Below are positions 1-64,000 of a stretch of 64,000 nucleotides of DNA, piece after piece. Location of the stretch: positions 1,836,501 to 1,900,500 of the forward strand of contig CP030158.1 in assembly GCA_003285105.1 (NCBI GenBank), given 5' to 3'. The notes below the pieces were generated by a model. That model was not told the DNA's origin and did no database searches. It was given only the letters and a program-made list of their open reading frames with translations. Origin of the DNA: Roseithermus sacchariphilus (GTDB taxonomy: Bacteria > Bacteroidota > Rhodothermia > Rhodothermales > MEBIC09517). A program made the position numbers and the translations under genes. How positions within the stretch are numbered: position 1 is the first letter of the stretch; each line of letters begins with the position of its first letter.

Positions 1-98
1 GAGGACGATCTGCGAAGGGGGGCCGGTGTCAGGTGGGCGCGGCCGGCCTTCGCCCTTCCGCCGTTGCTCTGCGATCCTCATCCCACGTCAGTCATCGA

Positions 99-1121
99 AT
101 GAAGCGATATGTCCTTGGCTTCCTGCTGCTTGCCGTGCTCGGCACGGCCGAGGTGCAGGCCCAGGCGGCCGGTATGTTCTCGCGCCTGGGCTTCGGCGCG
201 CGCGGGATCGCGATGAGCAACGCGCTGGTGGCCGATGCCTTCGGGGATGCGAGTCCGTACTACAACCCCGCCCTGGCGCCGTTCACGAGCCGGCAGCACC
301 TGGAGGCCAGCGCCGCCTTCCTGTCGTTCGACCGCGAGCTGCAGTTCCTGCAATTCGCCGCGCCGCTGCGCCCCCGGGCCGGCATCGCCGCCGGGCTCAT
401 CCACGCCGGCGTCGGGGACATCGACGGGCGGGACCTGAGCGGGTATCACACGGATACGTATTCCACCGACGAGTTCGCCTTCTTCCTCGCCTTTGGCACA
501 CGGATCGGCCCGCGGGCGTCGGTGGGGGTCGGCCTGCAACTGTTTCGCTCCGACTACGTCGCGTTGCTCGACCCGGCGATGACCATCGGCATCGACCTGG
601 GGCTGACGGTGCGTCTGACGGAGGCATTGCGCTTGGGGCTGGCCGTGGACGATCTGCTGGCGCGCTACACCTGGGATACGTCGGCCCTCTACGACGACAG
701 CGGCACGTCGGCCACGGATGCCTTTCCGGTGCGGCTGCGCATCGGCGGGGCTTACCGGCTGATGGAGGGCCGGGCTCAGATCGTGGCGGAGTACGAGTCC
801 CGCGTCCGGACGGCGGAGCTCCGCACGGTGCGCATCGACCTGATCGGCGGCCTGCCGCGGCCGGTGGCGCAGACGCAGGATCTCCGCCTGCACGATGCTC
901 GTTTGCGCCTGGGCGCCGAGGTGCGCCTGGCCGAGCCGTTCGCCCTGCGCGCCGGCATCGACCGCATCGGCGACGGCGCGGTGGACGCTGCGATGCCGTC
1001 GGCCGGCTTCATGGTGGAGCAGGCCGTCGGGCGGCTTCTGGCCCGCGCCGAGTACACCGTCGTGCGCCAGCCCTACGGCACCGGCGCCATGCACCTGCTG
1101 GCGCTGCGGCTGTTCCTGTGA
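99..1121 (+). CDS. PorV/PorQ-like outer-membrane beta-barrel protein
   Basis: Predicted exported protein of 340 residues. The ATG at 99 was chosen over an upstream in-frame start at 33 because it opens directly with a signal peptide (basic MKRY, hydrophobic stretch LGFLLLAVLG, cleavage near VQAQA). The mature start contains GFGARGIAMSNALVADAFGD followed by a YYNPA motif, the usual N-terminal signature of the PorV/PorQ (UPF0164-like) barrel family of Bacteroidota and relatives. The rest alternates aromatic and small residues as expected for beta strands. PorV proteins accompany type IX secretion; no other type IX component is seen here, so the exact role is open. A second family member follows 77 nt downstream on the same strand. 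Confidence 0.72.
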   Translation: MKRYVLGFLLLAVLGTAEVQAQAAGMFSRLGFGARGIAMSNALVADAFGDASPYYNPALAPFTSRQHLEASAAFLSFDRELQFLQFAAPLRPRAGIAAGLIHAGVGDIDGRDLSGYHTDTYSTDEFAFFLAFGTRIGPRASVGVGLQLFRSDYVALLDPAMTIGIDLGLTVRLTEALRLGLAVDDLLARYTWDTSALYDDSGTSATDAFPVRLRIGGAYRLMEGRAQIVAEYESRVRTAELRTVRIDLIGGLPRPVAQTQDLRLHDARLRLGAEVRLAEPFALRAGIDRIGDGAVDAAMPSAGFMVEQAVGRLLARAEYTVVRQPYGTGAMHLLALRLFL

Positions 1122-1198
1122 GGCACGAGGGGCGCGCGAGCCCCCGTATCCCGCCTCCCGGCGGGCCGCCTTCGGCCCTCGCTCTCCTTCGTCTTCCC

Positions 1199-2131
1199 AT
1201 GCCCTTTTCGCCCATGATTCGACGTCTCCTCCCGGTGCTCCTCCTGCTGGCCGGCAGCCTGCCGGCCGGGGCGCAGGACGCCGGGCTCGCGTTTCTGCGC
1301 ATCGGGTCGAACGCTGCGGCCAGCGCCATGGGCGACGGCGGGGTGGCCTACACCCGCGATGCCTTTGCCACCTACTGGAACCCGGCGGGGCTGGCGGCCG
1401 CGGCTTCCAACGGCGCGGCGCTCTCCCACGTGATCTGGCTGGGGAGCGTGCGCACCTATGCCCTGGCCGGCCGCTTCCGGGCGGGCCGCCGCGGCGGCGT
1501 CGGCGTGTTCGTCAACGCCACCAGCAGCGGCAACCTCCAGGCCCGCGAAGGCCCCACCGCCGAGCCGGACGGCTTCTTCGACGCGCAGTTCGTCAGCCTC
1601 GGCGCGGCGTACGGCCGCCGGTTCGGGCCGCTGCGGCTGGGGGCCGGCGTCAAGTACCTCTCCGAACGGCTGTACGTGAACGACGCCACGGGCTATGCCG
1701 TCGACCTCGGCGCGCAGCTCGGGCTGTGGCAGGAGGGGCTGCTCGTCGGGGTGGCCTGGCAGAACCTCGGCCGGATGAACGCGCTCGACGCCGTCGCCAC
1801 GCCCCTGCCGCGCCTGCTCCGGGCGGGGGTGGCGGTGCGGCCCTTCCGCATCCTGGCTGCCGCCGACGGCGCCGAGGTGCTCCACCTGCTGCTCAACGCC
1901 GAGCTCTCCCACGTCTTCCCGGAGGAGCGCACACGGCTCCACGCCGGCGGCGCCGCCCGAGTGCTCGACATCATCTGGCTCCGCGCCGGCGTCATCACCG
2001 ACGACGCCGTCCGCCGCTTCACCTTCGGCGCCGGCCTCGACTACGGTGCCCTCGTGTTCGACTATGCCTTCCTCCCCTTCGACAGCGGCTTCGGCCGCGG
2101 GCACGTCCTGACGCTCGGCTACCGCTGGTAA
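1199..2131 (+). CDS. PorV/PorQ family outer-membrane protein
   Basis: Predicted outer-membrane barrel protein of about 310 residues. The ATG at 1199 (alternative at 1214, MIRRLLPVLLLLAG) gives a clean signal peptide ending near AGAQD. The mature N-terminus has FLRIGSNAAASAMGDGGVAY and then TYWNPAGLA, matching the PorV/PorQ pattern more closely than the preceding gene. The frame is open far upstream because of GC bias, but that extension has no signal peptide and shadows the preceding gene. The two genes look like a tandem pair from one operon. Function beyond an outer-membrane location is inferred from the family only. Confidence 0.75.
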   Translation: MPFSPMIRRLLPVLLLLAGSLPAGAQDAGLAFLRIGSNAAASAMGDGGVAYTRDAFATYWNPAGLAAAASNGAALSHVIWLGSVRTYALAGRFRAGRRGGVGVFVNATSSGNLQAREGPTAEPDGFFDAQFVSLGAAYGRRFGPLRLGAGVKYLSERLYVNDATGYAVDLGAQLGLWQEGLLVGVAWQNLGRMNALDAVATPLPRLLRAGVAVRPFRILAAADGAEVLHLLLNAELSHVFPEERTRLHAGGAARVLDIIWLRAGVITDDAVRRFTFGAGLDYGALVFDYAFLPFDSGFGRGHVLTLGYRW

Positions 2132-2223
2132 GCGCCGCCGGGAAGCGCCGCCGGTAAGCGGAGGGGTGATCGCTGAGGGTCGCCTGACCCCTTCGACCTC
2201 GGTCCTCGCCCCCGACGATCTCC

Positions 2224-3015
2224 TCAGCCGCCCAGCCACGTACGGAACACCTCCACGAGGGCGCCGGGGCCGATGCCGTCCACGTTCGTCCGGAGGCGGA
2301 GGGTGCACCAGAAGTCCAGCGCGAGCATCTGCAGGGCGTGCAGCGGCACGGCGATCCAGAACGAGCGGCACCGCCACACCAGCGCGCCCAGGGCGATGCC
2401 GCCGACGATGGAGAGCAGCGCCTCGGGCAGCGGCTTCTCGTAGTGGAGGATGGCGAAGGGGACGGTCTGGACGAAGATGGCATAGACGCCAAACGTGCGT
2501 GCCGTGCCGAAGAGCACGAAGCCGCGCCACAGGTATTCCCAGCCCATCCAGTAGAAGAGGAAGAGCGCCTCGTAGACGAAGAAGAACCGCCAGTCGAAGG
2601 CGGCCGGCTGGTAGTGGGGATACTGGGCCTGGAAGGCGGCCTGATCCGAGAGGATCCAGGTGCCGACGACCACGAGGGGCAGGTAGAGCCCGGCGAGGGT
2701 GAGCGCCAGCTTCCAGTCGCCCCGGCCCAGGCCCATCTCGGCGGCGGATCGTTTGAAGAGCAGGCGCAGGCACAGCACCGGCAGCACGAAGCCCGTCAGG
2801 CCTTGCATGAAGAACCACCATCCCCAGGCCAGCACGCCGCGCCAGGCTTCCGGGAAGAACATCGCCAGCTCGGCCCGAAACAGGCGGCGGCTGCCGGCGG
2901 TGAACTGGATCAGCGCGAACACCGTGCAGGCCACCAGCACGAACACCGTCTGCGGGTCCAGCCGGCGGACGGCGGTGCGGAGGTGGAGCCACTCCTGGCG
3001 CAGGCGGTCACGCAT
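2224..3015 (-). CDS. CPBP family intramembrane metalloprotease-like protein
   Basis: Membrane protein of 263 residues with several hydrophobic segments, belonging to the CPBP (CAAX protease and bacteriocin-processing) family. Motif 1 appears as W159-E160-x3-R164 followed by G, so the first glutamate of the classic EExxxR is Trp; motif 2 is around H191 (FAILHYEKP) and the late histidine is H226 (PLHALQM). WExxxRG variants occur in bacterial members, so activity is possible but not certain. It is the last gene of the glpK-glpD-glpF run, 26 nt after glpF, so it is probably co-transcribed. Substrate unknown. The frame stays open upstream through glpF, but the ATG at 3015 gives a normal-length protein. 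Confidence 0.75.
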   Translation of the reverse strand: MRDRLRQEWLHLRTAVRRLDPQTVFVLVACTVFALIQFTAGSRRLFRAELAMFFPEAWRGVLAWGWWFFMQGLTGFVLPVLCLRLLFKRSAAEMGLGRGDWKLALTLAGLYLPLVVVGTWILSDQAAFQAQYPHYQPAAFDWRFFFVYEALFLFYWMGWEYLWRGFVLFGTARTFGVYAIFVQTVPFAILHYEKPLPEALLSIVGGIALGALVWRCRSFWIAVPLHALQMLALDFWCTLRLRTNVDGIGPGALVEVFRTWLGG

Positions 3016-3041
3016 ACGAGGATGAGAGCCGGGCGGGGGCG

Positions 3042-3773
3042 TCAGCCGAGCGCGAGGAAGACGAGCGCCGCCAGCGCGCCGCCGAGGACGGGGCCGACGA
3101 CCGGGATCCAGGCGTAGCCCCAGTCGCTGTCGCGCTTGTCGGGGATGGGCAGCAGCGCGTGCATCAGCCGGGGGCTCAGGTCGCGCGCCGGGTTGATGGC
3201 GTAGCCGGTCGTCCCGCCCAGGCTCAGGCCGATGGCCAGCACCAGCAGCCCGACCGGCAGCGCGTCCAGGGCGCCGAGCCCGCCGGGGCCGCCGTCGGGG
3301 GCCGCCACGTTGGGAGCCGCCAGGTAGAGCACGGCCAGCACCAGCACGAACGTGCCGATGACCTCGGAGACGAGGTTCGAGACGGGGCGGCGGATGGCCG
3401 GGCCGGTGCAGAAGACGGCCAGCTTGGCATCGGCGTCCTCCGTGGCCGCGAAGTGGTCCCGGTAGTGGAGCCAGACGAGCGCGGCGCCGGCGGCAGCGCC
3501 CAGGAACTGCGCCAGCAGGTACGACGGCACCTGGCCCCAGGGAAAGGCGCCGGTCAGGGCCAGCCCCAGGGTCACCGCCGGGTTGATGTGGGCTCCGCTG
3601 AAGGCGGCGACGACGAACACCGCCACGAACACGGCCATCGCCCACCCGAAGGTGATGACGATCCAGCCACCGTTGTGGCCCTTGGTGTGGCGCAGGACGA
3701 CGTTGGCGACGACGCCGTCGCCCAGCAGAATCAGCAGCAGGGTGCCGATGAACTCGGCGATGAATGGAGGCAT
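3042..3773 (-). CDS. glpF: Glycerol uptake facilitator (MIP/aquaglyceroporin)
   Basis: Inner-membrane channel of 243 residues for facilitated glycerol entry. Both MIP half-helix signatures are present: NPAVT at residues 64-68 and NPARD at 194-198. The Asp after the second NPAR is the residue that usually separates glycerol facilitators from strict water channels. Six hydrophobic segments surround them. The gene lies 36 nt downstream of glpD and in the same direction as glpK and glpD, so glycerol would enter here, be phosphorylated by GlpK and be oxidised by GlpD. Confidence 0.9.
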   Translation of the reverse strand: MPPFIAEFIGTLLLILLGDGVVANVVLRHTKGHNGGWIVITFGWAMAVFVAVFVVAAFSGAHINPAVTLGLALTGAFPWGQVPSYLLAQFLGAAAGAALVWLHYRDHFAATEDADAKLAVFCTGPAIRRPVSNLVSEVIGTFVLVLAVLYLAAPNVAAPDGGPGGLGALDALPVGLLVLAIGLSLGGTTGYAINPARDLSPRLMHALLPIPDKRDSDWGYAWIPVVGPVLGGALAALVFLALG

Positions 3774-3809
3774 GGCGTGCGGGAGGGATGAGGGACGGAG
3801 GGCGAGGTA

Positions 3810-5399
3810 TCAGGGAGCGGCCAGGCGGCCGGCCCGGTCCGGGGCGATCAGGTAGCCCTCGGCCAGGGCGCGGTACTGTGCCACCTGGGCCTGCTGCCAG
3901 GCGTCGTCGCGGCCCAGCTCGGCGGCCATGAGCGCGGCCACCTTCGGCGCCATCTCGATGCTGGCGCGGGCGTCGAGCAGCAGCAGGCGGGTGCGGCGGG
4001 CCAGGACGTCCTCCACCGTGCGGGCCATCTCGTGGCGCACGGCCCAGACCACCTGCGCCGCCACGACCGGATGCTTCGGGTGGAGGGGTTCGCGCAGCGC
4101 CGGACGCTCCCGCATCAGGTTCTGCAGGGCCGGCGCGTCCGAGCCGTAATCCTGCAGGGGGCCGAACTCGTCGGCGTGGCGGTGGTAGCCGTGGATGTGC
4201 AGCTCCCGCGTCGACGAGGGGCGTTCCTCCAGCTCCGCCAGCGTCGCCGCCTGGTCGATCGTATCCTCCGCCATCTTCCGGTAGGTCGTCCACTTGCCGC
4301 CGGTGATGGTCACCAGGCCCGACTTCGAGATGTGCAGGGTGTGATCGCGCGAGAGCGAGGCGGTGTCCTCCTCTCCGGTCGATCCGACGAGCGGGCGGAG
4401 CCCGGCGAAGACGCTCAGCACGTCCTCCGGGGCGGGGTCTTTGGTCAGATAGCGGGCCGCATGGGTGAGGATGAAGTCGATCTCCTCGTCGAAGGCCCTC
4501 GGCTCCAGCGACGGCGCATCGACCGGGGTGTCGGTGGTGCCGACCACGACGCAGTCGTGCCAGGGGATGGCAAAGAGCACCCGGCCGTCGTCGGTTCTGG
4601 GCACCATGATGGCCGTCGAGCCGGGCAGGAACGAGCGGTCGAGCACGAGGTGCACGCCCTGGCTGGGCGAGATCATCGGGGGGGCGTCCGGGTCGTCCAG
4701 GCGGCGGATGTCGTCGGTGAAGACGCCCGTGGCGTTGATGACGGCCCGGGCGCGGAGCGTGTAGGCGGTGCCGGTTTCCTGGTCGACGGCCTCGACGCCG
4801 CGCACCTCGCCGTGCTCCTTCACGAGGCCGGTGACGCGCATGTAGTTGAGGAGCACGCCGCCCTGTTCGGCGGCGGTCTGCGCCATGTTGATGGCCAGGC
4901 GGGCGTCGTCGAACTGGCCGTCGTAGTAGATCACCCCGCCGATGAGGCCGTCCGGCTCCAGCGTCGGGATGTGCTCCATGGTTTTCTCGCGGGAGAGGGT
5001 CTTCGACCGGCCGAAGCCCTGCTTGCCGGCCAGCAGGTCGTACATCTTCAGCCCGATGCCGTAGAACGGCCCTTCCCACCAGTCGTAGTTGGGGACGATG
5101 AAGGCGAGGTTGCGCACGAGGTGCGGGGCGTTCTTGAGCAGCAGCCCGCGCTCCTTGAGGGCCTCCAGGACGAGGGCGATGTTGCCCTGCTTGAGGTAGC
5201 GCACCCCGCCGTGCACCAGCTTCGTGCTCCGGCTGGAGGTGCCCTTGGCGAAGTCATGCTGTTCGAGCAGCAGCGTGTCGTAGCCGCGCGAGGCCGCGTC
5301 GATGGCACAGCCGAGCCCGGTGGCGCCGCCACCGATGACGAGCAGGTCCCACACGCGCGTGCCGCCTTCCAGCGCGGCGATCATGGCGTCACGGTTCAT
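3810..5399 (-). CDS. glpD: Aerobic glycerol-3-phosphate dehydrogenase
   Basis: Flavoprotein of 529 residues that oxidises sn-glycerol-3-phosphate to dihydroxyacetone phosphate and passes electrons to the quinone pool at the membrane. The N-terminus carries the FAD dinucleotide-binding motif GGGATGLG (about residues 22-29), followed by the GlpD signature STKLVHGGVRYL. The C-terminal part contains VVWAVRHEMARTVEDVLARR, typical of the DAO C-terminal domain. The length is normal. It sits between glpK (118 nt upstream) and glpF (36 nt downstream). No glpR-like regulator is in the window. Confidence 0.93.
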   Translation of the reverse strand: MNRDAMIAALEGGTRVWDLLVIGGGATGLGCAIDAASRGYDTLLLEQHDFAKGTSSRSTKLVHGGVRYLKQGNIALVLEALKERGLLLKNAPHLVRNLAFIVPNYDWWEGPFYGIGLKMYDLLAGKQGFGRSKTLSREKTMEHIPTLEPDGLIGGVIYYDGQFDDARLAINMAQTAAEQGGVLLNYMRVTGLVKEHGEVRGVEAVDQETGTAYTLRARAVINATGVFTDDIRRLDDPDAPPMISPSQGVHLVLDRSFLPGSTAIMVPRTDDGRVLFAIPWHDCVVVGTTDTPVDAPSLEPRAFDEEIDFILTHAARYLTKDPAPEDVLSVFAGLRPLVGSTGEEDTASLSRDHTLHISKSGLVTITGGKWTTYRKMAEDTIDQAATLAELEERPSSTRELHIHGYHRHADEFGPLQDYGSDAPALQNLMRERPALREPLHPKHPVVAAQVVWAVRHEMARTVEDVLARRTRLLLLDARASIEMAPKVAALMAAELGRDDAWQQAQVAQYRALAEGYLIAPDRAGRLAAP

Positions 5400-5517
5400 C
5401 GGATACGGGTCGTTCGGTGCGCGATGCGTAAGGGGATGAGGCGATGGCCGGGCCGCGCAAGGCGCTCGGAACGCCGGACGGGCCGCCGGCCGGGCCGCCG
5501 GACGGGCCGGGTGCGGC

Positions 5518-7023
<1,506 letters not shown>

Positions 7024-7166
7024 GGAAACGAGCAGGAGATGAGGGCAACGACGACGGGAGGCAAGGTACGACGTGCGCCGGCGAATGTCGACGGGAAGCG
7101 CTTCGTTCGCCGCTCGTCCCTACTTTATGCGCGCTCCGAAGCCACACACCACCCGCGTCTTTCCCG

Positions 7167-9155
7167 ATGCCTGTGCTTGCCGATCGCCTCACCGTTGCGC
7201 TGGAGCGCCTCATCCAGCGCGGCGCGCCCTACCAGCTGCTCGTGATCGCCGGCCTGATCGTGCTGGTCGCCCTCGGCGGAGGACTGCTGGCCTGGGGGCT
7301 GACCGACGCCTTCGCGCATCCGGGCGCCGCCGTCTGGTGGGCCTTCCTGCGGCTGACGGACCCCGGCTACCTCGGCGACGACGAGGGCACCACATTGCGG
7401 GTCATCTCGACGGTGGTGACGGTGCTCGGGTACGTGCTGTTCATGGGCTCGCTCATCGCCATCCTGACCCAGGGCCTCAGCCGGACCATGCGCCGTCTGG
7501 AAAGCGGCCTCACGCCCATCGCCGTGCGGGATCACATCCTCATCCTGGGGTGGACGAACCGGACGGGTCCGATCGTGCGGGAGTTGATGCTGTCGGAGGG
7601 GCGGGTGCGGCGGTTTCTGTCGCGGCGCGGTGCCCGGCGGCTGCGGATCGTGATCCTGGCCGAGCGCGTGGATGCCGGCCTCTACCAGGAGTTGCGCGAT
7701 CAACTCGGCCCCGCGCGGCCGCCTCGCCAGGTCGTCTTCCGCTCGGGGTCGTCGATGCGGATCGAGCATCTGCGGCGGGTGGCCTTCGAGCAGGCGGCGG
7801 CCATCCTCCTGCCCGGGGCCGACTTCGCGCTGGGCGGGGCCGAGGCCACGGACACCCGGGTCGTCAAGACGCTGATGTCGATCGCCCGGCATGGGCACTA
7901 CCGGGCGGGGCGGGTGCCCGTCGTCGTGGCGGAGATCTTCGACACGCAGAAGATCCCCATTGCCCGGCGGGCCTACGACGGACCGCTCGAGCTCATCGCG
8001 GGGGATGCGTTCATCAGCCGGCTCATCGCCCAGAACGCTCGCCATCCGGGGCTTTCCCACGTCTACGCCGAGTTGCTATCCTACGAGCACGGCAACGAGA
8101 TCTACGTGCGGACCCACCCCGAGCTGGCGGGGCGGCCGTTCGGGGTGTTGAGGTATGCCTTTCCGGAGGCGGTGCTGCTGGGGGTGGTGCGGCCGGAGGG
8201 CAGCGGCTTCCGCCCGCTGCTGAACCCTCCGCCCACCTTCACGCCGGAGCCGGAGGATCGCTTCGTGCTGATCGCCCGGCGCTACGAGGCGGCCGTCCCC
8301 GCGGCCACGGCCCTCGCCGCCGCGGCCGGCCCAGCGCCGACCGCTCCGGCCCGGCGGATGACGATGGCCGTTCAGCCGCAGCGCCGGGTGCTGATGCTGG
8401 GCTGGAGCCATAAGGTCCGCGTGCTGATTCAGGAGTTCGCCAGCTACCCGGGCGAGTCGTTCGAGATCGACGTGCTGTCGGTCGTCCCCGCGGCGGAGCG
8501 AGCGGCGGCGATGCGCCGGCTGGACGTCCCCGGCGAGCGCGTGCGGGTGCGGCACCTGGAGGGCGATTACACCGTGCGGGCCGACCTGGAGCGCGCCGGC
8601 CCGGCGGGCTACGACAACGTCATCCTGCTGGGTAGCGACTGGCTGGACTCCGGCGAGGAGGCCGATGCCCGCACGATCCTGGGCTACGTGCTGTTGCGGG
8701 CGTTGCTGCCCGAGGACGCGCGCGACCCCGCCGTGCTGGTGGAGCTGATCGACCCGGCGAATGCCCGGCTGTTCCGGCGGCGACCGGGGGAGGTCATCAT
8801 CAGCCCGGTGGTGCTCAGCCACATGCTGGCGCATGCCGCGCTGCGGCAGGAGCTGACGTCCGTCTTCGGCGAGCTGTTCGGGCCGGGGGGCGCCGAGATC
8901 TTCTTCCGGGCCGTCGGCGACTACGGGCTGGCCGGGCGGCCGGCGACCTTCCGGGACGTGCAGCAGCACGCGGAAGCAGCCGGCGAGATCGCGCTGGGGG
9001 TGCGGCTGCACCGCGAGGCGGACGGCCCCGGCGGCGGCGTGTACCTCAATCCGTCGGGGACGCAGACCTGGACCTTCCGCCCGGAGGATCGCATCGTGGT
9101 GCTGACGCGCTACGCGGAGGCGGCATCGCCCGCCCCGGACCGGCCCCGGCCGTAG
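7167..9155 (+). CDS. CASTOR/POLLUX-type ion channel with NAD-binding RCK-like domains
   Basis: Predicted inner-membrane ion channel subunit of 662 residues. Two transmembrane helices (about 23-44 and 78-101) flank a short pore region (about 54-70, WWAFLRLTDPGYLGD). The long cytosolic part has two nucleotide-binding RCK/TrkA-like units, the first opening with HILILGWTNRTGPIVREL near residue 123 and the second with RVLMLGWSHKVRVLI near 410. This arrangement and the repeated LGW motif match the CASTOR/POLLUX family known from plant nuclear-envelope channels and their bacterial relatives. Ion selectivity cannot be read from sequence; potassium or calcium are possibilities. It is transcribed alone, divergently from glpK. 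Confidence 0.8.
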   Translation: MPVLADRLTVALERLIQRGAPYQLLVIAGLIVLVALGGGLLAWGLTDAFAHPGAAVWWAFLRLTDPGYLGDDEGTTLRVISTVVTVLGYVLFMGSLIAILTQGLSRTMRRLESGLTPIAVRDHILILGWTNRTGPIVRELMLSEGRVRRFLSRRGARRLRIVILAERVDAGLYQELRDQLGPARPPRQVVFRSGSSMRIEHLRRVAFEQAAAILLPGADFALGGAEATDTRVVKTLMSIARHGHYRAGRVPVVVAEIFDTQKIPIARRAYDGPLELIAGDAFISRLIAQNARHPGLSHVYAELLSYEHGNEIYVRTHPELAGRPFGVLRYAFPEAVLLGVVRPEGSGFRPLLNPPPTFTPEPEDRFVLIARRYEAAVPAATALAAAAGPAPTAPARRMTMAVQPQRRVLMLGWSHKVRVLIQEFASYPGESFEIDVLSVVPAAERAAAMRRLDVPGERVRVRHLEGDYTVRADLERAGPAGYDNVILLGSDWLDSGEEADARTILGYVLLRALLPEDARDPAVLVELIDPANARLFRRRPGEVIISPVVLSHMLAHAALRQELTSVFGELFGPGGAEIFFRAVGDYGLAGRPATFRDVQQHAEAAGEIALGVRLHREADGPGGGVYLNPSGTQTWTFRPEDRIVVLTRYAEAASPAPDRPRP

Positions 9156-9516
9156 ACCCCGCCCCACGGGCGCTCCTCCCCGGGCCGGTATGCACAGCAC
9201 AGAGCCGATGAGGCCCCGGGTGCCTGTGCAACCGTCATCCCCGACACCGTCATCCCCGCCTCGATCGGGGATCCAGAACCATGGAACGGTATGGACGGGA
9301 TGCCCGCTTTCACGGAACCCCACAGGTTTCCGAAGGAAAGGATCCCGGCGGTCGTCGTAGCATCCTGTGTGAATACCTCCGATTACCAGGCGGGTGCTCC
9401 GAAGAGGGTGGGGCGTCACGGCGCGGCCGGCTGCTCATACGTCAGCCCGAACATCGTGTGTACGTCTGGCACGCGACGACCCTGCGTTTGCCTGACACCC
9501 TGCCCGGCGAGCGCCT
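9156..9516. other. Intergenic region with a dispersed palindromic repeat
   Basis: No convincing gene lies in this 361-nt stretch; the short open frames here lack family features and are probably chance. It contains an element (about 9248-9340) starting GTCATCCCC, then CTCGATCGGGGATCCAG. This recurs in related form at about 28069-28150 in this window and resembles widely dispersed GTCATCCCC...GGGGATCCAG intergenic repeats seen in many bacteria. It separates the convergent channel and Fic genes. Confidence 0.5.
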
Positions 9517-10680
9517 CTAGCGCGGCAGCGGCTCGGTGCCCCTGCTGAGAATGTCCATATACGCGGCGTACAGATAAATGCGGCCGCGCTCCTGCCCCGT
9601 CACCTCACGCACGATCCCGAGTTCTTCCATGCGCTCCAGGGCCGAGGCGATGGTCGGCCACGTCAGGTCCACCTGGTTGGCCGCATCACGGATGGAAAGG
9701 AGCGGGTAACGCTGGAGGACTTCGTGGACGCGGAGCACCGACCCTGCGGCCCGGCCGGTTCTGGCTTCGATCAGTCTTCGATCCCGATCGAAAAGTGCCA
9801 GGATGTCGCGCGCGGTGTCCACGGCCTGTTTCGAGGTGGCCTGCACGCCCTCCAGGAAAAAGCGCAGCCACGCCATCCAGGCACCGTCTGTCCGTATCCG
9901 TTGGAGGAGGCCATAGTACTCCTCGCGGTGGGTCTTGAAATAGAGGCTGAGGTACAGGATGGGGTTGGTGAGTACGCCCTCGGCGCACAAGAGAAACGTA
10001 ATCAGAAGGCGGCCCATACGTCCGTTGCCGTCCAGGAAAGGGTGGATCGTCTCGAACTGGGCATGGACCAGGGCCGCCTTGAGCAGCGACGGAAGGGTGG
10101 TGTCATGAAGGAAGGCTTCGAGTTCATACAGGCAGCCGGAGAGACGATCCGGCGGGGGCGGCACAAACTGTGCGTTGCCGGGCCGCGTCCCGCCGATCCA
10201 GTTCTGCGACGTGCGAAACTGGCCGGGCTGCTTGTCGGCGCCTCGCCCCCCGGCAAGGAGCTGGGCGTGGATCTCGCGGATCAGACGGAGCGACAGAGGA
10301 AAGCCGCCCCGGAGTCGCTGGAGGCCGTAATCCATGGCCCGGACGTAGTTCGACACCTCACGGACGTCATCGAGCGGGACGCCCGGTGCTTCGTCCCGCT
10401 CGAAGAGGAGCAGGTCGGAGAGCGACGATTGCGTACCCTCGATCTGAGACGAGAGGAGGGCCTCTTTTCGGACGTAAAGGTAGATGAACAGGTCTGTAGC
10501 CGGCAGGATGGTGGTGATGCCGTCGAGCCGCCCCAGGGCACGGTTGGCTTTCTCCATGAGGTGGTAGTCTCCCGCGCTGAAATCGAGATCAGGGGGCAGC
10601 GGGTCGGGCACGAAGGCGTGTACGTCCTCCCCCGCCGTCGTGCTCGTGACGTAGCGGCCACTCGGGGTACGCTTGTCCAT
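9517..10680 (-). CDS. Fic family protein (class II, Fic/DOC with N-terminal inhibitory helix)
   Basis: Protein of 387 residues from the ATG at 10680; a GTG at 10731 would add 17 residues. Fic enzymes usually transfer AMP from ATP onto hydroxyl side chains of target proteins. The complete core motif HPFLDGNGRMGR is at residues 213-224 with catalytic His213. Near the N-terminus, residues 77-82 (SSQIEG) fit the (S/T)xxxE(G/N) inhibitory-helix motif, with Glu81 the predicted auto-inhibitory residue, so this is a self-inhibited class II Fic. The C-terminus looks like a winged-helix DNA-binding domain (SIRDAANQVDLTWPTIASAL). It is divergent from the restriction operon, and AT-rich DNA lies between them. 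Confidence 0.85.
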   Translation of the reverse strand: MDKRTPSGRYVTSTTAGEDVHAFVPDPLPPDLDFSAGDYHLMEKANRALGRLDGITTILPATDLFIYLYVRKEALLSSQIEGTQSSLSDLLLFERDEAPGVPLDDVREVSNYVRAMDYGLQRLRGGFPLSLRLIREIHAQLLAGGRGADKQPGQFRTSQNWIGGTRPGNAQFVPPPPDRLSGCLYELEAFLHDTTLPSLLKAALVHAQFETIHPFLDGNGRMGRLLITFLLCAEGVLTNPILYLSLYFKTHREEYYGLLQRIRTDGAWMAWLRFFLEGVQATSKQAVDTARDILALFDRDRRLIEARTGRAAGSVLRVHEVLQRYPLLSIRDAANQVDLTWPTIASALERMEELGIVREVTGQERGRIYLYAAYMDILSRGTEPLPR

Positions 10681-10803
10681 CAGGCTATTCAAACTTCTTT
10701 GATCGGGGTTCCACTTGTTAAAAGATAGCACCTATTTTTTTGATAAGCAGCCCGTTCCGAAAGGCAATTAATATATTTTTTCCAGCAGTAGGAACACTAC
10801 TGC

Positions 10804-10834
10804 TTGGTTGACGTGGCGCACTATCGTATATTCA
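10804..10834 (+). promoter_or_regulatory. Putative Bacteroidota-type promoter of the restriction-modification operon
   Basis: TTG at 10804-10806 is separated by 20 nt from TATATTC at 10827-10833. This fits the -33 TTG / -7 TAnnTTTG arrangement used by the primary sigma factor of Bacteroidota-like bacteria. The element ends 25 nt before the ATG at 10859. The same TTG-N20-TATTTTT geometry occurs before rpmE in this window. Inferred by eye only. Confidence 0.35.
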
Positions 10835-10858
10835 ATCCCCCATACGACGACCTCCCAC

Positions 10859-11476
10859 ATGCCACGGCTAAAGGACATCTGCACCATTTCGTCGGGCTAC
10901 TCCTTCCGAGGACGCATAGCCGACAACGAGGACGGCCCCTACCGGGTGGTTCAACTCAGCCACGTAGACTGGGAAGCGGAACGCATCGACTGGGAGGGGC
11001 TGCCGCGTGTGGGCGGCATCGAGCCGGGTACACACCACCTGCTGCGCCCCGGCGACATCCTCTTCGCCGCAAAAGGCAGCCCCCACCGGGCACTCTGCCT
11101 CAACGAAGGAGAAGGAGAAGATGCCGTGGCGGCCTCGACCTTCTTCGTTCTGCGCGTGCAACGGGATGACGTGCTGCCGGCCTTCATCGCCTGGTTTCTG
11201 AATACGGAGCCGGCTCAGGCCCACCTCCGGGGGTGTAGTCGCGGCACCAGCATCCGCATCGTCTCGAAGTCCTGCCTCGGTGCGCTCCCGGTGCCGCTTC
11301 CATTCCTGGAGCGCCAGCGCCGAATCGTGCAGGCCGTACGGCTGGCCCGGCAGGAGCGTGCGCTCACCGGCCAGTTGCTCGCACACAGGGCGCGCCTGCT
11401 GGAGGCCGCCTGCCTGCGAGCGGCCTCACCACGCCATGAAACGACCAACCCGCGGGATTCCCATTACACCCGATAG
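10859..11476 (+). CDS. Type I restriction specificity (HsdS)-like protein with a single target-recognition domain
   Basis: A 205-residue protein, about half a normal HsdS. It starts with a TRD-like segment (LKDICTISSGYSFRG, then a PGDILFAAKG motif near residue 80) and ends with the S-subunit conserved block LGALPVPLPFLERQRRIVQA followed by a helix (RLARQERALTGQLLAHRARLLEAA) like the HsdS central coiled coil. The ATG at 10859 was preferred to a TTG at 10808. It lies 4 nt before hsdM, in the same operon as a full two-TRD HsdS. It could dimerise as a half-subunit to form an alternative specificity, be a remnant of an S gene, or regulate DNA binding. Confidence 0.7.
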   Translation: MPRLKDICTISSGYSFRGRIADNEDGPYRVVQLSHVDWEAERIDWEGLPRVGGIEPGTHHLLRPGDILFAAKGSPHRALCLNEGEGEDAVAASTFFVLRVQRDDVLPAFIAWFLNTEPAQAHLRGCSRGTSIRIVSKSCLGALPVPLPFLERQRRIVQAVRLARQERALTGQLLAHRARLLEAACLRAASPRHETTNPRDSHYTR

Positions 11477-11480
11477 CCCC

Positions 11481-13013
11481 ATGCCACGACCCACGCAACA
11501 GCAGATCAACAACGCCCTCTGGCGGGCCTGTGACACCTTCCGGGGGACGATTGACCCGGCCCAGTACAAGGACTACGTGCTGGTGACGCTCTTCTGGAAG
11601 TACCTCTCCGACGTCCACCGCAAGCACGAGGCGGAGCTGCGCCAGAAGTATGGCGACAACCCGGAACTCATCCGCCGCAAGCTGGCCCGCGACCGCTTCG
11701 TCCTGCCCGAAGGCGCCTCCTTCTACGATGTCAAGCGCAACCACTACCACGACGCAGACCTGGGCGACCACATCAACAAGGCCCTCACGGCCATCGAGGA
11801 CGCCAACAAGCAGAAGCTCGACGGCGTCTTCCGCGACGTGGACTTCAACAGCGAGGCCAACCTCGGCGACACGAAGGAACGCAACCGCCGCCTGCGTCAC
11901 CTCCTCGACGACTTCGACGACCCGGCGCTGGACTTCACGCCCTTCGTGGAGGCGAGCGAGACGGGGCGCGAGGACGTGATCGGCAACGGCTATCAGTTCC
12001 TCATCAAGAAGTTCGCCTCGGACTCGGGCAAGAAGGCCGGCGACTTTTACACGCCGGAAGAGGTCTCCATGCTCATCGCCCGGCTCGTGGCGCCCCGCGC
12101 CGGCGACCGGATCTACGACCCCGCCTGCGGCTCGGGCTCGCTGCTCATCACCGTGGCCGACGAGGTCCGCGACGACGAGGGCAACCGCTCCCGCGACTTC
12201 GCCATCTACGGGCAGGAGCTCAACGCCTCGACGTGGGCGCTGGCCAAGATGAACATGTTCGTCCACGGCATCGACGGGGCCTCGATCCTCCGCGGCGACA
12301 CCATCACCAACCCCCGGCACCGCGAGGGCGACGCCCTCCTCAAGGCGGACGTGGTGGTGGCCAACCCGCCCTTCAGCCTGAAGAAGTGGGGCTACGAGGA
12401 AGCCGCTACCGACCGCTTCGGGCGGTTCAAACGGCCCGTGCTTCCCCCGAAGTCGAAGGGCGACTATGCCTTTATCCTGCACATGCTGCACTCCGCGAAG
12501 CAGGACGTGGGGCGCGTGGGCGTGGTCGTCCCCCACGGCGTGCTCTTCCGCGGGGGCGCCGAGGGCAAGATCCGCGAGCAGCTCATCCGCGACAACCTGC
12601 TCGACGCCGTCATCGGGCTGCCCGCCGGCCTCTTCTACGGGACCGGCATCCCTGCGGCCATCCTCGTCTTCAAGATGCGCCGCCCCACCACCGACGTCCT
12701 CTTCATCGACGCCAGCCGCGAGTACGACGACTCGGATACGCAGAAACGCCTGCGGGCGCAGGACATCGAGAAGATCGTGCAGACGTACCGCGCCTACGAG
12801 AGCGTGGACAAGTACGCCTACCGCGCCTCCTTCGAGGAGATCGAGGAGAACGACTTCAACCTCAACATCCCCCGGTACGTGGACACCTTCGAGGAGGAGG
12901 AGCCGGTGGACCTGGCGGCCCTGGCCGAGGAGATCCGCGCCATCGAGACGCGGCTGGCGGCCACGCGCCAGGAACTCGACGGCTACCTCCGCGAACTCGG
13001 CCTCCCCGTGTAG
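11481..13013 (+). CDS. hsdM: Type I restriction-modification system methyltransferase subunit
   Basis: N6-adenine methyltransferase subunit of 510 residues. It has an N-terminal HsdM helical domain (residues 1-150), the SAM-binding motif I DPACGSGS at 213-220, and the adenine-methylase catalytic motif NPPF at 295-298. The ATG at 11481 gives the standard start MPRPTQQQINNALW. With HsdS it would methylate host DNA; with HsdR as well it would restrict foreign DNA. It is preceded at 4 nt by the half-S gene and followed by a 37-nt perfect palindrome and hsdS. An hsdM-hsdS-hsdR set in one orientation is normal for type I systems. Confidence 0.95.
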   Translation: MPRPTQQQINNALWRACDTFRGTIDPAQYKDYVLVTLFWKYLSDVHRKHEAELRQKYGDNPELIRRKLARDRFVLPEGASFYDVKRNHYHDADLGDHINKALTAIEDANKQKLDGVFRDVDFNSEANLGDTKERNRRLRHLLDDFDDPALDFTPFVEASETGREDVIGNGYQFLIKKFASDSGKKAGDFYTPEEVSMLIARLVAPRAGDRIYDPACGSGSLLITVADEVRDDEGNRSRDFAIYGQELNASTWALAKMNMFVHGIDGASILRGDTITNPRHREGDALLKADVVVANPPFSLKKWGYEEAATDRFGRFKRPVLPPKSKGDYAFILHMLHSAKQDVGRVGVVVPHGVLFRGGAEGKIREQLIRDNLLDAVIGLPAGLFYGTGIPAAILVFKMRRPTTDVLFIDASREYDDSDTQKRLRAQDIEKIVQTYRAYESVDKYAYRASFEEIEENDFNLNIPRYVDTFEEEEPVDLAALAEEIRAIETRLAATRQELDGYLRELGLPV

Positions 13014-13019
13014 TTACGA

Positions 13020-13056
13020 CCAGACCTGCCAGGTCTCCGAGACCTGGCAGGTCTGG
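13020..13056. repeat. REP-like perfect palindrome between hsdM and hsdS
   Basis: A perfect inverted repeat of two 17-nt arms (left arm CCAGACCTGCCAGGTCT) around the 3-nt loop CCG, starting 7 nt after the hsdM stop. Each arm is itself made of AGACCTG/CAGGTCT half-sites. It is closely related to the palindromes inside the 3' end of hsdS and just upstream of the RAYT transposase gene, so it is probably one of that transposase's elements. It could also act as an RNA hairpin between hsdM and hsdS. Confidence 0.8.
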
Positions 13057-13074
13057 GGTCAACCGCCACCCCCC

Positions 13075-14667
13075 ATGCGCATGAACGACGACACGAAACA
13101 ACCCACCCTGTTCGACCCGCCCCCCGCCAACGGGACGCCCGAGGCCTCGCATAGTTTGGCTAAATCCGTCTTTGAGAAATGGGCACTCAAAGATTGTGGA
13201 CGATGGCTTTCCGGCGGAACACCTACCAGAAATAATCCCGCATATTGGGGAGGTGATATTCCATGGATTAGTGCCAAAAGTTTGAAGCATTTTTACATCT
13301 ATGATTCCAATGAATATGTGACCGAGGCCGGTGCGATGAATGGAACACGCCTCGTTCCGCCCGGCACAATCCTCTTTGTGGTGCGGGGCATGAGTCTCGC
13401 AAATGAGTTTCGCATCGGCATAGCCCAACGATCAGTTACATTTAATCAAGACCTTAAAGCGCTAATTGCCAATGAACACTTTGACCCTCTGTTTTTAGCT
13501 TATATGCTGAAGGCCAAGGAAAAATACATCATGAACCTGGCAGATGCCTCGTCTCACGGAACACTGCGCCTTCAGACAGAACTATTGGAGCAACTCCCCA
13601 TCCCCCTCCCCCCCCTTCCCGAGCAGCGCAAGATCGCCCGCATCCTCGGCGCGTGGGACCGGGCGCTGTCCGACCTCGACGCGCTGCTGGCGGCCAAGCG
13701 CCGGCGCAAGCAGGGTCTGGCGCAGCGCCTGCTCACGGGCCGCGTGCGCCTGCCGGGGTTTGATGAGCCGTGGCGGGAGGTAAAAATTGGACAACTATTG
13801 AAGCCTGTGAAGCGGCCTGTAGACTGGGATGATAAAAGATTGTATCGACTTGTCAGTCTCAGACGTGGTGGTGAAGGTCTCTTTTGGCGCTCACCGCTAT
13901 ACGGCCATCAGATCAGTACAAAAACATTGATGGTTACTCGCACGGGAGACTTCCTTATCTCACGGATGCAGGTAGTGCACGGTGCCACTGGCCTTACCAC
14001 ACCAGAATTCGACGGTGCCCATGTTTCAAACTCATATCTGATTCTAGTGCCCAGAAAAGAGAACATTATTGATACAGCTTTTTTTGCAGAGTTGTCTAAG
14101 CAGCCGTTTATGCGGCACTTGGCTTATCTGTCGAGCTACGGTGTGCATATTGAGAAGATGACATTTAATCCGCGCCTATACTTCAACAGCAAGATCTCGA
14201 TTCCTCCAACGGTTGAAGAACAAAGGGAAATCAAGAAGGTGCTCGATGCGGCCGATGCCGAGATCGCCGCGCTCGAAGCCTGGCGTGCGGCGCTCGCCCG
14301 GCAGAAGAAGGGCCTCATGCAGCGGCTGCTCACCGGGGAGATCCGCGTCAGGCTGGAGGAGGGGGATAACCCAGACCTGTCAGGTCTTCGAGACCTGAAC
14401 AGGTCTACGACGACGCCCACGACGTCCACCACACCCCCGACGCCCCACCGCGACAACCCAGACCTGTCAGGTCTTGGAGACCTGAACAGGTCTACGACGA
14501 CGCCCACGACGTCCACCACACCCCCGACGCCCCACCGCGACAACCCAGACCTGTCAGGTCTTGGAGACCTGAACAGGTCTACGACGACGCCCATAACGCC
14601 CCGCCGCGACAACCCTGCCGGCGACAACCCGGACCTGAACAGGTCCGGGGGAGGCGATACGTCATGA
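13075..14667 (+). CDS. hsdS: Type I restriction-modification specificity subunit with repeat-expanded C-terminus
   Basis: DNA-recognition subunit of about 530 residues (start ATG 13075 or 13081). Two TRDs (about residues 30-170 and 230-385) are each followed by a conserved block and helix: LPIPLPPLPEQRKIARILGA then a helix to RLLTGRVRLPGF, and IPPTVEEQREIKKVLDAADA then a helix to RLLTGEIRVRLE. The TRD DNA is visibly richer in A+T than the conserved segments, as expected for swapped specificity modules. After the normal end at RVRLEEG the frame continues for about 100 residues through three 87-nt tandem repeats (29 residues each, with DNPDLSGL and TTTPTTSTTPPTPHR) that contain the REP-like palindromes. 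The stop overlaps the RAYT start as ATGA. Confidence 0.92.
   Translation: MRMNDDTKQPTLFDPPPANGTPEASHSLAKSVFEKWALKDCGRWLSGGTPTRNNPAYWGGDIPWISAKSLKHFYIYDSNEYVTEAGAMNGTRLVPPGTILFVVRGMSLANEFRIGIAQRSVTFNQDLKALIANEHFDPLFLAYMLKAKEKYIMNLADASSHGTLRLQTELLEQLPIPLPPLPEQRKIARILGAWDRALSDLDALLAAKRRRKQGLAQRLLTGRVRLPGFDEPWREVKIGQLLKPVKRPVDWDDKRLYRLVSLRRGGEGLFWRSPLYGHQISTKTLMVTRTGDFLISRMQVVHGATGLTTPEFDGAHVSNSYLILVPRKENIIDTAFFAELSKQPFMRHLAYLSSYGVHIEKMTFNPRLYFNSKISIPPTVEEQREIKKVLDAADAEIAALEAWRAALARQKKGLMQRLLTGEIRVRLEEGDNPDLSGLRDLNRSTTTPTTSTTPPTPHRDNPDLSGLGDLNRSTTTPTTSTTPPTPHRDNPDLSGLGDLNRSTTTPITPRRDNPAGDNPDLNRSGGGDTS
14371..14648. repeat. Tandem 87-nt repeats carrying REP-like palindromes inside hsdS
   Basis: Near-palindromes beginning CCAGACCTGTCAGGTCT occur at 14371, 14458 and 14545, exactly 87 nt apart, each followed by an ACGACGACGCCC-type spacer. 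A shorter perfect palindrome (CCGGACCTG, AA, CAGGTCCGG) follows at 14629-14648, just before the RAYT start codon at 14664. The 87-nt period equals 29 codons, so the expansion keeps the hsdS frame. The elements match the 13020 palindrome in their AGACCTG/CAGGTCT core. Confidence 0.85.
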
Positions 14668-15260
14668 CCACCTATCCATCCCTCGAAGCCGGGCGATACT
14701 ACCACGTCTATAACCGGGGCAACAACCGCGAGGACCTCTTCCGCGAGCCGCGCAACTACGACTTCTTCCTCGAACGCTACGCCCGGCACGTCGCGCCGGT
14801 GGTAGACACCTTTGCCTACTGCCTGCTCCGCAACCATTTCCACCTGCTCATCCGCGTCAGGCCCGAGGCAGACTGGCCCGACGCCCGAGGTCCTGCCCGC
14901 CGGTTCGCCAACCTGTTCAGCAGCTACGCCAAGGCGATCAACAACGCCTACGGGCGCACCGGCAGCCTCTTCCAGAAACGCTTTGGCCGGATCGAAGTGA
15001 CGTCCGAGCGCTACCTCGCCCACCTCGTCTGCTACATCCACCACAATCCCCAGCGCCACGGCTTCGTGGACGACTTCCGGACGTATCCCTATTCGTCCTA
15101 CCGGGCCCTGCTCGCCGCCGGGCGGCCCACCCGCCTTCGGCGCGACGAGGTTCTCGCATGGTTCGGCGGGGCGGACGGCTTCCGCGCGGCCCACGCCGCC
15201 GGCGACGCCGCATCCCGTGCGGCCCCCCTGATTGACCACGACTTCGAACACCAGGTCTGA
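14664..15260 (+). CDS. REP-associated tyrosine transposase (RAYT, IS200-like Y1 family)
   Basis: Single-strand DNA transposase of 198 residues. The N-terminus YYHVYNRGNNRE is typical of RAYTs. The HUH metal-binding motif is present as His58-Phe-His60 in LLRNHFHLLIRV, and the likely catalytic tyrosine is Tyr88 in FSSYAKAINNAYGRTGSLFQ. A YIHHNPQRHG segment follows, as in the family. RAYTs recognise and may mobilise REP palindromes, and REP-like palindromes lie directly upstream within hsdS and at 13020. Its ATG overlaps the hsdS stop (ATGA), and hsdR starts 8 nt after its stop. It is therefore embedded in the restriction operon and probably translated with it. All visible catalytic residues are intact. 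Confidence 0.85.
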   Translation: MTTYPSLEAGRYYHVYNRGNNREDLFREPRNYDFFLERYARHVAPVVDTFAYCLLRNHFHLLIRVRPEADWPDARGPARRFANLFSSYAKAINNAYGRTGSLFQKRFGRIEVTSERYLAHLVCYIHHNPQRHGFVDDFRTYPYSSYRALLAAGRPTRLRRDEVLAWFGGADGFRAAHAAGDAASRAAPLIDHDFEHQV

Positions 15261-15268
15261 CACACGCC

Positions 15269-18200
15269 ATGGCCGTCCCCTCCTATGCCGAATGGCCCGA
15301 CTCGCAGGGCCCCGCCCTCCGGCTCCTCCAGAAGCTCGGGTGGACCGTCCTCTCGCCGGAGGACGCCCTCCGGATGCGGGGCGGCTCCACGAGCGAGGTG
15401 CTGCTCCGTTCCGTCCTCGAAACCCAGCTCCGGCGGCTCAACCCCATCGCGTACCGGGGGCGCCTCCACGAGCTTTCCGAGGGCAACGCCCACGAGGCCG
15501 CCGAGAAGCTCCGCCGCCTGCCCGAGGCCAGCCTCATCCAGGCCAACGAAAAGGCCTACGACCTCCTCATGCTGGGCACGAGCCTGGAGCAGGAGATCGA
15601 AGGCGACCGCAAGAGCCCGCAGATCCACTACGTAGACTGGCACAGGCCCGAGCGCAACCAGTTCCACGTCGTGCCCGAGTTCGAGGTGCAGCGGGCCGAC
15701 GGCAGCCACTACCGCCCCGACCTCGTCCTCTTCGTCAACGGCATCCCCTTCGCCGTCGTCGAGTGCAAGCGGCGCGACAAGAACGCCTCCGTCGAGGCCG
15801 GCATCCACCAGATGCTCCGCAACCAGCGGCCCGGCGGCATCCCGCGCCTGTTCCACACCGTGCAGCTCGTACTCTCGGTCCAGCCCAACGCCGTCCGGTA
15901 CGCCACCGTGGGGACCGAGGAGAAGTTCTGGTCCGTCTGGAAGGAGCCCGAGGCCGAGGCCGCCGTCCGCCCGCTCATCCAGGACCGGGGGATGGGCACG
16001 TACGAGCCGTGCGAGCAGGACCGGGCGCTGTGGTCACTCCTTCGCCCGAGCCGCCTCCTGGAGCTGACCCGGCTGTTCGTCGTCTTCGATGCCGGCGTCA
16101 AAAAGATTGCCCGCTACCAGCAGTACTTCACCGTGAAGGCCACGCTGGAGCGCGTACGCCGCTTCGACGAGCACGGCCGGCGCCGGGGCGGCGTGATCTG
16201 GCACACCCAGGGCAGCGGCAAGAGCCTCACCATGGTCATGATCGCCAAAGCCCTCGCCCTCGCCGACGACATCCGGCACCCCCGCGTCGTGCTCGTCACC
16301 GACCGCAAGAGCCTCGACAAACAGATCGAGCGGACGTTCCGCCATTGCGGCAAGGAGGTCAAGCGGGCCAGAACGGGCACCGAACTGGCCGAGTTGCTCC
16401 AGGATACGCGCAACGAGGTCGTCACCACGCTCATCAACAAGTTCAAGACCGTCGCCGAACGGAAGCTCACGGTGGTCGATAGCGAGAACGTGTTCGTCCT
16501 CGTCGACGAGAGCCACCGCACGAACTACGGCACGCTCCATGCCCTGATGCGGAAGGTGCTGCCGAGGGCGTGCTACCTCGGCTTCACCGGCACCCCGCTC
16601 ATGAAACAGGAGAAGAGCACGGCCCGGAAGTTCGGCGGTCTCATCGAGCCGGTTTACACCATCGAGCAGGCCGTGGCGGACCGGGCCGTCGTCCCCCTGC
16701 TCTACGAGGGCCGTCACGCCCGGCAGATCGTCTATGAGAAGCCGCTCGACCGCGCCTTCGAGCGTGTGGCCGAGCCGCTCTCGGACGAGCAGACGCGCGA
16801 TCTCAAGAAGAAGGCGACAGCCCGGCAGCGGCTTGCCCAGACGAAGCAGACGCTGGAGGAGGTGGTCTACGACGTCCTAGAGCACTACGTGCAGCACTGG
16901 CAGGGCACCGGCTTCAAGGCCATGCTCGTCGTGCCGAGCCGGGCCGCCGCCGTCCGCGCCCAGGAAATCGCCGAGCAGGACGGCCGGGTGCGGACCGCCG
17001 TGGTCATCTCCGGCCCCGACCAGCGTGAGGAGGACGAAGACGAAGAGGCCCCGATGGCGCAGGTGCAGGCGTGGTGGCAGCGCACCGTCGTGGAACGCTT
17101 CGGAGGCGACGAGGAGGCCTACGACGAGTACGTCATCGAGCGGTTCAAGGAGTTTTCCGAAGACGACCCCGGCATCGAACTCCTCATCGTCGTCAGCAAG
17201 CTCATCACGGGCTTCGATGCGCCGCGGGCCACCGTGCTCTACGTCTACAAGCAGATGAAAGAGCACACCCTCCTCCAGGCCATCGCCCGCGTCAACCGCC
17301 TCCACGAAGGCAAGGACTTCGGGTACGTCCTCGACTACTGGGGCATCCTTGGCGAGCTCGATGACGCGCTCACCAGCTACAGCGCCCTCGCCGGCTACGA
17401 CCCCGACGACGTGGCCGGAAGCATCCAGAGCGTGCGCGACGAGGTCCGCAAGCTCGGCCAGCGCCATAGCGACCTGTGGGACGTGTTCGCGGGCGTCGAG
17501 AACAGAGAGGACATCGAGCAGATGGAACGCCACCTCGCCGACGAAGAGCGCCGCCACACGTTCTACGAGCGCCTGACGGCCTATGCCCGCACGCTCCAGC
17601 TCGCCCTCTCGACGGAGTATTACCACACGACGGTAGACGAGGCCCAGCAGAAGCGGTACCTCCGAGACCTCAAGTTCTTCACGTCCCTCCGCCGCTCCGT
17701 CCGGCTCCGCTACGCCGAGGCCGTCGACTTCGGCGAGTACGAGCGCCGCGTGCAGAAACTCCTGGACACCCACGTCGCCGTCGACGAGGTGGAACGGGTC
17801 GTGAAGCCCGTCAACGTGTTCGACCGCGAAGCGTTCATGGTAGAGGTGGAACGGGTCACGGGCAGCATAGCCTCAAAGGCTGATGCCATCGCACACCGCA
17901 CCAGGCGTGTGCTCACCGAGCGCATGGACGAGGACCCCGTCCTCTTCAAGAAGCTCTCGGAACTCATCGAGGAGGCCATCGAGGCCTTTCGCCGCCAGCG
18001 GCTGAGTGAGGTGGAGTACCTCCAGCGTGTGCAGAAGATCGAAGCCGAGCTGGAATCGGGGAAGATTCAGGGGATCCCCTCGGTGCTCCATGGCCATCCC
18101 GAGGCGCGGGCCTTCTACGGCGTACTCACGGAAGTGCTGGGCGCCTCGCCCGAACACGACCCCGATCGGCTGGCCGAGGCGGGATTAGCCATAGACCGGC

Positions 18201-18391
18201 TCATCGAAGCCCGGAAGAAAGTCGACTGGGAGCGCGACCCTGACGTGGAGAAGCAGATGCGAGATGACGTGGAGGATTTCCTTCTCCTGGAGTCCGGCCT
18301 GATCGACATGAACACCCCGGGCTGGCAGGACGCTGTCGACCGCATCCTCGACGAAGCCATCCGCATCGCACGCAGCCACCGGAACGGATGA
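15269..18391 (+). CDS. hsdR: Type I restriction-modification system endonuclease/translocase subunit
   Basis: Restriction and motor subunit of 1040 residues, a typical length. The N-terminal PD-(D/E)xK nuclease is visible as D151...E165-C-K167 (RPDLVLFVNG...VVECKRRD). The SF2 translocase follows with Walker A GSGKS at 315-319 and the DEAD-box variant DESH at 413-416, then a helicase C-terminal part with LITGFDAPRATVLYV and a QAIARVNR motif VI-like segment. It starts 8 nt after the RAYT gene and overlaps the downstream metallopeptidase gene by ATGA, so the operon appears to continue. Confidence 0.95.
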   Translation: MAVPSYAEWPDSQGPALRLLQKLGWTVLSPEDALRMRGGSTSEVLLRSVLETQLRRLNPIAYRGRLHELSEGNAHEAAEKLRRLPEASLIQANEKAYDLLMLGTSLEQEIEGDRKSPQIHYVDWHRPERNQFHVVPEFEVQRADGSHYRPDLVLFVNGIPFAVVECKRRDKNASVEAGIHQMLRNQRPGGIPRLFHTVQLVLSVQPNAVRYATVGTEEKFWSVWKEPEAEAAVRPLIQDRGMGTYEPCEQDRALWSLLRPSRLLELTRLFVVFDAGVKKIARYQQYFTVKATLERVRRFDEHGRRRGGVIWHTQGSGKSLTMVMIAKALALADDIRHPRVVLVTDRKSLDKQIERTFRHCGKEVKRARTGTELAELLQDTRNEVVTTLINKFKTVAERKLTVVDSENVFVLVDESHRTNYGTLHALMRKVLPRACYLGFTGTPLMKQEKSTARKFGGLIEPVYTIEQAVADRAVVPLLYEGRHARQIVYEKPLDRAFERVAEPLSDEQTRDLKKKATARQRLAQTKQTLEEVVYDVLEHYVQHWQGTGFKAMLVVPSRAAAVRAQEIAEQDGRVRTAVVISGPDQREEDEDEEAPMAQVQAWWQRTVVERFGGDEEAYDEYVIERFKEFSEDDPGIELLIVVSKLITGFDAPRATVLYVYKQMKEHTLLQAIARVNRLHEGKDFGYVLDYWGILGELDDALTSYSALAGYDPDDVAGSIQSVRDEVRKLGQRHSDLWDVFAGVENREDIEQMERHLADEERRHTFYERLTAYARTLQLALSTEYYHTTVDEAQQKRYLRDLKFFTSLRRSVRLRYAEAVDFGEYERRVQKLLDTHVAVDEVERVVKPVNVFDREAFMVEVERVTGSIASKADAIAHRTRRVLTERMDEDPVLFKKLSELIEEAIEAFRRQRLSEVEYLQRVQKIEAELESGKIQGIPSVLHGHPEARAFYGVLTEVLGASPEHDPDRLAEAGLAIDRLIEARKKVDWERDPDVEKQMRDDVEDFLLLESGLIDMNTPGWQDAVDRILDEAIRIARSHRNG

Positions 18392-19152
18392 TCGACGAGA
18401 TGGCAGAACGAGAAATGCCTGGTCCGGCGTACACCGATGCCGTGCAGTACGGGCGGCACACTATCGTCTTTGACGTCATTCGTACGGCGCGAGAGACGCT
18501 GGGTATCCACGTCTACCCATCGGGCCGTGTGGAAGTGCGAGTGCCGCTGGCAGCGGAGGCCGATGAGATTCGCGCCCGCGTCCAACGTCGCGCCCGATGG
18601 GTGCTACGCCACCAGCGCCGATTTGCCGAACTGGTGCAGGCCCAACCCCGGAAGGACTACGTGAACGGCGAGACGCACCGCTACCTCGGCCGCCAGTATC
18701 GCCTCCGGGTAAGGCCGCTGGATGCAGGAGGCCTAAACGGGCCGGAGGAAGGCGTCAAGCTGGTCGGCCGATTCTTTGAGGTGTATACCACCCGGCCCGA
18801 TCACCCGGAGCACACCCGGACGCTCCTGGAGCGCTGGTACCGCCAGAAAGCCGACCATCATCTGAGGCAACGGTTTGCATGGGGATGTGCCCAGATGGCC
18901 CGGTACGGCATCGAACCGCCCCAACTGGCGATCCGCCGCATGGAACGCCGGTGGGGAAGCTGCACGCCGAGCGGTCGCATCCTCCTGAACCCCCGGCTCA
19001 TCCTCGCCCCCATGGCCTGCATCGACTACGTGGTGGTGCACGAACTCTGCCACCTCAAGCATCCGTACCACAGCCGCGCCTTCTACGACCTTCTCGGCCG
19101 CGTACTGCCGGACTGGGAGCAGCGTAAGACCCGCCTGGAACGAGTGCAGTAA
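18388..19152 (+). CDS. YgjP-like (M48-type) zinc metallopeptidase
   Basis: Protein of 254 residues of the YgjP/DUF45 family. The zinc-peptidase motif HELCH is at 218-222 with a further His at 228 (HPYHSRAFY), preceded by the family signature RWGSCTPSGRILLNPRL at about 188-204. An N-terminal beta-rich region (VEVRVPLAAEADEIRARVQRRARWV) is also typical. Its ATG overlaps the hsdR stop by 4 nt, showing translational coupling. Genes of this family are often found at the end of type I restriction operons, but their role there is not settled. Cytoplasmic; no signal peptide. Confidence 0.85.
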   Translation: MIDEMAEREMPGPAYTDAVQYGRHTIVFDVIRTARETLGIHVYPSGRVEVRVPLAAEADEIRARVQRRARWVLRHQRRFAELVQAQPRKDYVNGETHRYLGRQYRLRVRPLDAGGLNGPEEGVKLVGRFFEVYTTRPDHPEHTRTLLERWYRQKADHHLRQRFAWGCAQMARYGIEPPQLAIRRMERRWGSCTPSGRILLNPRLILAPMACIDYVVVHELCHLKHPYHSRAFYDLLGRVLPDWEQRKTRLERVQ

Positions 19153-19349
19153 ACCCTTAACTGACAAAGTAACGGGGACGAACTGAACACCCCTTACAGG
19201 GTCGGAGGCTCCCGGTGCTGGTCTTCGCGCCGGGTCCGGGCCTCCCCTACCCCCGGCCCATCTGCAGGGCCAGTTCGAAGTAGCCCTCGCGGATCATCGC
19301 CTTCACCTCGTCCATGAGCACGGCGTGCACGGTCTTGTTGGGCCAGAGC

Positions 19350-19679
19350 AATCAGTACCAGGATGTGTTGAACGGTCTGCGCGTCGACCTGGCCGCGCTG
19401 GACGAGGTGGAGGCCGGCTTTGCCGAACGGCTCGCCTTCGCGGTGTCGCTGCTTTCGAACCTCGGCGCCGTATACCGCAGCGCCGATTACCGCGTGCAGC
19501 ATGCCCTGCTCGGTAGCCTCTTCCCGCAGAAGCTGATCTACCGCGACGGGCACTTTCGAACCAGCCCCACGAGCGAGATCATCGCCCTTCTTGGCGGAAA
19601 AACGCAGAAAACAAGAGACGCCGACCGTCCTGCGACGACCGGCGTCCTACGAGGCTGCCCTGTCAGGATTCGAACCTGA
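19350..19679 (+). pseudogene. C-terminal fragment of a serine site-specific recombinase
   Basis: About 110 residues resemble the end of large serine recombinases: an acidic helix (LAALDEVEAGFAERLAFAVS), then LLSNLGAVYRSADYRVQHAL, LFPQKLIYRDGHFRTSPTSE and a short tail. The N-terminal resolvase domain with the catalytic serine and the central recombinase domain are absent upstream, so this is a truncated remnant. The open frame runs on into the tRNA-Gln terminator and gene, so the extreme C-terminus is not native. It marks the right edge of the restriction island. Confidence 0.55.
19600..19646 (-). terminator. Rho-independent terminator after tRNA-Gln
   Basis: Read on the minus strand, a stem GACGCCGGTCGTC / GACGGTCGGCGTC (13 pairs counting two G-U pairs in the RNA) with loop GCAG is followed by TCTTGTTTTC. 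It begins 9 nt beyond the tRNA-Gln 3' end. Confidence 0.65.
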
Positions 19680-19727
19680 AACCCCCTGATCCAGAGTCAG
19701 GTGCTCTGCCAATTGAGCTACAGGGCA
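19655..19727 (-). tRNA. tRNA-Gln (anticodon CTG)
   Basis: A 73-nt cloverleaf on the minus strand. The acceptor arms TGCCCTG and CAGGGCA pair perfectly, with discriminator base G. The D arm is AGCTCAATTGGCAGAGC-like, the anticodon stem CCTGA/TCAGG holds loop CTCTGGA (anticodon CTG, reading CAG codons), and the T arm has GGTTCGAATCC. CCA is not encoded. It lies beside the recombinase remnant and is the boundary of the restriction island. Confidence 0.95.
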
Positions 19728-19786
19728 ATCGGCGTGCTCAAGATACGCGACGCCAGGAAATGCGCCAACCCGGATGGGGGTTCCGG

Positions 19787-20593
19787 CTAGGACGACGGCG
19801 TGATGGTCTTAACGGAGTCTTTAACCTCGTCGGGCGGGGCGGCGGCGTCCACGGCCTCCGGCGGGACGCCGCGCCAGGCGGCCAGTTGCTCGACGATCTG
19901 CCGGCGCACCCGGTCCCGCAGCGCGGCGGTGTCTCCGGCCTTCAGGCCGGCGGTGGGCACGGGGGGGAGCATCTTCAGCCGGATCGCACGGGCCTCGCCA
20001 AAGCGCCAGCTGTGCTTGGGCAGCGCGTCCTGCGTGCCGTCGAGGACCAGCGGCAACACGGGCACCTGCTCTTTGATGGCGAGGCGGAAGGCCCCGTCGG
20101 TAAAGCGCAACACCCGCCCGTCGCGCGAACGGGTGCCCTCGGGGAAGAACATCACGGAGCAGCGCTGCTGGAGGACCTGCCGCGCTCGCATCAACACCTG
20201 CGCGCCGCTGCGCTTGTCGCCCCGGTCGACGGGGATGTCGCCCGCGAGCCGCATCATCCAGCCCACCACCGGGAGGCGGAAGAGCTCGGCCTTGGCCACC
20301 CACTTCATCTCCCACGGCAGCCGGCTGATGATGGGGATGTCGGCCATCGACTGGTGGTTGCAGACGACGACATAGGGGCGACGCGGGTCGTCCAGGGGGG
20401 CGGCTTCCACCCGGATCTTCCAGAACGGGTTGACGTGGGTGAGCAGGGCCCCCAGCCGCCGGAACCAGCGGCCCGTCCGGTAGCGGGCCGGGTCGCGGTC
20501 GACGAGGCGGATGAGGGCCAGCAGCGGCAGCCAGGCGGCGATCAGCAGCGTGATGATCGCCCAGGTCCAGAGCGAGCGCAGCGCCGAGAGCAT
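19787..20593 (-). CDS. plsC: 1-acyl-sn-glycerol-3-phosphate acyltransferase family protein
   Basis: Membrane-bound lysophospholipid acyltransferase of 268 residues, making phosphatidic acid in phospholipid synthesis. After an N-terminal hydrophobic helix (about 8-30) the catalytic HxxxxD motif appears as H80-Q-S-M-A-D85 (NHQSMADIPIIS), and the substrate-binding motif FPEGTRS is at 150-156. The ATG at 20593 gives a normal length. It is divergent from the hypothetical gene at 20708. Assignment to PlsC proper rather than another acyltransferase of the family is by motif only. Confidence 0.87.
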   Translation of the reverse strand: MLSALRSLWTWAIITLLIAAWLPLLALIRLVDRDPARYRTGRWFRRLGALLTHVNPFWKIRVEAAPLDDPRRPYVVVCNHQSMADIPIISRLPWEMKWVAKAELFRLPVVGWMMRLAGDIPVDRGDKRSGAQVLMRARQVLQQRCSVMFFPEGTRSRDGRVLRFTDGAFRLAIKEQVPVLPLVLDGTQDALPKHSWRFGEARAIRLKMLPPVPTAGLKAGDTAALRDRVRRQIVEQLAAWRGVPPEAVDAAAPPDEVKDSVKTITPSS

Positions 20594-20707
20594 GGGCACG
20601 GGGGGGCAGACGGTGCGAGGAGCAGCAGAGGCGGGGGGAACCGGGTACTTCCGGGCCGGCGTTGGAGGCAGCCGGCCGGTACGCTGCCTCAACGTTCGCC
20701 CCGTCGC

Positions 20708-21817
20708 ATGGATCCAACGCTGCTGACCATCCTCCTGCTGATCGCTTCGGCGACGATCCTGGCGCTCGTGCAGGCGCGCCGGCGCGATCCGTGCCTCAAA
20801 GCAATGGACGGCTTTGCGGTGACGCTGGCCGAGAAAGACGGGGACCTCGCGTGGGGCGTGGCCGAGGTGCTGGCGACGGGCCTGGAGATCCGCTACCTGG
20901 AGCCGGTGCAGGCCCGCGAAGGGCACGAGGAGCATTCGTTCCTCTTCTATCGGGATCAGTACGAAGCCATCGACGTGCTCTATCGCTACCCGCAGGGGCT
21001 GCCGGCCGAGGCGCAGGCCCGGCGCGCCGCCGTCATCCGAAAAACCGCTCACCCGAGCCTCGTCCGGCGGTTCGCCCGGCGGTTGCGCACGTGGATCAGC
21101 ATGATCCGCGATGCTCTGATGCAGGCGGTCAGCATCCTCCTGGGCGCGGCCAAGACGCGCAAGCCCGGTGTGGTCCTGAGCAACCAGGAGCAGAGCCTGA
21201 CGGCGCTCTCCCGGGAGATCATCGGCTATGCCGGGAATGCCTACGACCCGCTGCTGGAACGCCACCTGTTCCGGCAGGTGGTGCTGGAAGTCTCCCGCGG
21301 GGACCGGACCTACAGCTACTGCGGCTGGCTCAAGAACTACTCGACGCAGTTCATCGAGGTGGTCGATGTGTTTGCGAACGCCCCCGGGCCGTCGCTGCCC
21401 GTGCAGCCCGTGAGGCCCGGCACGCCGAACCCGGCGCACGTCGAGATGCGGCTGGAAGGGCGGCGGCTGCTCCTGACCAACCGGGGCGAGGCCATGCTGC
21501 ACGTGGCCCGGCTCGAAGCCGGCGCCTGGCAGCGGCCGATGGGGACGGTGCTCCCGCCGCAGGGGACGGCCACCGTGATGCTCCCGCCGTCGATCGACCG
21601 GGGGGCCGTGCAGGCCTGGATCGGCTCCGTCGAGCGGGTGGACATGGTCGTGCCCCGGACGCACGCGCTCGTCCGCCATGCCGCCTACCGCCCGGAGGGC
21701 CACCCGGCCGAGGGCGCCGAAGGGCACATGGGGGCCTACCTGGCCCGGGAGAGCCAGGCGCGGGACGCGGCGAAGGACGCTCGCCGCCGCTCCACGCCGT
21801 CCGCCCCGGGCTCGTAG
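20708..21817 (+). CDS. Hypothetical membrane-anchored protein
   Basis: Protein of 369 residues that I do not recognise. It has one N-terminal transmembrane helix (LLTILLLIASATILALVQA) followed by a predicted cytosolic body. That body includes a basic amphipathic region around residues 110-150 (LVRRFARRLRTWISMIRDAL) and a C-terminal beta-rich part. The start ATG at 20708 is the natural choice because the upstream extension shadows the divergent plsC. The next gene follows after 43 nt in the same direction, so the two probably form an operon. Confidence 0.7.
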   Translation: MDPTLLTILLLIASATILALVQARRRDPCLKAMDGFAVTLAEKDGDLAWGVAEVLATGLEIRYLEPVQAREGHEEHSFLFYRDQYEAIDVLYRYPQGLPAEAQARRAAVIRKTAHPSLVRRFARRLRTWISMIRDALMQAVSILLGAAKTRKPGVVLSNQEQSLTALSREIIGYAGNAYDPLLERHLFRQVVLEVSRGDRTYSYCGWLKNYSTQFIEVVDVFANAPGPSLPVQPVRPGTPNPAHVEMRLEGRRLLLTNRGEAMLHVARLEAGAWQRPMGTVLPPQGTATVMLPPSIDRGAVQAWIGSVERVDMVVPRTHALVRHAAYRPEGHPAEGAEGHMGAYLARESQARDAAKDARRRSTPSAPGS

Positions 21818-21860
21818 CCGCTCGCCTCGCTTCCCCGTACACCCGCCGCCAGAACGCCCC

Positions 21861-22523
21861 GTGGACATCATCAAGTACTTCTACGAAGAGCCGGCCGCCC
21901 TGGAAGGGCTGACGCCGGCGCTGGACCCGGATGCCCGCCGCCGGCAGGCGCCGGCGCAGCCGCTGGAGGCGCTACAGAGCGCAGCGCAGCACGCGCCGCG
22001 CTACCACCGGGGCTACCTCGCCGGGACGGACCTGGACCGGCTCCGCATCGGCGTCACGGCGCTGGCCGACCCCGCGGCGGCGCTCGTGCCGCTGTACGAG
22101 GCGCTGGGTCCGGGGACGTGGACGCGCCGGACGGACACCGGCGCGGTGCTCGCGGTGGAGGAGGTCGTGGCCGTGCTGCGTGAGCCGGCCGGCACGGCCG
22201 TGCTGGCGCTGGCCGGGAGCCCCCTCGATCCGGCGTGGCTCGCCGACGTCGTGGGCACGGACCGGCGCTACCACGTGCCGGCGCTGCAACGGCTGCTGGC
22301 GGCGGCCCGCGCCGTGCTGTTCCCCGAGCCGGCCCACCACGGCTACGACTGGAGCCTGTTCGCCGCCGAGCCGGTGCGGGAGCGGCTGGCGGCCGCCTTC
22401 CGCCGGCATCCGGCCCCCCACGCCCGCCGCTTCGTGCTCCCCTACCGGCAGGCGCGGTCGGAGGAGAAGTTCTACTTCGAGCAGTACGACCTGGCCGCGT
22501 ACGCCGCTCACGAAATCCGCTGA
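21861..22523 (+). CDS. Hypothetical protein
   Basis: Protein of 220 residues starting with GTG at 21861 (MDIIKYFYEEPAALEGL). No signal peptide or membrane segment is seen. It is rich in Ala, Leu, Arg and Pro, and ends in KFYFEQYDLAAYAAHEIR. I do not recognise a family. It follows the membrane-anchored hypothetical gene by 43 nt, and its stop is 9 nt from the convergent symporter gene. No upstream ATG gives a better-supported start. Confidence 0.6.
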   Translation: MDIIKYFYEEPAALEGLTPALDPDARRRQAPAQPLEALQSAAQHAPRYHRGYLAGTDLDRLRIGVTALADPAAALVPLYEALGPGTWTRRTDTGAVLAVEEVVAVLREPAGTAVLALAGSPLDPAWLADVVGTDRRYHVPALQRLLAAARAVLFPEPAHHGYDWSLFAAEPVRERLAAAFRRHPAPHARRFVLPYRQARSEEKFYFEQYDLAAYAAHEIR

Positions 22524-22532
22524 CTCCGGCGC

Positions 22533-23924
22533 CTACGGCCGCCCTGTCCCCGACGGCGCCGGCCCGCTGCGGTGCTCGACCGCGGCGGCGACGGCGTACG
22601 TGAGCAGCGCAGCCGCCAGGGAGGTGACGTACGGGTAGGGCAGCGCGAGGACGTACGCCCCCAGGATCCAGCATCCCACCCCCGCCAGCAGGGTCGCATA
22701 GGCCGTCATGGCCCCGCCGATCCCGGTGAAGAGCCCGAACAGGATGACGATGAAGATGCCCGCGCTGCCAAAGGCCGATGCTTCCTCCACGAGCGCATAG
22801 ACGCCGTCGGCAAACAGCGCCATCACGTAGGCCAGCACCCCGAAGACGGCCACCCCCGCCCGGGCCAGCCACACCTTGCCGGCTTCGGACAGCCCCGGCC
22901 GTAGCGGCACGAGGAGGTTGTGCGAGACCAGCGACGAGGCCACCAGCAACGCGCTGTCGACCGTCGACAGGATGGCCGAGACGAGCGCGCCGGCGAAGAG
23001 GGTGTAGAGCAGCGGCGAGAGGTACTGCCGGGCGACGGCCGGCAGGATCTGCTCGGGATGGGCCAGGTCGGGCACGAGCGTGAAGCCGAGCAGCCCGATC
23101 AGCACCGGAATGCCGCCCAGGGCCAGGTAGAGGCCGCCGGCCATCAGCGTCGAGCGCCGGGCCACCTGCGGCGAGCGCGTGGCGATGACCCGGGCGACCA
23201 GCTCCGCCGCCATCACCGACCCGCAGATCGGGATCGCCCAGTCCTCCACGATCAGCAGCCACGGCACGTCCGCGCTGCCCACCACGCTCAGCCGGGCCGG
23301 GTCGATGGCGGTGACGGCCTCCAGCCCGACGTCTCGCAGCACCACGACGACGAGGACGACGAGGCCGACGGCCATCGCCAGGCCCTGGATGAGGTCCGTC
23401 CACGCGTCGGCCAGCAGCCCGCCGAAGATGGTGTAGGCGATGACGACGAGGGCCGCCAGCGAGATCGTCAGGGACAGCTCCAGCCCGGACGACGCCGAGA
23501 GCACCTGCCCGAAGGCCCGCACCTGCGCCGCCGCCCACAGCAGCGACGTGGGCACCATCAGGACCACGGCCAGGCGCTCGACGCCGGCCGAGTAGCGCCG
23601 GCGGAACAGGTCGGCCAGCGTGGTGAGCTTGTGCCGCCACAGCGGCACGGCGAAGACGAAGCCCATCAGCAGCAGGCAGACCCCGTAGCCGAACGGATCG
23701 GCGGTGCCGCCGGAGAGGCCCTGCTCGTAGATGGCGCCCGCCGCGCCGATGCACGTCTCTGCCCCGAACCACGTGGCAAAGATGGTGAAGGTGCCCAGGC
23801 CGTAGCCCAGCTGCCGCCCGGCGATCAGGTAATCGTCCTCCGTGCGGATCCGGCGCGATACGTAGAGGCCGATGCCGAGCTGCACCAGCACGTAGCCGAA
23901 GACGCCGATCAGGGTGGTGGGCAT
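22533..23924 (-). CDS. Sodium:solute symporter family (SSS) transporter
   Basis: Inner-membrane transporter of 463 residues with roughly thirteen hydrophobic helices. The N-terminal part GIGLYVSRRIRTEDDYLIAG is the usual SSS family opening (small exporter-like loop then DDYLIAGR), and FATWFGAETCIGAAG matches the sodium-site helix region. LSTVDSALLVASSLVSHN is the typical conserved SSS segment near helix 8. The substrate cannot be assigned; sugars, amino acids, proline or pantothenate-like solutes are all possible. It lies 61 nt downstream of glnS in the same direction. Confidence 0.87.
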   Translation of the reverse strand: MPTTLIGVFGYVLVQLGIGLYVSRRIRTEDDYLIAGRQLGYGLGTFTIFATWFGAETCIGAAGAIYEQGLSGGTADPFGYGVCLLLMGFVFAVPLWRHKLTTLADLFRRRYSAGVERLAVVLMVPTSLLWAAAQVRAFGQVLSASSGLELSLTISLAALVVIAYTIFGGLLADAWTDLIQGLAMAVGLVVLVVVVLRDVGLEAVTAIDPARLSVVGSADVPWLLIVEDWAIPICGSVMAAELVARVIATRSPQVARRSTLMAGGLYLALGGIPVLIGLLGFTLVPDLAHPEQILPAVARQYLSPLLYTLFAGALVSAILSTVDSALLVASSLVSHNLLVPLRPGLSEAGKVWLARAGVAVFGVLAYVMALFADGVYALVEEASAFGSAGIFIVILFGLFTGIGGAMTAYATLLAGVGCWILGAYVLALPYPYVTSLAAALLTYAVAAAVEHRSGPAPSGTGRP

Positions 23925-23985
23925 GGCGTCGGGCGGGGGCGAGCGGTGGGCGGGCAGGCGGGGCGCGAGGCGCGGGATGCCGGGC

Positions 23986-26367
<2,382 letters not shown>

Positions 26368-26815
26368 GGCCACGGTGGCGTGGGCGGTTGGATGAACGGC
26401 GATGCGAAGCTCATCGAAAGAATACACAACAAAAAGGTTCGCCACGGTTGCCCCATCAAAAATTCCACGGGGATCCGGCAGGAGGGGAGCCCGCAGAACG
26501 GCCCCTGTCGCCGCGCCGGTGGGTCATGGGAGGGCGTTGCCGGAACCCTTCTCCGGTGTCCGATCGTTCTTCGATGACCAGAAACTCCCGGTGCCGTCCG
26601 CGTTCTCCGGAAAGGGGTTCCACCCGGTTCCGGTGGCGCCGTTCAGGGGGCTTCTCGGGGGGATGACTCGACGAATAGAGCCTGCCGAAGGCCGTCGGGT
26701 CAGGGGAGATGCCGTGTGTGCCAGGCGATCGGGATCGTGCGCGGTCGACGCTTCGACGTGCCGGGTCCACCGTCGCTGCGTTCAGAACGACCCTCTCTTC
26801 ACCATCGCGCCGCCC
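26368..26815. other. Intergenic region between glnS and the STAS-like genes
   Basis: This 448-nt stretch holds the divergent upstream regions of glnS and the first STAS-like gene. I see no additional gene, tRNA or strong hairpin; the open frames here are GC-driven and lack start context. Confidence 0.4.
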
Positions 26816-27238
26816 ATGTCTTACCTGTGCCGCGTACTCCCGGATCATCATCTTGGCGTAGCCCTGTTTTCCGGCCCCCTGACGGTCGACGATTTCCACG
26901 GGGTGCTGAACCAACTGTACGGAAATCCGGCCTGGAAGCCCGGTTTCGATGCGCTGTGGGATGCGCGAGAGGTGACGGAACTGGTGCTGGATGAGCAGGA
27001 CGTGTCCACCGTCGTACATCACATTCAACGGCTTGCGGACCGCAAGGGCCCCGGTCGCACCGCCTTCGTGGTCCCGCGGGACGTCGATTACGCCATCGCC
27101 CGCCTGCTCATCTGGCTCACTCGGAACGAGCGGCGCCAGCGTAAAGCGTTTCGGCAGATGGAGGAGGCCCTGGTATGGCTGGGGCGGGAGGGGCTGGCAC
27201 CGGTGGTGCGGCAGAGCCTGGACGCGAACGCCGATTAG
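26816..27238 (+). CDS. STAS/SpoIIAA-like conserved protein, copy 1
   Basis: Small cytosolic protein of 140 residues. The pattern of a short beta-rich start (LCRVLPDHHLGVALFSGPLTVDDF), a central WDAREVTELVLDEQDV block and a helix ending in RTAFVVPRDVDYAIARLLIWL resembles the broad STAS/SEC14-like hypothetical family found in Bacteroidota. Function is unknown; such proteins are often proposed to take part in protein-protein signalling. It has a tandem paralogue of identical length 281 nt downstream. The ATG at 26816 gives the same N-terminus (M-S/P-Y-x-C-R-V) in both copies, which supports the start. Confidence 0.65.
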   Translation: MSYLCRVLPDHHLGVALFSGPLTVDDFHGVLNQLYGNPAWKPGFDALWDAREVTELVLDEQDVSTVVHHIQRLADRKGPGRTAFVVPRDVDYAIARLLIWLTRNERRQRKAFRQMEEALVWLGREGLAPVVRQSLDANAD

Positions 27239-27519
27239 CGAGGCCGTTCGTGCAGATCAGGAGCGTGCGGAGACGGGTTCGTCGGCCAGGTCTCGGCCCG
27301 TGTCGGGAGGAGGCGATCACGCGCCGCGACGTCTTGTGCGTCATGGAACGTCATTGCCGGAACATCGGTGGGTTCGGGGTTATTGAATTCGTGAATTCAT
27401 GATGAAGCGGCGGCCTCGTGGTTCCGATGGCCGGGGTTCCTCCCACACCGGAAGGAGCCTGCCTGACACCGGACGGCGAGCTGCTTCCATGGCCGATTGA
27501 CGCCCCATCGGACCGACCC

Positions 27520-27942
27520 ATGCCGTACGCCTGCCGTGTATTCCCGGATCAGCACCTGGGCGTTGCGACGCTGTACGGCCCCCTGGTCGTGGACGACTTT
27601 CTGGGGGCCATGCACGGACTCTACGAGCACGAAGACTGGCAACCGGGCTTTGCCGCGTTGTGGGATGCCCGGCGGGTCCGCGAACTGGTGCTGGGCGAGC
27701 AGGACGTGGCCGCCATCGTTCGGTGTACCCGCGACCTGGCCCCACGGATGGGCACCGGACGCGCGGCGTTCGTCGTCCCGCGGGAGATCGATCATCTCAT
27801 CGCTCGTCTGCTCATCCGCCTCACCCGGGACGAGCGCCGCGAGCGACAGGCCTTTCGGGAGATGACGGAGGCGCTGGCCTGGCTGGGGCAGGAGGGACTG
27901 GACCCGGCCGTGCGGGAGAGCCTGGACGCCAGCGTTGGCTGA
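27520..27942 (+). CDS. STAS/SpoIIAA-like conserved protein, copy 2
   Basis: A 140-residue paralogue of the gene at 26816, with exactly the same length and aligned start (MPYACRVFPDQHLGVA). Shared blocks include GPLVVDDF, LWDARRVRELVLGEQDV, FVVPREIDHLIARLLIRLTR and the closing ESLDA. The two clearly arose by duplication and have since diverged. Its stop is followed immediately by a run of CGTCAGC-type heptamer repeats. Function unknown, as for copy 1. Confidence 0.65.
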   Translation: MPYACRVFPDQHLGVATLYGPLVVDDFLGAMHGLYEHEDWQPGFAALWDARRVRELVLGEQDVAAIVRCTRDLAPRMGTGRAAFVVPREIDHLIARLLIRLTRDERRERQAFREMTEALAWLGQEGLDPAVRESLDASVG

Positions 27943-27943
27943 A

Positions 27944-28680
27944 GCCGTCAGCCGTCAGCGGTCAGCCGTCAGCCGTCAGCGGTCAGCCTGCAACTCCTCC
28001 CCATGCGAAGTTGACGGGGGCGGTTTTCACAGAAAGTGGCTTTTGAGACCCGTAGAGCCCTTTCGATCCGTCATCCCCAACTCGATTGGGGATCCAGAAA
28101 ACGGAGCCTGTGGACGGACGCCCCGCCTTCTCAGAAACCGGAGGCTTCCGCAGGGACTGACAGCGACGGAGGGGTAGACCCCGGCGAGGGCAATGTCACA
28201 GCGGGCTTTGACCCCCTTCCCCCTTCGGAGACTTCCCCCTGTGCGGCCGCCGGGGGCGGCCAGCGGTCAGCCGTCAGCCAGAAGCCCGCAGTGACGGAGG
28301 GGTGGATTCCGGGCGATGGCAGCGGTGCGGCGGTGATGACCCCCATCCCCCTCCGGGGATCTTCCCCCTGCATGGCCTGTGGCCAGGGGGAAGGGTCTAG
28401 CATCGTACGTTGTAGCAACCATCCAATCCTCCCCTTGCGAAGGGGAGGTGTCGCGCAGCGACGGAGGGGTAGACCCCGGCGAGGGCAATGTCACAGCGGG
28501 CTTTGACCCCCTTCCCCCTTCGGAGACTTCCCCCTGTGCGGCCGCCGGGGGCGGCCAGGGGGAAGGGTCTGGCGGCACACGAAGCCGTCAGCCGTCAGCG
28601 GTCAGCCGTCAGCGGTCAGCCGTCAGCCGTCAGCGGTCAGCCGTCAGCCAGAAGCCCGCAGCGACGGAGGGATCGGCGCG
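27944..28680. repeat. Repeat-rich intergenic block: heptamer tandem repeats and two 103-nt direct repeats
   Basis: No gene is supported between 27943 and 28941. Tandem heptamers (GTCAGCC / GTCAGCG units) occur at 27944-27988, 28261-28279 and 28584-28649. A 103-nt sequence is present twice without a mismatch, at 28161-28263 and 28456-28558. It contains a TTCCCCCT...AGGGGGAA inverted repeat that is repeated again near 28359-28392. An element starting CGTCATCCCC at 28069 is related to the one at 9248. The DNA looks like an accumulation site for small dispersed palindromic elements. Confidence 0.8.
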
Positions 28681-28941
28681 GGCGATGGCGGTGGCGTGGC
28701 GGTTCGATGGGCGGCGGCATGCCGTTTGCGCGGGGGACGGCCGTCGTCCCGCCAGATAGGCGAGGAAATTTCACGAGGCCCGTTTGATATTCACCCGCCA
28801 GGGTCCGAAGCTTACGGGTGTGTAAAAAAAATTGCAGAACTGAGCGTCGCAGGCTTCGGCCGGGCCGCGGGAGCGCCGTGTCGCCGCCCGGGAGCCCGGC
28901 GCCGAAGCGTTCTTCGCCGAACCCGTATCGATCTTCGTCAC

Positions 28942-30504
28942 ATGCAGGCAATGTGTTTTTGCTGGATGCGTGTCCCCGTGCTCCGCGGCGTGCTCGGCCG
29001 TCGGGGGGGGATGATCCTCGTCCTGCTCCTGGCCGCGGCGATGCCGTTGCAGGCCCAGCAGGTGATCCCTTTGACGCTGGAGGGCGCGGTGGACCGGGCC
29101 ATGCAGGGCAGCTACCGGGTGCGCCAGCTCCGGCTCGGCATCGAACGGACGCGGAGCTGGCTCCGGGCCGAGCGGGCCGGGCTCAAGTCCAAGGTCTACA
29201 TGAACCTGCGCGTCCCCGAGATCGCGGCGATCTCCGACAACAAGTGGAACTCCACGCTGCGCCAGTACGAGATCGTGCGGGAGAACACCCGGCGCTGGCA
29301 GATGAACGTCGCCATCCGGCAGCCGGTGATCCTCTTCGGCTATCCGACGAACGGCTACCTCTCGCTCAACAACACCGTGTACCGCTATGCCCAGCTCGGG
29401 GACGAGGGCGAGGCCGGGCTGGACGTGCAGTACTACAACCGCTACTTCATCCGCTTCGAGCAGCCGCTCTTCCAGCCCAACGGCCTCAAGAACGCCATCG
29501 AGGATGCCGAACTCAACCTGGAGCGGGAAGAGCTGGCCTTTCAGGAGGACATCGTCCAGATGCTGGATGACATCGCGGACGATTACTACGACCTGTTCGA
29601 GCTGGCCTACGAGCAGGTCCTCTATCAGCGGCAGGTGGATGACCTCGAGCGGGCCGCGCGGCTGGCCGCCGAACGGGTGCGGCAGGATACCTCCCGCGCC
29701 ATCGAGGTCAGCCAGGTGCGCGTCGAGCTGGCCAATGCCCGCGAGCGGGTCAGCCAGGCCCGCAGCAACTACCGCCTGGCCGCCTCGCGCATGAAACAGC
29801 GCCTCAACCTGGACGAAGCGGACTCGCTCGTGGTCGACCCCGACCCGCACGTGCGCCCGGTGCACATCGACCTGGAGCAGGCCGTGGCCTACGGGCGGTC
29901 GCTCCGCCCGCAGTTGCGCAAGCTCGCCATCCAGCGGCGCAAGGACGAGATCGACGTCAACAATGCGCGAGGCTGGGATTCCTTCCGCGCCAACCTGGAG
30001 GTGACCTACGGCCGGGAGACGCAGGACCCCCGCTTCAACGAGCTGTGGGAGCGCCCGACCAACAGCTACTCCATCGGCCTCTATGCCTACATCCCGATCT
30101 GGGACTGGGGCCGCCGCCGGGCGCGCATCCAGGCCGAGCAGATCAGCCTGCGCAAGACGGAGCTGTTCATCGAGGAGACCGAGCGGGAGATCCGCACCGA
30201 CATCGCCAACGCCATCCAGAACCTGGAGGAGTACGAGCAGCGAGCCATCACGATGGAGGAGAACCTGAACATGGCGCGGGACATCGTGGCGGCCAGCATG
30301 GCGCAGTACCGCAGCGGGGACATCTCCATCCTGGATCTGCTCCAGAGCATCGGCCGCCAGGAGGACACGGCCCGGAACTTCCTGACCACGTACCTGGGCT
30401 ACCGCAAGGCGCTGCTGTCGCTGCAGAAGCTCACCTATTACGACTTCGAGCGGGACATGCCGCTGCTGCGTCGCTTCGAGATCGACGGCCTGGCCGGAAT
30501 GTGA
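28942..30504 (+). CDS. TolC family outer-membrane efflux protein
   Basis: Outer-membrane channel protein of 520 residues from the ATG at 28942 (ATG 28966 is equally plausible). The signal peptide is MILVLLLAAAMPLQAQQ with cleavage near AQA. The mature start VIPLTLEGAVDRAMQGSYRVRQ matches the TolC/OEP repeat opening, and long coiled-coil helices (for example LNLEREELAFQEDIVQML and ERAARLAAERVRQDTSRAIEVSQVRVELA) appear twice, as in the family. It would form the exit duct of an efflux or type I secretion system, but no adaptor or pump gene lies next to it; the nearest TRAP genes are unrelated. A second TolC-like gene is at 55748. Confidence 0.85.
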   Translation: MQAMCFCWMRVPVLRGVLGRRGGMILVLLLAAAMPLQAQQVIPLTLEGAVDRAMQGSYRVRQLRLGIERTRSWLRAERAGLKSKVYMNLRVPEIAAISDNKWNSTLRQYEIVRENTRRWQMNVAIRQPVILFGYPTNGYLSLNNTVYRYAQLGDEGEAGLDVQYYNRYFIRFEQPLFQPNGLKNAIEDAELNLEREELAFQEDIVQMLDDIADDYYDLFELAYEQVLYQRQVDDLERAARLAAERVRQDTSRAIEVSQVRVELANARERVSQARSNYRLAASRMKQRLNLDEADSLVVDPDPHVRPVHIDLEQAVAYGRSLRPQLRKLAIQRRKDEIDVNNARGWDSFRANLEVTYGRETQDPRFNELWERPTNSYSIGLYAYIPIWDWGRRRARIQAEQISLRKTELFIEETEREIRTDIANAIQNLEEYEQRAITMEENLNMARDIVAASMAQYRSGDISILDLLQSIGRQEDTARNFLTTYLGYRKALLSLQKLTYYDFERDMPLLRRFEIDGLAGM

Positions 30505-30676
30505 GCCCCGGCGCGGGGGACAGGAGGGGGTGAAGGGCGCGAGGCGAAGGACGCGAGGCGAAGGGCGGGGCGCCGTTGCCGTTGCCGTTGCCCCGCACCC
30601 TTGATTGTCGAGATGGGCTGCGGTATGCTCTGCGGGACGTGACGCGTCCGTGGTCGTTTCCCTCGTTCAGACCGAT

Positions 30677-31240
30677 ATGCAGCGTGTGCTCCGCATGGCC
30701 GACGGCATCGACCGGGTCAGCGAATGGCTCGGCCGGGCGATGACGTGGCTAACCCTCGCCATGGTGCTCGTGGGGGCGTACAACGCCGTCGTGCGGTACC
30801 TGGACCGCTACACGGGCCTGGGGCTCAGCTCGAACTTCTACATCGAGTTGCAGTGGTACCTGTTCAGCCTCGTCTTTCTGCTGGGGGCGTCCTACACCCT
30901 GCGGCACGACGCGCACGTGCGGGTGGATGTGCTCTATGGCCGGCTCTCGCGCCGGGGGCAGGCCTGGGTCAACGTGCTGGGCACGGTGCTGATGTTGATG
31001 CCGTTCTGCGGGCTGGTGCTGTGGACCTCCGGCGAGGCGCTGGTCCGGGGCGTGTGGGCGGTCGATGAGATGTCGCCCGATCCCGGCGGGTTGCCGCGCT
31101 TCCCGATCCGCCTCGTCATCCCGCTGGCCTTCGTGCTGCTGCTGTTGCAGGGCGTGGCGTTCCTGCTGCGGGAGCTGGCCGTGCTGCTTCGCCCACCGGC
31201 GCCGCCTGCACCGCCCCCGCCGCCTGCGGCCACTCCGTAA
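30677..31240 (+). CDS. dctQ: TRAP transporter small permease (DctQ-like)
   Basis: Inner-membrane protein of 187 residues with four hydrophobic segments and the DctQ-typical segment FYIELQWYLFSLVFLLGASYTLRHDAHVRVDVLY (about residues 53-88, given here only to locate it by its ends F-Y-I and V-L-Y). A proline-rich tail closes the protein. It partners with the large permease that starts 13 nt after its stop. TRAP transporters import organic acids by sodium symport with a periplasmic binding protein; the likely DctP is at 41327-42433 on the other strand. Confidence 0.87.
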   Translation: MQRVLRMADGIDRVSEWLGRAMTWLTLAMVLVGAYNAVVRYLDRYTGLGLSSNFYIELQWYLFSLVFLLGASYTLRHDAHVRVDVLYGRLSRRGQAWVNVLGTVLMLMPFCGLVLWTSGEALVRGVWAVDEMSPDPGGLPRFPIRLVIPLAFVLLLLQGVAFLLRELAVLLRPPAPPAPPPPPAATP

Positions 31241-31253
31241 CCCCGATGTGCCG

Positions 31254-32588
31254 ATGGCTGGCGACTGGCTCGGTCCGTTGATGTTTCTCGTGGCGCTGCT
31301 GCTGATCTTCAGCGGCTTCCCGGTGGCCTTTGCGCTGGGCGGGGTGGCGCTGTGCTTTGCCGTGGTCGGCGTGCAGGCTGGGTTCTTCGACTGGGCGCTG
31401 CTGCTGGCCATGCCGGATCGGATCTTCGACGTGATGTCGAACACGATCCTGCTGGCCGTGCCGTACTTCATCTTCATGGGGACGGTCCTGGAGAAGAGCC
31501 GCCTGGCGGAGGATCTGCTGCAGACGATCGGGATGCTCTTCGGAGCCGTGCGGGGCGGGCTGGCCATCGCCGTCGTGTTCGTCGGAGCGCTGCTGGCGGC
31601 GGCGACGGGGGTCGTGGGGGCCTCGGTGGTGGCGATGGGGATGATCTCGCTGCCGGTGATGCTCCGCTACGGCTACTCGCACACGCTGGCGGCGGGGGTG
31701 ATCTCGGCATCGGGGACGCTCGGGCAGATCATCCCGCCGAGCATCGTGCTGATCGTCCTGGCCGATCAGCTCAGCGTGGCCGGGCGGGTGCCGGTGGGCG
31801 ACCTGTTTCTGGCCTCGGTCGTGCCGGGGTTGTTGCTGGCCGGGCTGTACGCGCTCTACGCGGGCGGGGTGGCGCTCCTCCGGCCGCAGGCCGCGCCGGC
31901 GCTGCCGAAGGCGGTGCGGGCGGTCGAGGCCGGGGTGCTCCTGCGCCGGGTGCTGCTCGTGATGCTGCCGCCGCTGGTGCTGATCCTGCTGGTGCTGGGC
32001 AGCATCTTCGCCGGGGTGGCCACGCCCACCGAAGCCGGGGCGCTCGGGGCCGTCGGGGCGCTGGTGCTGGCCGCCCTCAACCGCCGGCTGACGTGGAAGG
32101 CCCTGCGCGAGACGATGGTCGAGACGCTCAAGCTGACGTCGATGGTGATGCTGCTGCTGGTCGGGGCCCGGGCCTTCTCGCTCGTCTTCATCGGCCTCAA
32201 CGGCGACCTCTGGCTCGAACACGTGCTGACGAACCTGCCCGGCGGGGTCATCGGCCTGCTGATCGTGGCGAACCTCGTCATCTTCGTGCTCGGCTTCTTC
32301 ATCGACTTCTTCGAGATCGCCTTCATCATCGTCCCGCTCATCGCGCCGGCGGCGGCGCTGCTGGGCATCGACCTGGTCTGGTTCGGGGTGATGATCGCCA
32401 TGAACCTCCAGACGTCGTTCCTGACGCCGCCCTTCGGCTTCGCGCTCTTTTACCTGCGGGGCGTCGCGCCGCCGGAGGTGACGACGGCCGAGATCTACCG
32501 CGGCGCGGTGCCGTTCATCGTCATCCAGGCCATCGGCCTGCTGCTGGTGATCCTCTTCCCTGAAACCGTTACCTGGCTCATGGATTGA
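31254..32588 (+). CDS. dctM: TRAP transporter large permease (DctM-like)
   Basis: Inner-membrane permease of 444 residues with about twelve hydrophobic segments. It has the DctM hallmarks GASVVAMGMISLPVMLRYGY and SGTLGQIIPPSIVLIVLAD in the first half and NLQTSFLTPPFGFALFYLRG near the C-terminus. It is the ion-coupled translocation subunit that works with DctQ and a DctP protein. The ATG at 31254 follows the dctQ stop by 13 nt. The sequence style (long first loops, ending ETVTWLMD) is like the 2-oxoacid/monocarboxylate TRAP branch, which agrees with the DctP type seen downstream. Confidence 0.9.
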   Translation: MAGDWLGPLMFLVALLLIFSGFPVAFALGGVALCFAVVGVQAGFFDWALLLAMPDRIFDVMSNTILLAVPYFIFMGTVLEKSRLAEDLLQTIGMLFGAVRGGLAIAVVFVGALLAAATGVVGASVVAMGMISLPVMLRYGYSHTLAAGVISASGTLGQIIPPSIVLIVLADQLSVAGRVPVGDLFLASVVPGLLLAGLYALYAGGVALLRPQAAPALPKAVRAVEAGVLLRRVLLVMLPPLVLILLVLGSIFAGVATPTEAGALGAVGALVLAALNRRLTWKALRETMVETLKLTSMVMLLLVGARAFSLVFIGLNGDLWLEHVLTNLPGGVIGLLIVANLVIFVLGFFIDFFEIAFIIVPLIAPAAALLGIDLVWFGVMIAMNLQTSFLTPPFGFALFYLRGVAPPEVTTAEIYRGAVPFIVIQAIGLLLVILFPETVTWLMD

Positions 32589-32637
32589 CGGGGGACGCCG
32601 CTCCATCCGTTTGTCCATCCGCTGGCTCGTTTTCGTC

Positions 32638-33369
32638 ATGCTCCATCGCACGTTGTCCCTTCGTTCGTGGCTCGCCCGGATGCGGCCGGGCCGGATGTCG
32701 GCGCCGCGGCGGCGGGCCGGCCTCGTCGGGCTGGCCGGCCTCGTGGGGCTGGTCGGCCTGGTGGGCCTCGGCGGTTGCCAGCAGGCGTATTACCGGACGA
32801 TGGAGGTCTTCGGCAAGGAGAAGCGGGATCTGCTGATCGACGAGGTGGAGGACACGCGCGACAGCCAGGACGCCGCCCGCGAGGAGTTTGCCGATGCGCT
32901 GGAGGCGTTCAGCGCGCTGACGGACTTCGAGGGGGGCGACCTGGAGGCGCTCTACGAGCGGCTCAGCGAGCGTTTCGAGCGCAGCCGGGACCGGGCCGAG
33001 GACGTCCGGGATCACATCCGCGAGGTGGACCGTGTGGCGCAGGATCTGTTCGCGGAGTGGGAGGCGGAGCTGGGGCTCTACACGAATCAGGACCTGCGAC
33101 GGCGCAGCGAGCAGCAGCTGCGCGAGACGCGGGCTCAGTACGACCGGCTCATCGCCGCCATGCGCCAGGTGGAGGCGTCGATGGAGCCGGTGCTGGCGAC
33201 GTTCCAGGACCAGGTGCTTTTCCTCAAGCACAACCTCAACGCCCGCGCCATCGCCTCGCTGGAGGACGACCTGCCGGCGCTGGAGACGAACGTGCGGCAG
33301 CTCATCGCCCGGATGGAGGCGTCCATCGAGGAGGCCGAGCGCTTCATCGATCGGCTCCAGGGCGGTTGA
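32638..33369 (+). CDS. DUF2959 family lipoprotein
   Basis: Predicted lipoprotein of 243 residues. The signal peptide ends in a lipobox LGGC with Cys47; its hydrophobic core is an unusual run of GLVGLAGLVGLVGLVGLGG repeats. The mature part opens with YYRTMEVFGKEKRDLLIDEVEDTRDSQ (conserved in DUF2959 proteins; only its start and end matter here) and is mostly coiled coil, ending in FLKHNLNARAIASLEDDLPAL. Function unknown. The start could also be at internal methionines 15 or 20. Its 3' end overlaps the convergent kinase gene by 26 nt. Confidence 0.82.
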   Translation: MLHRTLSLRSWLARMRPGRMSAPRRRAGLVGLAGLVGLVGLVGLGGCQQAYYRTMEVFGKEKRDLLIDEVEDTRDSQDAAREEFADALEAFSALTDFEGGDLEALYERLSERFERSRDRAEDVRDHIREVDRVAQDLFAEWEAELGLYTNQDLRRRSEQQLRETRAQYDRLIAAMRQVEASMEPVLATFQDQVLFLKHNLNARAIASLEDDLPALETNVRQLIARMEASIEEAERFIDRLQGG

Positions 33370-35779
33370 GGGCGTCGAGGCGGCGGCGGGTGATGGTCTG
33401 CAGGAAGCGGATGTGGGTGTTGGCGGTGTCGGCGCGGTGGAGGTCGTCCAGGATGGTGAGGGCGGCGTCGTAGGCGGCCCGGGCGGCGGCGGGCCGGCCG
33501 AGGTTGGGTTCGAAGGGAGAGCCGAGCACGTCGCCCCGGTGCAGGTGGCTCACGGCGACGGTCTGCCGGGCGTTGGCATTGTCCGGGTCGGCGCGGAGGA
33601 GGCGTTCATAGACGGCATGCGCGGCGTCGTAGGCGAGCCGGGCCTCGGCCAGGCGGCCCGCGCGGCGGTGCATGGTGCCGATCTTCTCGCGGGCGACGGC
33701 AAGGTCCCGCTGCCCGTCGAGGTGGCCCGGATACCGTGCGGCGAAGGCCTGGCGGAGCTGGAGGGAGCGGGTGTAGGCCGCGAGGGCCAGCGAGTCTGCC
33801 TGTTGCGTCTGGTAGATGGTGCCGAGGCGTTCGTAGACGAGCCCGTGCAGGCGTTCGGCGCGGGGGAGGTCCGGGTGGGCGGCGTGGAGGCGTTCCAGCA
33901 GGGCGGCGGCTTCGCGGTAGGCGGCCTGTGCGGCCTCCGGGTCGTTGCGGTTGGGGAAGTTCTCGTTGCCCTCGAGGTCGCCCAGTTTGATGAGGCTGAC
34001 GGCGTAGTCGATCCGGGCGTCGGCGGCGTCCGGGTGGGCGTGTGCGAGCCGGCGGAAGCCGTCGGTGGCCTGCCGGCGATAGAGGGCGGCGCTGTCGAGC
34101 CGTCCGAGGAAGGCCTGCACGTCCGCCAGGCCTTCGGCGGCGGCGGCGTGGGCCTGGAGGGCGGCGCGGTCCGGGGCGCCGAGGGTCCGGGCGGCGTTGG
34201 CCAGGGTCCGGGCGCGGTGGTAGCTGGTCAGGGCGCCGCCCGTGTCGCCCAGGTTGTTCATGACCGGGTTGCCCTGGATGTCGCCCACCTTGCGGTAGGC
34301 GGCAGCCAGTTCGAGGAGCAGCGCCGGGTCGTTGCCCGGTTCGGCGGCCAGGCGGTCCAGGTAGGTGAGGGCCTGGCGGACGACCTGCTCGCGGGCGGCG
34401 GTGGTGCCGGGCAGGTCGGCCAGGACGCGGTCCAGGTCGAAGAGCATGGTGCCGGCCAGGGCGCGCACGTCGGCGAAGCGGCGTTCGGCGCGCTGGCGCT
34501 CGGCCTCGGCGATGCGGGCCTGGCGTGCCGTGGCGACGATGCCGCCGACGAGGGTCAGCCCGACGAGCAGGGCGGCGGCCACGGCGGTGCGGTGCCGCCG
34601 GGCGAACATCCACAGGCGGTAGGGCAGGGTGGCCGGCCGGGCCGTCACCGGCAGGCCGGCGCGGTAGCGTGCCAGGTCGTCGGCCAGGGCCTCGGCACTT
34701 GCGTAGCGGTGGGCGGGCTCCTTGCGCAGGGCTTTCAGGCAGATCGTGTCCAGGTCGCCGGCCAGGCGGCGTCGCCGTCCGGGCATCGCCGGGCGGGGGG
34801 CGGTCTGCCGCCACACCGTCGAGGGCCGGGCCGGCTCCGTCAGACAGATGACACGCTCCGTCTCGCTCGGCGTGAGCCCCCGCACCTCGTAGGGCCGCCG
34901 GCCGGTGAGCAGTTCGTAGAGGATGACGCCGAGGCTGTAGACGTCGCTCACGGTGGAGACGGGCGCCCCGCGGATCTGCTCGGGACTGGCATAGGCGGGC
35001 GTGAGCGGCTGGAGGCCCGTCCGCGTCCCGCCCATCGCCTCGGCCTCGTCGTCCATCAGCCGGGCGATGCCGAAGTCGAGCAGCTTCACCGTTGCCCGTG
35101 CCGGATCCGATCCCGGATGTGCGGTGACGAGGATGTTCGAGGGCTTCAGGTCCCGGTGGATGACGAGGTTCTGGTGGGCATAGTGGACGGCCCGGCAGGC
35201 GGTGATGAACAGGTCGAGGCGGGCGTCGAGGTCGAGGGCGGGGGCGGCGTCGGTCAGCGGCCGGCCGTCGACGTACTCCATGACCAGGTACGGCGTGCCG
35301 TCCTCGGTGAGGCCGCCGTCGTAGAGGCGAGCGATGTGGGGGTGGTTGAGCCGGGCGAGGATCTGCCGCTCGGTGTGGAAGCGCCGATGCAGTTCGTCCG
35401 AGAGGGGGCCGGTGCGCACGAGCTTGAGGGCGACCCGCTGGTCGAAGGCGCCGTCGGCGCGTTCGGCGAGGTAGACGGTGCCCATCCCGCCCTGCCCGAG
35501 CACCCGGATGAGGCGATAGGCGCCGATGCGCCGGCCGAGGCGGTGTGCGGCGGGAGGATCCTCCAGCCGGTCCGGGTCGAGGGGCGGGAGCGCGTCGGCG
35601 GCGGTCAGGAACGCCTCGGCCTCCACGGCGGCATCGGCGGCGAGCAGGGCCTCGACCTCGGCGCGCAGGGCGGCGTCCCCGGCGCAGGCGGCGTCCAGGA
35701 ACGCCGGCCGTGCCGCCTCGTCGAGGTCGACGGCCTGTTCGAAGAGGGCTTTGATCCGGGTCCAGCGGGAGCGCGTCAT
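33344..35779 (-). CDS. Membrane Ser/Thr protein kinase with TPR-like repeats
   Basis: Hanks-type kinase of 811 residues. The kinase domain (about residues 88-375) has the glycine loop LGQGGMGTVY, lysine K119 in VALKL, the catalytic loop HRDLKPSN at 208-215 and DFG at 235-237, so it should be active. A single transmembrane helix lies at about 399-416. The rest (420-811) is a predicted extracytoplasmic or periplasmic array of TPR-like helical repeats. It begins 27 nt after an ECF sigma factor gene and is probably co-transcribed with it, as is common for such kinase-sigma pairs in Rhodothermota, Acidobacteria and Planctomycetes. Confidence 0.92.
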   Translation of the reverse strand: MTRSRWTRIKALFEQAVDLDEAARPAFLDAACAGDAALRAEVEALLAADAAVEAEAFLTAADALPPLDPDRLEDPPAAHRLGRRIGAYRLIRVLGQGGMGTVYLAERADGAFDQRVALKLVRTGPLSDELHRRFHTERQILARLNHPHIARLYDGGLTEDGTPYLVMEYVDGRPLTDAAPALDLDARLDLFITACRAVHYAHQNLVIHRDLKPSNILVTAHPGSDPARATVKLLDFGIARLMDDEAEAMGGTRTGLQPLTPAYASPEQIRGAPVSTVSDVYSLGVILYELLTGRRPYEVRGLTPSETERVICLTEPARPSTVWRQTAPRPAMPGRRRRLAGDLDTICLKALRKEPAHRYASAEALADDLARYRAGLPVTARPATLPYRLWMFARRHRTAVAAALLVGLTLVGGIVATARQARIAEAERQRAERRFADVRALAGTMLFDLDRVLADLPGTTAAREQVVRQALTYLDRLAAEPGNDPALLLELAAAYRKVGDIQGNPVMNNLGDTGGALTSYHRARTLANAARTLGAPDRAALQAHAAAAEGLADVQAFLGRLDSAALYRRQATDGFRRLAHAHPDAADARIDYAVSLIKLGDLEGNENFPNRNDPEAAQAAYREAAALLERLHAAHPDLPRAERLHGLVYERLGTIYQTQQADSLALAAYTRSLQLRQAFAARYPGHLDGQRDLAVAREKIGTMHRRAGRLAEARLAYDAAHAVYERLLRADPDNANARQTVAVSHLHRGDVLGSPFEPNLGRPAAARAAYDAALTILDDLHRADTANTHIRFLQTITRRRLDALNRPGADR

Positions 35780-35806
35780 GGCAGGCGGAGGCCGTCGGGG
35801 TTCGAT

Positions 35807-36376
35807 TCAGGCCTCGCTCATGGCGCGATGCAGCCAGGCCCGGGCGGTGCGCCAGTCCCGCTTGACGGTGCGCACCGAGACGCCGAGCACGTCGGCGATC
35901 TCCTCGTAGGTCATCCCCCCGAAGTACCGGTAGGTGACCACCCGGCCCAGGCGCTCGTCCATCGCTTCGAGGCGCGCCAGGGCTTCGTCCAGCACGATCA
36001 CCGTGTCCAGGCGGTCGGGGGCGACGATCAGGTGGTCTTCCAGGGGCAGGGGAGCGAGGCCGCCGCCGCGCTTCAGGGCCCGGCGCTGCCGGGCGTATTG
36101 CAGCAGGATGCGGCGCATGGCCCGGGCGGCGATGGCGAGGAAGTGCGCCCGGTTCTGCCAGCGGGCCTGCCGCTGGTCGATCAGGTTGAGATACGCCTCG
36201 TGGACGAGAGCCGTCGTCGTGAGGGTGTGGTCGGCCCGCTCGTGGCGCAGGTGGTGCCGCGCCAGACGCCGCAGCTCGTCGTAGACCAGGGGCATCAGCC
36301 GGTCGAGCACCTCGCGGTGGCCGCCGCTCCAGTCGAGCAGCAGCCGCGTGACGTCAGGGTGGGGAGAGGCAGACAC
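35807..36376 (-). CDS. ECF-subfamily RNA polymerase sigma factor
   Basis: Sigma-70 family protein of 189 residues, starting with GTG at 36376. Region 2 is visible as MPLVYDELRRLARHHL to FLAIAARAMRRILLQYARQR. Region 4 follows as VVTYRYFGGMTYEEIADVLGVSVRTVKRDW, a helix-turn-helix ending in the Arg-Ala-rich C-terminus. This TTTALVHEAYLNL subgroup is usually encoded beside membrane protein kinases, exactly as here, with phosphorylation or kinase signalling replacing a classic anti-sigma. No anti-sigma factor gene is nearby. Confidence 0.9.
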   Translation of the reverse strand: MSASPHPDVTRLLLDWSGGHREVLDRLMPLVYDELRRLARHHLRHERADHTLTTTALVHEAYLNLIDQRQARWQNRAHFLAIAARAMRRILLQYARQRRALKRGGGLAPLPLEDHLIVAPDRLDTVIVLDEALARLEAMDERLGRVVTYRYFGGMTYEEIADVLGVSVRTVKRDWRTARAWLHRAMSEA

Positions 36377-36561
36377 CGGTGTGACGGGAAAAGGGCGACG
36401 GAAAAAGAGCGCGGCTGGAGGCCGTCGAGCAGAAGGACCCGATCAACGTAGGGCCTCGTCGGCGATCGTGCAAACCACCTCCGGCGCGTCCGAGGCGTGC
36501 GATGCGGCGTGGGTCGGGTTCGCCGCGGGGTGCGGGCGGGGCAGCCGGGCGGGGCGGCCGG

Positions 36562-37194
36562 TCAGCCGGCCAGGCGGAGCAGGGTGTCGGCATGGAGCCG
36601 GTGGCCGCCCTCGAAGCGGATCAGGTCGTAGGCCAGGCCGTGACGTTGGAGGCGGGCTTCCACCTCGGCCAGCCGGTCCGGGGGGATGTATTCGTCGTCG
36701 GTGCCGGCCACGATCGTCAGCGGCGGCAGGGCCGGGCCGTGGGCGTCCAGGTCGAGGTCGTGCGCGAGGTCGCCGGCCCAGCAGATGAGGCGGTCGAAGC
36801 GGCCCCGGCCGAGGGCGGCCCAGCGGCTGGCCGTGGTCGCGCCCTGCGAGAAGCCCAGCAGCGTCACCGTCGTCGTGGCGCGGTCCTGCTCGGCGAAGAT
36901 CCGGTCGTAGACGGCATCGAGGTAGCCGAGGTAGTCGTCGATCTCCGCCTGCCGCGCCTCCTTCGTCATCCATGAAGCCCCGACGCGGGTGTAGGGCTGG
37001 ATGTAGAAGCGCGACAGCGCCTCGGGGGCGACGAAGAGCCGGCTTCCGTCGTCGAGCGGCTGGAAGTGGCGGAGGAAGTAGGCGGCCAGCTGCCCGTAGC
37101 CGTGGAGCACGAACCACACCGACCGGGCGTTGCGCGACGGCCCGAGGGTGACGTAGCGAGCGGTGCGCTGGACGAGCAGGTGGTGTTCGGTCAT
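36562..37194 (-). CDS. Alpha/beta hydrolase (phospholipase/carboxylesterase-like)
   Basis: Serine hydrolase of 210 residues. The nucleophile elbow GFSQGAT holds the catalytic Ser. An oxyanion-region VLHGYGQLA is near residue 30, and the expected Asp (AGTDDEYIPPD) and His (FEGGHRLHADT) follow at sensible distances, so the triad is complete. The family includes small carboxylesterases and lysophospholipases; no signal peptide is seen. Its start overlaps the stop of the upstream DinB-like gene by 4 nt, so the two are co-translated. Confidence 0.83.
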   Translation of the reverse strand: MTEHHLLVQRTARYVTLGPSRNARSVWFVLHGYGQLAAYFLRHFQPLDDGSRLFVAPEALSRFYIQPYTRVGASWMTKEARQAEIDDYLGYLDAVYDRIFAEQDRATTTVTLLGFSQGATTASRWAALGRGRFDRLICWAGDLAHDLDLDAHGPALPPLTIVAGTDDEYIPPDRLAEVEARLQRHGLAYDLIRFEGGHRLHADTLLRLAG

Positions 37195-37748
37195 GGTGCG
37201 GGGGCGTCGCCGGCGGGGTGGCCGGCCTGGCTCAGGATGTCCCGGATGATGGCGTGATGATGTTCGCTGTGGATGCGGACCAGCCGCAGCCACTGGGGCG
37301 TGCTCAACATGCCGAGGAAGGGATGCGGGAGCCGGCCCTCGACGGCAGCGAGGGTGGGGAGGTAGGGGTCGAGGGCGGCCAGCCGCTCGCGGTTGCGCCG
37401 CAGCGCGTCCGTGACCTCGGCGCGGGTGGGATGCTCCGGCGGCCGGGCGCGGGGGGGTGCCTGCGCCCGGCCCCGCGCCATGCGCCCCAGACGCAGCACC
37501 ACCTGCCCGGCCGCGTTGGGGCCGGAGGCGTCGGGGTTGGGCGGCGTCTCGGCCGTGCAGAGCGTCTCGATGGCCTTGAGCATCATGCCGTTGGCGATGC
37601 CGAGGTGAATCAGGTGCTGGGCCGGCGACCAGGCCGAGACGACCGGGACCGTGGCGAAGAGCGCGGCGTCATCGGCCGCGGCCAGGCGGTCGGCGGCGTC
37701 GTAGAAGGCCAGCAGCCGCTGGAGGTCCCGGGAGGAATGGGTGCGCAT
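37191..37748 (-). CDS. DinB-like/DUF1569 four-helix protein
   Basis: Protein of 185 residues from the ATG at 37748. A histidine in the first helix (SPAQHLIHLGIANGMML) and the cluster SEHHHAIIRDIL near the C-terminus match the metal-binding histidines of the DinB/YfiT-like superfamily, whose members are often thiol-dependent transferases or of unknown function. It overlaps the downstream hydrolase gene by ATGA. The upstream extension of the frame to 37856 has no family match and is ignored. Confidence 0.7.
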   Translation of the reverse strand: MRTHSSRDLQRLLAFYDAADRLAAADDAALFATVPVVSAWSPAQHLIHLGIANGMMLKAIETLCTAETPPNPDASGPNAAGQVVLRLGRMARGRAQAPPRARPPEHPTRAEVTDALRRNRERLAALDPYLPTLAAVEGRLPHPFLGMLSTPQWLRLVRIHSEHHHAIIRDILSQAGHPAGDAPAP

Positions 37749-37949
37749 GGGACACACCGAAGGAGGGGAGCGGGGCGAGGCGAGTGTACGCCGGCGGGGC
37801 GGGTTTGTGTCCGGCCCTCCGCGGCTCCCCCGCCGGGCCGTCGCTCGCGAAAACATCGAGGCGGGATGGTTGGTATCCTCTTCCGACCTGCGGCCGTCCC
37901 GCGCGAAAGGGCTTGCTTCCGTGCCGTCCTGTGCGCAGGTTGTGGGTCG

Positions 37950-38012
37950 GCCCGCCCATCTTCCGGCTCTGCCCGCCCATCTTCCGGCTCTGCCCGCCCA
38001 TCTTCCGGCTCT
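37950..38012. repeat. Three perfect 21-nt tandem repeats upstream of the GWxTD gene
   Basis: The unit GCCCGCCCATCTTCCGGCTC+T is repeated three times without change (37950-37970, 37971-37991, 37992-38012). It ends 5 nt before the ATG of the GWxTD gene, in the place where the 5' untranslated region or promoter would be. Confidence 0.9.
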
Positions 38013-38017
38013 GCCCG

Positions 38018-41000
38018 ATGGCCCCTCGTTCTTCCCGTCGCGTCCCCGTCCGGTGCCGCCTCGCCGCGCTCGGGTGGCTGCTGTGCGCGGTGCTGGCCGG
38101 CCCGGCGGCGGCCCAGCAGCGGGTGGCCGGCTACGTCTTCGATGCCGAGACCGGCGCGCCGCTGGCGGGGGCCAACGCGTTTCTGGCCCAGACCCTCAAA
38201 GGCGCCGCCACCGACACGAGCGGGTACTTCGCCATCGACGGGGTGTGGCTCGGCTCCTACGAGCTGGTCGTCTCCTTCCTCGGCTACGAGCGGGCCGTGC
38301 ACCCGCTGCGCCTCGACGGGCCGCCGCCGCCGCTGCTGACCCTCCGGCTCTCGCCCCGGGTCGTCGAGGGTGCCGGCGTCGAGGTCGTGGCCGATGCCGC
38401 CCCCGCCTGGGCCGAGCACCTGGCGACGTTCCGCACGTTGTTCCTGGGTACGTCGCCGGACGCCGATCGCTGCGTGCTGCGGAACCCGGAGGTGCTGCAC
38501 TTCGAGGTGGAGGGCGACCGCTTCGAGGCCCGGGCCACGGAGCCGCTCCTCATCGACAACCACGCCCTCGGCTACCGGCTGGAGGTGCACCTGGACGCCT
38601 TTCAGGCGCGCACGCAGGGCCGGAACCGGACGATCCGGTACCGCGGGCGGGTCGGCTTCACGGAGATGCCGCCGGAGAGCCGCCGCCAGGCCCGCCGCTG
38701 GGCCGCCCGCCGGGAACGGGCCTACAACGGCTCGCTGCGCCACTTCCTCACGGCGCTGGCGGCGGACCGGCTCTATCAGGAAGGCTTCTTCCTCCTGCGC
38801 GAGGGGGCGGACTACACGGCGTCGTACCAGGGCGTCCCCGGCAGCCGCGCCACGCCGCGCGTCTCCGCCGTGGACCCGGCCGAGATCGTCGGCCCCGGGG
38901 CGTTGCCCTTCGAACGCACGCTGGCCTTCCAGGGCGATCTCAAGGTGATCTATGGCAAGGAGCCGCCCGACGACGCGTACGTCGCCTTCCGCGAGTATGC
39001 CGGCTGGAAGATCCGCACCGACGAGGATCAGCAGGTCTCCTGGATCGCCCTGAACCAGCCGACGGTGACGTTCACGGTGGACGGGCACGTCGAGGACGCT
39101 TATGCGCTGACGAAGATCGGATACTGGTACGTCGAGCGTGTGGCGGAGATGCTGCCCCGCGAGTACGAGCCGCCCCGGCGGCTGATGCCGGCGCCGTCGC
39201 TCCTGGCCGATGACCGGCCCGCGGCCCGGCCGTCTCCCGCCGTCCCCCCGCGCGACCTGCCGGCGGAGGCCGGCCGGGGGCTGGCGGCGTTCCAGGCGGC
39301 GGAGTACGCGCAGGCCGTGCGGGCGCTGGCCGCCGTCGTGGAGGTGGAGCCGGCGTTCTGGATCGAGGGGCACGGCCCGGCGGCCTACTGGCTGGGGCAG
39401 GCCTATGCCGCGCAGGAGCTGACGCCGCAGGCGCACCGGGCCTGGCAACATGGACTCGCCGCTCTCCGCCGCACCGGACGGTTCCACCCGCCGATGGCCG
39501 ACGCCCTCGTGCGCAGCGTCTTCGCCGCGCGCGACGGCGAGGCGTACGAAGCCGCCGTCGACGCCTACCTGGCGCTGCTGGAGTCGCTCGATGCCGCGGG
39601 CGACGAGGCCGCCGGCGACCCCGCGGCGGCACCGGCCTTCGTGCATCTGCTCCAGATGGAGCCGCTGCTCACGCCGGCGGAGCGGGCGCGGGTCTTCGCA
39701 GACCGGCGGCGCGGCACGCTCCATCCCGGCGCGGGCGCCTGGCTGGCCCGCTGGTGGCGGGCGCAGGACCCCCTGCCAGGCACCCCCCTCAACGAGCGCG
39801 TCGCAGAGCATCTGCACCGCGTGGACTACGCACAGACGCACTACGGCTACGACCGTGCCCCGGACGGCTACGACGACCGGGGGCGGATCCATGTGCGCTT
39901 CGGGGCGCCGCGCAACAAGACGATCATCCGCCCGGATCTGAACCCGACGATGGCCGTCTTCCGCGAGAATGCCATGCCGCTGCCCGGGCCGCTCCTCGTC
40001 CCCCCGAACGAGTTCTGGTCCTACCGCCACGTCGACGAGGCGGCGCAGTACCTGTTCGTCCTGAAGGAGGGGCGGTACCGCCTGGGGACCCCGGAGGATC
40101 TGGTGCCGACGGAGCTGCGTGCGGCGCCGGGGCGGTTCGGGCGGATGCCTCGCAGCGGCAACACGGCGGCCCTGCGCCAGGACGGCGCCCACGCGCTGGC
40201 GCTCTACGAGGCCTGGCGCAGCGTCTACACCTACCTCGCCACGGCCCATCCGGCCTTCGAGGAGCACCTCACCGAGCTGGACCTGCTGGCCTCCGACGCG
40301 CGCGCCGTCTCCCACGGACGCGCCGACCCGGGCGACGACGGCCTGGCGGCGTCCGTGGCGGCCGTGCAGATCGACGCCCTCTCGACGCGGCGCGATCAGA
40401 TGGACCGCGCGGCCGCGAAGCGGCGGGACGAGCAGGTGCCGGCGCAGTACTCCCGCCTCCTCGAAGGCGTCGAGCCGTTGCCCGTGGCGATGCGGCTCGC
40501 CCGCTTCCTCGATGAAGACGGCACCACCCGTACCGAGCTCGTCTGGAGCCACCTCCCCGGCACGTTGCACCCCACGCGCCGCCAGCGCCGCGCGATCCTG
40601 GACGAGCGCGAGGCCCTGCCCGACCGCTACCTCGTCCGCCTGGCCGTGGGCCGCCACACGGCCGACTACCGGGCCGTGCAGCCGGTGCAGCGCCACTACC
40701 TCGCCCGCGATCTGCCGGTGGGCGCACCCGTGCCCATCCAGACGCTCACCCTGCCTCCGGCCGAGGGGCCGTACCACGTCACCGTGCAATGGGATCAGTA
40801 CCTGGCCGAGGTCGACACGGTCACCGGCACGACGGCGACGGGCCTGCACCTGCGCACGGGGGTGCAGCGCGTCGAAGGCCTGACGCCCCTCGTCGCCGAC
40901 CCCGGCCTCCTCGAGATGAGCGACCTGAAGCCGGTCTACCTGAACCCGGACGCCGGATGGCCCGCCACCGATGAGGCCTTCGACGGGCTGACGGCCTACC

Positions 41001-41311
41001 CCTTCCTCACCATCACCCCGGAGACGGCGGTCGGGCTGTACTTCGAGGTCTACCACCTTGCCCGCGGGGCCGACGGGGCCGTGCGCTACACCGTCGAGTA
41101 CGAGATCACCCGCAACCGGGGCGAGCGCGACGAGGAGCGCATCTCGGCGTCGACGGAGTACAGCGGGGCCGGGCCCGGGGCGAGGGAGTTCATCGCCCTG
41201 GATCTGGGTACGTTCGGTGATGCGGGACGGCTCGACGTCGTCGTGCGCGTCACCGACCGCGTCACCGGGCAGCGGGTCGAGCGCACGCTGCCGTTCACGC
41301 TCGTCCGGTAG
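38018..41311 (+). CDS. GWxTD domain protein with N-terminal carboxypeptidase-regulatory-like domain
   Basis: Large exported protein of 1097 residues. The signal peptide runs to about residue 28 (LLCAVLAGPAAAQ). Residues 30-105 form a carboxypeptidase-regulatory-like beta sandwich (AGYVFDAETGAPLAGANAF, then TDTSGYFAIDGV). A DUF5686-like barrel-associated region follows (NPEVLHFEVEGDRFEARA; DNHALGYRLEVHL). Near residues 600-650 the block NERVAEHLHRVDYAQTHYG leads to DDRGRIHVRFGAP, the GWxTD-type motif in divergent form. The C-terminus is beta-rich. Function unknown; proteins with these domains are surface or periplasmic in Bacteroidota and relatives. The ATG at 38018 gives the cleanest signal peptide. 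Confidence 0.8.
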   Translation: MAPRSSRRVPVRCRLAALGWLLCAVLAGPAAAQQRVAGYVFDAETGAPLAGANAFLAQTLKGAATDTSGYFAIDGVWLGSYELVVSFLGYERAVHPLRLDGPPPPLLTLRLSPRVVEGAGVEVVADAAPAWAEHLATFRTLFLGTSPDADRCVLRNPEVLHFEVEGDRFEARATEPLLIDNHALGYRLEVHLDAFQARTQGRNRTIRYRGRVGFTEMPPESRRQARRWAARRERAYNGSLRHFLTALAADRLYQEGFFLLREGADYTASYQGVPGSRATPRVSAVDPAEIVGPGALPFERTLAFQGDLKVIYGKEPPDDAYVAFREYAGWKIRTDEDQQVSWIALNQPTVTFTVDGHVEDAYALTKIGYWYVERVAEMLPREYEPPRRLMPAPSLLADDRPAARPSPAVPPRDLPAEAGRGLAAFQAAEYAQAVRALAAVVEVEPAFWIEGHGPAAYWLGQAYAAQELTPQAHRAWQHGLAALRRTGRFHPPMADALVRSVFAARDGEAYEAAVDAYLALLESLDAAGDEAAGDPAAAPAFVHLLQMEPLLTPAERARVFADRRRGTLHPGAGAWLARWWRAQDPLPGTPLNERVAEHLHRVDYAQTHYGYDRAPDGYDDRGRIHVRFGAPRNKTIIRPDLNPTMAVFRENAMPLPGPLLVPPNEFWSYRHVDEAAQYLFVLKEGRYRLGTPEDLVPTELRAAPGRFGRMPRSGNTAALRQDGAHALALYEAWRSVYTYLATAHPAFEEHLTELDLLASDARAVSHGRADPGDDGLAASVAAVQIDALSTRRDQMDRAAAKRRDEQVPAQYSRLLEGVEPLPVAMRLARFLDEDGTTRTELVWSHLPGTLHPTRRQRRAILDEREALPDRYLVRLAVGRHTADYRAVQPVQRHYLARDLPVGAPVPIQTLTLPPAEGPYHVTVQWDQYLAEVDTVTGTTATGLHLRTGVQRVEGLTPLVADPGLLEMSDLKPVYLNPDAGWPATDEAFDGLTAYPFLTITPETAVGLYFEVYHLARGADGAVRYTVEYEITRNRGERDEERISASTEYSGAGPGAREFIALDLGTFGDAGRLDVVVRVTDRVTGQRVERTLPFTLVR

Positions 41312-41326
41312 GGCGGTGGTGCGGCG

Positions 41327-42433
41327 TCAGGTGCCGAAGGCGAAGTGGGCGTAGGCCTGTTCGGCGAGGCCGAACCAGCGGAAGGAGCGCTGTTTCCAGT
41401 CCTTGAAGGCCGTGTAGATGCGGTTGTAGGTGGGGTCGGCGGCCTGCTCTTCGAGGATCGCCGTGGTCTGTTCGGCGGCGGCGGTCAGGATGTCGTCGGC
41501 GAAGCGGCGCAGCTCCGTGCCGGCGTCGACGAGCCGCTGGAGCGCCGGCGGGTTCTGCGCGTCGTACTTCGCCTGCATCCCGACGTGCGCCTCGGCGGCG
41601 GCCACCGTCAGGGCTTCCTGGTAGGCCGCCGGCAGCCGGTCCCATTCCCGCTGGTTGACGTAGAACGTCAGTTGCGGGCCGGGCTCCCACCAGCCGGGGT
41701 AGTAGTAGAAGCGCGCGATCTGGTTGAAGCCCAGCTTCTCGTCGTCGTACGGCCCCACCCACTCCGTCGCGTCGATGGCTCCGCGTTCGAGGGCGGGGTA
41801 GATCTCGCTGCTGCTGATCTGCTGCGGGGTGACGCCCAGGGCATCCATGACGCGCCCGCCGAGGCCGGGGATGCGCATCTTGATGCCGCGCAGGGCGCTC
41901 AGCGAGGGCACCTCGCGGCGGAACCAGCCGCCCATCTGCGCGCCCGTGTTGCCGCCCGGGAAGGGCCGGATGCCGAAGTCTGCGAACAGCGCACGCATCA
42001 GCTCCAGGCCGCCGCCGTGGTACATCCAGGCCGTCTGCTGGCGCGAGGTCAGGCCGAAGGGGACGCACGTGTCGAAGGCGAAGGCCGGGTTTTTGCCGAC
42101 GTAGTAGTAGCTGGCCGTGTGGCCCATCTGCACGGTGCCGGACTGCACGGCGTCGAGCACGCCGAAGGCCGGCACCAGTTCGCCGCCGGGGTAGGGGCGG
42201 ATCTGGAAGCGGCCGTCGGTCAGCGCGCTCACGCGCTCGGCCAGCACCTCGGCGGCGCCGTAGATGGTGTCGAGCGAGCGGGAGAAGCTGGAGACGAGCC
42301 GCCAGCGGATGGTGCGCTGCGTCTGTACGGCGGGAGCGCCGCCCTCGCCGGGGGCGCCGCCGCCGCAGCCGGCGAGGGTGACGCCGGCCGCTGCGCCCAG
42401 CGTGGCCTTGCGGACGAAATCGCGCCGTTGCAT
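41327..42433 (-). CDS. dctP: TRAP transporter solute-binding protein (DctP family)
   Basis: Periplasmic binding protein of 368 residues. The N-terminus MQRRDFVRKATLG has a twin-arginine-like RR pair and the hydrophobic segment ends in LAGC, so it is probably a Tat- or Sec-exported lipoprotein. The body has DctP features, including PGGELVPAFGVLDAVQSGTVQ and ERGAIDATEWVGPYDDEKLGF; the latter matches the 2-oxoacid/TakP-like branch. It would deliver substrate to DctQ-DctM, but those genes are about 9 kb away on the other strand. The upstream region on the same strand is the trailer end of the CRISPR array. Confidence 0.87.
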   Translation of the reverse strand: MQRRDFVRKATLGAAAGVTLAGCGGGAPGEGGAPAVQTQRTIRWRLVSSFSRSLDTIYGAAEVLAERVSALTDGRFQIRPYPGGELVPAFGVLDAVQSGTVQMGHTASYYYVGKNPAFAFDTCVPFGLTSRQQTAWMYHGGGLELMRALFADFGIRPFPGGNTGAQMGGWFRREVPSLSALRGIKMRIPGLGGRVMDALGVTPQQISSSEIYPALERGAIDATEWVGPYDDEKLGFNQIARFYYYPGWWEPGPQLTFYVNQREWDRLPAAYQEALTVAAAEAHVGMQAKYDAQNPPALQRLVDAGTELRRFADDILTAAAEQTTAILEEQAADPTYNRIYTAFKDWKQRSFRWFGLAEQAYAHFAFGT

Positions 42434-42779
42434 GGAGTTCGGGCCGGTTGGTGTACGACGGGTCGTGGGGCGGGTCGCTTCAATCCTCATCCGCCCCGGA
42501 TGCCGCGATGACGGAGGGATGCGCGCCACCCACATCCCTCCACCCTGCGCCTCCTGGCCGGCTGGTGGCGAGCCTCGGTGCGCAATGGGTGCGGCAAACC
42601 CCACCCTCACGGGCGGAGGCGGTGCGCCGCCGGCACAGGGCGGGGCCTCCCACAAAACCCCGCATGGCGCTCCGGGCAAGGCCCGTGCTACGGCCGGGAG
42701 AATATCACCGTGTCACCTGTGCTTCTGGCGGCGCCCCGGTTGTACCTGCGGGCGACGGAGCGGTTTCTGTACCCGTGTG
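42434..42779. other. Intergenic dctP upstream region with an orphan CRISPR-repeat fragment
   Basis: No gene is supported here. Positions 42479-42500 match 22 consecutive bases of the CRISPR repeat (TTCAATCCTCATCCGC then CCCGGA) and then diverge, about 280 nt beyond the last recognisable array repeat. This looks like an eroded old repeat. The stretch must also contain the dctP promoter unless dctP is read from the array transcript, which runs in the same direction. Confidence 0.6.
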
Positions 42780-45744
42780 CACCCGCCCCGGAGGGCGGAT
42801 GCGACCAGGCGGGGGAGGCGGATGCGCCGCTCCTCTACGATTTCAATCCTCATCCGCCCCGGAGGGCGGATGCGACTCGGGCTTTGCCTTTGCATCGGAC
42901 ATCCAGTCTGATTTCAATCCTCATCCGCCCCGGAGGGCGGATGCGACTCGCCACGCCGGCGGAGATCGTCGCACACCTCACCATTTCAATCCTCATCCGC
43001 CCCGGAGGGCGGATGCGACGCCGAGCAGCAGGTGGACAGCCACACCGCAAGCATATTTCAATCCTCATCCGCCCCGGAGGGCGGATGCGACTCACCCGGC
43101 CCCCGGCCAGGGCTCCGCAGCCACCGGCACCGCACCGCCGGGGCATCGTGCGCGGATTCTATTTCAATCCTCATCCGCCCCGGAGGGCGGATGCGACTCT
43201 CCACAGCGACGCCGGGGACGATGGGCGTCCCCTATTTCAATCCTCATCCGCCCCGGAGGGCGGATGCGACCGATCCTGAGACTACTGACCTGTGGCGAGC
43301 TGTCAATATTTCAATCCTCATCCGCCCCGGAGGGCGGATGCGACCGTTGAAGTATACATGTTAATTCGTGAGCTAATAAATTTCAATCCTCATCCGCCCC
43401 GGAGGGCGGATGCGACCACAGCCGTTGACCTATTTCGGGTCGCTCTTCGTGATTTCAATCCTCATCCGCCCCGGAGGGCGGATGCGACCGAACGCTGCGG
43501 GCCCTGGAGTGCGCCACCGCCGCCATTTCAATCCTCATCCGCCCCGGAGGGCGGATGCGACCGAACGCTGCGGGCCCTGGAGTGCGCCACCGCCGCCATT
43601 TCAATCCTCATCCGCCCCGGAGGGCGGATGCGACGTGGAGCATATCCCGCGCAGTCTCACCCTTTACACCATTTCAATCCTCATCCGCCCCGGAGGGCGG
43701 ATGCGACCCGGGAGCAGCCGGAGGCCGCCGATGACCCGGCCATTTCAATCCTCATCCGCCCCGGAGGGCGGATGCGACCGATCCTGAGACTACTGACCTG
43801 TGGCGAGCTGTCAATATTTCAATCCTCATCCGCCCCGGAGGGCGGATGCGACTATCTTAGGCGAAGCCCTTTTGTACTACTTTGACATTTCAATCCTCAT
43901 CCGCCCCGGAGGGCGGATGCGACTCCACGTCGTACCACGCCTTGCTGACGCGGCCCGAATTTCAATCCTCATCCGCCCCGGAGGGCGGATGCGACGTGTT
44001 GCTGAGGGCAACCACGAGCTGGTCCGACGCATTTCAATCCTCATCCGCCCCGGAGGGCGGATGCGACCCCTTCGCCTTCGTCGGCCCGCGGCGCATCCGG
44101 CTATGATTTCAATCCTCATCCGCCCCGGAGGGCGGATGCGACTTCAGGGGGAGCTGTCAAAGCTTGCTGCCGAGGCGAAATTTCAATCCTCATCCGCCCC
44201 GGAGGGCGGATGCGACCTATGTCCAGGATTGAATCCATGACATCCCGCCAAATTTCAATCCTCATCCGCCCCGGAGGGCGGATGCGACCTACATCCTCGC
44301 CGGCAACCATCGCTACCTCGCCGCATTTCAATCCTCATCCGCCCCGGAGGGCGGATGCGACTCGAACACGCAACGGTACGACCTCTTAACCGATACTATT
44401 TCAATCCTCATCCGCCCCGGAGGGCGGATGCGACCTCCTGGAGGCGCGCAAGGCCGGCAGCCGCATGCCATTTCAATCCTCATCCGCCCCGGAGGGCGGA
44501 TGCGACTCGTCGTGCAGCGCCGCCAGGTCGCCGTCGTCATCGAATTTCAATCCTCATCCGCCCCGGAGGGCGGATGCGACCCCCTGCATGACGAGCCCGA
44601 ACGCATTTAAGGTGCTATTTCAATCCTCATCCGCCCCGGAGGGCGGATGCGACGGCGTCCAGGTCGAAGCCGAAATCCGTGCTCTTGGTATTTCAATCCT
44701 CATCCGCCCCGGAGGGCGGATGCGACCTCGACGTAGTCGGCCCCGATGTAAGGGTTGTCCTGATTTCAATCCTCATCCGCCCCGGAGGGCGGATGCGACC
44801 AGGTCACGATTGACATACCGCAGGGCGAGATCAAATTTCAATCCTCATCCGCCCCGGAGGGCGGATGCGACAGGTCGTACCAATCCATCCATCCTCGCTT
44901 AATCCAATTTCAATCCTCATCCGCCCCGGAGGGCGGATGCGACTACGACGCCGGGTTCTCAGATGGATGCTCAGACTATATTTCAATCCTCATCCGCCCC
45001 GGAGGGCGGATGCGACCCGGGGCGCACACCCATCGACCGCCACCGGGCAGGCGAATTTCAATCCTCATCCGCCCCGGAGGGCGGATGCGACCCGGTAAGT
45101 GAATGCGGTTACTTGCAGCGTATCTGCCATTTCAATCCTCATCCGCCCCGGAGGGCGGATGCGACTCAATATCCATTTCTCAGAAACCGTTGTTAGGCGG
45201 AATTTCAATCCTCATCCGCCCCGGAGGGCGGATGCGACATGTTCCAGTTTTCGGGTGGGATGAAAGGGCTACAATTTCAATCCTCATCCGCCCCGGAGGG
45301 CGGATGCGACTCTACGGCACGCCGTGCGCAAAATACAACGGACATTTCAATCCTCATCCGCCCCGGAGGGCGGATGCGACGGTATTACCGCCGTAATTGC
45401 CGCCGCCGATCCCAAATTTCAATCCTCATCCGCCCCGGAGGGCGGATGCGACGCCCTTGCGACTGCACCTATAGTACGGCATCGTCGAAATTTCAATCCT
45501 CATCCGCCCCGGAGGGCGGATGCGACGCCGGGTCAGCCGATCCCACGCCGCATCCTCGTAGGATTTCAATCCTCATCCGCCCCGGAGGGCGGATGCGACC
45601 CGAGGGTGTCCGCGAGATCGTGGCCTTCACGGAATTTCAATCCTCATCCGCCCCGGAGGGCGGATGCGACATCTGCATCTGCTGATCTACGGGGCGCGCT
45701 ACATCCCATTTCAATCCTCATCCGCCCCGGAGGGCGGATGCGAC
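42780..45744 (-). CRISPR. Type I-C CRISPR array, 40 full repeats plus one degenerate terminal repeat
   Basis: Forty 37-nt repeats, first at 42840-42876 and last at 45708-45744. On the plus strand each begins ATTTCAATCCTCATCC and ends GGAGGGCGGATGCGAC around a CCGCCC/GGGCGG hairpin. On the minus strand they read GTCGCATCCGCC...GATTGAAAT, the usual type I-C polarity, so transcription is on the minus strand away from cas2. All repeats look identical. A degenerate repeat (42780-42805) ends the array at the trailer side. Of 40 spacers (counting the one before the degenerate repeat), 39 are 33-38 nt and one (43092-43160) is 69 nt. Spacers 43271-43307 and 43779-43815 are identical, and so are the adjacent spacers 43489-43524 and 43562-43597. 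Confidence 0.98.
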
Positions 45745-45908
45745 GGCCCGGTATCGAGCCGAAAAAGCCGATACCGGGTACAAAATACCCCGACTAACGC
45801 CGGGCCGCAAGGAGAACGCATGGGCGAAAAAGGACGATTCCGGGTCATTGGGGCAGGTGGTCGGGCGCGAACCGTCCGGGGGAAGCCGGCCCGCTTCGGG
45901 TTCGCGCA
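45745..45908 (-). promoter_or_regulatory. CRISPR leader
   Basis: This 164-nt sequence lies between the cas2 stop codon and the first (newest) repeat. By repeat polarity it is the leader, holding the array promoter and the spacer-integration signals. Three bases from the repeat it has an inverted repeat, CCCGGTATCG at 45747-45756 and CGATACCGGG at 45769-45778, with a 12-nt A-rich loop. No gene is present. Confidence 0.75.
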
Positions 45909-46229
45909 TCACAGAATGAGGGGTTCGTCGAAGTCGCGGTAGGTGTCTCGCCCGTAGGTGAAGAGCGCGCCGTCCCGGCCGCCCTTGAGGACGTACACGC
46001 GCAGGCTGTCCAGCGTCTCGTCGAGTTCCTGCACGAGCCGGTGTTGCAACGCTTCCAGTTGTTCTCGGGTCAGGCGGCATTCGAAGACGGAGTACTGCAC
46101 GCGCTGTCCGTACCCCTCGCAGATCCGGGCCACACGCCGCAGCCGGCGGCGGCCGGCCTGCGTGCTGGTATCCACGTCGTAGGTGACGAGCAGGTCGTAG
46201 CGTTTCCCGAAAGGAGCCGGTGAGCGCAT
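45909..46229 (-). CDS. cas2: CRISPR-associated endonuclease Cas2
   Basis: Adaptation protein of 106 residues that forms the Cas1-Cas2 integrase core. The ferredoxin-like start YDLLVTYDVDT has the conserved Asp at residue 18, and the RVQYSVFECRLTREQLEAL block is the type I-C Cas2 signature. It starts 3 nt after the cas1 stop and is the last cas gene before the leader. Confidence 0.95.
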   Translation of the reverse strand: MRSPAPFGKRYDLLVTYDVDTSTQAGRRRLRRVARICEGYGQRVQYSVFECRLTREQLEALQHRLVQELDETLDSLRVYVLKGGRDGALFTYGRDTYRDFDEPLIL

Positions 46230-46232
46230 GGG

Positions 46233-47255
46233 CTATCGGGGGACGAAGGAGGCGTAGCGATCCAGGTCGCCGCGAAGGTGGCGGGCCAGGAGCCGGGCCT
46301 GCACGTAGGGGAGCAACCCGACCGGCACGGGTTCGACGAACAGCGGGTGGCGCAGGGTCTCCTGTTTGCGCTTCTGGTAAGCCGTGAGCACGGTCTTCCG
46401 GCCGCGCTCGTTCAGGTAGACGGCGCCGCCGGGGTGCTCGTCGAAGTCGCCCGTGCCGAGCTGGCGGCGGTTGAAGAGGGTCAGCACCAGGCGGTCGGCC
46501 CACCAGGGGCGGAACTCCTCCATGAGGTCGAGCGCAAGGGCGGGCCGTCCGGGCCGGAGCACGTGGAGGTAGCCCACCTGCGGATCGAGCCCGACGCCTT
46601 CGAGCGCGGCCTCGCAGTCGCTGCGTACGAGCGTGTAGACGAACGACAGCACGGCGTTGACGGGGTCGCGCGGCGGGCGGCGGGAACGCCCGTCGAAGGT
46701 GAAGTCTCCATGACGCAGCAGATGCGGGAAGGCGCGGAAATAGTCGGCGGCCGTCTGGCCTTCGATGCCGCGCACCGTTTCCGTGTCGGCGGCGTCGTGC
46801 AGGGCCTCCAGGGCCCAGTCGCAGGTGCCGAGGGCGCGGCGTACCAGGGGCGGCACCCGCTCGGCCTCCCGGGCGGCTCGCTGGAGCACCTGGCGGGTGT
46901 TGCGCACCTTGCCGTGAACGACGGCGCGGGCCAGGGCGAGCGCCCGGTCCGGGTCGTCGAAGGCTTCGTGCTGGACCCGGCGCAGCAGCACGTTGCCCGA
47001 GACCGGGCCGTGCAGCCGGGCGCGGAACCGTCCGGAGCGGCTGAACCAGACCACCTGCCGCTGATCCTCGGCGCAGCGGTGAAGCAGGAACGGACTCAGC
47101 AGCACGTTGCCGAAGACGGCCAGGCCGCCCAGGTGATGCAGGGGCACGCGCAGGCGCGTCGACCCCTCCACCTCCACCCGGAGCGTGTCATGATCCAGAT
47201 GGAGATAGGCGCCCTGGGTCTGGACGAAAAGCGTGTTGAGCAACTGGCGGATCAT
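46233..47255 (-). CDS. cas1: CRISPR-associated endonuclease Cas1
   Basis: Integrase of 340 residues (ATG at 47255) that inserts new spacers at the leader end. The metal-binding residues are visible as Glu165 (VRGIEGQTAADYF), His231 (GYLHVLRPGRP) and Asp243 (LALDLMEEFRP). Its length and the N-terminal beta domain (LLNTLFVQTQGAYLHLDHD) fit the type I-C branch. The ATG overlaps the cas4 stop by 4 nt and cas2 follows after 3 nt, so cas4-cas1-cas2 is a tightly coupled unit. Confidence 0.96.
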   Translation of the reverse strand: MIRQLLNTLFVQTQGAYLHLDHDTLRVEVEGSTRLRVPLHHLGGLAVFGNVLLSPFLLHRCAEDQRQVVWFSRSGRFRARLHGPVSGNVLLRRVQHEAFDDPDRALALARAVVHGKVRNTRQVLQRAAREAERVPPLVRRALGTCDWALEALHDAADTETVRGIEGQTAADYFRAFPHLLRHGDFTFDGRSRRPPRDPVNAVLSFVYTLVRSDCEAALEGVGLDPQVGYLHVLRPGRPALALDLMEEFRPWWADRLVLTLFNRRQLGTGDFDEHPGGAVYLNERGRKTVLTAYQKRKQETLRHPLFVEPVPVGLLPYVQARLLARHLRGDLDRYASFVPR

Positions 47256-47920
47256 GGTTCGATCATGCGGTGGAAACGTCCCGGGGCAAGCGGCATGCAG
47301 GCCTCGCGCAGCGAGCAATGGCGGCACCGATCGTCCGCCGCCGGCGGGGGCAGGCGTGCCTGGCGCAGCAGCGCCCGGACGGCCGCCACGGTGGCCTCCG
47401 TCTCGGCCCGCAACGCGTCGTCGAAGGCGACGGGGAGGCGTCGGCGCGTCTTCCTGTAGAAGAGCGCGCCTTCCGGCACCGGGCGGCCGAACCTTTCCTC
47501 CAGGCAGAGGGCCTGCGCGCAGAGCTGCACGGCGTCGGCCCGCCGGGCGTGGCGCGGCCCCACCTTGTGCTCGACGGGGTACGGCGTGCCGTCGTCGGCG
47601 AAGACGACCACGTCTGCCCGGCCGACCAGCCCCAGGCGGTCGCTCCAGAGCGGCAGCGCCCGCACCTGCCGGCCCTCCTCGCGCTGCCGTCGGCCCGGCG
47701 TGTCGACCCGCGCGTGCGCCCGCCGGCCGCGCAGCGTGAAGACGTTCTCGCTCCAGACCTGCTCGACGTGGATGAGGGCGCACTGGCGCGGGCAGTACAC
47801 GTAGTGCTGGAGCGCCGAGATGGGCACCAGCTCGGCCTCGTCCCAGCGCGGCGCCTCGTCCCAGACGGGTCCCGGATCCGAACCGGATCGGGCATCGTTC
47901 AGATGTTTGCCGTCCGTCAT
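47252..47920 (-). CDS. cas4: CRISPR-associated exonuclease Cas4
   Basis: PAM-trimming adaptation nuclease of 222 residues, starting at the ATG at 47920. Iron-sulfur cysteines are at 43 (YCPRQC) and in the C-terminal cluster CRHCSLREAC (199, 202, 208). The RecB-type nuclease residues are Asp103 (GRADVVVF), Glu117 and Lys119 (PVEHKVG). The stop overlaps cas1. Upstream on the same strand the cas operon is interrupted by a plus-strand toxin-antitoxin pair: only 14 nt separate this ATG from the divergent antitoxin ATG, so any cas4 promoter must lie inside the antitoxin gene, or cas4 relies on read-through from cas7c. Confidence 0.94.
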   Translation of the reverse strand: MTDGKHLNDARSGSDPGPVWDEAPRWDEAELVPISALQHYVYCPRQCALIHVEQVWSENVFTLRGRRAHARVDTPGRRQREEGRQVRALPLWSDRLGLVGRADVVVFADDGTPYPVEHKVGPRHARRADAVQLCAQALCLEERFGRPVPEGALFYRKTRRRLPVAFDDALRAETEATVAAVRALLRQARLPPPAADDRCRHCSLREACMPLAPGRFHRMIEP

Positions 47921-47934
47921 CAAAAAAACCGGTC

Positions 47935-48177
47935 ATGGTTTCTATCAGGAAGCGCGTGCGGGTACAGCCCGGCGGGGTCGTGTCTGTGCAGGATGCTTCG
48001 CTGCCGGAAGGTGCCGAAGCGGAGGTCATCGTGTTGCTGGACGAGCCGGCCGAGCGGCTCTCTCGCACCGACGAACTCCCGCCCCTGGCACGCATCGTGG
48101 GCAGCGGCAGCGGGCTTTTCACCTCGGCGGAGGAAGTGGACGCCCACCTCCGCAAGCTGCGCGACGAATGGGACTGA
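47935..48177 (+). CDS. Putative antitoxin of a PIN-domain toxin-antitoxin pair
   Basis: Protein of 80 residues. The start SIRKRVRVQPGGVVSVQDAS then LPEGAEAEVIVLLDEP resembles small beta-rich antitoxins (AbrB-like or the LPEGxxVEVIV family) paired with PIN toxins. The acidic C-terminus (FTSAEEVDAHLRKLRDEWD) would wrap the toxin. It overlaps the toxin start by 10 nt, a typical arrangement. It lies on the opposite strand inside the cas operon. Confidence 0.72.
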   Translation: MVSIRKRVRVQPGGVVSVQDASLPEGAEAEVIVLLDEPAERLSRTDELPPLARIVGSGSGLFTSAEEVDAHLRKLRDEWD

Positions 48178-48611
48178 TCCAGACGCTCGCCCGGCGTCAT
48201 ACCTACATCGATGCCAACATCTTCGTCTATGCGGTCGAACAGGTACCTCCCTTTGCAGCAGCGCTCGATCAGTTCTTTCGCGAGGTTGCGCTGAGGGCCC
48301 AGCCAGCCACGACCAGCGAACTGACCCTGGCTGAGGTGCTCGTTTACCCGTTTCTCAGGGCCAGTGATCGGGACCGGCAAGCCTTTGAACAGGCGGTTCG
48401 AACGCAAGGCGGCCTGGTCGTCGCTCCGGTCACCCGCCCGGTACTTATCGAGGCCGCCCGCCTCCGCGCTACAACGTCGCTCAAGCTGCCCGATGCCATT
48501 CACGTGGCGACAGCCTTGCAGGCGGGCTGCGAGGTTTTTCTCACCAACGATGCACGCATACAGGGACCCCCGGGCCTCGAGGTTATGCGGCTCGCTGACG
48601 CGCTGCCGTAG
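48168..48611 (+). CDS. PIN domain ribonuclease toxin (VapC-like)
   Basis: Predicted RNase toxin of 147 residues. PIN acidic residues are visible as Asp15 (TYIDANIFVYA), Glu51 or Glu56 (TTSELTLAEVLVYP), Asp109 (LKLPDAIHVATAL) and Asp128 (VFLTNDARI). It overlaps its antitoxin gene by 10 nt and its stop is 3 nt from the convergent cas7c stop. The pair separates the interference genes from the adaptation genes of the CRISPR locus. Confidence 0.85.
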   Translation: MGLIQTLARRHTYIDANIFVYAVEQVPPFAAALDQFFREVALRAQPATTSELTLAEVLVYPFLRASDRDRQAFEQAVRTQGGLVVAPVTRPVLIEAARLRATTSLKLPDAIHVATALQAGCEVFLTNDARIQGPPGLEVMRLADALP

Positions 48612-48614
48612 GCT

Positions 48615-49523
48615 TCATTCCACGAGCCGTGTCAGCGTCACGCCGGCCGGCAGGTTGTCCTCGTCGATGTGCACCGCGTAGTCGCTGAAGGCACGCGGGA
48701 CGTCCACGCCGTCCCGCTTCCGGGGACGGATGCGGTCGAGGAGGGTGTGGGCCGGAGCATTGCCGAGCCGGTTCTCGTGGGAGAAGACGTACAGGCCCCG
48801 GAGCGCCGTCAGGCCCCGCGAGGCGGAGCGGTCCAGATCCCAGCACATCGTCAGCGCCTGCCAGAAGAGCGCCAGGTCATCCGCATCGAAGCCGGTCTGC
48901 GCTGCCAGCATCGGGTTGTAGAATCCGAAGCCCAGGTACAGGCCGTAGGGCACGATGGCCTTGCGGCCCATCTCGGTCTGCTTGCCGCGGGCCGTGGCGC
49001 CGTCGTCCGTCTCCACGAGCTGCACCGCATCTTCCGGGCGCGTCACGGCCACGCGCGTGATCGAGAGGTCCATCGGGACGATGGGGTCCACGGAGCGGGC
49101 GAACGTCAGCTGGAGCGGTCCCCGCACCTGCCCGCAGTTGACGCCGGTGGTCATCACCGCGCCGAACGTGCGCACGTCGTAGAAATTGGCGCACATCCAC
49201 GTGCGCGCCTTGTCGATGGTGGCGAGGTCCTGCTTGGCCCCGGTCGATTCCAGGTCGAGCGCCTGGTAGGCCCGTTCGTGCTGGTTGTTGAGCACGCCCA
49301 GGCGTTCGACGTAAATCTTGTATCGTTCCTCCGTGCCGCGCGAGGCGTCCACGAAGTCGCGGATCTTGCGCTTGATGCAGACATCGGTGACGAGGCCCTG
49401 CATGGTTTCGGGGTCCACGCGGGGCAGGTTACCGGCGTCCGGGTCGCCGTTGGGGTTGCCGTCGGTCACGTCAAAGAGGAAAGCGAAGTCGTGGCGGCGC
49501 TGAGGGTCGAGGTGTGCGTTCAT
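48615..49523 (-). CDS. cas7c: Type I-C CRISPR-associated protein Cas7 (Csd2)
   Basis: Backbone subunit of Cascade, 302 residues, that binds along the crRNA. The N-terminus RRHDFAFLFDVTDGNPNGDPDAG is the Csd2 signature (given by its key core DVTDGNPNGDPDAG), followed by TDVCIKRKIRDFV and later GVNCGQVRGPLQLTFARS. The length is normal. It lies 57 nt after cas8c. Downstream on the opposite strand is the inserted toxin gene. Confidence 0.96.
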   Translation of the reverse strand: MNAHLDPQRRHDFAFLFDVTDGNPNGDPDAGNLPRVDPETMQGLVTDVCIKRKIRDFVDASRGTEERYKIYVERLGVLNNQHERAYQALDLESTGAKQDLATIDKARTWMCANFYDVRTFGAVMTTGVNCGQVRGPLQLTFARSVDPIVPMDLSITRVAVTRPEDAVQLVETDDGATARGKQTEMGRKAIVPYGLYLGFGFYNPMLAAQTGFDADDLALFWQALTMCWDLDRSASRGLTALRGLYVFSHENRLGNAPAHTLLDRIRPRKRDGVDVPRAFSDYAVHIDEDNLPAGVTLTRLVE

Positions 49524-49580
49524 GGTGCTCAGGGTGTTTGCTGGGTGAAAAATGGGAAGGAGAGGGCTCGGGAGGCTGCC

Positions 49581-51266
49581 TTAGCTGCCGGCTGCCTCCG
49601 CGGTCGCCTCGGCCGGTTCATCGCCGTCCGTCTTGCGGGGGCGGTATTTCTGCTGGTAGAAGCCGATGGCGAAGAGGCCCTGTTCTTCGAGGGAGAGCGT
49701 GCGCGGGAAGCCGTCGAAGTGGCTCATGATCTCGCCGAGCATCTGCTCGAAGTGGTGGTGCAGGCCGGGCTTTTCCTTGCGGAGCTTGCCCAGGTGGGCC
49801 TGAGCCTTGCGCAGGAGCACGCCGAAGACGCTGGCGGGGGTGGCCGAGGCCGAGCCGTAGAAGCGGTCCACGAGCGTGGCTTTGGGGCTGATGGCGTTGC
49901 GCTGGATGTCGTCCAGCACGGCGAGCAGGCGGCCGCACTGGTAGGCGGCGCTCGGGTGGTCCGGGGTGAGGGCTTCGTGTACCATGCGTTCCTCCGATAG
50001 GTCAGGTTGGGATAACAGGACGAGTTTGATGAGGGCGGCGCGGGGGCGCGTCACGGGGTGCTCGCCGTCGGCGCGGGCCCGCTGGACGGCCCGGTGCAGG
50101 AGCGAGAGCGGGAGCGGGCGGCCGGTGAGGGCGTGCTCCAGGAGCAGCGGCACGACCTGCGGCGAGAGGTCCTTCAGATCGCGCACGGTGGCCCCGGCCA
50201 GGCTGAGCAGCTTGAGCGGCGGCGAGAGCCCGCGGTGGTCGAGGATGCGCTGGCGCTCGAAGTAGCGGGCCAGGTGGTGCTGTACCTCATCCACGGTCAT
50301 CGTCAGCCAGCTCCGTACCACCATACGCTTGTTCGACGTGACGGCCAGCGCGTAGAAGTCGTTCGCGCGGACGGTCCCCGGCAGCATGCCGGTCTGCGGG
50401 GCGCGCAGCAGCCCCCGGACCTGCTCCTCGTCCGGGTCGGTGAAGAGCTTCATCACGTCGAAGCCGGTTTCCTCGCGGGTCCAGAAGATCCAGTGCAGCC
50501 CGCCGAGGAACAGGTGATGCTTCGGGCTCTTGAGCAGGTAGGCGAGCGCCTCGCCGTACATCCGCGCGCACCGCTGGCACATCGGCGCGATCTCCGACCG
50601 GCTCAGGCCGTACGACTCGAAGGCATCCTTGTTGGCCGAGACGAGTGGAGCGGCGTCCGGCCCCACGCGTACATCCACCGGATGCACCTGGACGATCGGT
50701 TTCTCCTCGCCGCACAGCATACACCGGGCGGTGAGGGTGCTGTCCTCGGCGGCGCGTTCGTCCTCACGCTCCTGCCACCAGGCCCGCACCTCCGGCAGAT
50801 CCGTCAGGAACGTCTCCCCGACGCGGGGCGCGATGAGGTCGCCGGGTTTCATGTCCGCCGTCGCCGGGTGCGCCCGTGCCGTCTCGAGGCCTTCGTCGAG
50901 GAAGCGGAGGAAGGCGTCCGTTTCCGGGCGATTCACGGACAGCGCGCACGCCTCGGCGAGCCGGCGGTACGCCGTGTGGCGCTCGTCCGCCTGCGCCCGT
51001 GCCTTCTCCGTGTCTGCATCGGGCCGCCCGAGGGCGTACGATGGCTTGTCCACAAAGAGCAGCGCTCGTGTCCCGGAGGTACGCTTCAGAGTGGGCGCGA
51101 CGATCTCTACGTAGTCCTTCTTCCCCGTCTCGGCCCGCTCGATGTTCAGAAAGCGGCCGTCCTCGTCGAGGGCAAGGATCCACGGGACACGCTGTTTTTT
51201 GTGGTAGGCCGGAACCAGTTCACCGGCCAGGCGCGCGTGCAGGTCGCGAAGTCGTTCGAGGATCAT
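49581..51266 (-). CDS. cas8c: Type I-C CRISPR-associated protein Cas8c (Csd1)
   Basis: Large subunit of the type I-C Cascade, 561 residues, that recognises the PAM and recruits Cas3. The opening MILERLRDLHARLAGELVPAYHKK is usual for Csd1 (core LPPxY-like LVPAYHKK). Zinc-ribbon cysteines occur as CMLCGEEK and CQRCARMYGEALAYLL. The C-terminal part, rich in helices, can also yield the small Cas11 subunit by internal initiation in type I-C; a methionine-led segment near MLGEIMSHFDGFPRTLSLEE is in the right area, but this is inference. It lies 12 nt after cas5c. Confidence 0.95.
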   Translation of the reverse strand: MILERLRDLHARLAGELVPAYHKKQRVPWILALDEDGRFLNIERAETGKKDYVEIVAPTLKRTSGTRALLFVDKPSYALGRPDADTEKARAQADERHTAYRRLAEACALSVNRPETDAFLRFLDEGLETARAHPATADMKPGDLIAPRVGETFLTDLPEVRAWWQEREDERAAEDSTLTARCMLCGEEKPIVQVHPVDVRVGPDAAPLVSANKDAFESYGLSRSEIAPMCQRCARMYGEALAYLLKSPKHHLFLGGLHWIFWTREETGFDVMKLFTDPDEEQVRGLLRAPQTGMLPGTVRANDFYALAVTSNKRMVVRSWLTMTVDEVQHHLARYFERQRILDHRGLSPPLKLLSLAGATVRDLKDLSPQVVPLLLEHALTGRPLPLSLLHRAVQRARADGEHPVTRPRAALIKLVLLSQPDLSEERMVHEALTPDHPSAAYQCGRLLAVLDDIQRNAISPKATLVDRFYGSASATPASVFGVLLRKAQAHLGKLRKEKPGLHHHFEQMLGEIMSHFDGFPRTLSLEEQGLFAIGFYQQKYRPRKTDGDEPAEATAEAAGS

Positions 51267-51278
51267 GACGGCCTCCGT

Positions 51279-51926
51279 TCAAAGTTGATCATACAGCTCC
51301 TGCGGGACGTGGAGCACGCCGCGTTCGAGGCGGGCGCGGAAAAACAGGGGGTGACCGCGCCCGTCGTCGCCGTAGCGAAGGTCGAAGAGCATCCGCCCGA
51401 GGTCTTCGGTGCGGTCGATGGCTTGCTCCGTGCCGTCGGGCTCCGCGAAGTCGGCGCTGAACTCGCGGCAGCCCAGGTAGGGGCGGTGGAAGCACTGCCC
51501 GCGTGCGACGCGGCGGCGGAACTGGTCGCGGTACTTGGCCGGGTGCGCGTCGCCGGTGCGGGTGCGCAGGTGCACGTCGGCCTCGATGAGGTAGGCCACA
51601 TCGCGGAGGGCGAGCGTGTGCCGCTGGGTGCGGTCGAGGTCGGTGAAGTAGCCGCCGCCGCTCTCGGCCCAGCCTTTCGCCGTGCGCTCGGAGGCCTTCG
51701 TGTTGACCTCGTTGCGGAGCAGGGAGATGCGGCGGATGGGCCGGAGGACGTGGATGCGCTGCACGCGCCATTCAAACTCGGGCTTCCAGAAGATGGCCTC
51801 CAGGATGCCGCGCGCGGCCGAGGGTGTCATCACGTCGTACGTCACGCGTTCGACCTTCATCTCGGGGCGGGTGAAGCAGGCATACTCGCCCCAGACCTTC
51901 ACGCGGACCGGTGTGTAATCAGGCAT
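51279..51926 (-). CDS. cas5c: Type I-C CRISPR-associated protein Cas5c (Cas5d), crRNA-processing
   Basis: Protein of 215 residues. In type I-C Cas5 replaces Cas6 and cuts the repeat RNA. The family blocks VWGEYACFTRPEMKVERVTYD (core FTRPEMKVERVTYDV), TPSAARGILEAIFWKPE and GQCFHRPYLGCREF are all present. Where the K-H dyad (Lys116-His117 in the Bacillus halodurans enzyme) normally sits, this protein reads Lys131-Tyr132, and the Tyr46-equivalent position is Phe46. These replacements are by-eye alignments. It lies between cas3 (25 nt) and cas8c (12 nt). Confidence 0.95.
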   Translation of the reverse strand: MPDYTPVRVKVWGEYACFTRPEMKVERVTYDVMTPSAARGILEAIFWKPEFEWRVQRIHVLRPIRRISLLRNEVNTKASERTAKGWAESGGGYFTDLDRTQRHTLALRDVAYLIEADVHLRTRTGDAHPAKYRDQFRRRVARGQCFHRPYLGCREFSADFAEPDGTEQAIDRTEDLGRMLFDLRYGDDGRGHPLFFRARLERGVLHVPQELYDQL

Positions 51927-51951
51927 GGGTCGTTCGGGTTGGCTGGGTGGG

Positions 51952-54135
51952 TTAAATCACGGGGTCGTCGAGGAGCGGGCATTCCATCTGCAGGCCGCGC
52001 AGGTCGTCGTAGGCGCCGTGCCAGACCCACACGCCGGGCACCCATTCTTCGCACAGATGCTGCGCGACGGCCTGTTCGTGGAGGCGGGCGCGCAGGCTCA
52101 CGAGGAACGGTTGCAATGCCCGGTAGTCTGGACGGAAGGCCTGCCCCTGCCGCCGGATGCGGTCGAGCACGGCCTGCCGCACGCCGGGCCGCCCGGGCGG
52201 GTCGTAGGGCACCACGACGGGCACCGTGTCGTCCGGGATAAGCCGATAGGCCCGGGCAACCTGCTCGAAGTTGAAGGCGGCCCACTTGTCCAGGATGTTT
52301 TCCTCGTCGAGCGCCTCGCGCAGATTCCCGTAGAGCAGGCGGAAATACCTCAGGGGGAGCTCCGGGTCGTCGAGGTCCGGCGGCGGGTCGGTGGCGAGGA
52401 GGGTTCGGGTGACGGAGGTGCCGGCCGTGTAGGCGCCGGGGGGGAGCCCACCCTGCTCGGGGTCGAAGATCACCACGCGCCCGGCATCGAGCCGGCCCTC
52501 GCGGTTGCAGCGCCCGGCGGCCTGCAGGATGCGATCGAGCGGGCCGAGGGCGCGGAGGACGAGGGGGAAGTCGAGGTCCACGCCGGCCTCGACCACCTGC
52601 GTGGAGACGAGGTGCACGGGCTCGCGCCGGGCCAGGCGCTGCCGCACGTCCGCGAGCACCACGCGCCGGTGCGCCCCGCAGAGCAGGGTCGAGAGGTGGA
52701 GCACGTCCCGCCCGTCCGCTTCGTCCAGCAGTGCCATCGCATCCCGGATGGTGTTCAGCACCACCATCGCCTGCGCTTCCTCGAAGAGCGTTGCCGCCAC
52801 CCGGGACCACGGCCACGGCGTCTGCACGTTGATCTCGTAGTGGACGCGCCGCAGCTGGTCGAACACCGAGGCCGGATCGGGCAGGATCTCCCGGACGTCC
52901 GGGAGGCCCGGAAAGCCGGGGCGCTCCGCCAGGGCGGGCTGCGTGGCCGTGCTCAGGACGAGGGTCACGCCGTAGGCCTCCACCAGGTGCGCCAGGGCTT
53001 CGAGCGTGGGCCGCAGCAGGGGCGGGGGGAGGGTCTGCACCTCGTCGAGGATGAGGACGCTCCCGGCGAGGTTGTGCAGCTTGCGGACACGGGAGTTCCG
53101 GTTGGCGAACAGGCTCTCCAGGAGCTGGACGGTCGTCGTCACGATGATGGGGGCGTCCCAGTTCTCGGCGGCCAGGCGCGCCCGGCGTTCCGACGCCGAC
53201 TCGGTGCCCGGCGCTTCGCGGCTGTAGGCGGCGCTGTGGTGTTCGAGCACGGCCTCGTCGCCGAACAGCGCGCGGTACACGTCGGCGTTCTGCTCGATGA
53301 TGCTCGTGTATGGCAGGGCAACGATCACGCGGCGCTTGCTGTGGCGGAGGGCGTGCCGCAGGGCGAAGGCCATGGCCGAGCGCGTCTTGCCGGCTCCCGT
53401 GGGCGCCGTCAGGGAAAAGATGCCGGGGGCGTCGTCCGCCCGCGCCAGGCACGCGGCATAGACCTCCCGCCGGACCTCGTTGACCGGCCCCGTTTTGCCT
53501 TCCATCAGGGCTCGCTGCTGCATTTCGAACCGGGACCAGAGCGCCGGCAGGTCCACGCGGGCCGACCGGACGGTGGCCTTCTCCGGCTGGAAATGCTGTT
53601 CCGCGTCGAGGCAGTCGGCATCGACCAGGGCGCTGTGGAGCATGCGGGTCCAGAAGGCCAGCCTGCGCCGGTGGGAGGAGGCATCGGGTGCCTGGACGAA
53701 TGCGGGTAGGTCGTCCGGGCTGGGCGTGGGCACCCGGCCTTCGAGCAGGCGGCGGGCTCGCGCGAGCGCCTCCACGACCCGGGGTTCGTTTCGTTTCCTC
53801 TCGATCCGCTCCCGCAGGTCCTTCTGGTCCACCAGGCCACCGTGGTGTCCGGCCACGTTGAACGCCAGCGGCGGCAGCACATCGGCGGCCGCCAGCATGC
53901 CCGCGCTGGAGTGGTCGGGGCCGCGGGGCGCGTCGGTCTCGCCACGCAGGTAGGCCTGCACGTCGTCGGCCGCCTTGCCGGCATCGTGCCACCTGCCGAG
54001 CCAGTCGCCGAAGACCGCGCTGCCGAAGGCGGCGGCGAACGTGCGGGCGCGGCGGGCCACGCCTTCCAGGTGGTCGAGCAGCGACTGCGGGGTGCCGTCG
54101 GGACCGGCCGAATGGGCGATCAGCGTGTCGGGCAT
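51952..54135 (-). CDS. cas3: CRISPR-associated helicase/nuclease Cas3
   Basis: Effector of 727 residues that unwinds and degrades target DNA. The HD nuclease is at the N-terminus with His50-Asp51 (WHDAGK), His75 (DHSSAG) and His97-His98 (GHHGG). The SF2 helicase follows with Walker A APTGAGKT at 244-251 and Walker B DEVQ at 364-367 (LILDEVQTLP), then motif VI-like QAAGRCNREG. HD-then-helicase order is usual for a fused Cas3. It follows the WYL regulator gene by 15 nt and is the first structural gene of the operon. Confidence 0.96.
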   Translation of the reverse strand: MPDTLIAHSAGPDGTPQSLLDHLEGVARRARTFAAAFGSAVFGDWLGRWHDAGKAADDVQAYLRGETDAPRGPDHSSAGMLAAADVLPPLAFNVAGHHGGLVDQKDLRERIERKRNEPRVVEALARARRLLEGRVPTPSPDDLPAFVQAPDASSHRRRLAFWTRMLHSALVDADCLDAEQHFQPEKATVRSARVDLPALWSRFEMQQRALMEGKTGPVNEVRREVYAACLARADDAPGIFSLTAPTGAGKTRSAMAFALRHALRHSKRRVIVALPYTSIIEQNADVYRALFGDEAVLEHHSAAYSREAPGTESASERRARLAAENWDAPIIVTTTVQLLESLFANRNSRVRKLHNLAGSVLILDEVQTLPPPLLRPTLEALAHLVEAYGVTLVLSTATQPALAERPGFPGLPDVREILPDPASVFDQLRRVHYEINVQTPWPWSRVAATLFEEAQAMVVLNTIRDAMALLDEADGRDVLHLSTLLCGAHRRVVLADVRQRLARREPVHLVSTQVVEAGVDLDFPLVLRALGPLDRILQAAGRCNREGRLDAGRVVIFDPEQGGLPPGAYTAGTSVTRTLLATDPPPDLDDPELPLRYFRLLYGNLREALDEENILDKWAAFNFEQVARAYRLIPDDTVPVVVPYDPPGRPGVRQAVLDRIRRQGQAFRPDYRALQPFLVSLRARLHEQAVAQHLCEEWVPGVWVWHGAYDDLRGLQMECPLLDDPVI

Positions 54136-54150
54136 GGCATGACGGGGTTC

Positions 54151-55179
54151 TCAGGGGTGACCGGATGCGTCAACGGCCCCGACGCCGGCATAGAGGGCGG
54201 CCATGCGCCGGGCCTCGCGGGCTACGCGGTGGCGCAGAACCGGCGGTGAGATGACCTCGGCCTCGCCGCCGTAGGAGAGCACCCAGCGCGTCACGTCGGT
54301 CAGGCCCGTTACCTCCATGTGGAGATCCAGGCTGCCATCGGGGCGCTCGATGAGGATCTGCGTCGGGTGCCACTCCTCTTCACGGACCCACCGTGCCTGG
54401 TAGGCTGAAAACCGGATGTGTACAGGGTAGCAGCGACCGTCCCAGTGCATACCGAACGTTTCGTCCAGGTAGGCGTCGAGGTCGAAGTCAGCTTCGGGCA
54501 GGAAGAACTCGTCCGTCACCGTCAGCCCCCGGATCCGGTCGATGCGGAAGCTGCGCACGTCCTCACGCTGGCGGCAGTACCCGATGAGGTACCAGAAGCC
54601 GTCCCGATGAAACACCCGGTAGGGTTCGACGGACCGGGTCGTTTCTTCTCCGGTGGTATTGGCACGGTAGCGGATGGTAACGACCCGTTGCCGCTCGGCA
54701 GCGGTTCTCAGGGAATCCAGGAAGCGGGCCGGATGGCGAGGGCGGCGGCCCGGATGGATCTGGATGGCCCGGCTGAGGGTGTTCGGGTGAACCTGTACTT
54801 CCGGCGGTAGATGGCCGGACAGGCGTTCGACCAGGCCTTTCAGGAGCAGCGCGTCCGGTGTGTCGCCCAGCGCTTCGAGGGCAAAGCACGCCACGAGAAA
54901 GGCGGCGTATTCCGTGCGCTTGATGGAAAGGAACGGCAGGTCGTCGAACGGTTCCGTCAGATAGTATGTGTTGCGCCGGGCATCCCAATCCACAGGGACC
55001 CCCAGGGACTTCAGCCGCTCGATGTCGTCGGAGATCGTACGGACCGACACCTGAAACTCGGCTGCGGCCGTGCGACGTGTGAATCGCCGGCCATCCTGGA
55101 GCCAGGCTATGAGATGGCGAAGGCGCCACAGCTGGGGATGGCGAAGCGTAGCCAGGGACGATGCTGAAGAAAGGGGCAT
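54151..55179 (-). CDS. WYL-domain transcriptional regulator at the head of the cas operon
   Basis: Regulator of 342 residues with an N-terminal HTH (LRHLIAWLQDGRRFTRRTAA to VSVRTISDDIERLKSLG, about residues 20-60) and a central-to-C-terminal WYL domain (YRVFHRDGFWYLIGYCRQREDVRSFRIDRI; the WYL core is FWYLIGYC). WYL proteins often control CRISPR-Cas and phage-defence operons by sensing nucleic acid or nucleotide ligands. It ends 15 nt before cas3 on the same strand, so it probably regulates and shares the cas transcript. Repressor or activator cannot be told from sequence. Confidence 0.9.
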   Translation of the reverse strand: MPLSSASSLATLRHPQLWRLRHLIAWLQDGRRFTRRTAAAEFQVSVRTISDDIERLKSLGVPVDWDARRNTYYLTEPFDDLPFLSIKRTEYAAFLVACFALEALGDTPDALLLKGLVERLSGHLPPEVQVHPNTLSRAIQIHPGRRPRHPARFLDSLRTAAERQRVVTIRYRANTTGEETTRSVEPYRVFHRDGFWYLIGYCRQREDVRSFRIDRIRGLTVTDEFFLPEADFDLDAYLDETFGMHWDGRCYPVHIRFSAYQARWVREEEWHPTQILIERPDGSLDLHMEVTGLTDVTRWVLSYGGEAEVISPPVLRHRVAREARRMAALYAGVGAVDASGHP

Positions 55180-55364
55180 GGCCGGAGTGGGAAGTGATGC
55201 AATGGGGAGTCATGATACGAACCGGGGTGTGCAGTTTGCATGCAGCCCTTTGTGAAACCTCTGGCGTCAGCGGGGCGATGCGAGGGTGCAACCCATCCCG
55301 GGTGGGCGAGTAGAACGTCGCGCTCCGGCGCGAGCATGGTTCCGGAGCGCGCGAGCATGGTTCC

Positions 55365-55449
55365 GGAGGGGTGGCAGAGTGGTCGAATGCACTGGTCTTG
55401 AAAACCAGCGTACCGCAAGGTACCGTGGGTTCGAATCCCACCCCCTCCG
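55365..55449 (+). tRNA. tRNA-Ser (anticodon TGA)
   Basis: An 85-nt tRNA with a long variable arm, as for serine. Acceptor arms GGAGGGG and CCCCTCC pair perfectly, with discriminator G. The anticodon loop CTTGAAA gives TGA, the variable arm is GCGTACCGCAAGGTACC-like, and the T arm has GGTTCGAATCC. CCA is not encoded. A 19-nt sequence ending at its first four bases is duplicated just upstream (55329-55347 and 55350-55368). Confidence 0.96.
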
Positions 55450-55747
55450 CCTGTCAGATCTGACCCCGGGTCGTGCCCCGCCGAGGGTCGTGCCCCGCCG
55501 AGTGGCGGTGCCGGGCGGCGGGACGCGGCCGATGCGATGAAGCACCGGCCCGCTCGTAACAAGCCGGGCCGGCCTTCGTACACCGCCCGGCGCGGTGATG
55601 ACCCGTCCGCGGGATCAGCGGCCGCCGTTCGGCCGCCGCTCGGCCGTCGCGTCGCAACCATCCGTCCCCGGCCTCGTCTACAGCCCCCGCGCGCCCTCGG
55701 CCGCCCTCCACCGAGGTTCGTACCCCTGCGATTCGCTTTCTCGTTCC
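55450..55747. other. Intergenic region between tRNA-Ser and the TolC-like gene
   Basis: A 298-nt stretch in which I see no gene. It contains a short direct repeat (GGGTCGTGCCCCGCCGA twice in a row near 55466-55500) and presumably the promoter of the export operon. Confidence 0.4.
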
Positions 55748-57157
55748 ATGATCACGCTTTGCATTCGCTTGCTTCTCACCCCCCGGCGGGTCCGGCCCGT
55801 ACCGGTTCTGTGGCTGCTGGGGATGGGGCTGCTGCTGGCGGCCCCGGCGACGGCCCAGCAGGCCCGACAGATCACCTTCAACGAAGCCGTCCGCCTGGCG
55901 CTGGAACGTAACCCGGCGCTCCAGCGGGCTGCCAACAGCGTCGACCTCCAGCAGATTCAGGTGGCCAGCAGCCGGGCCAACTACTACCCGACGCTCAACT
56001 TCAGCACCAGCGGCCGGCAGAGCTACGGGCGTACCTTTAGCCAGGAGGATCTCAGCTTCGTCAACCAGACGACGAAATCGGCCAACTTCAGCCTCGGGAC
56101 GAGCGTGACGCTGTTCGACGGGTTTGCGCGCCGTGCCTCGCTGGAGGAGGCGAAGCTGGGCCTGGAAGCCCGCGACCTGGACTACCAGCGCCAGCGCCAG
56201 GCCGTCGTCTTCAACGTGATGTCCGCCTACCTCCAGTTGATCGAGCGGCAGGAGCAGGTGCGCATCCAGGAGGAAAACCTGGAAGCCCAGCAACTGCTCC
56301 TGGACCAGATCGAGGAGTTCGTGCGGGTCGGGGCGCGCCCCATCTCGGATCAGTTCCAGCAGCAGGCGCAGGTCGCCAGCGCCGAGCTGGCGCTGCTCAA
56401 CGCGCAGCGGCTCGTGCAGATCAGCGAGGCCGGCCTGATCCAGACGCTCCAGCTCGACCCCTTCGGCCGGTATGCGTTCGTGGCGCCCAGCGTCGAGGAG
56501 GCGCCGTTCGTGCCCGACACGTTCGACGTCCAGAGCCTGCTCCAGCAGGCCTTCGCACGCCGCGCCGACCTGCAGGCCCGGGACTATGACATCCGCGCCG
56601 CACGCTCGGCCATCCAGGTGGCGAAGGCCAGCATCTGGCCCAGCCTCTCGCTCAGCGGTGGCTACGGCACGGGGTGGAACAGCCGCTTCCGCGACCCCGA
56701 AAACCCCGCGCAGACGGCCGCCTTCTTCGATCAACTGGACCAGCAGCGCGGCGGCAGCGTGTCGCTGAGCCTGTCGCTGCCCATCTTCGACCGCTTCGCC
56801 ACGCGCAACAACACGCAGCGCGCCGAGGTGCAGTATGAAAACGCCCGTCTGGAGCTGGAATCCCTCCAGCAGGACATCGCCGTGCAGGTCCGCCAGGCCT
56901 ACCTCGACTACCAGACGGCCGCCAAGGAACTCGACGTGACGGAGAAGCAACTCGCCGCGGCCGAGCTGTCGCTGGAAGCCGAGCAGGAACGCTACAACGT
57001 GGGCGCCTCGACCCTGGTCGAGCTGACGCAGGCGCAGGCCAACTACGTCCGCGCCGCCGCCGACCGCGTCTCGGCCCGCTACGGTTTTCTGTTCCAGGAA
57101 AAGCTGATCGAATACTACCTGGGCGTGCTGGATCCCTCCCAGCCGCTGTTCCGCTAG
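55748..57157 (+). CDS. TolC family outer-membrane protein
   Basis: Outer-membrane efflux duct protein of 469 residues. The signal peptide ends near PATAQQA. The mature start ITFNEAVRLALERNPALQRA is the classic TolC/OEP opening, and two long coiled-coil halves follow (for example LDYQRQRQAVVFNVMSAYLQ, and later YENARLELESLQQDIAVQVRQ). The ATG at 55748 was chosen for the signal peptide. It is followed after 46 nt by an adaptor protein and then an ABC ATPase, giving a TolC-MacA-MacB-like tripartite export set, although no permease gene follows. Confidence 0.9.
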   Translation: MITLCIRLLLTPRRVRPVPVLWLLGMGLLLAAPATAQQARQITFNEAVRLALERNPALQRAANSVDLQQIQVASSRANYYPTLNFSTSGRQSYGRTFSQEDLSFVNQTTKSANFSLGTSVTLFDGFARRASLEEAKLGLEARDLDYQRQRQAVVFNVMSAYLQLIERQEQVRIQEENLEAQQLLLDQIEEFVRVGARPISDQFQQQAQVASAELALLNAQRLVQISEAGLIQTLQLDPFGRYAFVAPSVEEAPFVPDTFDVQSLLQQAFARRADLQARDYDIRAARSAIQVAKASIWPSLSLSGGYGTGWNSRFRDPENPAQTAAFFDQLDQQRGGSVSLSLSLPIFDRFATRNNTQRAEVQYENARLELESLQQDIAVQVRQAYLDYQTAAKELDVTEKQLAAAELSLEAEQERYNVGASTLVELTQAQANYVRAAADRVSARYGFLFQEKLIEYYLGVLDPSQPLFR

Positions 57158-57203
57158 GATCCGCCCGGACCCGGATACTCCATCGAACACATTTCGTCTT
57201 TCT

Positions 57204-58592
57204 ATGGCTACCCAGTCCAACGCCACGCGCCGGATCCTCTGGATCGTGGGCATCCTGCTCGTCGTGCTCATCATCCTGGGGGTGGTGGGCACCCGAACCG
57301 GCCTGATCGGGGGCGGTGACGAAGGCATCGAGGTCGAGACGGCCCGCGTCGAGGTGCGGGACATCACGCAGGTGGTAACGGCCTCGGGCAAGGTCCAGCC
57401 CGAGGTGGAAGTCAAGATCAGCCCGGACGTCTCCGGGGAGATCATCGAATTGCCCATCAACGAAGGGGATCAGGTCGAGCGCGGGACGCTCCTGGCTCGC
57501 ATCAAGCCGGATTTCTACCAGGCGCAGGTCGAGCAGGCCGATGCCGGGGTGATGCAGGCCCGGGCCTCGATGGCCCAGCGCCGTGCCGACATGCTCAAGG
57601 CCGAGATCGAGTTCAAGCGGCAGCAGGAGCTGTATCAGAAGCAGGTGATCTCGGAGGCGGACTTTCAGACGGCCCAGACGCAACTCGAGGTGGCCCGCGC
57701 TGCGCATGAGGCGGCCGAGTATGCCGTGCGCAGCGCCGAGGCGCGCCTGGAAGAAGCCCGCGAGCAGCTCGCCAAGACCACCATCTTCGCCCCGATGAGC
57801 GGCACCGTCAGCCAGCTCAACGTCGAACTCGGCGAGCGCGTGGTCGGCACGAGCCAGATGGCCGGTACCGAGATGATGCGCATCGCCCGCCTCGATCAGA
57901 TGGAGATGGAGGTGGACGTCAACGAAAACGACGTCGTCAACGTCTCGCTGGGGGATACCGCACGCATCGAGATCGATGCATACCCGGAGCGGACGTTCCG
58001 TGGGGTGGTGACGGAGATCGCCAACTCGGCCCGGACGCAGGGCGCCGGCACGCAGGAGCAGGTCACCAACTTCCCGGTCAAAATCCGCATCCTGGACCCG
58101 CACAACGTGGAGGCGAGCCGCGTCACGGCCGACCGCGGCGCCGGGATGGCGCCGGGCGAGGTGGCCCTGCCGGACACGGAGTACCCCAACCTCCGGCCGG
58201 GAATGAGCGGGACCGTCGATGTGTTCACACACACGGTCTTCGGCGCGCTGGCCGTGCCGATCCAGGCCGTCACCGTGCGCGACGTCAACAAGGTTCGCCG
58301 CGCCGGGGCCGAGGACGGCGAGGAGGCGTCGCCGGATACCGCGCAAACGAACCCGATGAAGGAGGACCTGCGGAAGGTCGTCTTCGTCATGGTCGGCGAC
58401 AAGGCGGAGATGGTCGAGGTCGAAACCGGCATCTCGGACGACGCGCACATCGAGATCAAGTCGGGCCTGAGCGGTGGGGAGACGGTCATCATCGGCCCCT
58501 ACCGCGCCGTCAGCCGGGAGTTGATGCCGGGCATGACCGTGCGCAAGCAGGAGGCGGGTCGGCGGCCGGGGCCGGCCATCGCCGGCCAGTGA
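57204..58592 (+). CDS. Periplasmic adaptor subunit (HlyD/MacA-like membrane fusion protein)
   Basis: Adaptor of 462 residues with one N-terminal transmembrane helix ([20 protein letters not shown]). A lipoyl-like hammerhead is present ([19 protein letters not shown]) along with a coiled-coil hairpin around residues 105-195 (for example [20 protein letters not shown]). Then come the second lipoyl half, beta barrel and membrane-proximal domains. It links the inner-membrane transporter to TolC. It is flanked by the TolC-like gene and an ABC ATPase in one operon. Confidence 0.9.
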
Positions 58593-58638
58593 GCCGTCCG
58601 TTCGCCGCTACCCGTTCCACCCAAGCCCACACGTTGCG

Positions 58639-59373
58639 ATGAACACCACGGACCGCGCCCTGATCGAACTGCGCAACATCACGAAGATCTACCAGATGGG
58701 CACGCAGGAGGTGCGGGCGCTGGCCGGCGTCTCCCTGGACGTGCACGCCAACGAGTACGTAGCCATCATGGGGCCGTCGGGGTCGGGCAAATCGACCATG
58801 ATGAACATCCTGGGCTGCCTGGATACGCCGACGAGCGGGCAGTACTTCCTCAACGGCCAGGACGTCAGCCGGATGTCGGACAATGAGCTGGCTGAGATCC
58901 GCAACCGCGAGATCGGGTTCGTCTTCCAGACGTTCAACCTGTTGCCGCGCATCAACTGCCTGCAGAACGTCGAACTGCCCTTGATCTACGCCGGGCTGAG
59001 CCGGGCGCGGCGCCGGGCCATGGCCGAGCAGGCCCTGCAGAACGTCGGCCTGGGGGACCGGATGTACCACAAGCCGAACGAACTCTCCGGCGGGCAGCGC
59101 CAGCGGGTGGCCGTGGCCCGCGCCCTGGTCAACAACCCTTCCATCATCCTGGCCGACGAGCCCACCGGCAACCTGGACACGCGCACGGGCGAGGAGATCA
59201 TGCACCTGTTCGAGGAACTCTACCGCCGGGGCAACACGCTGCTCGTGGTCACGCACGAGGAGGACATCGCGCAGCATGCCCGCCGCATCATCCGCCTGCG
59301 CGACGGGTTGATCGAGTCGGACGTCCGCGTGGAGAACCCGACGCTGGCCGGCATGGAAACGGCCGCGGCCTGA
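58639..59373 (+). CDS. ABC transporter ATP-binding protein (MacB/LolD-like)
   Basis: ATPase of 244 residues with Walker [10 protein letters not shown] at about 47-55, Q-loop region [10 protein letters not shown], signature [15 protein letters not shown], Walker [12 protein letters not shown] and switch His in VVTHEEDIA. It belongs to the MacB/LolD/FtsE-like group with the [15 protein letters not shown] insertion. It is 46 nt after the adaptor gene. The membrane-spanning permease that it should energise is not encoded next in this window; a metalloprotease gene follows instead. Confidence 0.92.
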
Positions 59374-59468
59374 CGCACCGGGGGGACGCGCCGGGCGTGC
59401 GGGGGAACCGGACGGGGCGCCGGGGTTTCTGGCTCCGGTCGTCGCGTTGCCCTTCGCTGCCCTGCCTC

Positions 59469-61238
59469 ATGCTCCGCTGGTTTCTGGCTGTTTTCGCGCT
59501 GATGGGACCGGTCGCCGGTCTGGCCGCCGGTCTGGCCGCCGGTCTGGCCGCCGGTCTGGCCGCCGGTCCGGCGACGGCGCAGCCGGGTGCCCGGGTGCCC
59601 ACCGAAGGGCCGTTCCGCGCGCTGGTGGTGTTCGTCCGCTTCCAGGATGACACCTCCACGGAAGGATGCGCGCCGGCCTGGCAGCAATGGCCGGACCCCG
59701 ACGCGCTGCCGGCCGTGGCCCCGCACCTGCTCGCCGCCGACCCGTCGCCCCCGTTTGCCGACAGCAGCCTCACCGCCTACTTCCACCGGCAGTCGCAGGG
59801 CCGCTTCGTGCTCTACGGCGACGTCTTCCCGCGCGTGGTGGTGACCCGGCACCCGGAGGCGACCTACGGGATCCGGGATGCCCGATCCGCGCAGGCCCTC
59901 GGCCGCCTCTCCCGCGAGGTGCTCGATGCGATCGACCCGGAGGTCGACTTCCGGCGCTACGACGCCAACCGCGACGGCTACGTCGACCATGTCTTCGTCA
60001 TCCTGCGTCGCAACCGGCAGCCCATCTCCTGGTCCGGGTACTCGATCCTGGGGACGACCGGGACCTTCGACCGGACGTACGACGGCCTGCGCGTCGACCC
60101 GGACCTCTCCGGGTCCTACAGCCGCTACGGCTGGAGCGGCAACATCTTCCCGCAGCGCAACCTCGTCCGGCTCATGGCGCACGAGTTCGGGCACGACCTC
60201 TGGACGCCGGCGCGGCTGGGCGGGGCGCACATCCAGCCCATCCGGGGACGCTTCGGCGTGCCCGAGGGCCACACCGACCGCATCGGCTATGCGTTGATGG
60301 TGGGCGCCGGCGGCGGCACGGACATCCGGGGCGACCTCACCATCTCGGCCTGGGAGCGTGACCTGCTCGGCTGGATCGCGTGCCCGCCGCTGACGGCCGA
60401 TACGACCGTGGTGCTGCATGACCTCTACACGACCGGCGCCTGCCGCACGGTGGCGCTCCCCGTCCCCGCAGGGCAACCACCGCGGACGCTTTACCTGGCC
60501 AACCGGCAGCGCATCGGCTTCTTCGACCGGCTGCGTGTGAACGAGTGCACGGCGCCGCCGAACGCCCACGGGCTGAAGACGACCGGGTTGCTCGTCACCG
60601 TCGTCGAGCACCGCGAGGGGGGGCGCGGCCGGATGGCCGTCCTGCCGGCCGACGGCACGCTGGCGCTGAGCCTGGAGGCGGCCGCCTACGACGGCGACCT
60701 GTTCGGGCCTGGCTCGGCCGTGCAACTGACGCCGTGGACGCGTCCGGCCATCGGAGGCTATGCCGCCTATCCCCCGGGGTTCTCGCTGGGGCCGGGGCCG
60801 TGGCCGGCGCTCGTACACATCCGCCCCGCCGGCGACCGCGGCCTCGCCGTCGACTACGTGGCCGACTACCGCCGCCGCCCGATCATCCGCGAAGACGCAT
60901 GGATCGGGCCGGAGACGGCCGGGCAGGTGATCCCCGGCGCGGTGCAGGTCGAGAACGGCCGCACCCTCGACGTCGACCTCGGCGCCGGGCGCATGCTGAC
61001 GCTGGCGGCGCCGCTCCGCGTGGCGGACGGCCGGGCCGTCGTCGGCGGCCCCGGGCAGACCCTCGTGCTGGAGCGGGGGGCCGAGGTCGGCGGCGCCGGC
61101 ACGCTCGTCGTGCGGGCCGGCACGACGCTGCGGCTCGGGGCGGGGCAGCTCCTCATCGCGCGGCACGGTGGGCATGTACAGCTGGAACCCGGCGCGGTGC
61201 TGGTCTATGAGGGCGTTGCCCGGGTCCGGGCACGCTGA
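59469..61238 (+). CDS. Secreted M6-like metalloprotease
   Basis: Exported protein of 589 residues. The zinc-protease motif HEFGHDL occurs in NLVRLMAHEFGHDLWTPARL, and the N-terminal part (PFRALVVFVRFQDD; FADSSLTAYFHRQSQGRFVL) resembles M6/InhA-like secreted proteases. The signal peptide contains four perfect GLAA repeats (12-nt DNA units at 59517-59564) before PATAQPG. The C-terminal 120 residues are beta-rich. The ATG at 59469 gives the signal peptide; the frame is open from 59397. It follows the ABC ATPase gene by 95 nt. Confidence 0.8.
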   Translation: MLRWFLAVFALMGPVAGLAAGLAAGLAAGLAAGPATAQPGARVPTEGPFRALVVFVRFQDDTSTEGCAPAWQQWPDPDALPAVAPHLLAADPSPPFADSSLTAYFHRQSQGRFVLYGDVFPRVVVTRHPEATYGIRDARSAQALGRLSREVLDAIDPEVDFRRYDANRDGYVDHVFVILRRNRQPISWSGYSILGTTGTFDRTYDGLRVDPDLSGSYSRYGWSGNIFPQRNLVRLMAHEFGHDLWTPARLGGAHIQPIRGRFGVPEGHTDRIGYALMVGAGGGTDIRGDLTISAWERDLLGWIACPPLTADTTVVLHDLYTTGACRTVALPVPAGQPPRTLYLANRQRIGFFDRLRVNECTAPPNAHGLKTTGLLVTVVEHREGGRGRMAVLPADGTLALSLEAAAYDGDLFGPGSAVQLTPWTRPAIGGYAAYPPGFSLGPGPWPALVHIRPAGDRGLAVDYVADYRRRPIIREDAWIGPETAGQVIPGAVQVENGRTLDVDLGAGRMLTLAAPLRVADGRAVVGGPGQTLVLERGAEVGGAGTLVVRAGTTLRLGAGQLLIARHGGHVQLEPGAVLVYEGVARVRAR

Positions 61239-61286
61239 AAGGCCGGTGCAGGGGGATGAAACCTTGGCGAAGCGAGGCGTGGAACC

Positions 61287-61317
61287 TTGTTCGGCCTGCC
61301 CCGGTATCGTATTTTTC
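61287..61317 (+). promoter_or_regulatory. Putative Bacteroidota-type promoter of rpmE
   Basis: TTG at 61287-61289, then 20 nt, then TATTTTT at 61310-61316, about 48 nt before the rpmE ATG. It has the same geometry as the element before the restriction operon. By-eye match only. Confidence 0.35.
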
Positions 61318-61364
61318 CTTGCTCAACAAGCCGCCAACCACCGCTCGAACGCGACGCCGGTATC

Positions 61365-61577
61365 ATGAAGAAAGACCTCCATCCCGAATACAAGCTCATC
61401 ACCGTGAAGCTGGCGGACGGAACCGAGTTCCAGACGCGTTCCACGATCCAGGACGAAACGTACGTGTCGGACGTGGATGCGACGAACCACCCCTTCTACA
61501 CGGGTAGCCGCTCCCTTCTGCTCGACACCACGGGGCGCGTCGAGAAATTCCGCCGTCGCTACGGCAAGAAGGCCTGA
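61365..61577 (+). CDS. rpmE: 50S ribosomal protein L31, cysteine-free form
   Basis: Ribosomal protein of 70 residues starting MKKDLHPEYKLITVKLADGT. In the zinc-binding form the position after ITV is a CxC motif; here it reads KLADG, with no cysteine anywhere, so this is the zinc-independent (C-minus) type. The C-terminal HPFYTGSRSLLLDTTGRVEKF is standard for L31. It is followed by a strong terminator, so it is a single-gene unit. Confidence 0.95.
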   Translation: MKKDLHPEYKLITVKLADGTEFQTRSTIQDETYVSDVDATNHPFYTGSRSLLLDTTGRVEKFRRRYGKKA

Positions 61578-61605
61578 CGACCCGGAGTCCGGGACATCTT
61601 CTTTC

Positions 61606-61642
61606 GAAAGGCGGTCTGCGCGGGCAGAGCGCCTTTTTTCTT
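61606..61642 (+). terminator. Rho-independent terminator after rpmE
   Basis: Stem GGCGGTCTGC (61610-61619) with GCAGAGCGCC (61624-61633), one mismatch, preceded by A residues and followed by TTTTTTC. It ends rpmE transcription before the nucleoside phosphorylase gene. Confidence 0.85.
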
Positions 61643-61690
61643 TTTCGGGATACGGGCCGGGGGCCCCGGCCGGAAGCCACACGGCAGCCC

Positions 61691-63045
<1,355 letters not shown>

Positions 63046-63083
63046 CCCCGACGGCCCCGGCAACGCATCTTTCGGGATGCCTG

Positions 63084-63113
63084 TTCGTTACAGGGTGTCG
63101 ATTACTATATTGA
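63084..63113 (+). promoter_or_regulatory. Putative promoter of pspA
   Basis: TATATTG at 63106-63112, resembling the -7 TAnnTTTG element, with TTC at 63084-63086 at the -33 spacing. It lies 42 nt before the pspA ATG. Weak, by-eye match. Confidence 0.25.
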
Positions 63114-63154
63114 CGAGACACCACATCGTCGCTTCCAACCAAGGCTCCAGCATC

Positions 63155-63925
63155 ATGTCCATCTGGTCACGCTTTACACGCTGGATCCGCTCGATCTTCG
63201 GGGGTGCCATTTCGGCCCTGGAAGACCCCAAGCTGATCCTCGAACAGAACATCCGGGAACTGAACGATCAGGTCCCGAAGATGAACGAGAACATCGCCAC
63301 GGTCAAGGCGAACGTGATGCTGCTCCAGAAGGAAGTGCGGCGCTCCGAGCAGGCCGTGCAGGATCTGACCTCCAAGATCAAGGCGGCCATCCAGGCCGGG
63401 CGGGACGACATCGCGCAGCAGTACGCGATGCAGCTCGAGCAACAGCGCGATACGTTGCAGCGCTCCCGGGAGCAACTGAAGTACGCCTCGGCCGCCTACG
63501 ACAAAGCCCTGCAGGTCAAGAAGGCGTTCATGCGGGAGAAGGAGCGCAAGATCCAGGAAGCGAAGGAGGCGCTGCGCGCGCACGAACGGGCCAAGTGGCA
63601 GGCGCGTGTGGCCGATGCGCTGGAGCAGTTCGAGGTCGCCGGCATCGACCAGACGCACGACGAGATGATCACCCGCATCTCGGAGGAGACGGCCCGGAAC
63701 GAAGCCCGCATGGAGCTGGCGCTGGACTCCATCGACACGCAGGCCCTGCAGATCGAGGAAGACGCACAGGCCATCCGGGCCTCGGAGATCGTCAAACAGT
63801 TCAAGCTGGAGATGGGCCTGAACGAGGAAGCGGCCCGGCCGGAGGCGCCGCGCCTCGAAGTCCCCGAGCAGGAGGCCGACTCCGGCGGCAAGACCATCGG
63901 CAAGCAACGCACCCAGACCGAATGA
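63155..63925 (+). CDS. pspA: PspA/IM30 family membrane-stress protein
   Basis: Peripheral inner-membrane protein of 256 residues made almost wholly of long helices, as in PspA/Vipp1. The N-terminal amphipathic helix (IWSRFTRWIRSIFGGAISAL) binds the membrane, and the next segment EDPKLILEQNIRELNDQVPK is the family signature. A long coiled coil and an acidic tail follow. The family forms ESCRT-III-like assemblies that protect the membrane. The ATG at 63155 gives the usual start. No pspBC genes follow in the window. Confidence 0.9.
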   Translation: MSIWSRFTRWIRSIFGGAISALEDPKLILEQNIRELNDQVPKMNENIATVKANVMLLQKEVRRSEQAVQDLTSKIKAAIQAGRDDIAQQYAMQLEQQRDTLQRSREQLKYASAAYDKALQVKKAFMREKERKIQEAKEALRAHERAKWQARVADALEQFEVAGIDQTHDEMITRISEETARNEARMELALDSIDTQALQIEEDAQAIRASEIVKQFKLEMGLNEEAARPEAPRLEVPEQEADSGGKTIGKQRTQTE

Positions 63926-64000
63926 CCCGCGCCGAATGCCGATTTACGATGGATGAGCAGTCCTCACCAATCTCATTCGCAGATCGACATTCGACATTCG

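Follow-up and report, generated by a model that had tools for sequence, protein, structure and literature searches.

RAYTs, the REPtrons that they form with their palindromes, palindromes within genes and untagged repeats beside RAYT-like genes are all already known (PMC6006769, PMC3733652). The locus described here resembles the RAYT/TnpAREP REPtrons of E. coli (PDB 4er8; PMC6006769) in its HUH and Y1 catalytic core, its single copy and its own flanking palindromes able to disperse, but its elements carry no GT[AG]G foot and, of the residues with which E. coli TnpAREP reads its guide (W94, Q95, E100, H101 and R104; PMC6006769), W94, E100, H101 and R104 are mostly replaced. TnpA-Y1 subclass 2.4 (Bertels group 4) shares with it a Bacteroidetes distribution, an NH[IFV]H motif that the NHFH found here fits, a variable segment after the HUH motif and in-frame palindromes in the transposase gene (here in relatives only), insertions that were reported to be unique to that subclass (Quentin et al., PMC6006769). 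However, the window protein has YIHHNP and not YIxNNP, the double foot GT[AG]G...C[TC]AC is absent, and the W94 and R104 of subclass 2.4 are not conserved. Subclass 2.6 (Bertels group 5) is likewise mostly from Bacteroidetes and has in common with the present RAYTs atypical untagged flanking hairpins, an unconserved guide-reading region, an SS motif and YIH[QN]NP, which many relatives have where the window protein has YIHHNP, but its HUH motif is NH[LIV]H where ours is NHFH. Since each subclass has at least one defining motif that the window protein lacks, we filed it under neither.

Two further groups come close. The TIRYT genes and TIRtrons (Di Nocera 2013, PMC3733652) also combine RAYT-like genes with flanking inverted repeats that lack GTAG, some of them double palindromic, but they were reported from other species and are likened here by description only. 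The Rickettsia palindromic elements and intragenic REPs, so far as they are summarised in PMC3733652, are short palindromes that lie in frame in protein genes and are translated; unlike those in that summary, the elements described here have a likely mobilising enzyme encoded next to them, and their hosts are HsdS and, in one Chloroflexota locus (L032), HsdM. The literature searched yielded no prior report of a RAYT inside a type I operon or of HsdS or HsdM carrying its palindromes, and none in which the GTAG tag and its reading residues had been lost jointly.

A RAYT gene within a type I restriction operon

We analysed a 64,000-nt stretch of the 4.8-Mb genome of Roseithermus sacchariphilus (hereafter the window). 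It holds a complete type I restriction operon, consisting of a half-hsdS, hsdM, hsdS, hsdR and ygjP, with one RAYT-type HUH transposase lying downstream of hsdS and ahead of hsdR (Table 1); hsdM, hsdS and hsdR, by which a type I restriction-modification system is recognised, were all found in profile searches. The hsdS stop and the RAYT start overlap exactly, as ATGA (14664-14667), and exactly 8 nt separate its stop from the hsdR start. These coordinates bear out the arrangement given in the initial annotation, and with it the view that the transposase is positioned for co-expression with the restriction genes. The ATGA overlap suggests that RAYT translation may be coupled to that of hsdS, and a potential ribosome-binding stretch, GGGGGAGG, lies just ahead of the RAYT start codon.

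Table 1. Genes and palindromic elements of the type I restriction operon (window coordinates).
Feature	Position	Strand	Remarks
Half-size HsdS-like gene, one recognition domain, 5' of hsdM	10820..11476	+	PADLOC Specificity_I E 8.5e-19
hsdM, type I DNA methyltransferase	11367..13013	+	TIGR00497 301 bits, above cut-off
Perfect double palindrome, 33 bp (15+3+15 nt), between hsdM stop and hsdS start	13022..13054	+	Fold -22.1 kcal/mol, z -8.2
hsdS, type I specificity subunit	13075..14667	+	PF01420 77.8 bits; start may be 13081
87-bp (29-codon) unit, three tandem copies, each with an imperfect double palindrome (14373, 14460, 14547)	14365..14625	+	Translated as DNPDLSGLGDLNRSTTTPTTSTTPPTPHR
Single palindrome CCGGACCTGAACAGGTCCGG at hsdS end, slightly different core, at 14632	14630..14649	+	
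RAYT / TnpA-Y1 HUH transposase (H58, H60, Y124)	14664..15260	+	NF047646, PDB 4er8 TnpArep
hsdR, type I restriction subunit, HindI-like C-terminus	15269..18391	+	TIGR00348 480 bits; PF11867
YgjP-like metallopeptidase, start overlapping hsdR stop (ATGA)	18388..19152	+	PF01863 208 bits

Three further features of the surroundings were observed. A half-size HsdS-like gene (~200 aa, one recognition domain) lies just 5' of hsdM both in the window and in two related type I operons (L131, 11007-11609; L133, 10185-10790), and is possibly a conserved auxiliary half-S subunit, with or without a RAYT in the operon. Proteins that by eye resemble the YgjP-like metallopeptidase are also encoded after hsdR in two distant type I operons from the same taxonomic order (L134, 905-1627; L135, 9676-10398). 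Directly upstream of the restriction operon, a divergent Fic/DOC-family gene with a winged-helix C-terminus occupies 9517-10731 (-).

The transposase matched NF047646, the NCBI RAYT family, with 60.8 bits (E 1.3e-16; curated cut-off 80) and Pfam Y1_Tnp with 19.7 bits (E 9.5e-4; curated cut-off 23), both significant but short of the cut-off, and a profile comparison matched it to E. coli TnpAREP (PDB 4er8) with E 2.9e-9. Its HUH motif is NHFH, with HFH at residues 58-60; among 155 RAYTs aligned with 4er8, H60 never varies and H58 is missing from a single sequence. The HFH position originally proposed is thereby confirmed and the RAYT identity supported (4er8, and an HUH motif with a single Tyr), and the proposed catalytic residue, Tyr88, has to be replaced by Tyr124. 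Tyr88, kept in most of the 155 RAYTs, corresponds to Phe84 of TnpAREP and is therefore not the nucleophile, whereas Tyr124 (in YIHHNP) is invariant (155/155) and aligns with TnpAREP Y115. Only one RAYT of this kind is encoded in the 4.8-Mb genome, which is not the picture of an amplified insertion sequence, and a plasmid search for relatives returned distant RAYTs only, none covering 80% of the query.

Across the RAYT family surveyed, a GT[AG]G foot was present on 1/476 element ends. At the positions of the guide-reading residues, W94 is replaced by Phe in 151/155 RAYTs, Q95 is Gln or Glu, E100 is mostly Arg, H101 mostly Lys or Ile, and R104 mostly Asp, Glu or Thr; the window protein has F103 (for W94), Q104 (for Q95) and T113 (for R104). 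The GTAG tag and most of the residues that read it have been lost together in this family.

Palindromes in the operon and beside related RAYTs

Five palindromes with AGACCTG-type cores had been listed in the operon, with none obvious elsewhere in the window. All five are present and, within the window, confined to the operon, although they are not of one kind: one is a perfect double palindrome, three are imperfect doubles within an 87-bp array, and one is a single palindrome with a different core. The motif AGACCTGNCAGGTCT with up to 2 mismatches occurred 5 times in the window against 0.26 expected, a count that 0/100 shuffles reached, and no match was found elsewhere in the window outside the operon. 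As single strands the palindromes fold far better than shuffles, with z values of -8.2 (the perfect one, Table 1) and about -5. The perfect double palindrome begins 8 nt past the hsdM stop, and its stem extends to 13020-13056. In the array, copy 2 is 98% like copy 1, and copy 3 diverges at its end. An element in the window has either CCAG and CTGG as its flanks or a CTAC end on a single side. Pattern searches over the 4.8-Mb genome found 7 copies of the 13-bp half core GACCTGNCAGGTC, 5 of them in the operon, and the 24-bp double form in four places, all inside the operon. The two half-core copies outside it (L136, L137) are lone half-sites within coding genes, and we rejected them as real elements. 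The double-palindrome pattern disperses to up to 15 copies in other genomes and is confined to the operon in this one; being unspread here, the unit may be young or inactive.

Read in frame, the 87-bp array and the single palindrome make up the last ~100 residues of HsdS, past a normal C-terminus at about 14352-14370. The HsdS proteins of related operons (L131, L132, L133) end soon past a conserved LxTGExRV motif, so the tail of the window HsdS was added by the palindromes. This tail, of low complexity and rich in Thr and Pro, is probably an inert disordered extension, and its best reading is that of a tolerated by-product of a REPtron lodged in the restriction operon. Calculated from their coordinates, the three elements of the HsdS tail and the hsdM element of L032 begin in the phase (codon position 3) shared by most elements inside RAYT genes. 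We rejected the open frame through the palindromes as a sign of selection, another + frame being almost fully open as well.

We surveyed hairpins (arms of at least 11 bp) in 162 RAYT neighbourhoods, 80 from GTDB genomes and 82 from the phylum. Hairpins were found beside the RAYT in 124/162 loci, and their density was tenfold higher within 300 bp of the RAYT (1.62/kb) than beyond 1.5 kb (0.155/kb). The modal length was exactly 33 nt (134/295 hairpins; typically 15+3+15), with the arm consensus ARACCTGMCAGGTTT. Arm differences rose with RAYT divergence (Mantel r 0.46; 0/2000 permutations; 97 loci). In 32/162 relatives a hairpin lies inside the RAYT gene itself; the majority of these have a length of exactly 33 nt, begin at codon position 3 and encode peptides of the type KDLTGFENLSGL, (K/P)DLTGFxNLSGL; the window RAYT gene has no palindrome inserted in frame. 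A relaxed double-palindrome pattern was present in 28/296 genomes, while a reversed control pattern had 0 matches in the 296. A RAYT is encoded in 22/28 of these genomes versus 138/296 overall (Fisher P 0.0003, which is optimistic because related species share ancestry). RAYT presence is thus favoured where the palindromes occur, the opposite of palindromes abounding in genomes that lack the enzyme. Given their architecture, their closeness to the RAYT and the way such elements co-vary with the RAYT sequence among relatives, the window palindromes are very probably the RAYT's own cognate elements, the two forming a REPtron.

Larger arrangements of such elements were seen in two places. In a Thiomargarita MAG (L082, 9477-13585), ~20 near-identical 33-nt double palindromes form arrays on both sides of a RAYT and an hsdR at a regular 39/45/58-nt spacing. 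On one contig (G198:C1, 1076120-1077742 and 2135209-2135962), 33-nt palindromes recur at about 354-365-nt spacing, which suggests that they are part of a larger repeated unit.

Origin of the arrangement

In genome G085, from the same taxonomic order, a related operon (L131; HsdR 62% identical) has the matching gene order but a DUF7380/DUF4209 gene in the place of the RAYT; it has no RAYT, and its HsdS ends normally. Other related operons have other genes or none at this position. In related operons, then, the hsdS-hsdR junction serves as a slot whose cargo varies, and the suggestion of an insertion hotspot in the initial annotation was therefore nearer the mark than its alternative, with the addition that in relatives the slot holds other cargo genes. 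Across the RAYT loci, the upstream gene was co-directional in 128/158, a raw figure taken without a genome baseline. These observations are in keeping with insertion at tolerated junctions within operons, with no need for a restriction function. A general preference of RAYTs for defence islands was rejected, as near and far neighbours did not clearly differ in an approximate PADLOC comparison (defence matches in about 7/108 versus about 5/110 among the matches listed). Genes that by eye resemble a CD-NTase/CBASS cluster adjoin the related operon of G085 (L131, 11918-15062).

Our preferred reading, to which we give a probability of roughly 0.78, is that a REPtron, a RAYT with the palindromes it would act on, lodged in the accessory slot that separates hsdS from hsdR in a type I operon. 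By analogy with TnpAREP, the RAYT would bind the hairpin in single-stranded DNA, as on the lagging strand, and would cut it via Tyr124 with the help of H58, H60 and a metal, the copies being rejoined nearby. One palindrome copy would have landed between hsdM and hsdS and others at the hsdS stop, where the 87-bp unit would then have been amplified in tandem. Palindromes could survive inside genes because they are typically 33 nt (11 codons) long and open in one frame, and translational coupling probably leads to synthesis of the transposase alongside HsdS and HsdR.

As a variant of this origin, the operon may have moved in as one block with the RAYT already in place, the REPtron being a passenger of a mobile restriction operon. 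Type I operons are often transferred between lineages, and the RAYTs closest to ours come from Chloroflexota and scattered phyla. However, third codon positions are alike in their high GC content in RAYT (0.87), hsdM (0.93) and hsdR (0.91), so that no recent import of one part is visible, and a related operon from the same taxonomic order lacks a RAYT; we regard the block transfer as conceivable but doubtful.

Type I genes adjoin the RAYT in 4/162 loci, always co-directionally. These comprise a Chloroflexota locus (L032) with the order hsdR-RAYT-hsdM-hsdS and eight 33/34-nt elements, one inside the RAYT gene and one inside hsdM; the Thiomargarita locus (L082), with hsdM-Uma2-RAYT-hsdR; a Bacteroidota locus (L151), with hsdR-RAYT-two genes-hsdS-RhuM-like-hsdM; and a second Bacteroidota locus (L087), where the RAYT lies beside a type I remnant. 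A RAYT in a restriction operon is thus not peculiar to one strain, although the gene orders differ. At L087 (8388-9764), an AbiEii-like gene (by eye) and a broken hsdM were seen directly 5' of the RAYT, which is intact in an apparently decayed type I locus. A gene for a type IIG-like enzyme lies directly 5' of the RAYT in a KSB1 locus (L078). Against a background of some two hsdM per genome, a by-eye estimate for one phylum, hsdM was within 2.1 kb of the RAYT in 3 cases where 0.4-0.7 were expected (P 0.01-0.03) and hsdR directly adjacent in 3 where about 0.3 were expected (P 0.003-0.005); these P values rest on small numbers tested post hoc after the pattern had been noticed. Counting the window, six members are restriction-associated, and their distribution over the RAYT tree takes six changes, which is not below the number for shuffled labels; at least three are required by well-supported branches. 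The HsdR C-terminus is of EcoEI type in L032, L151 and L087 and HindI-like in the window. Because the members are scattered on the RAYT tree and differ in gene order and HsdR type, these sequences indicate that captures of RAYTs by type I operons are rare and independent.

The several-fold excess of RAYTs beside type I genes also bears on the proposal that the restriction system recruited the RAYT, with the palindromes flanking hsdS promoting inversion, excision or recombination that switches or diversifies HsdS, or with the RAYT acting as a defence nuclease. Near-identical palindromes do bracket hsdS, their inverted arms matching at 93%. Yet silent hsdS cassettes are absent, the half-hsdS also occurs in related operons without a RAYT (L131, L133), and the palindromes sit at gene ends, outside the HsdS recognition domains, which leaves the diversification of hsdS raised in the initial annotation unsupported. 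Moreover, most RAYTs of the family are not beside restriction-modification genes, the rough near/far comparison above shows no general defence enrichment, and the scattered tree positions, varying gene order and varying HsdR type argue against a conserved RAYT-restriction partnership. We consider recruitment unlikely. Equally improbable, in our judgement, is the broader scheme of a distinct RAYT class that coevolves with untagged 33-bp double palindromes, reads them without a GTAG guide, and is repeatedly captured by type I operons that it would then serve, either by hsdS rearrangement or by palindrome-encoded peptides on HsdS or HsdM that change assembly or specificity. That the palindromes have nothing to do with the RAYT and are hairpins of the operon, serving for instance in mRNA stabilisation or attenuation, is the least probable reading: the 13022 hairpin, between hsdM and hsdS, lies where a hairpin in the mRNA could set the subunit ratio, but the same 33-bp architecture accompanies RAYTs across phyla with tenfold enrichment and co-variation with RAYT sequence, and G085, whose related operon lacks a RAYT, has no double-palindrome match anywhere in its genome.

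On the preferred reading, that of a REPtron lodged in the operon, the locus brings an enzyme and its likely substrates together within 2.3 kb, with double palindromes nowhere else in the genome, and this compactness makes RAYT-palindrome recognition without a GTAG guide cleanly testable. The parallel loss of the GTAG tag and most of its reader residues, with co-variation retained, amounts to a natural experiment on RAYT hairpin recognition. Together, our results suggest that a domesticated transposase can be captured repeatedly by restriction operons, writing palindromes into their proteins.
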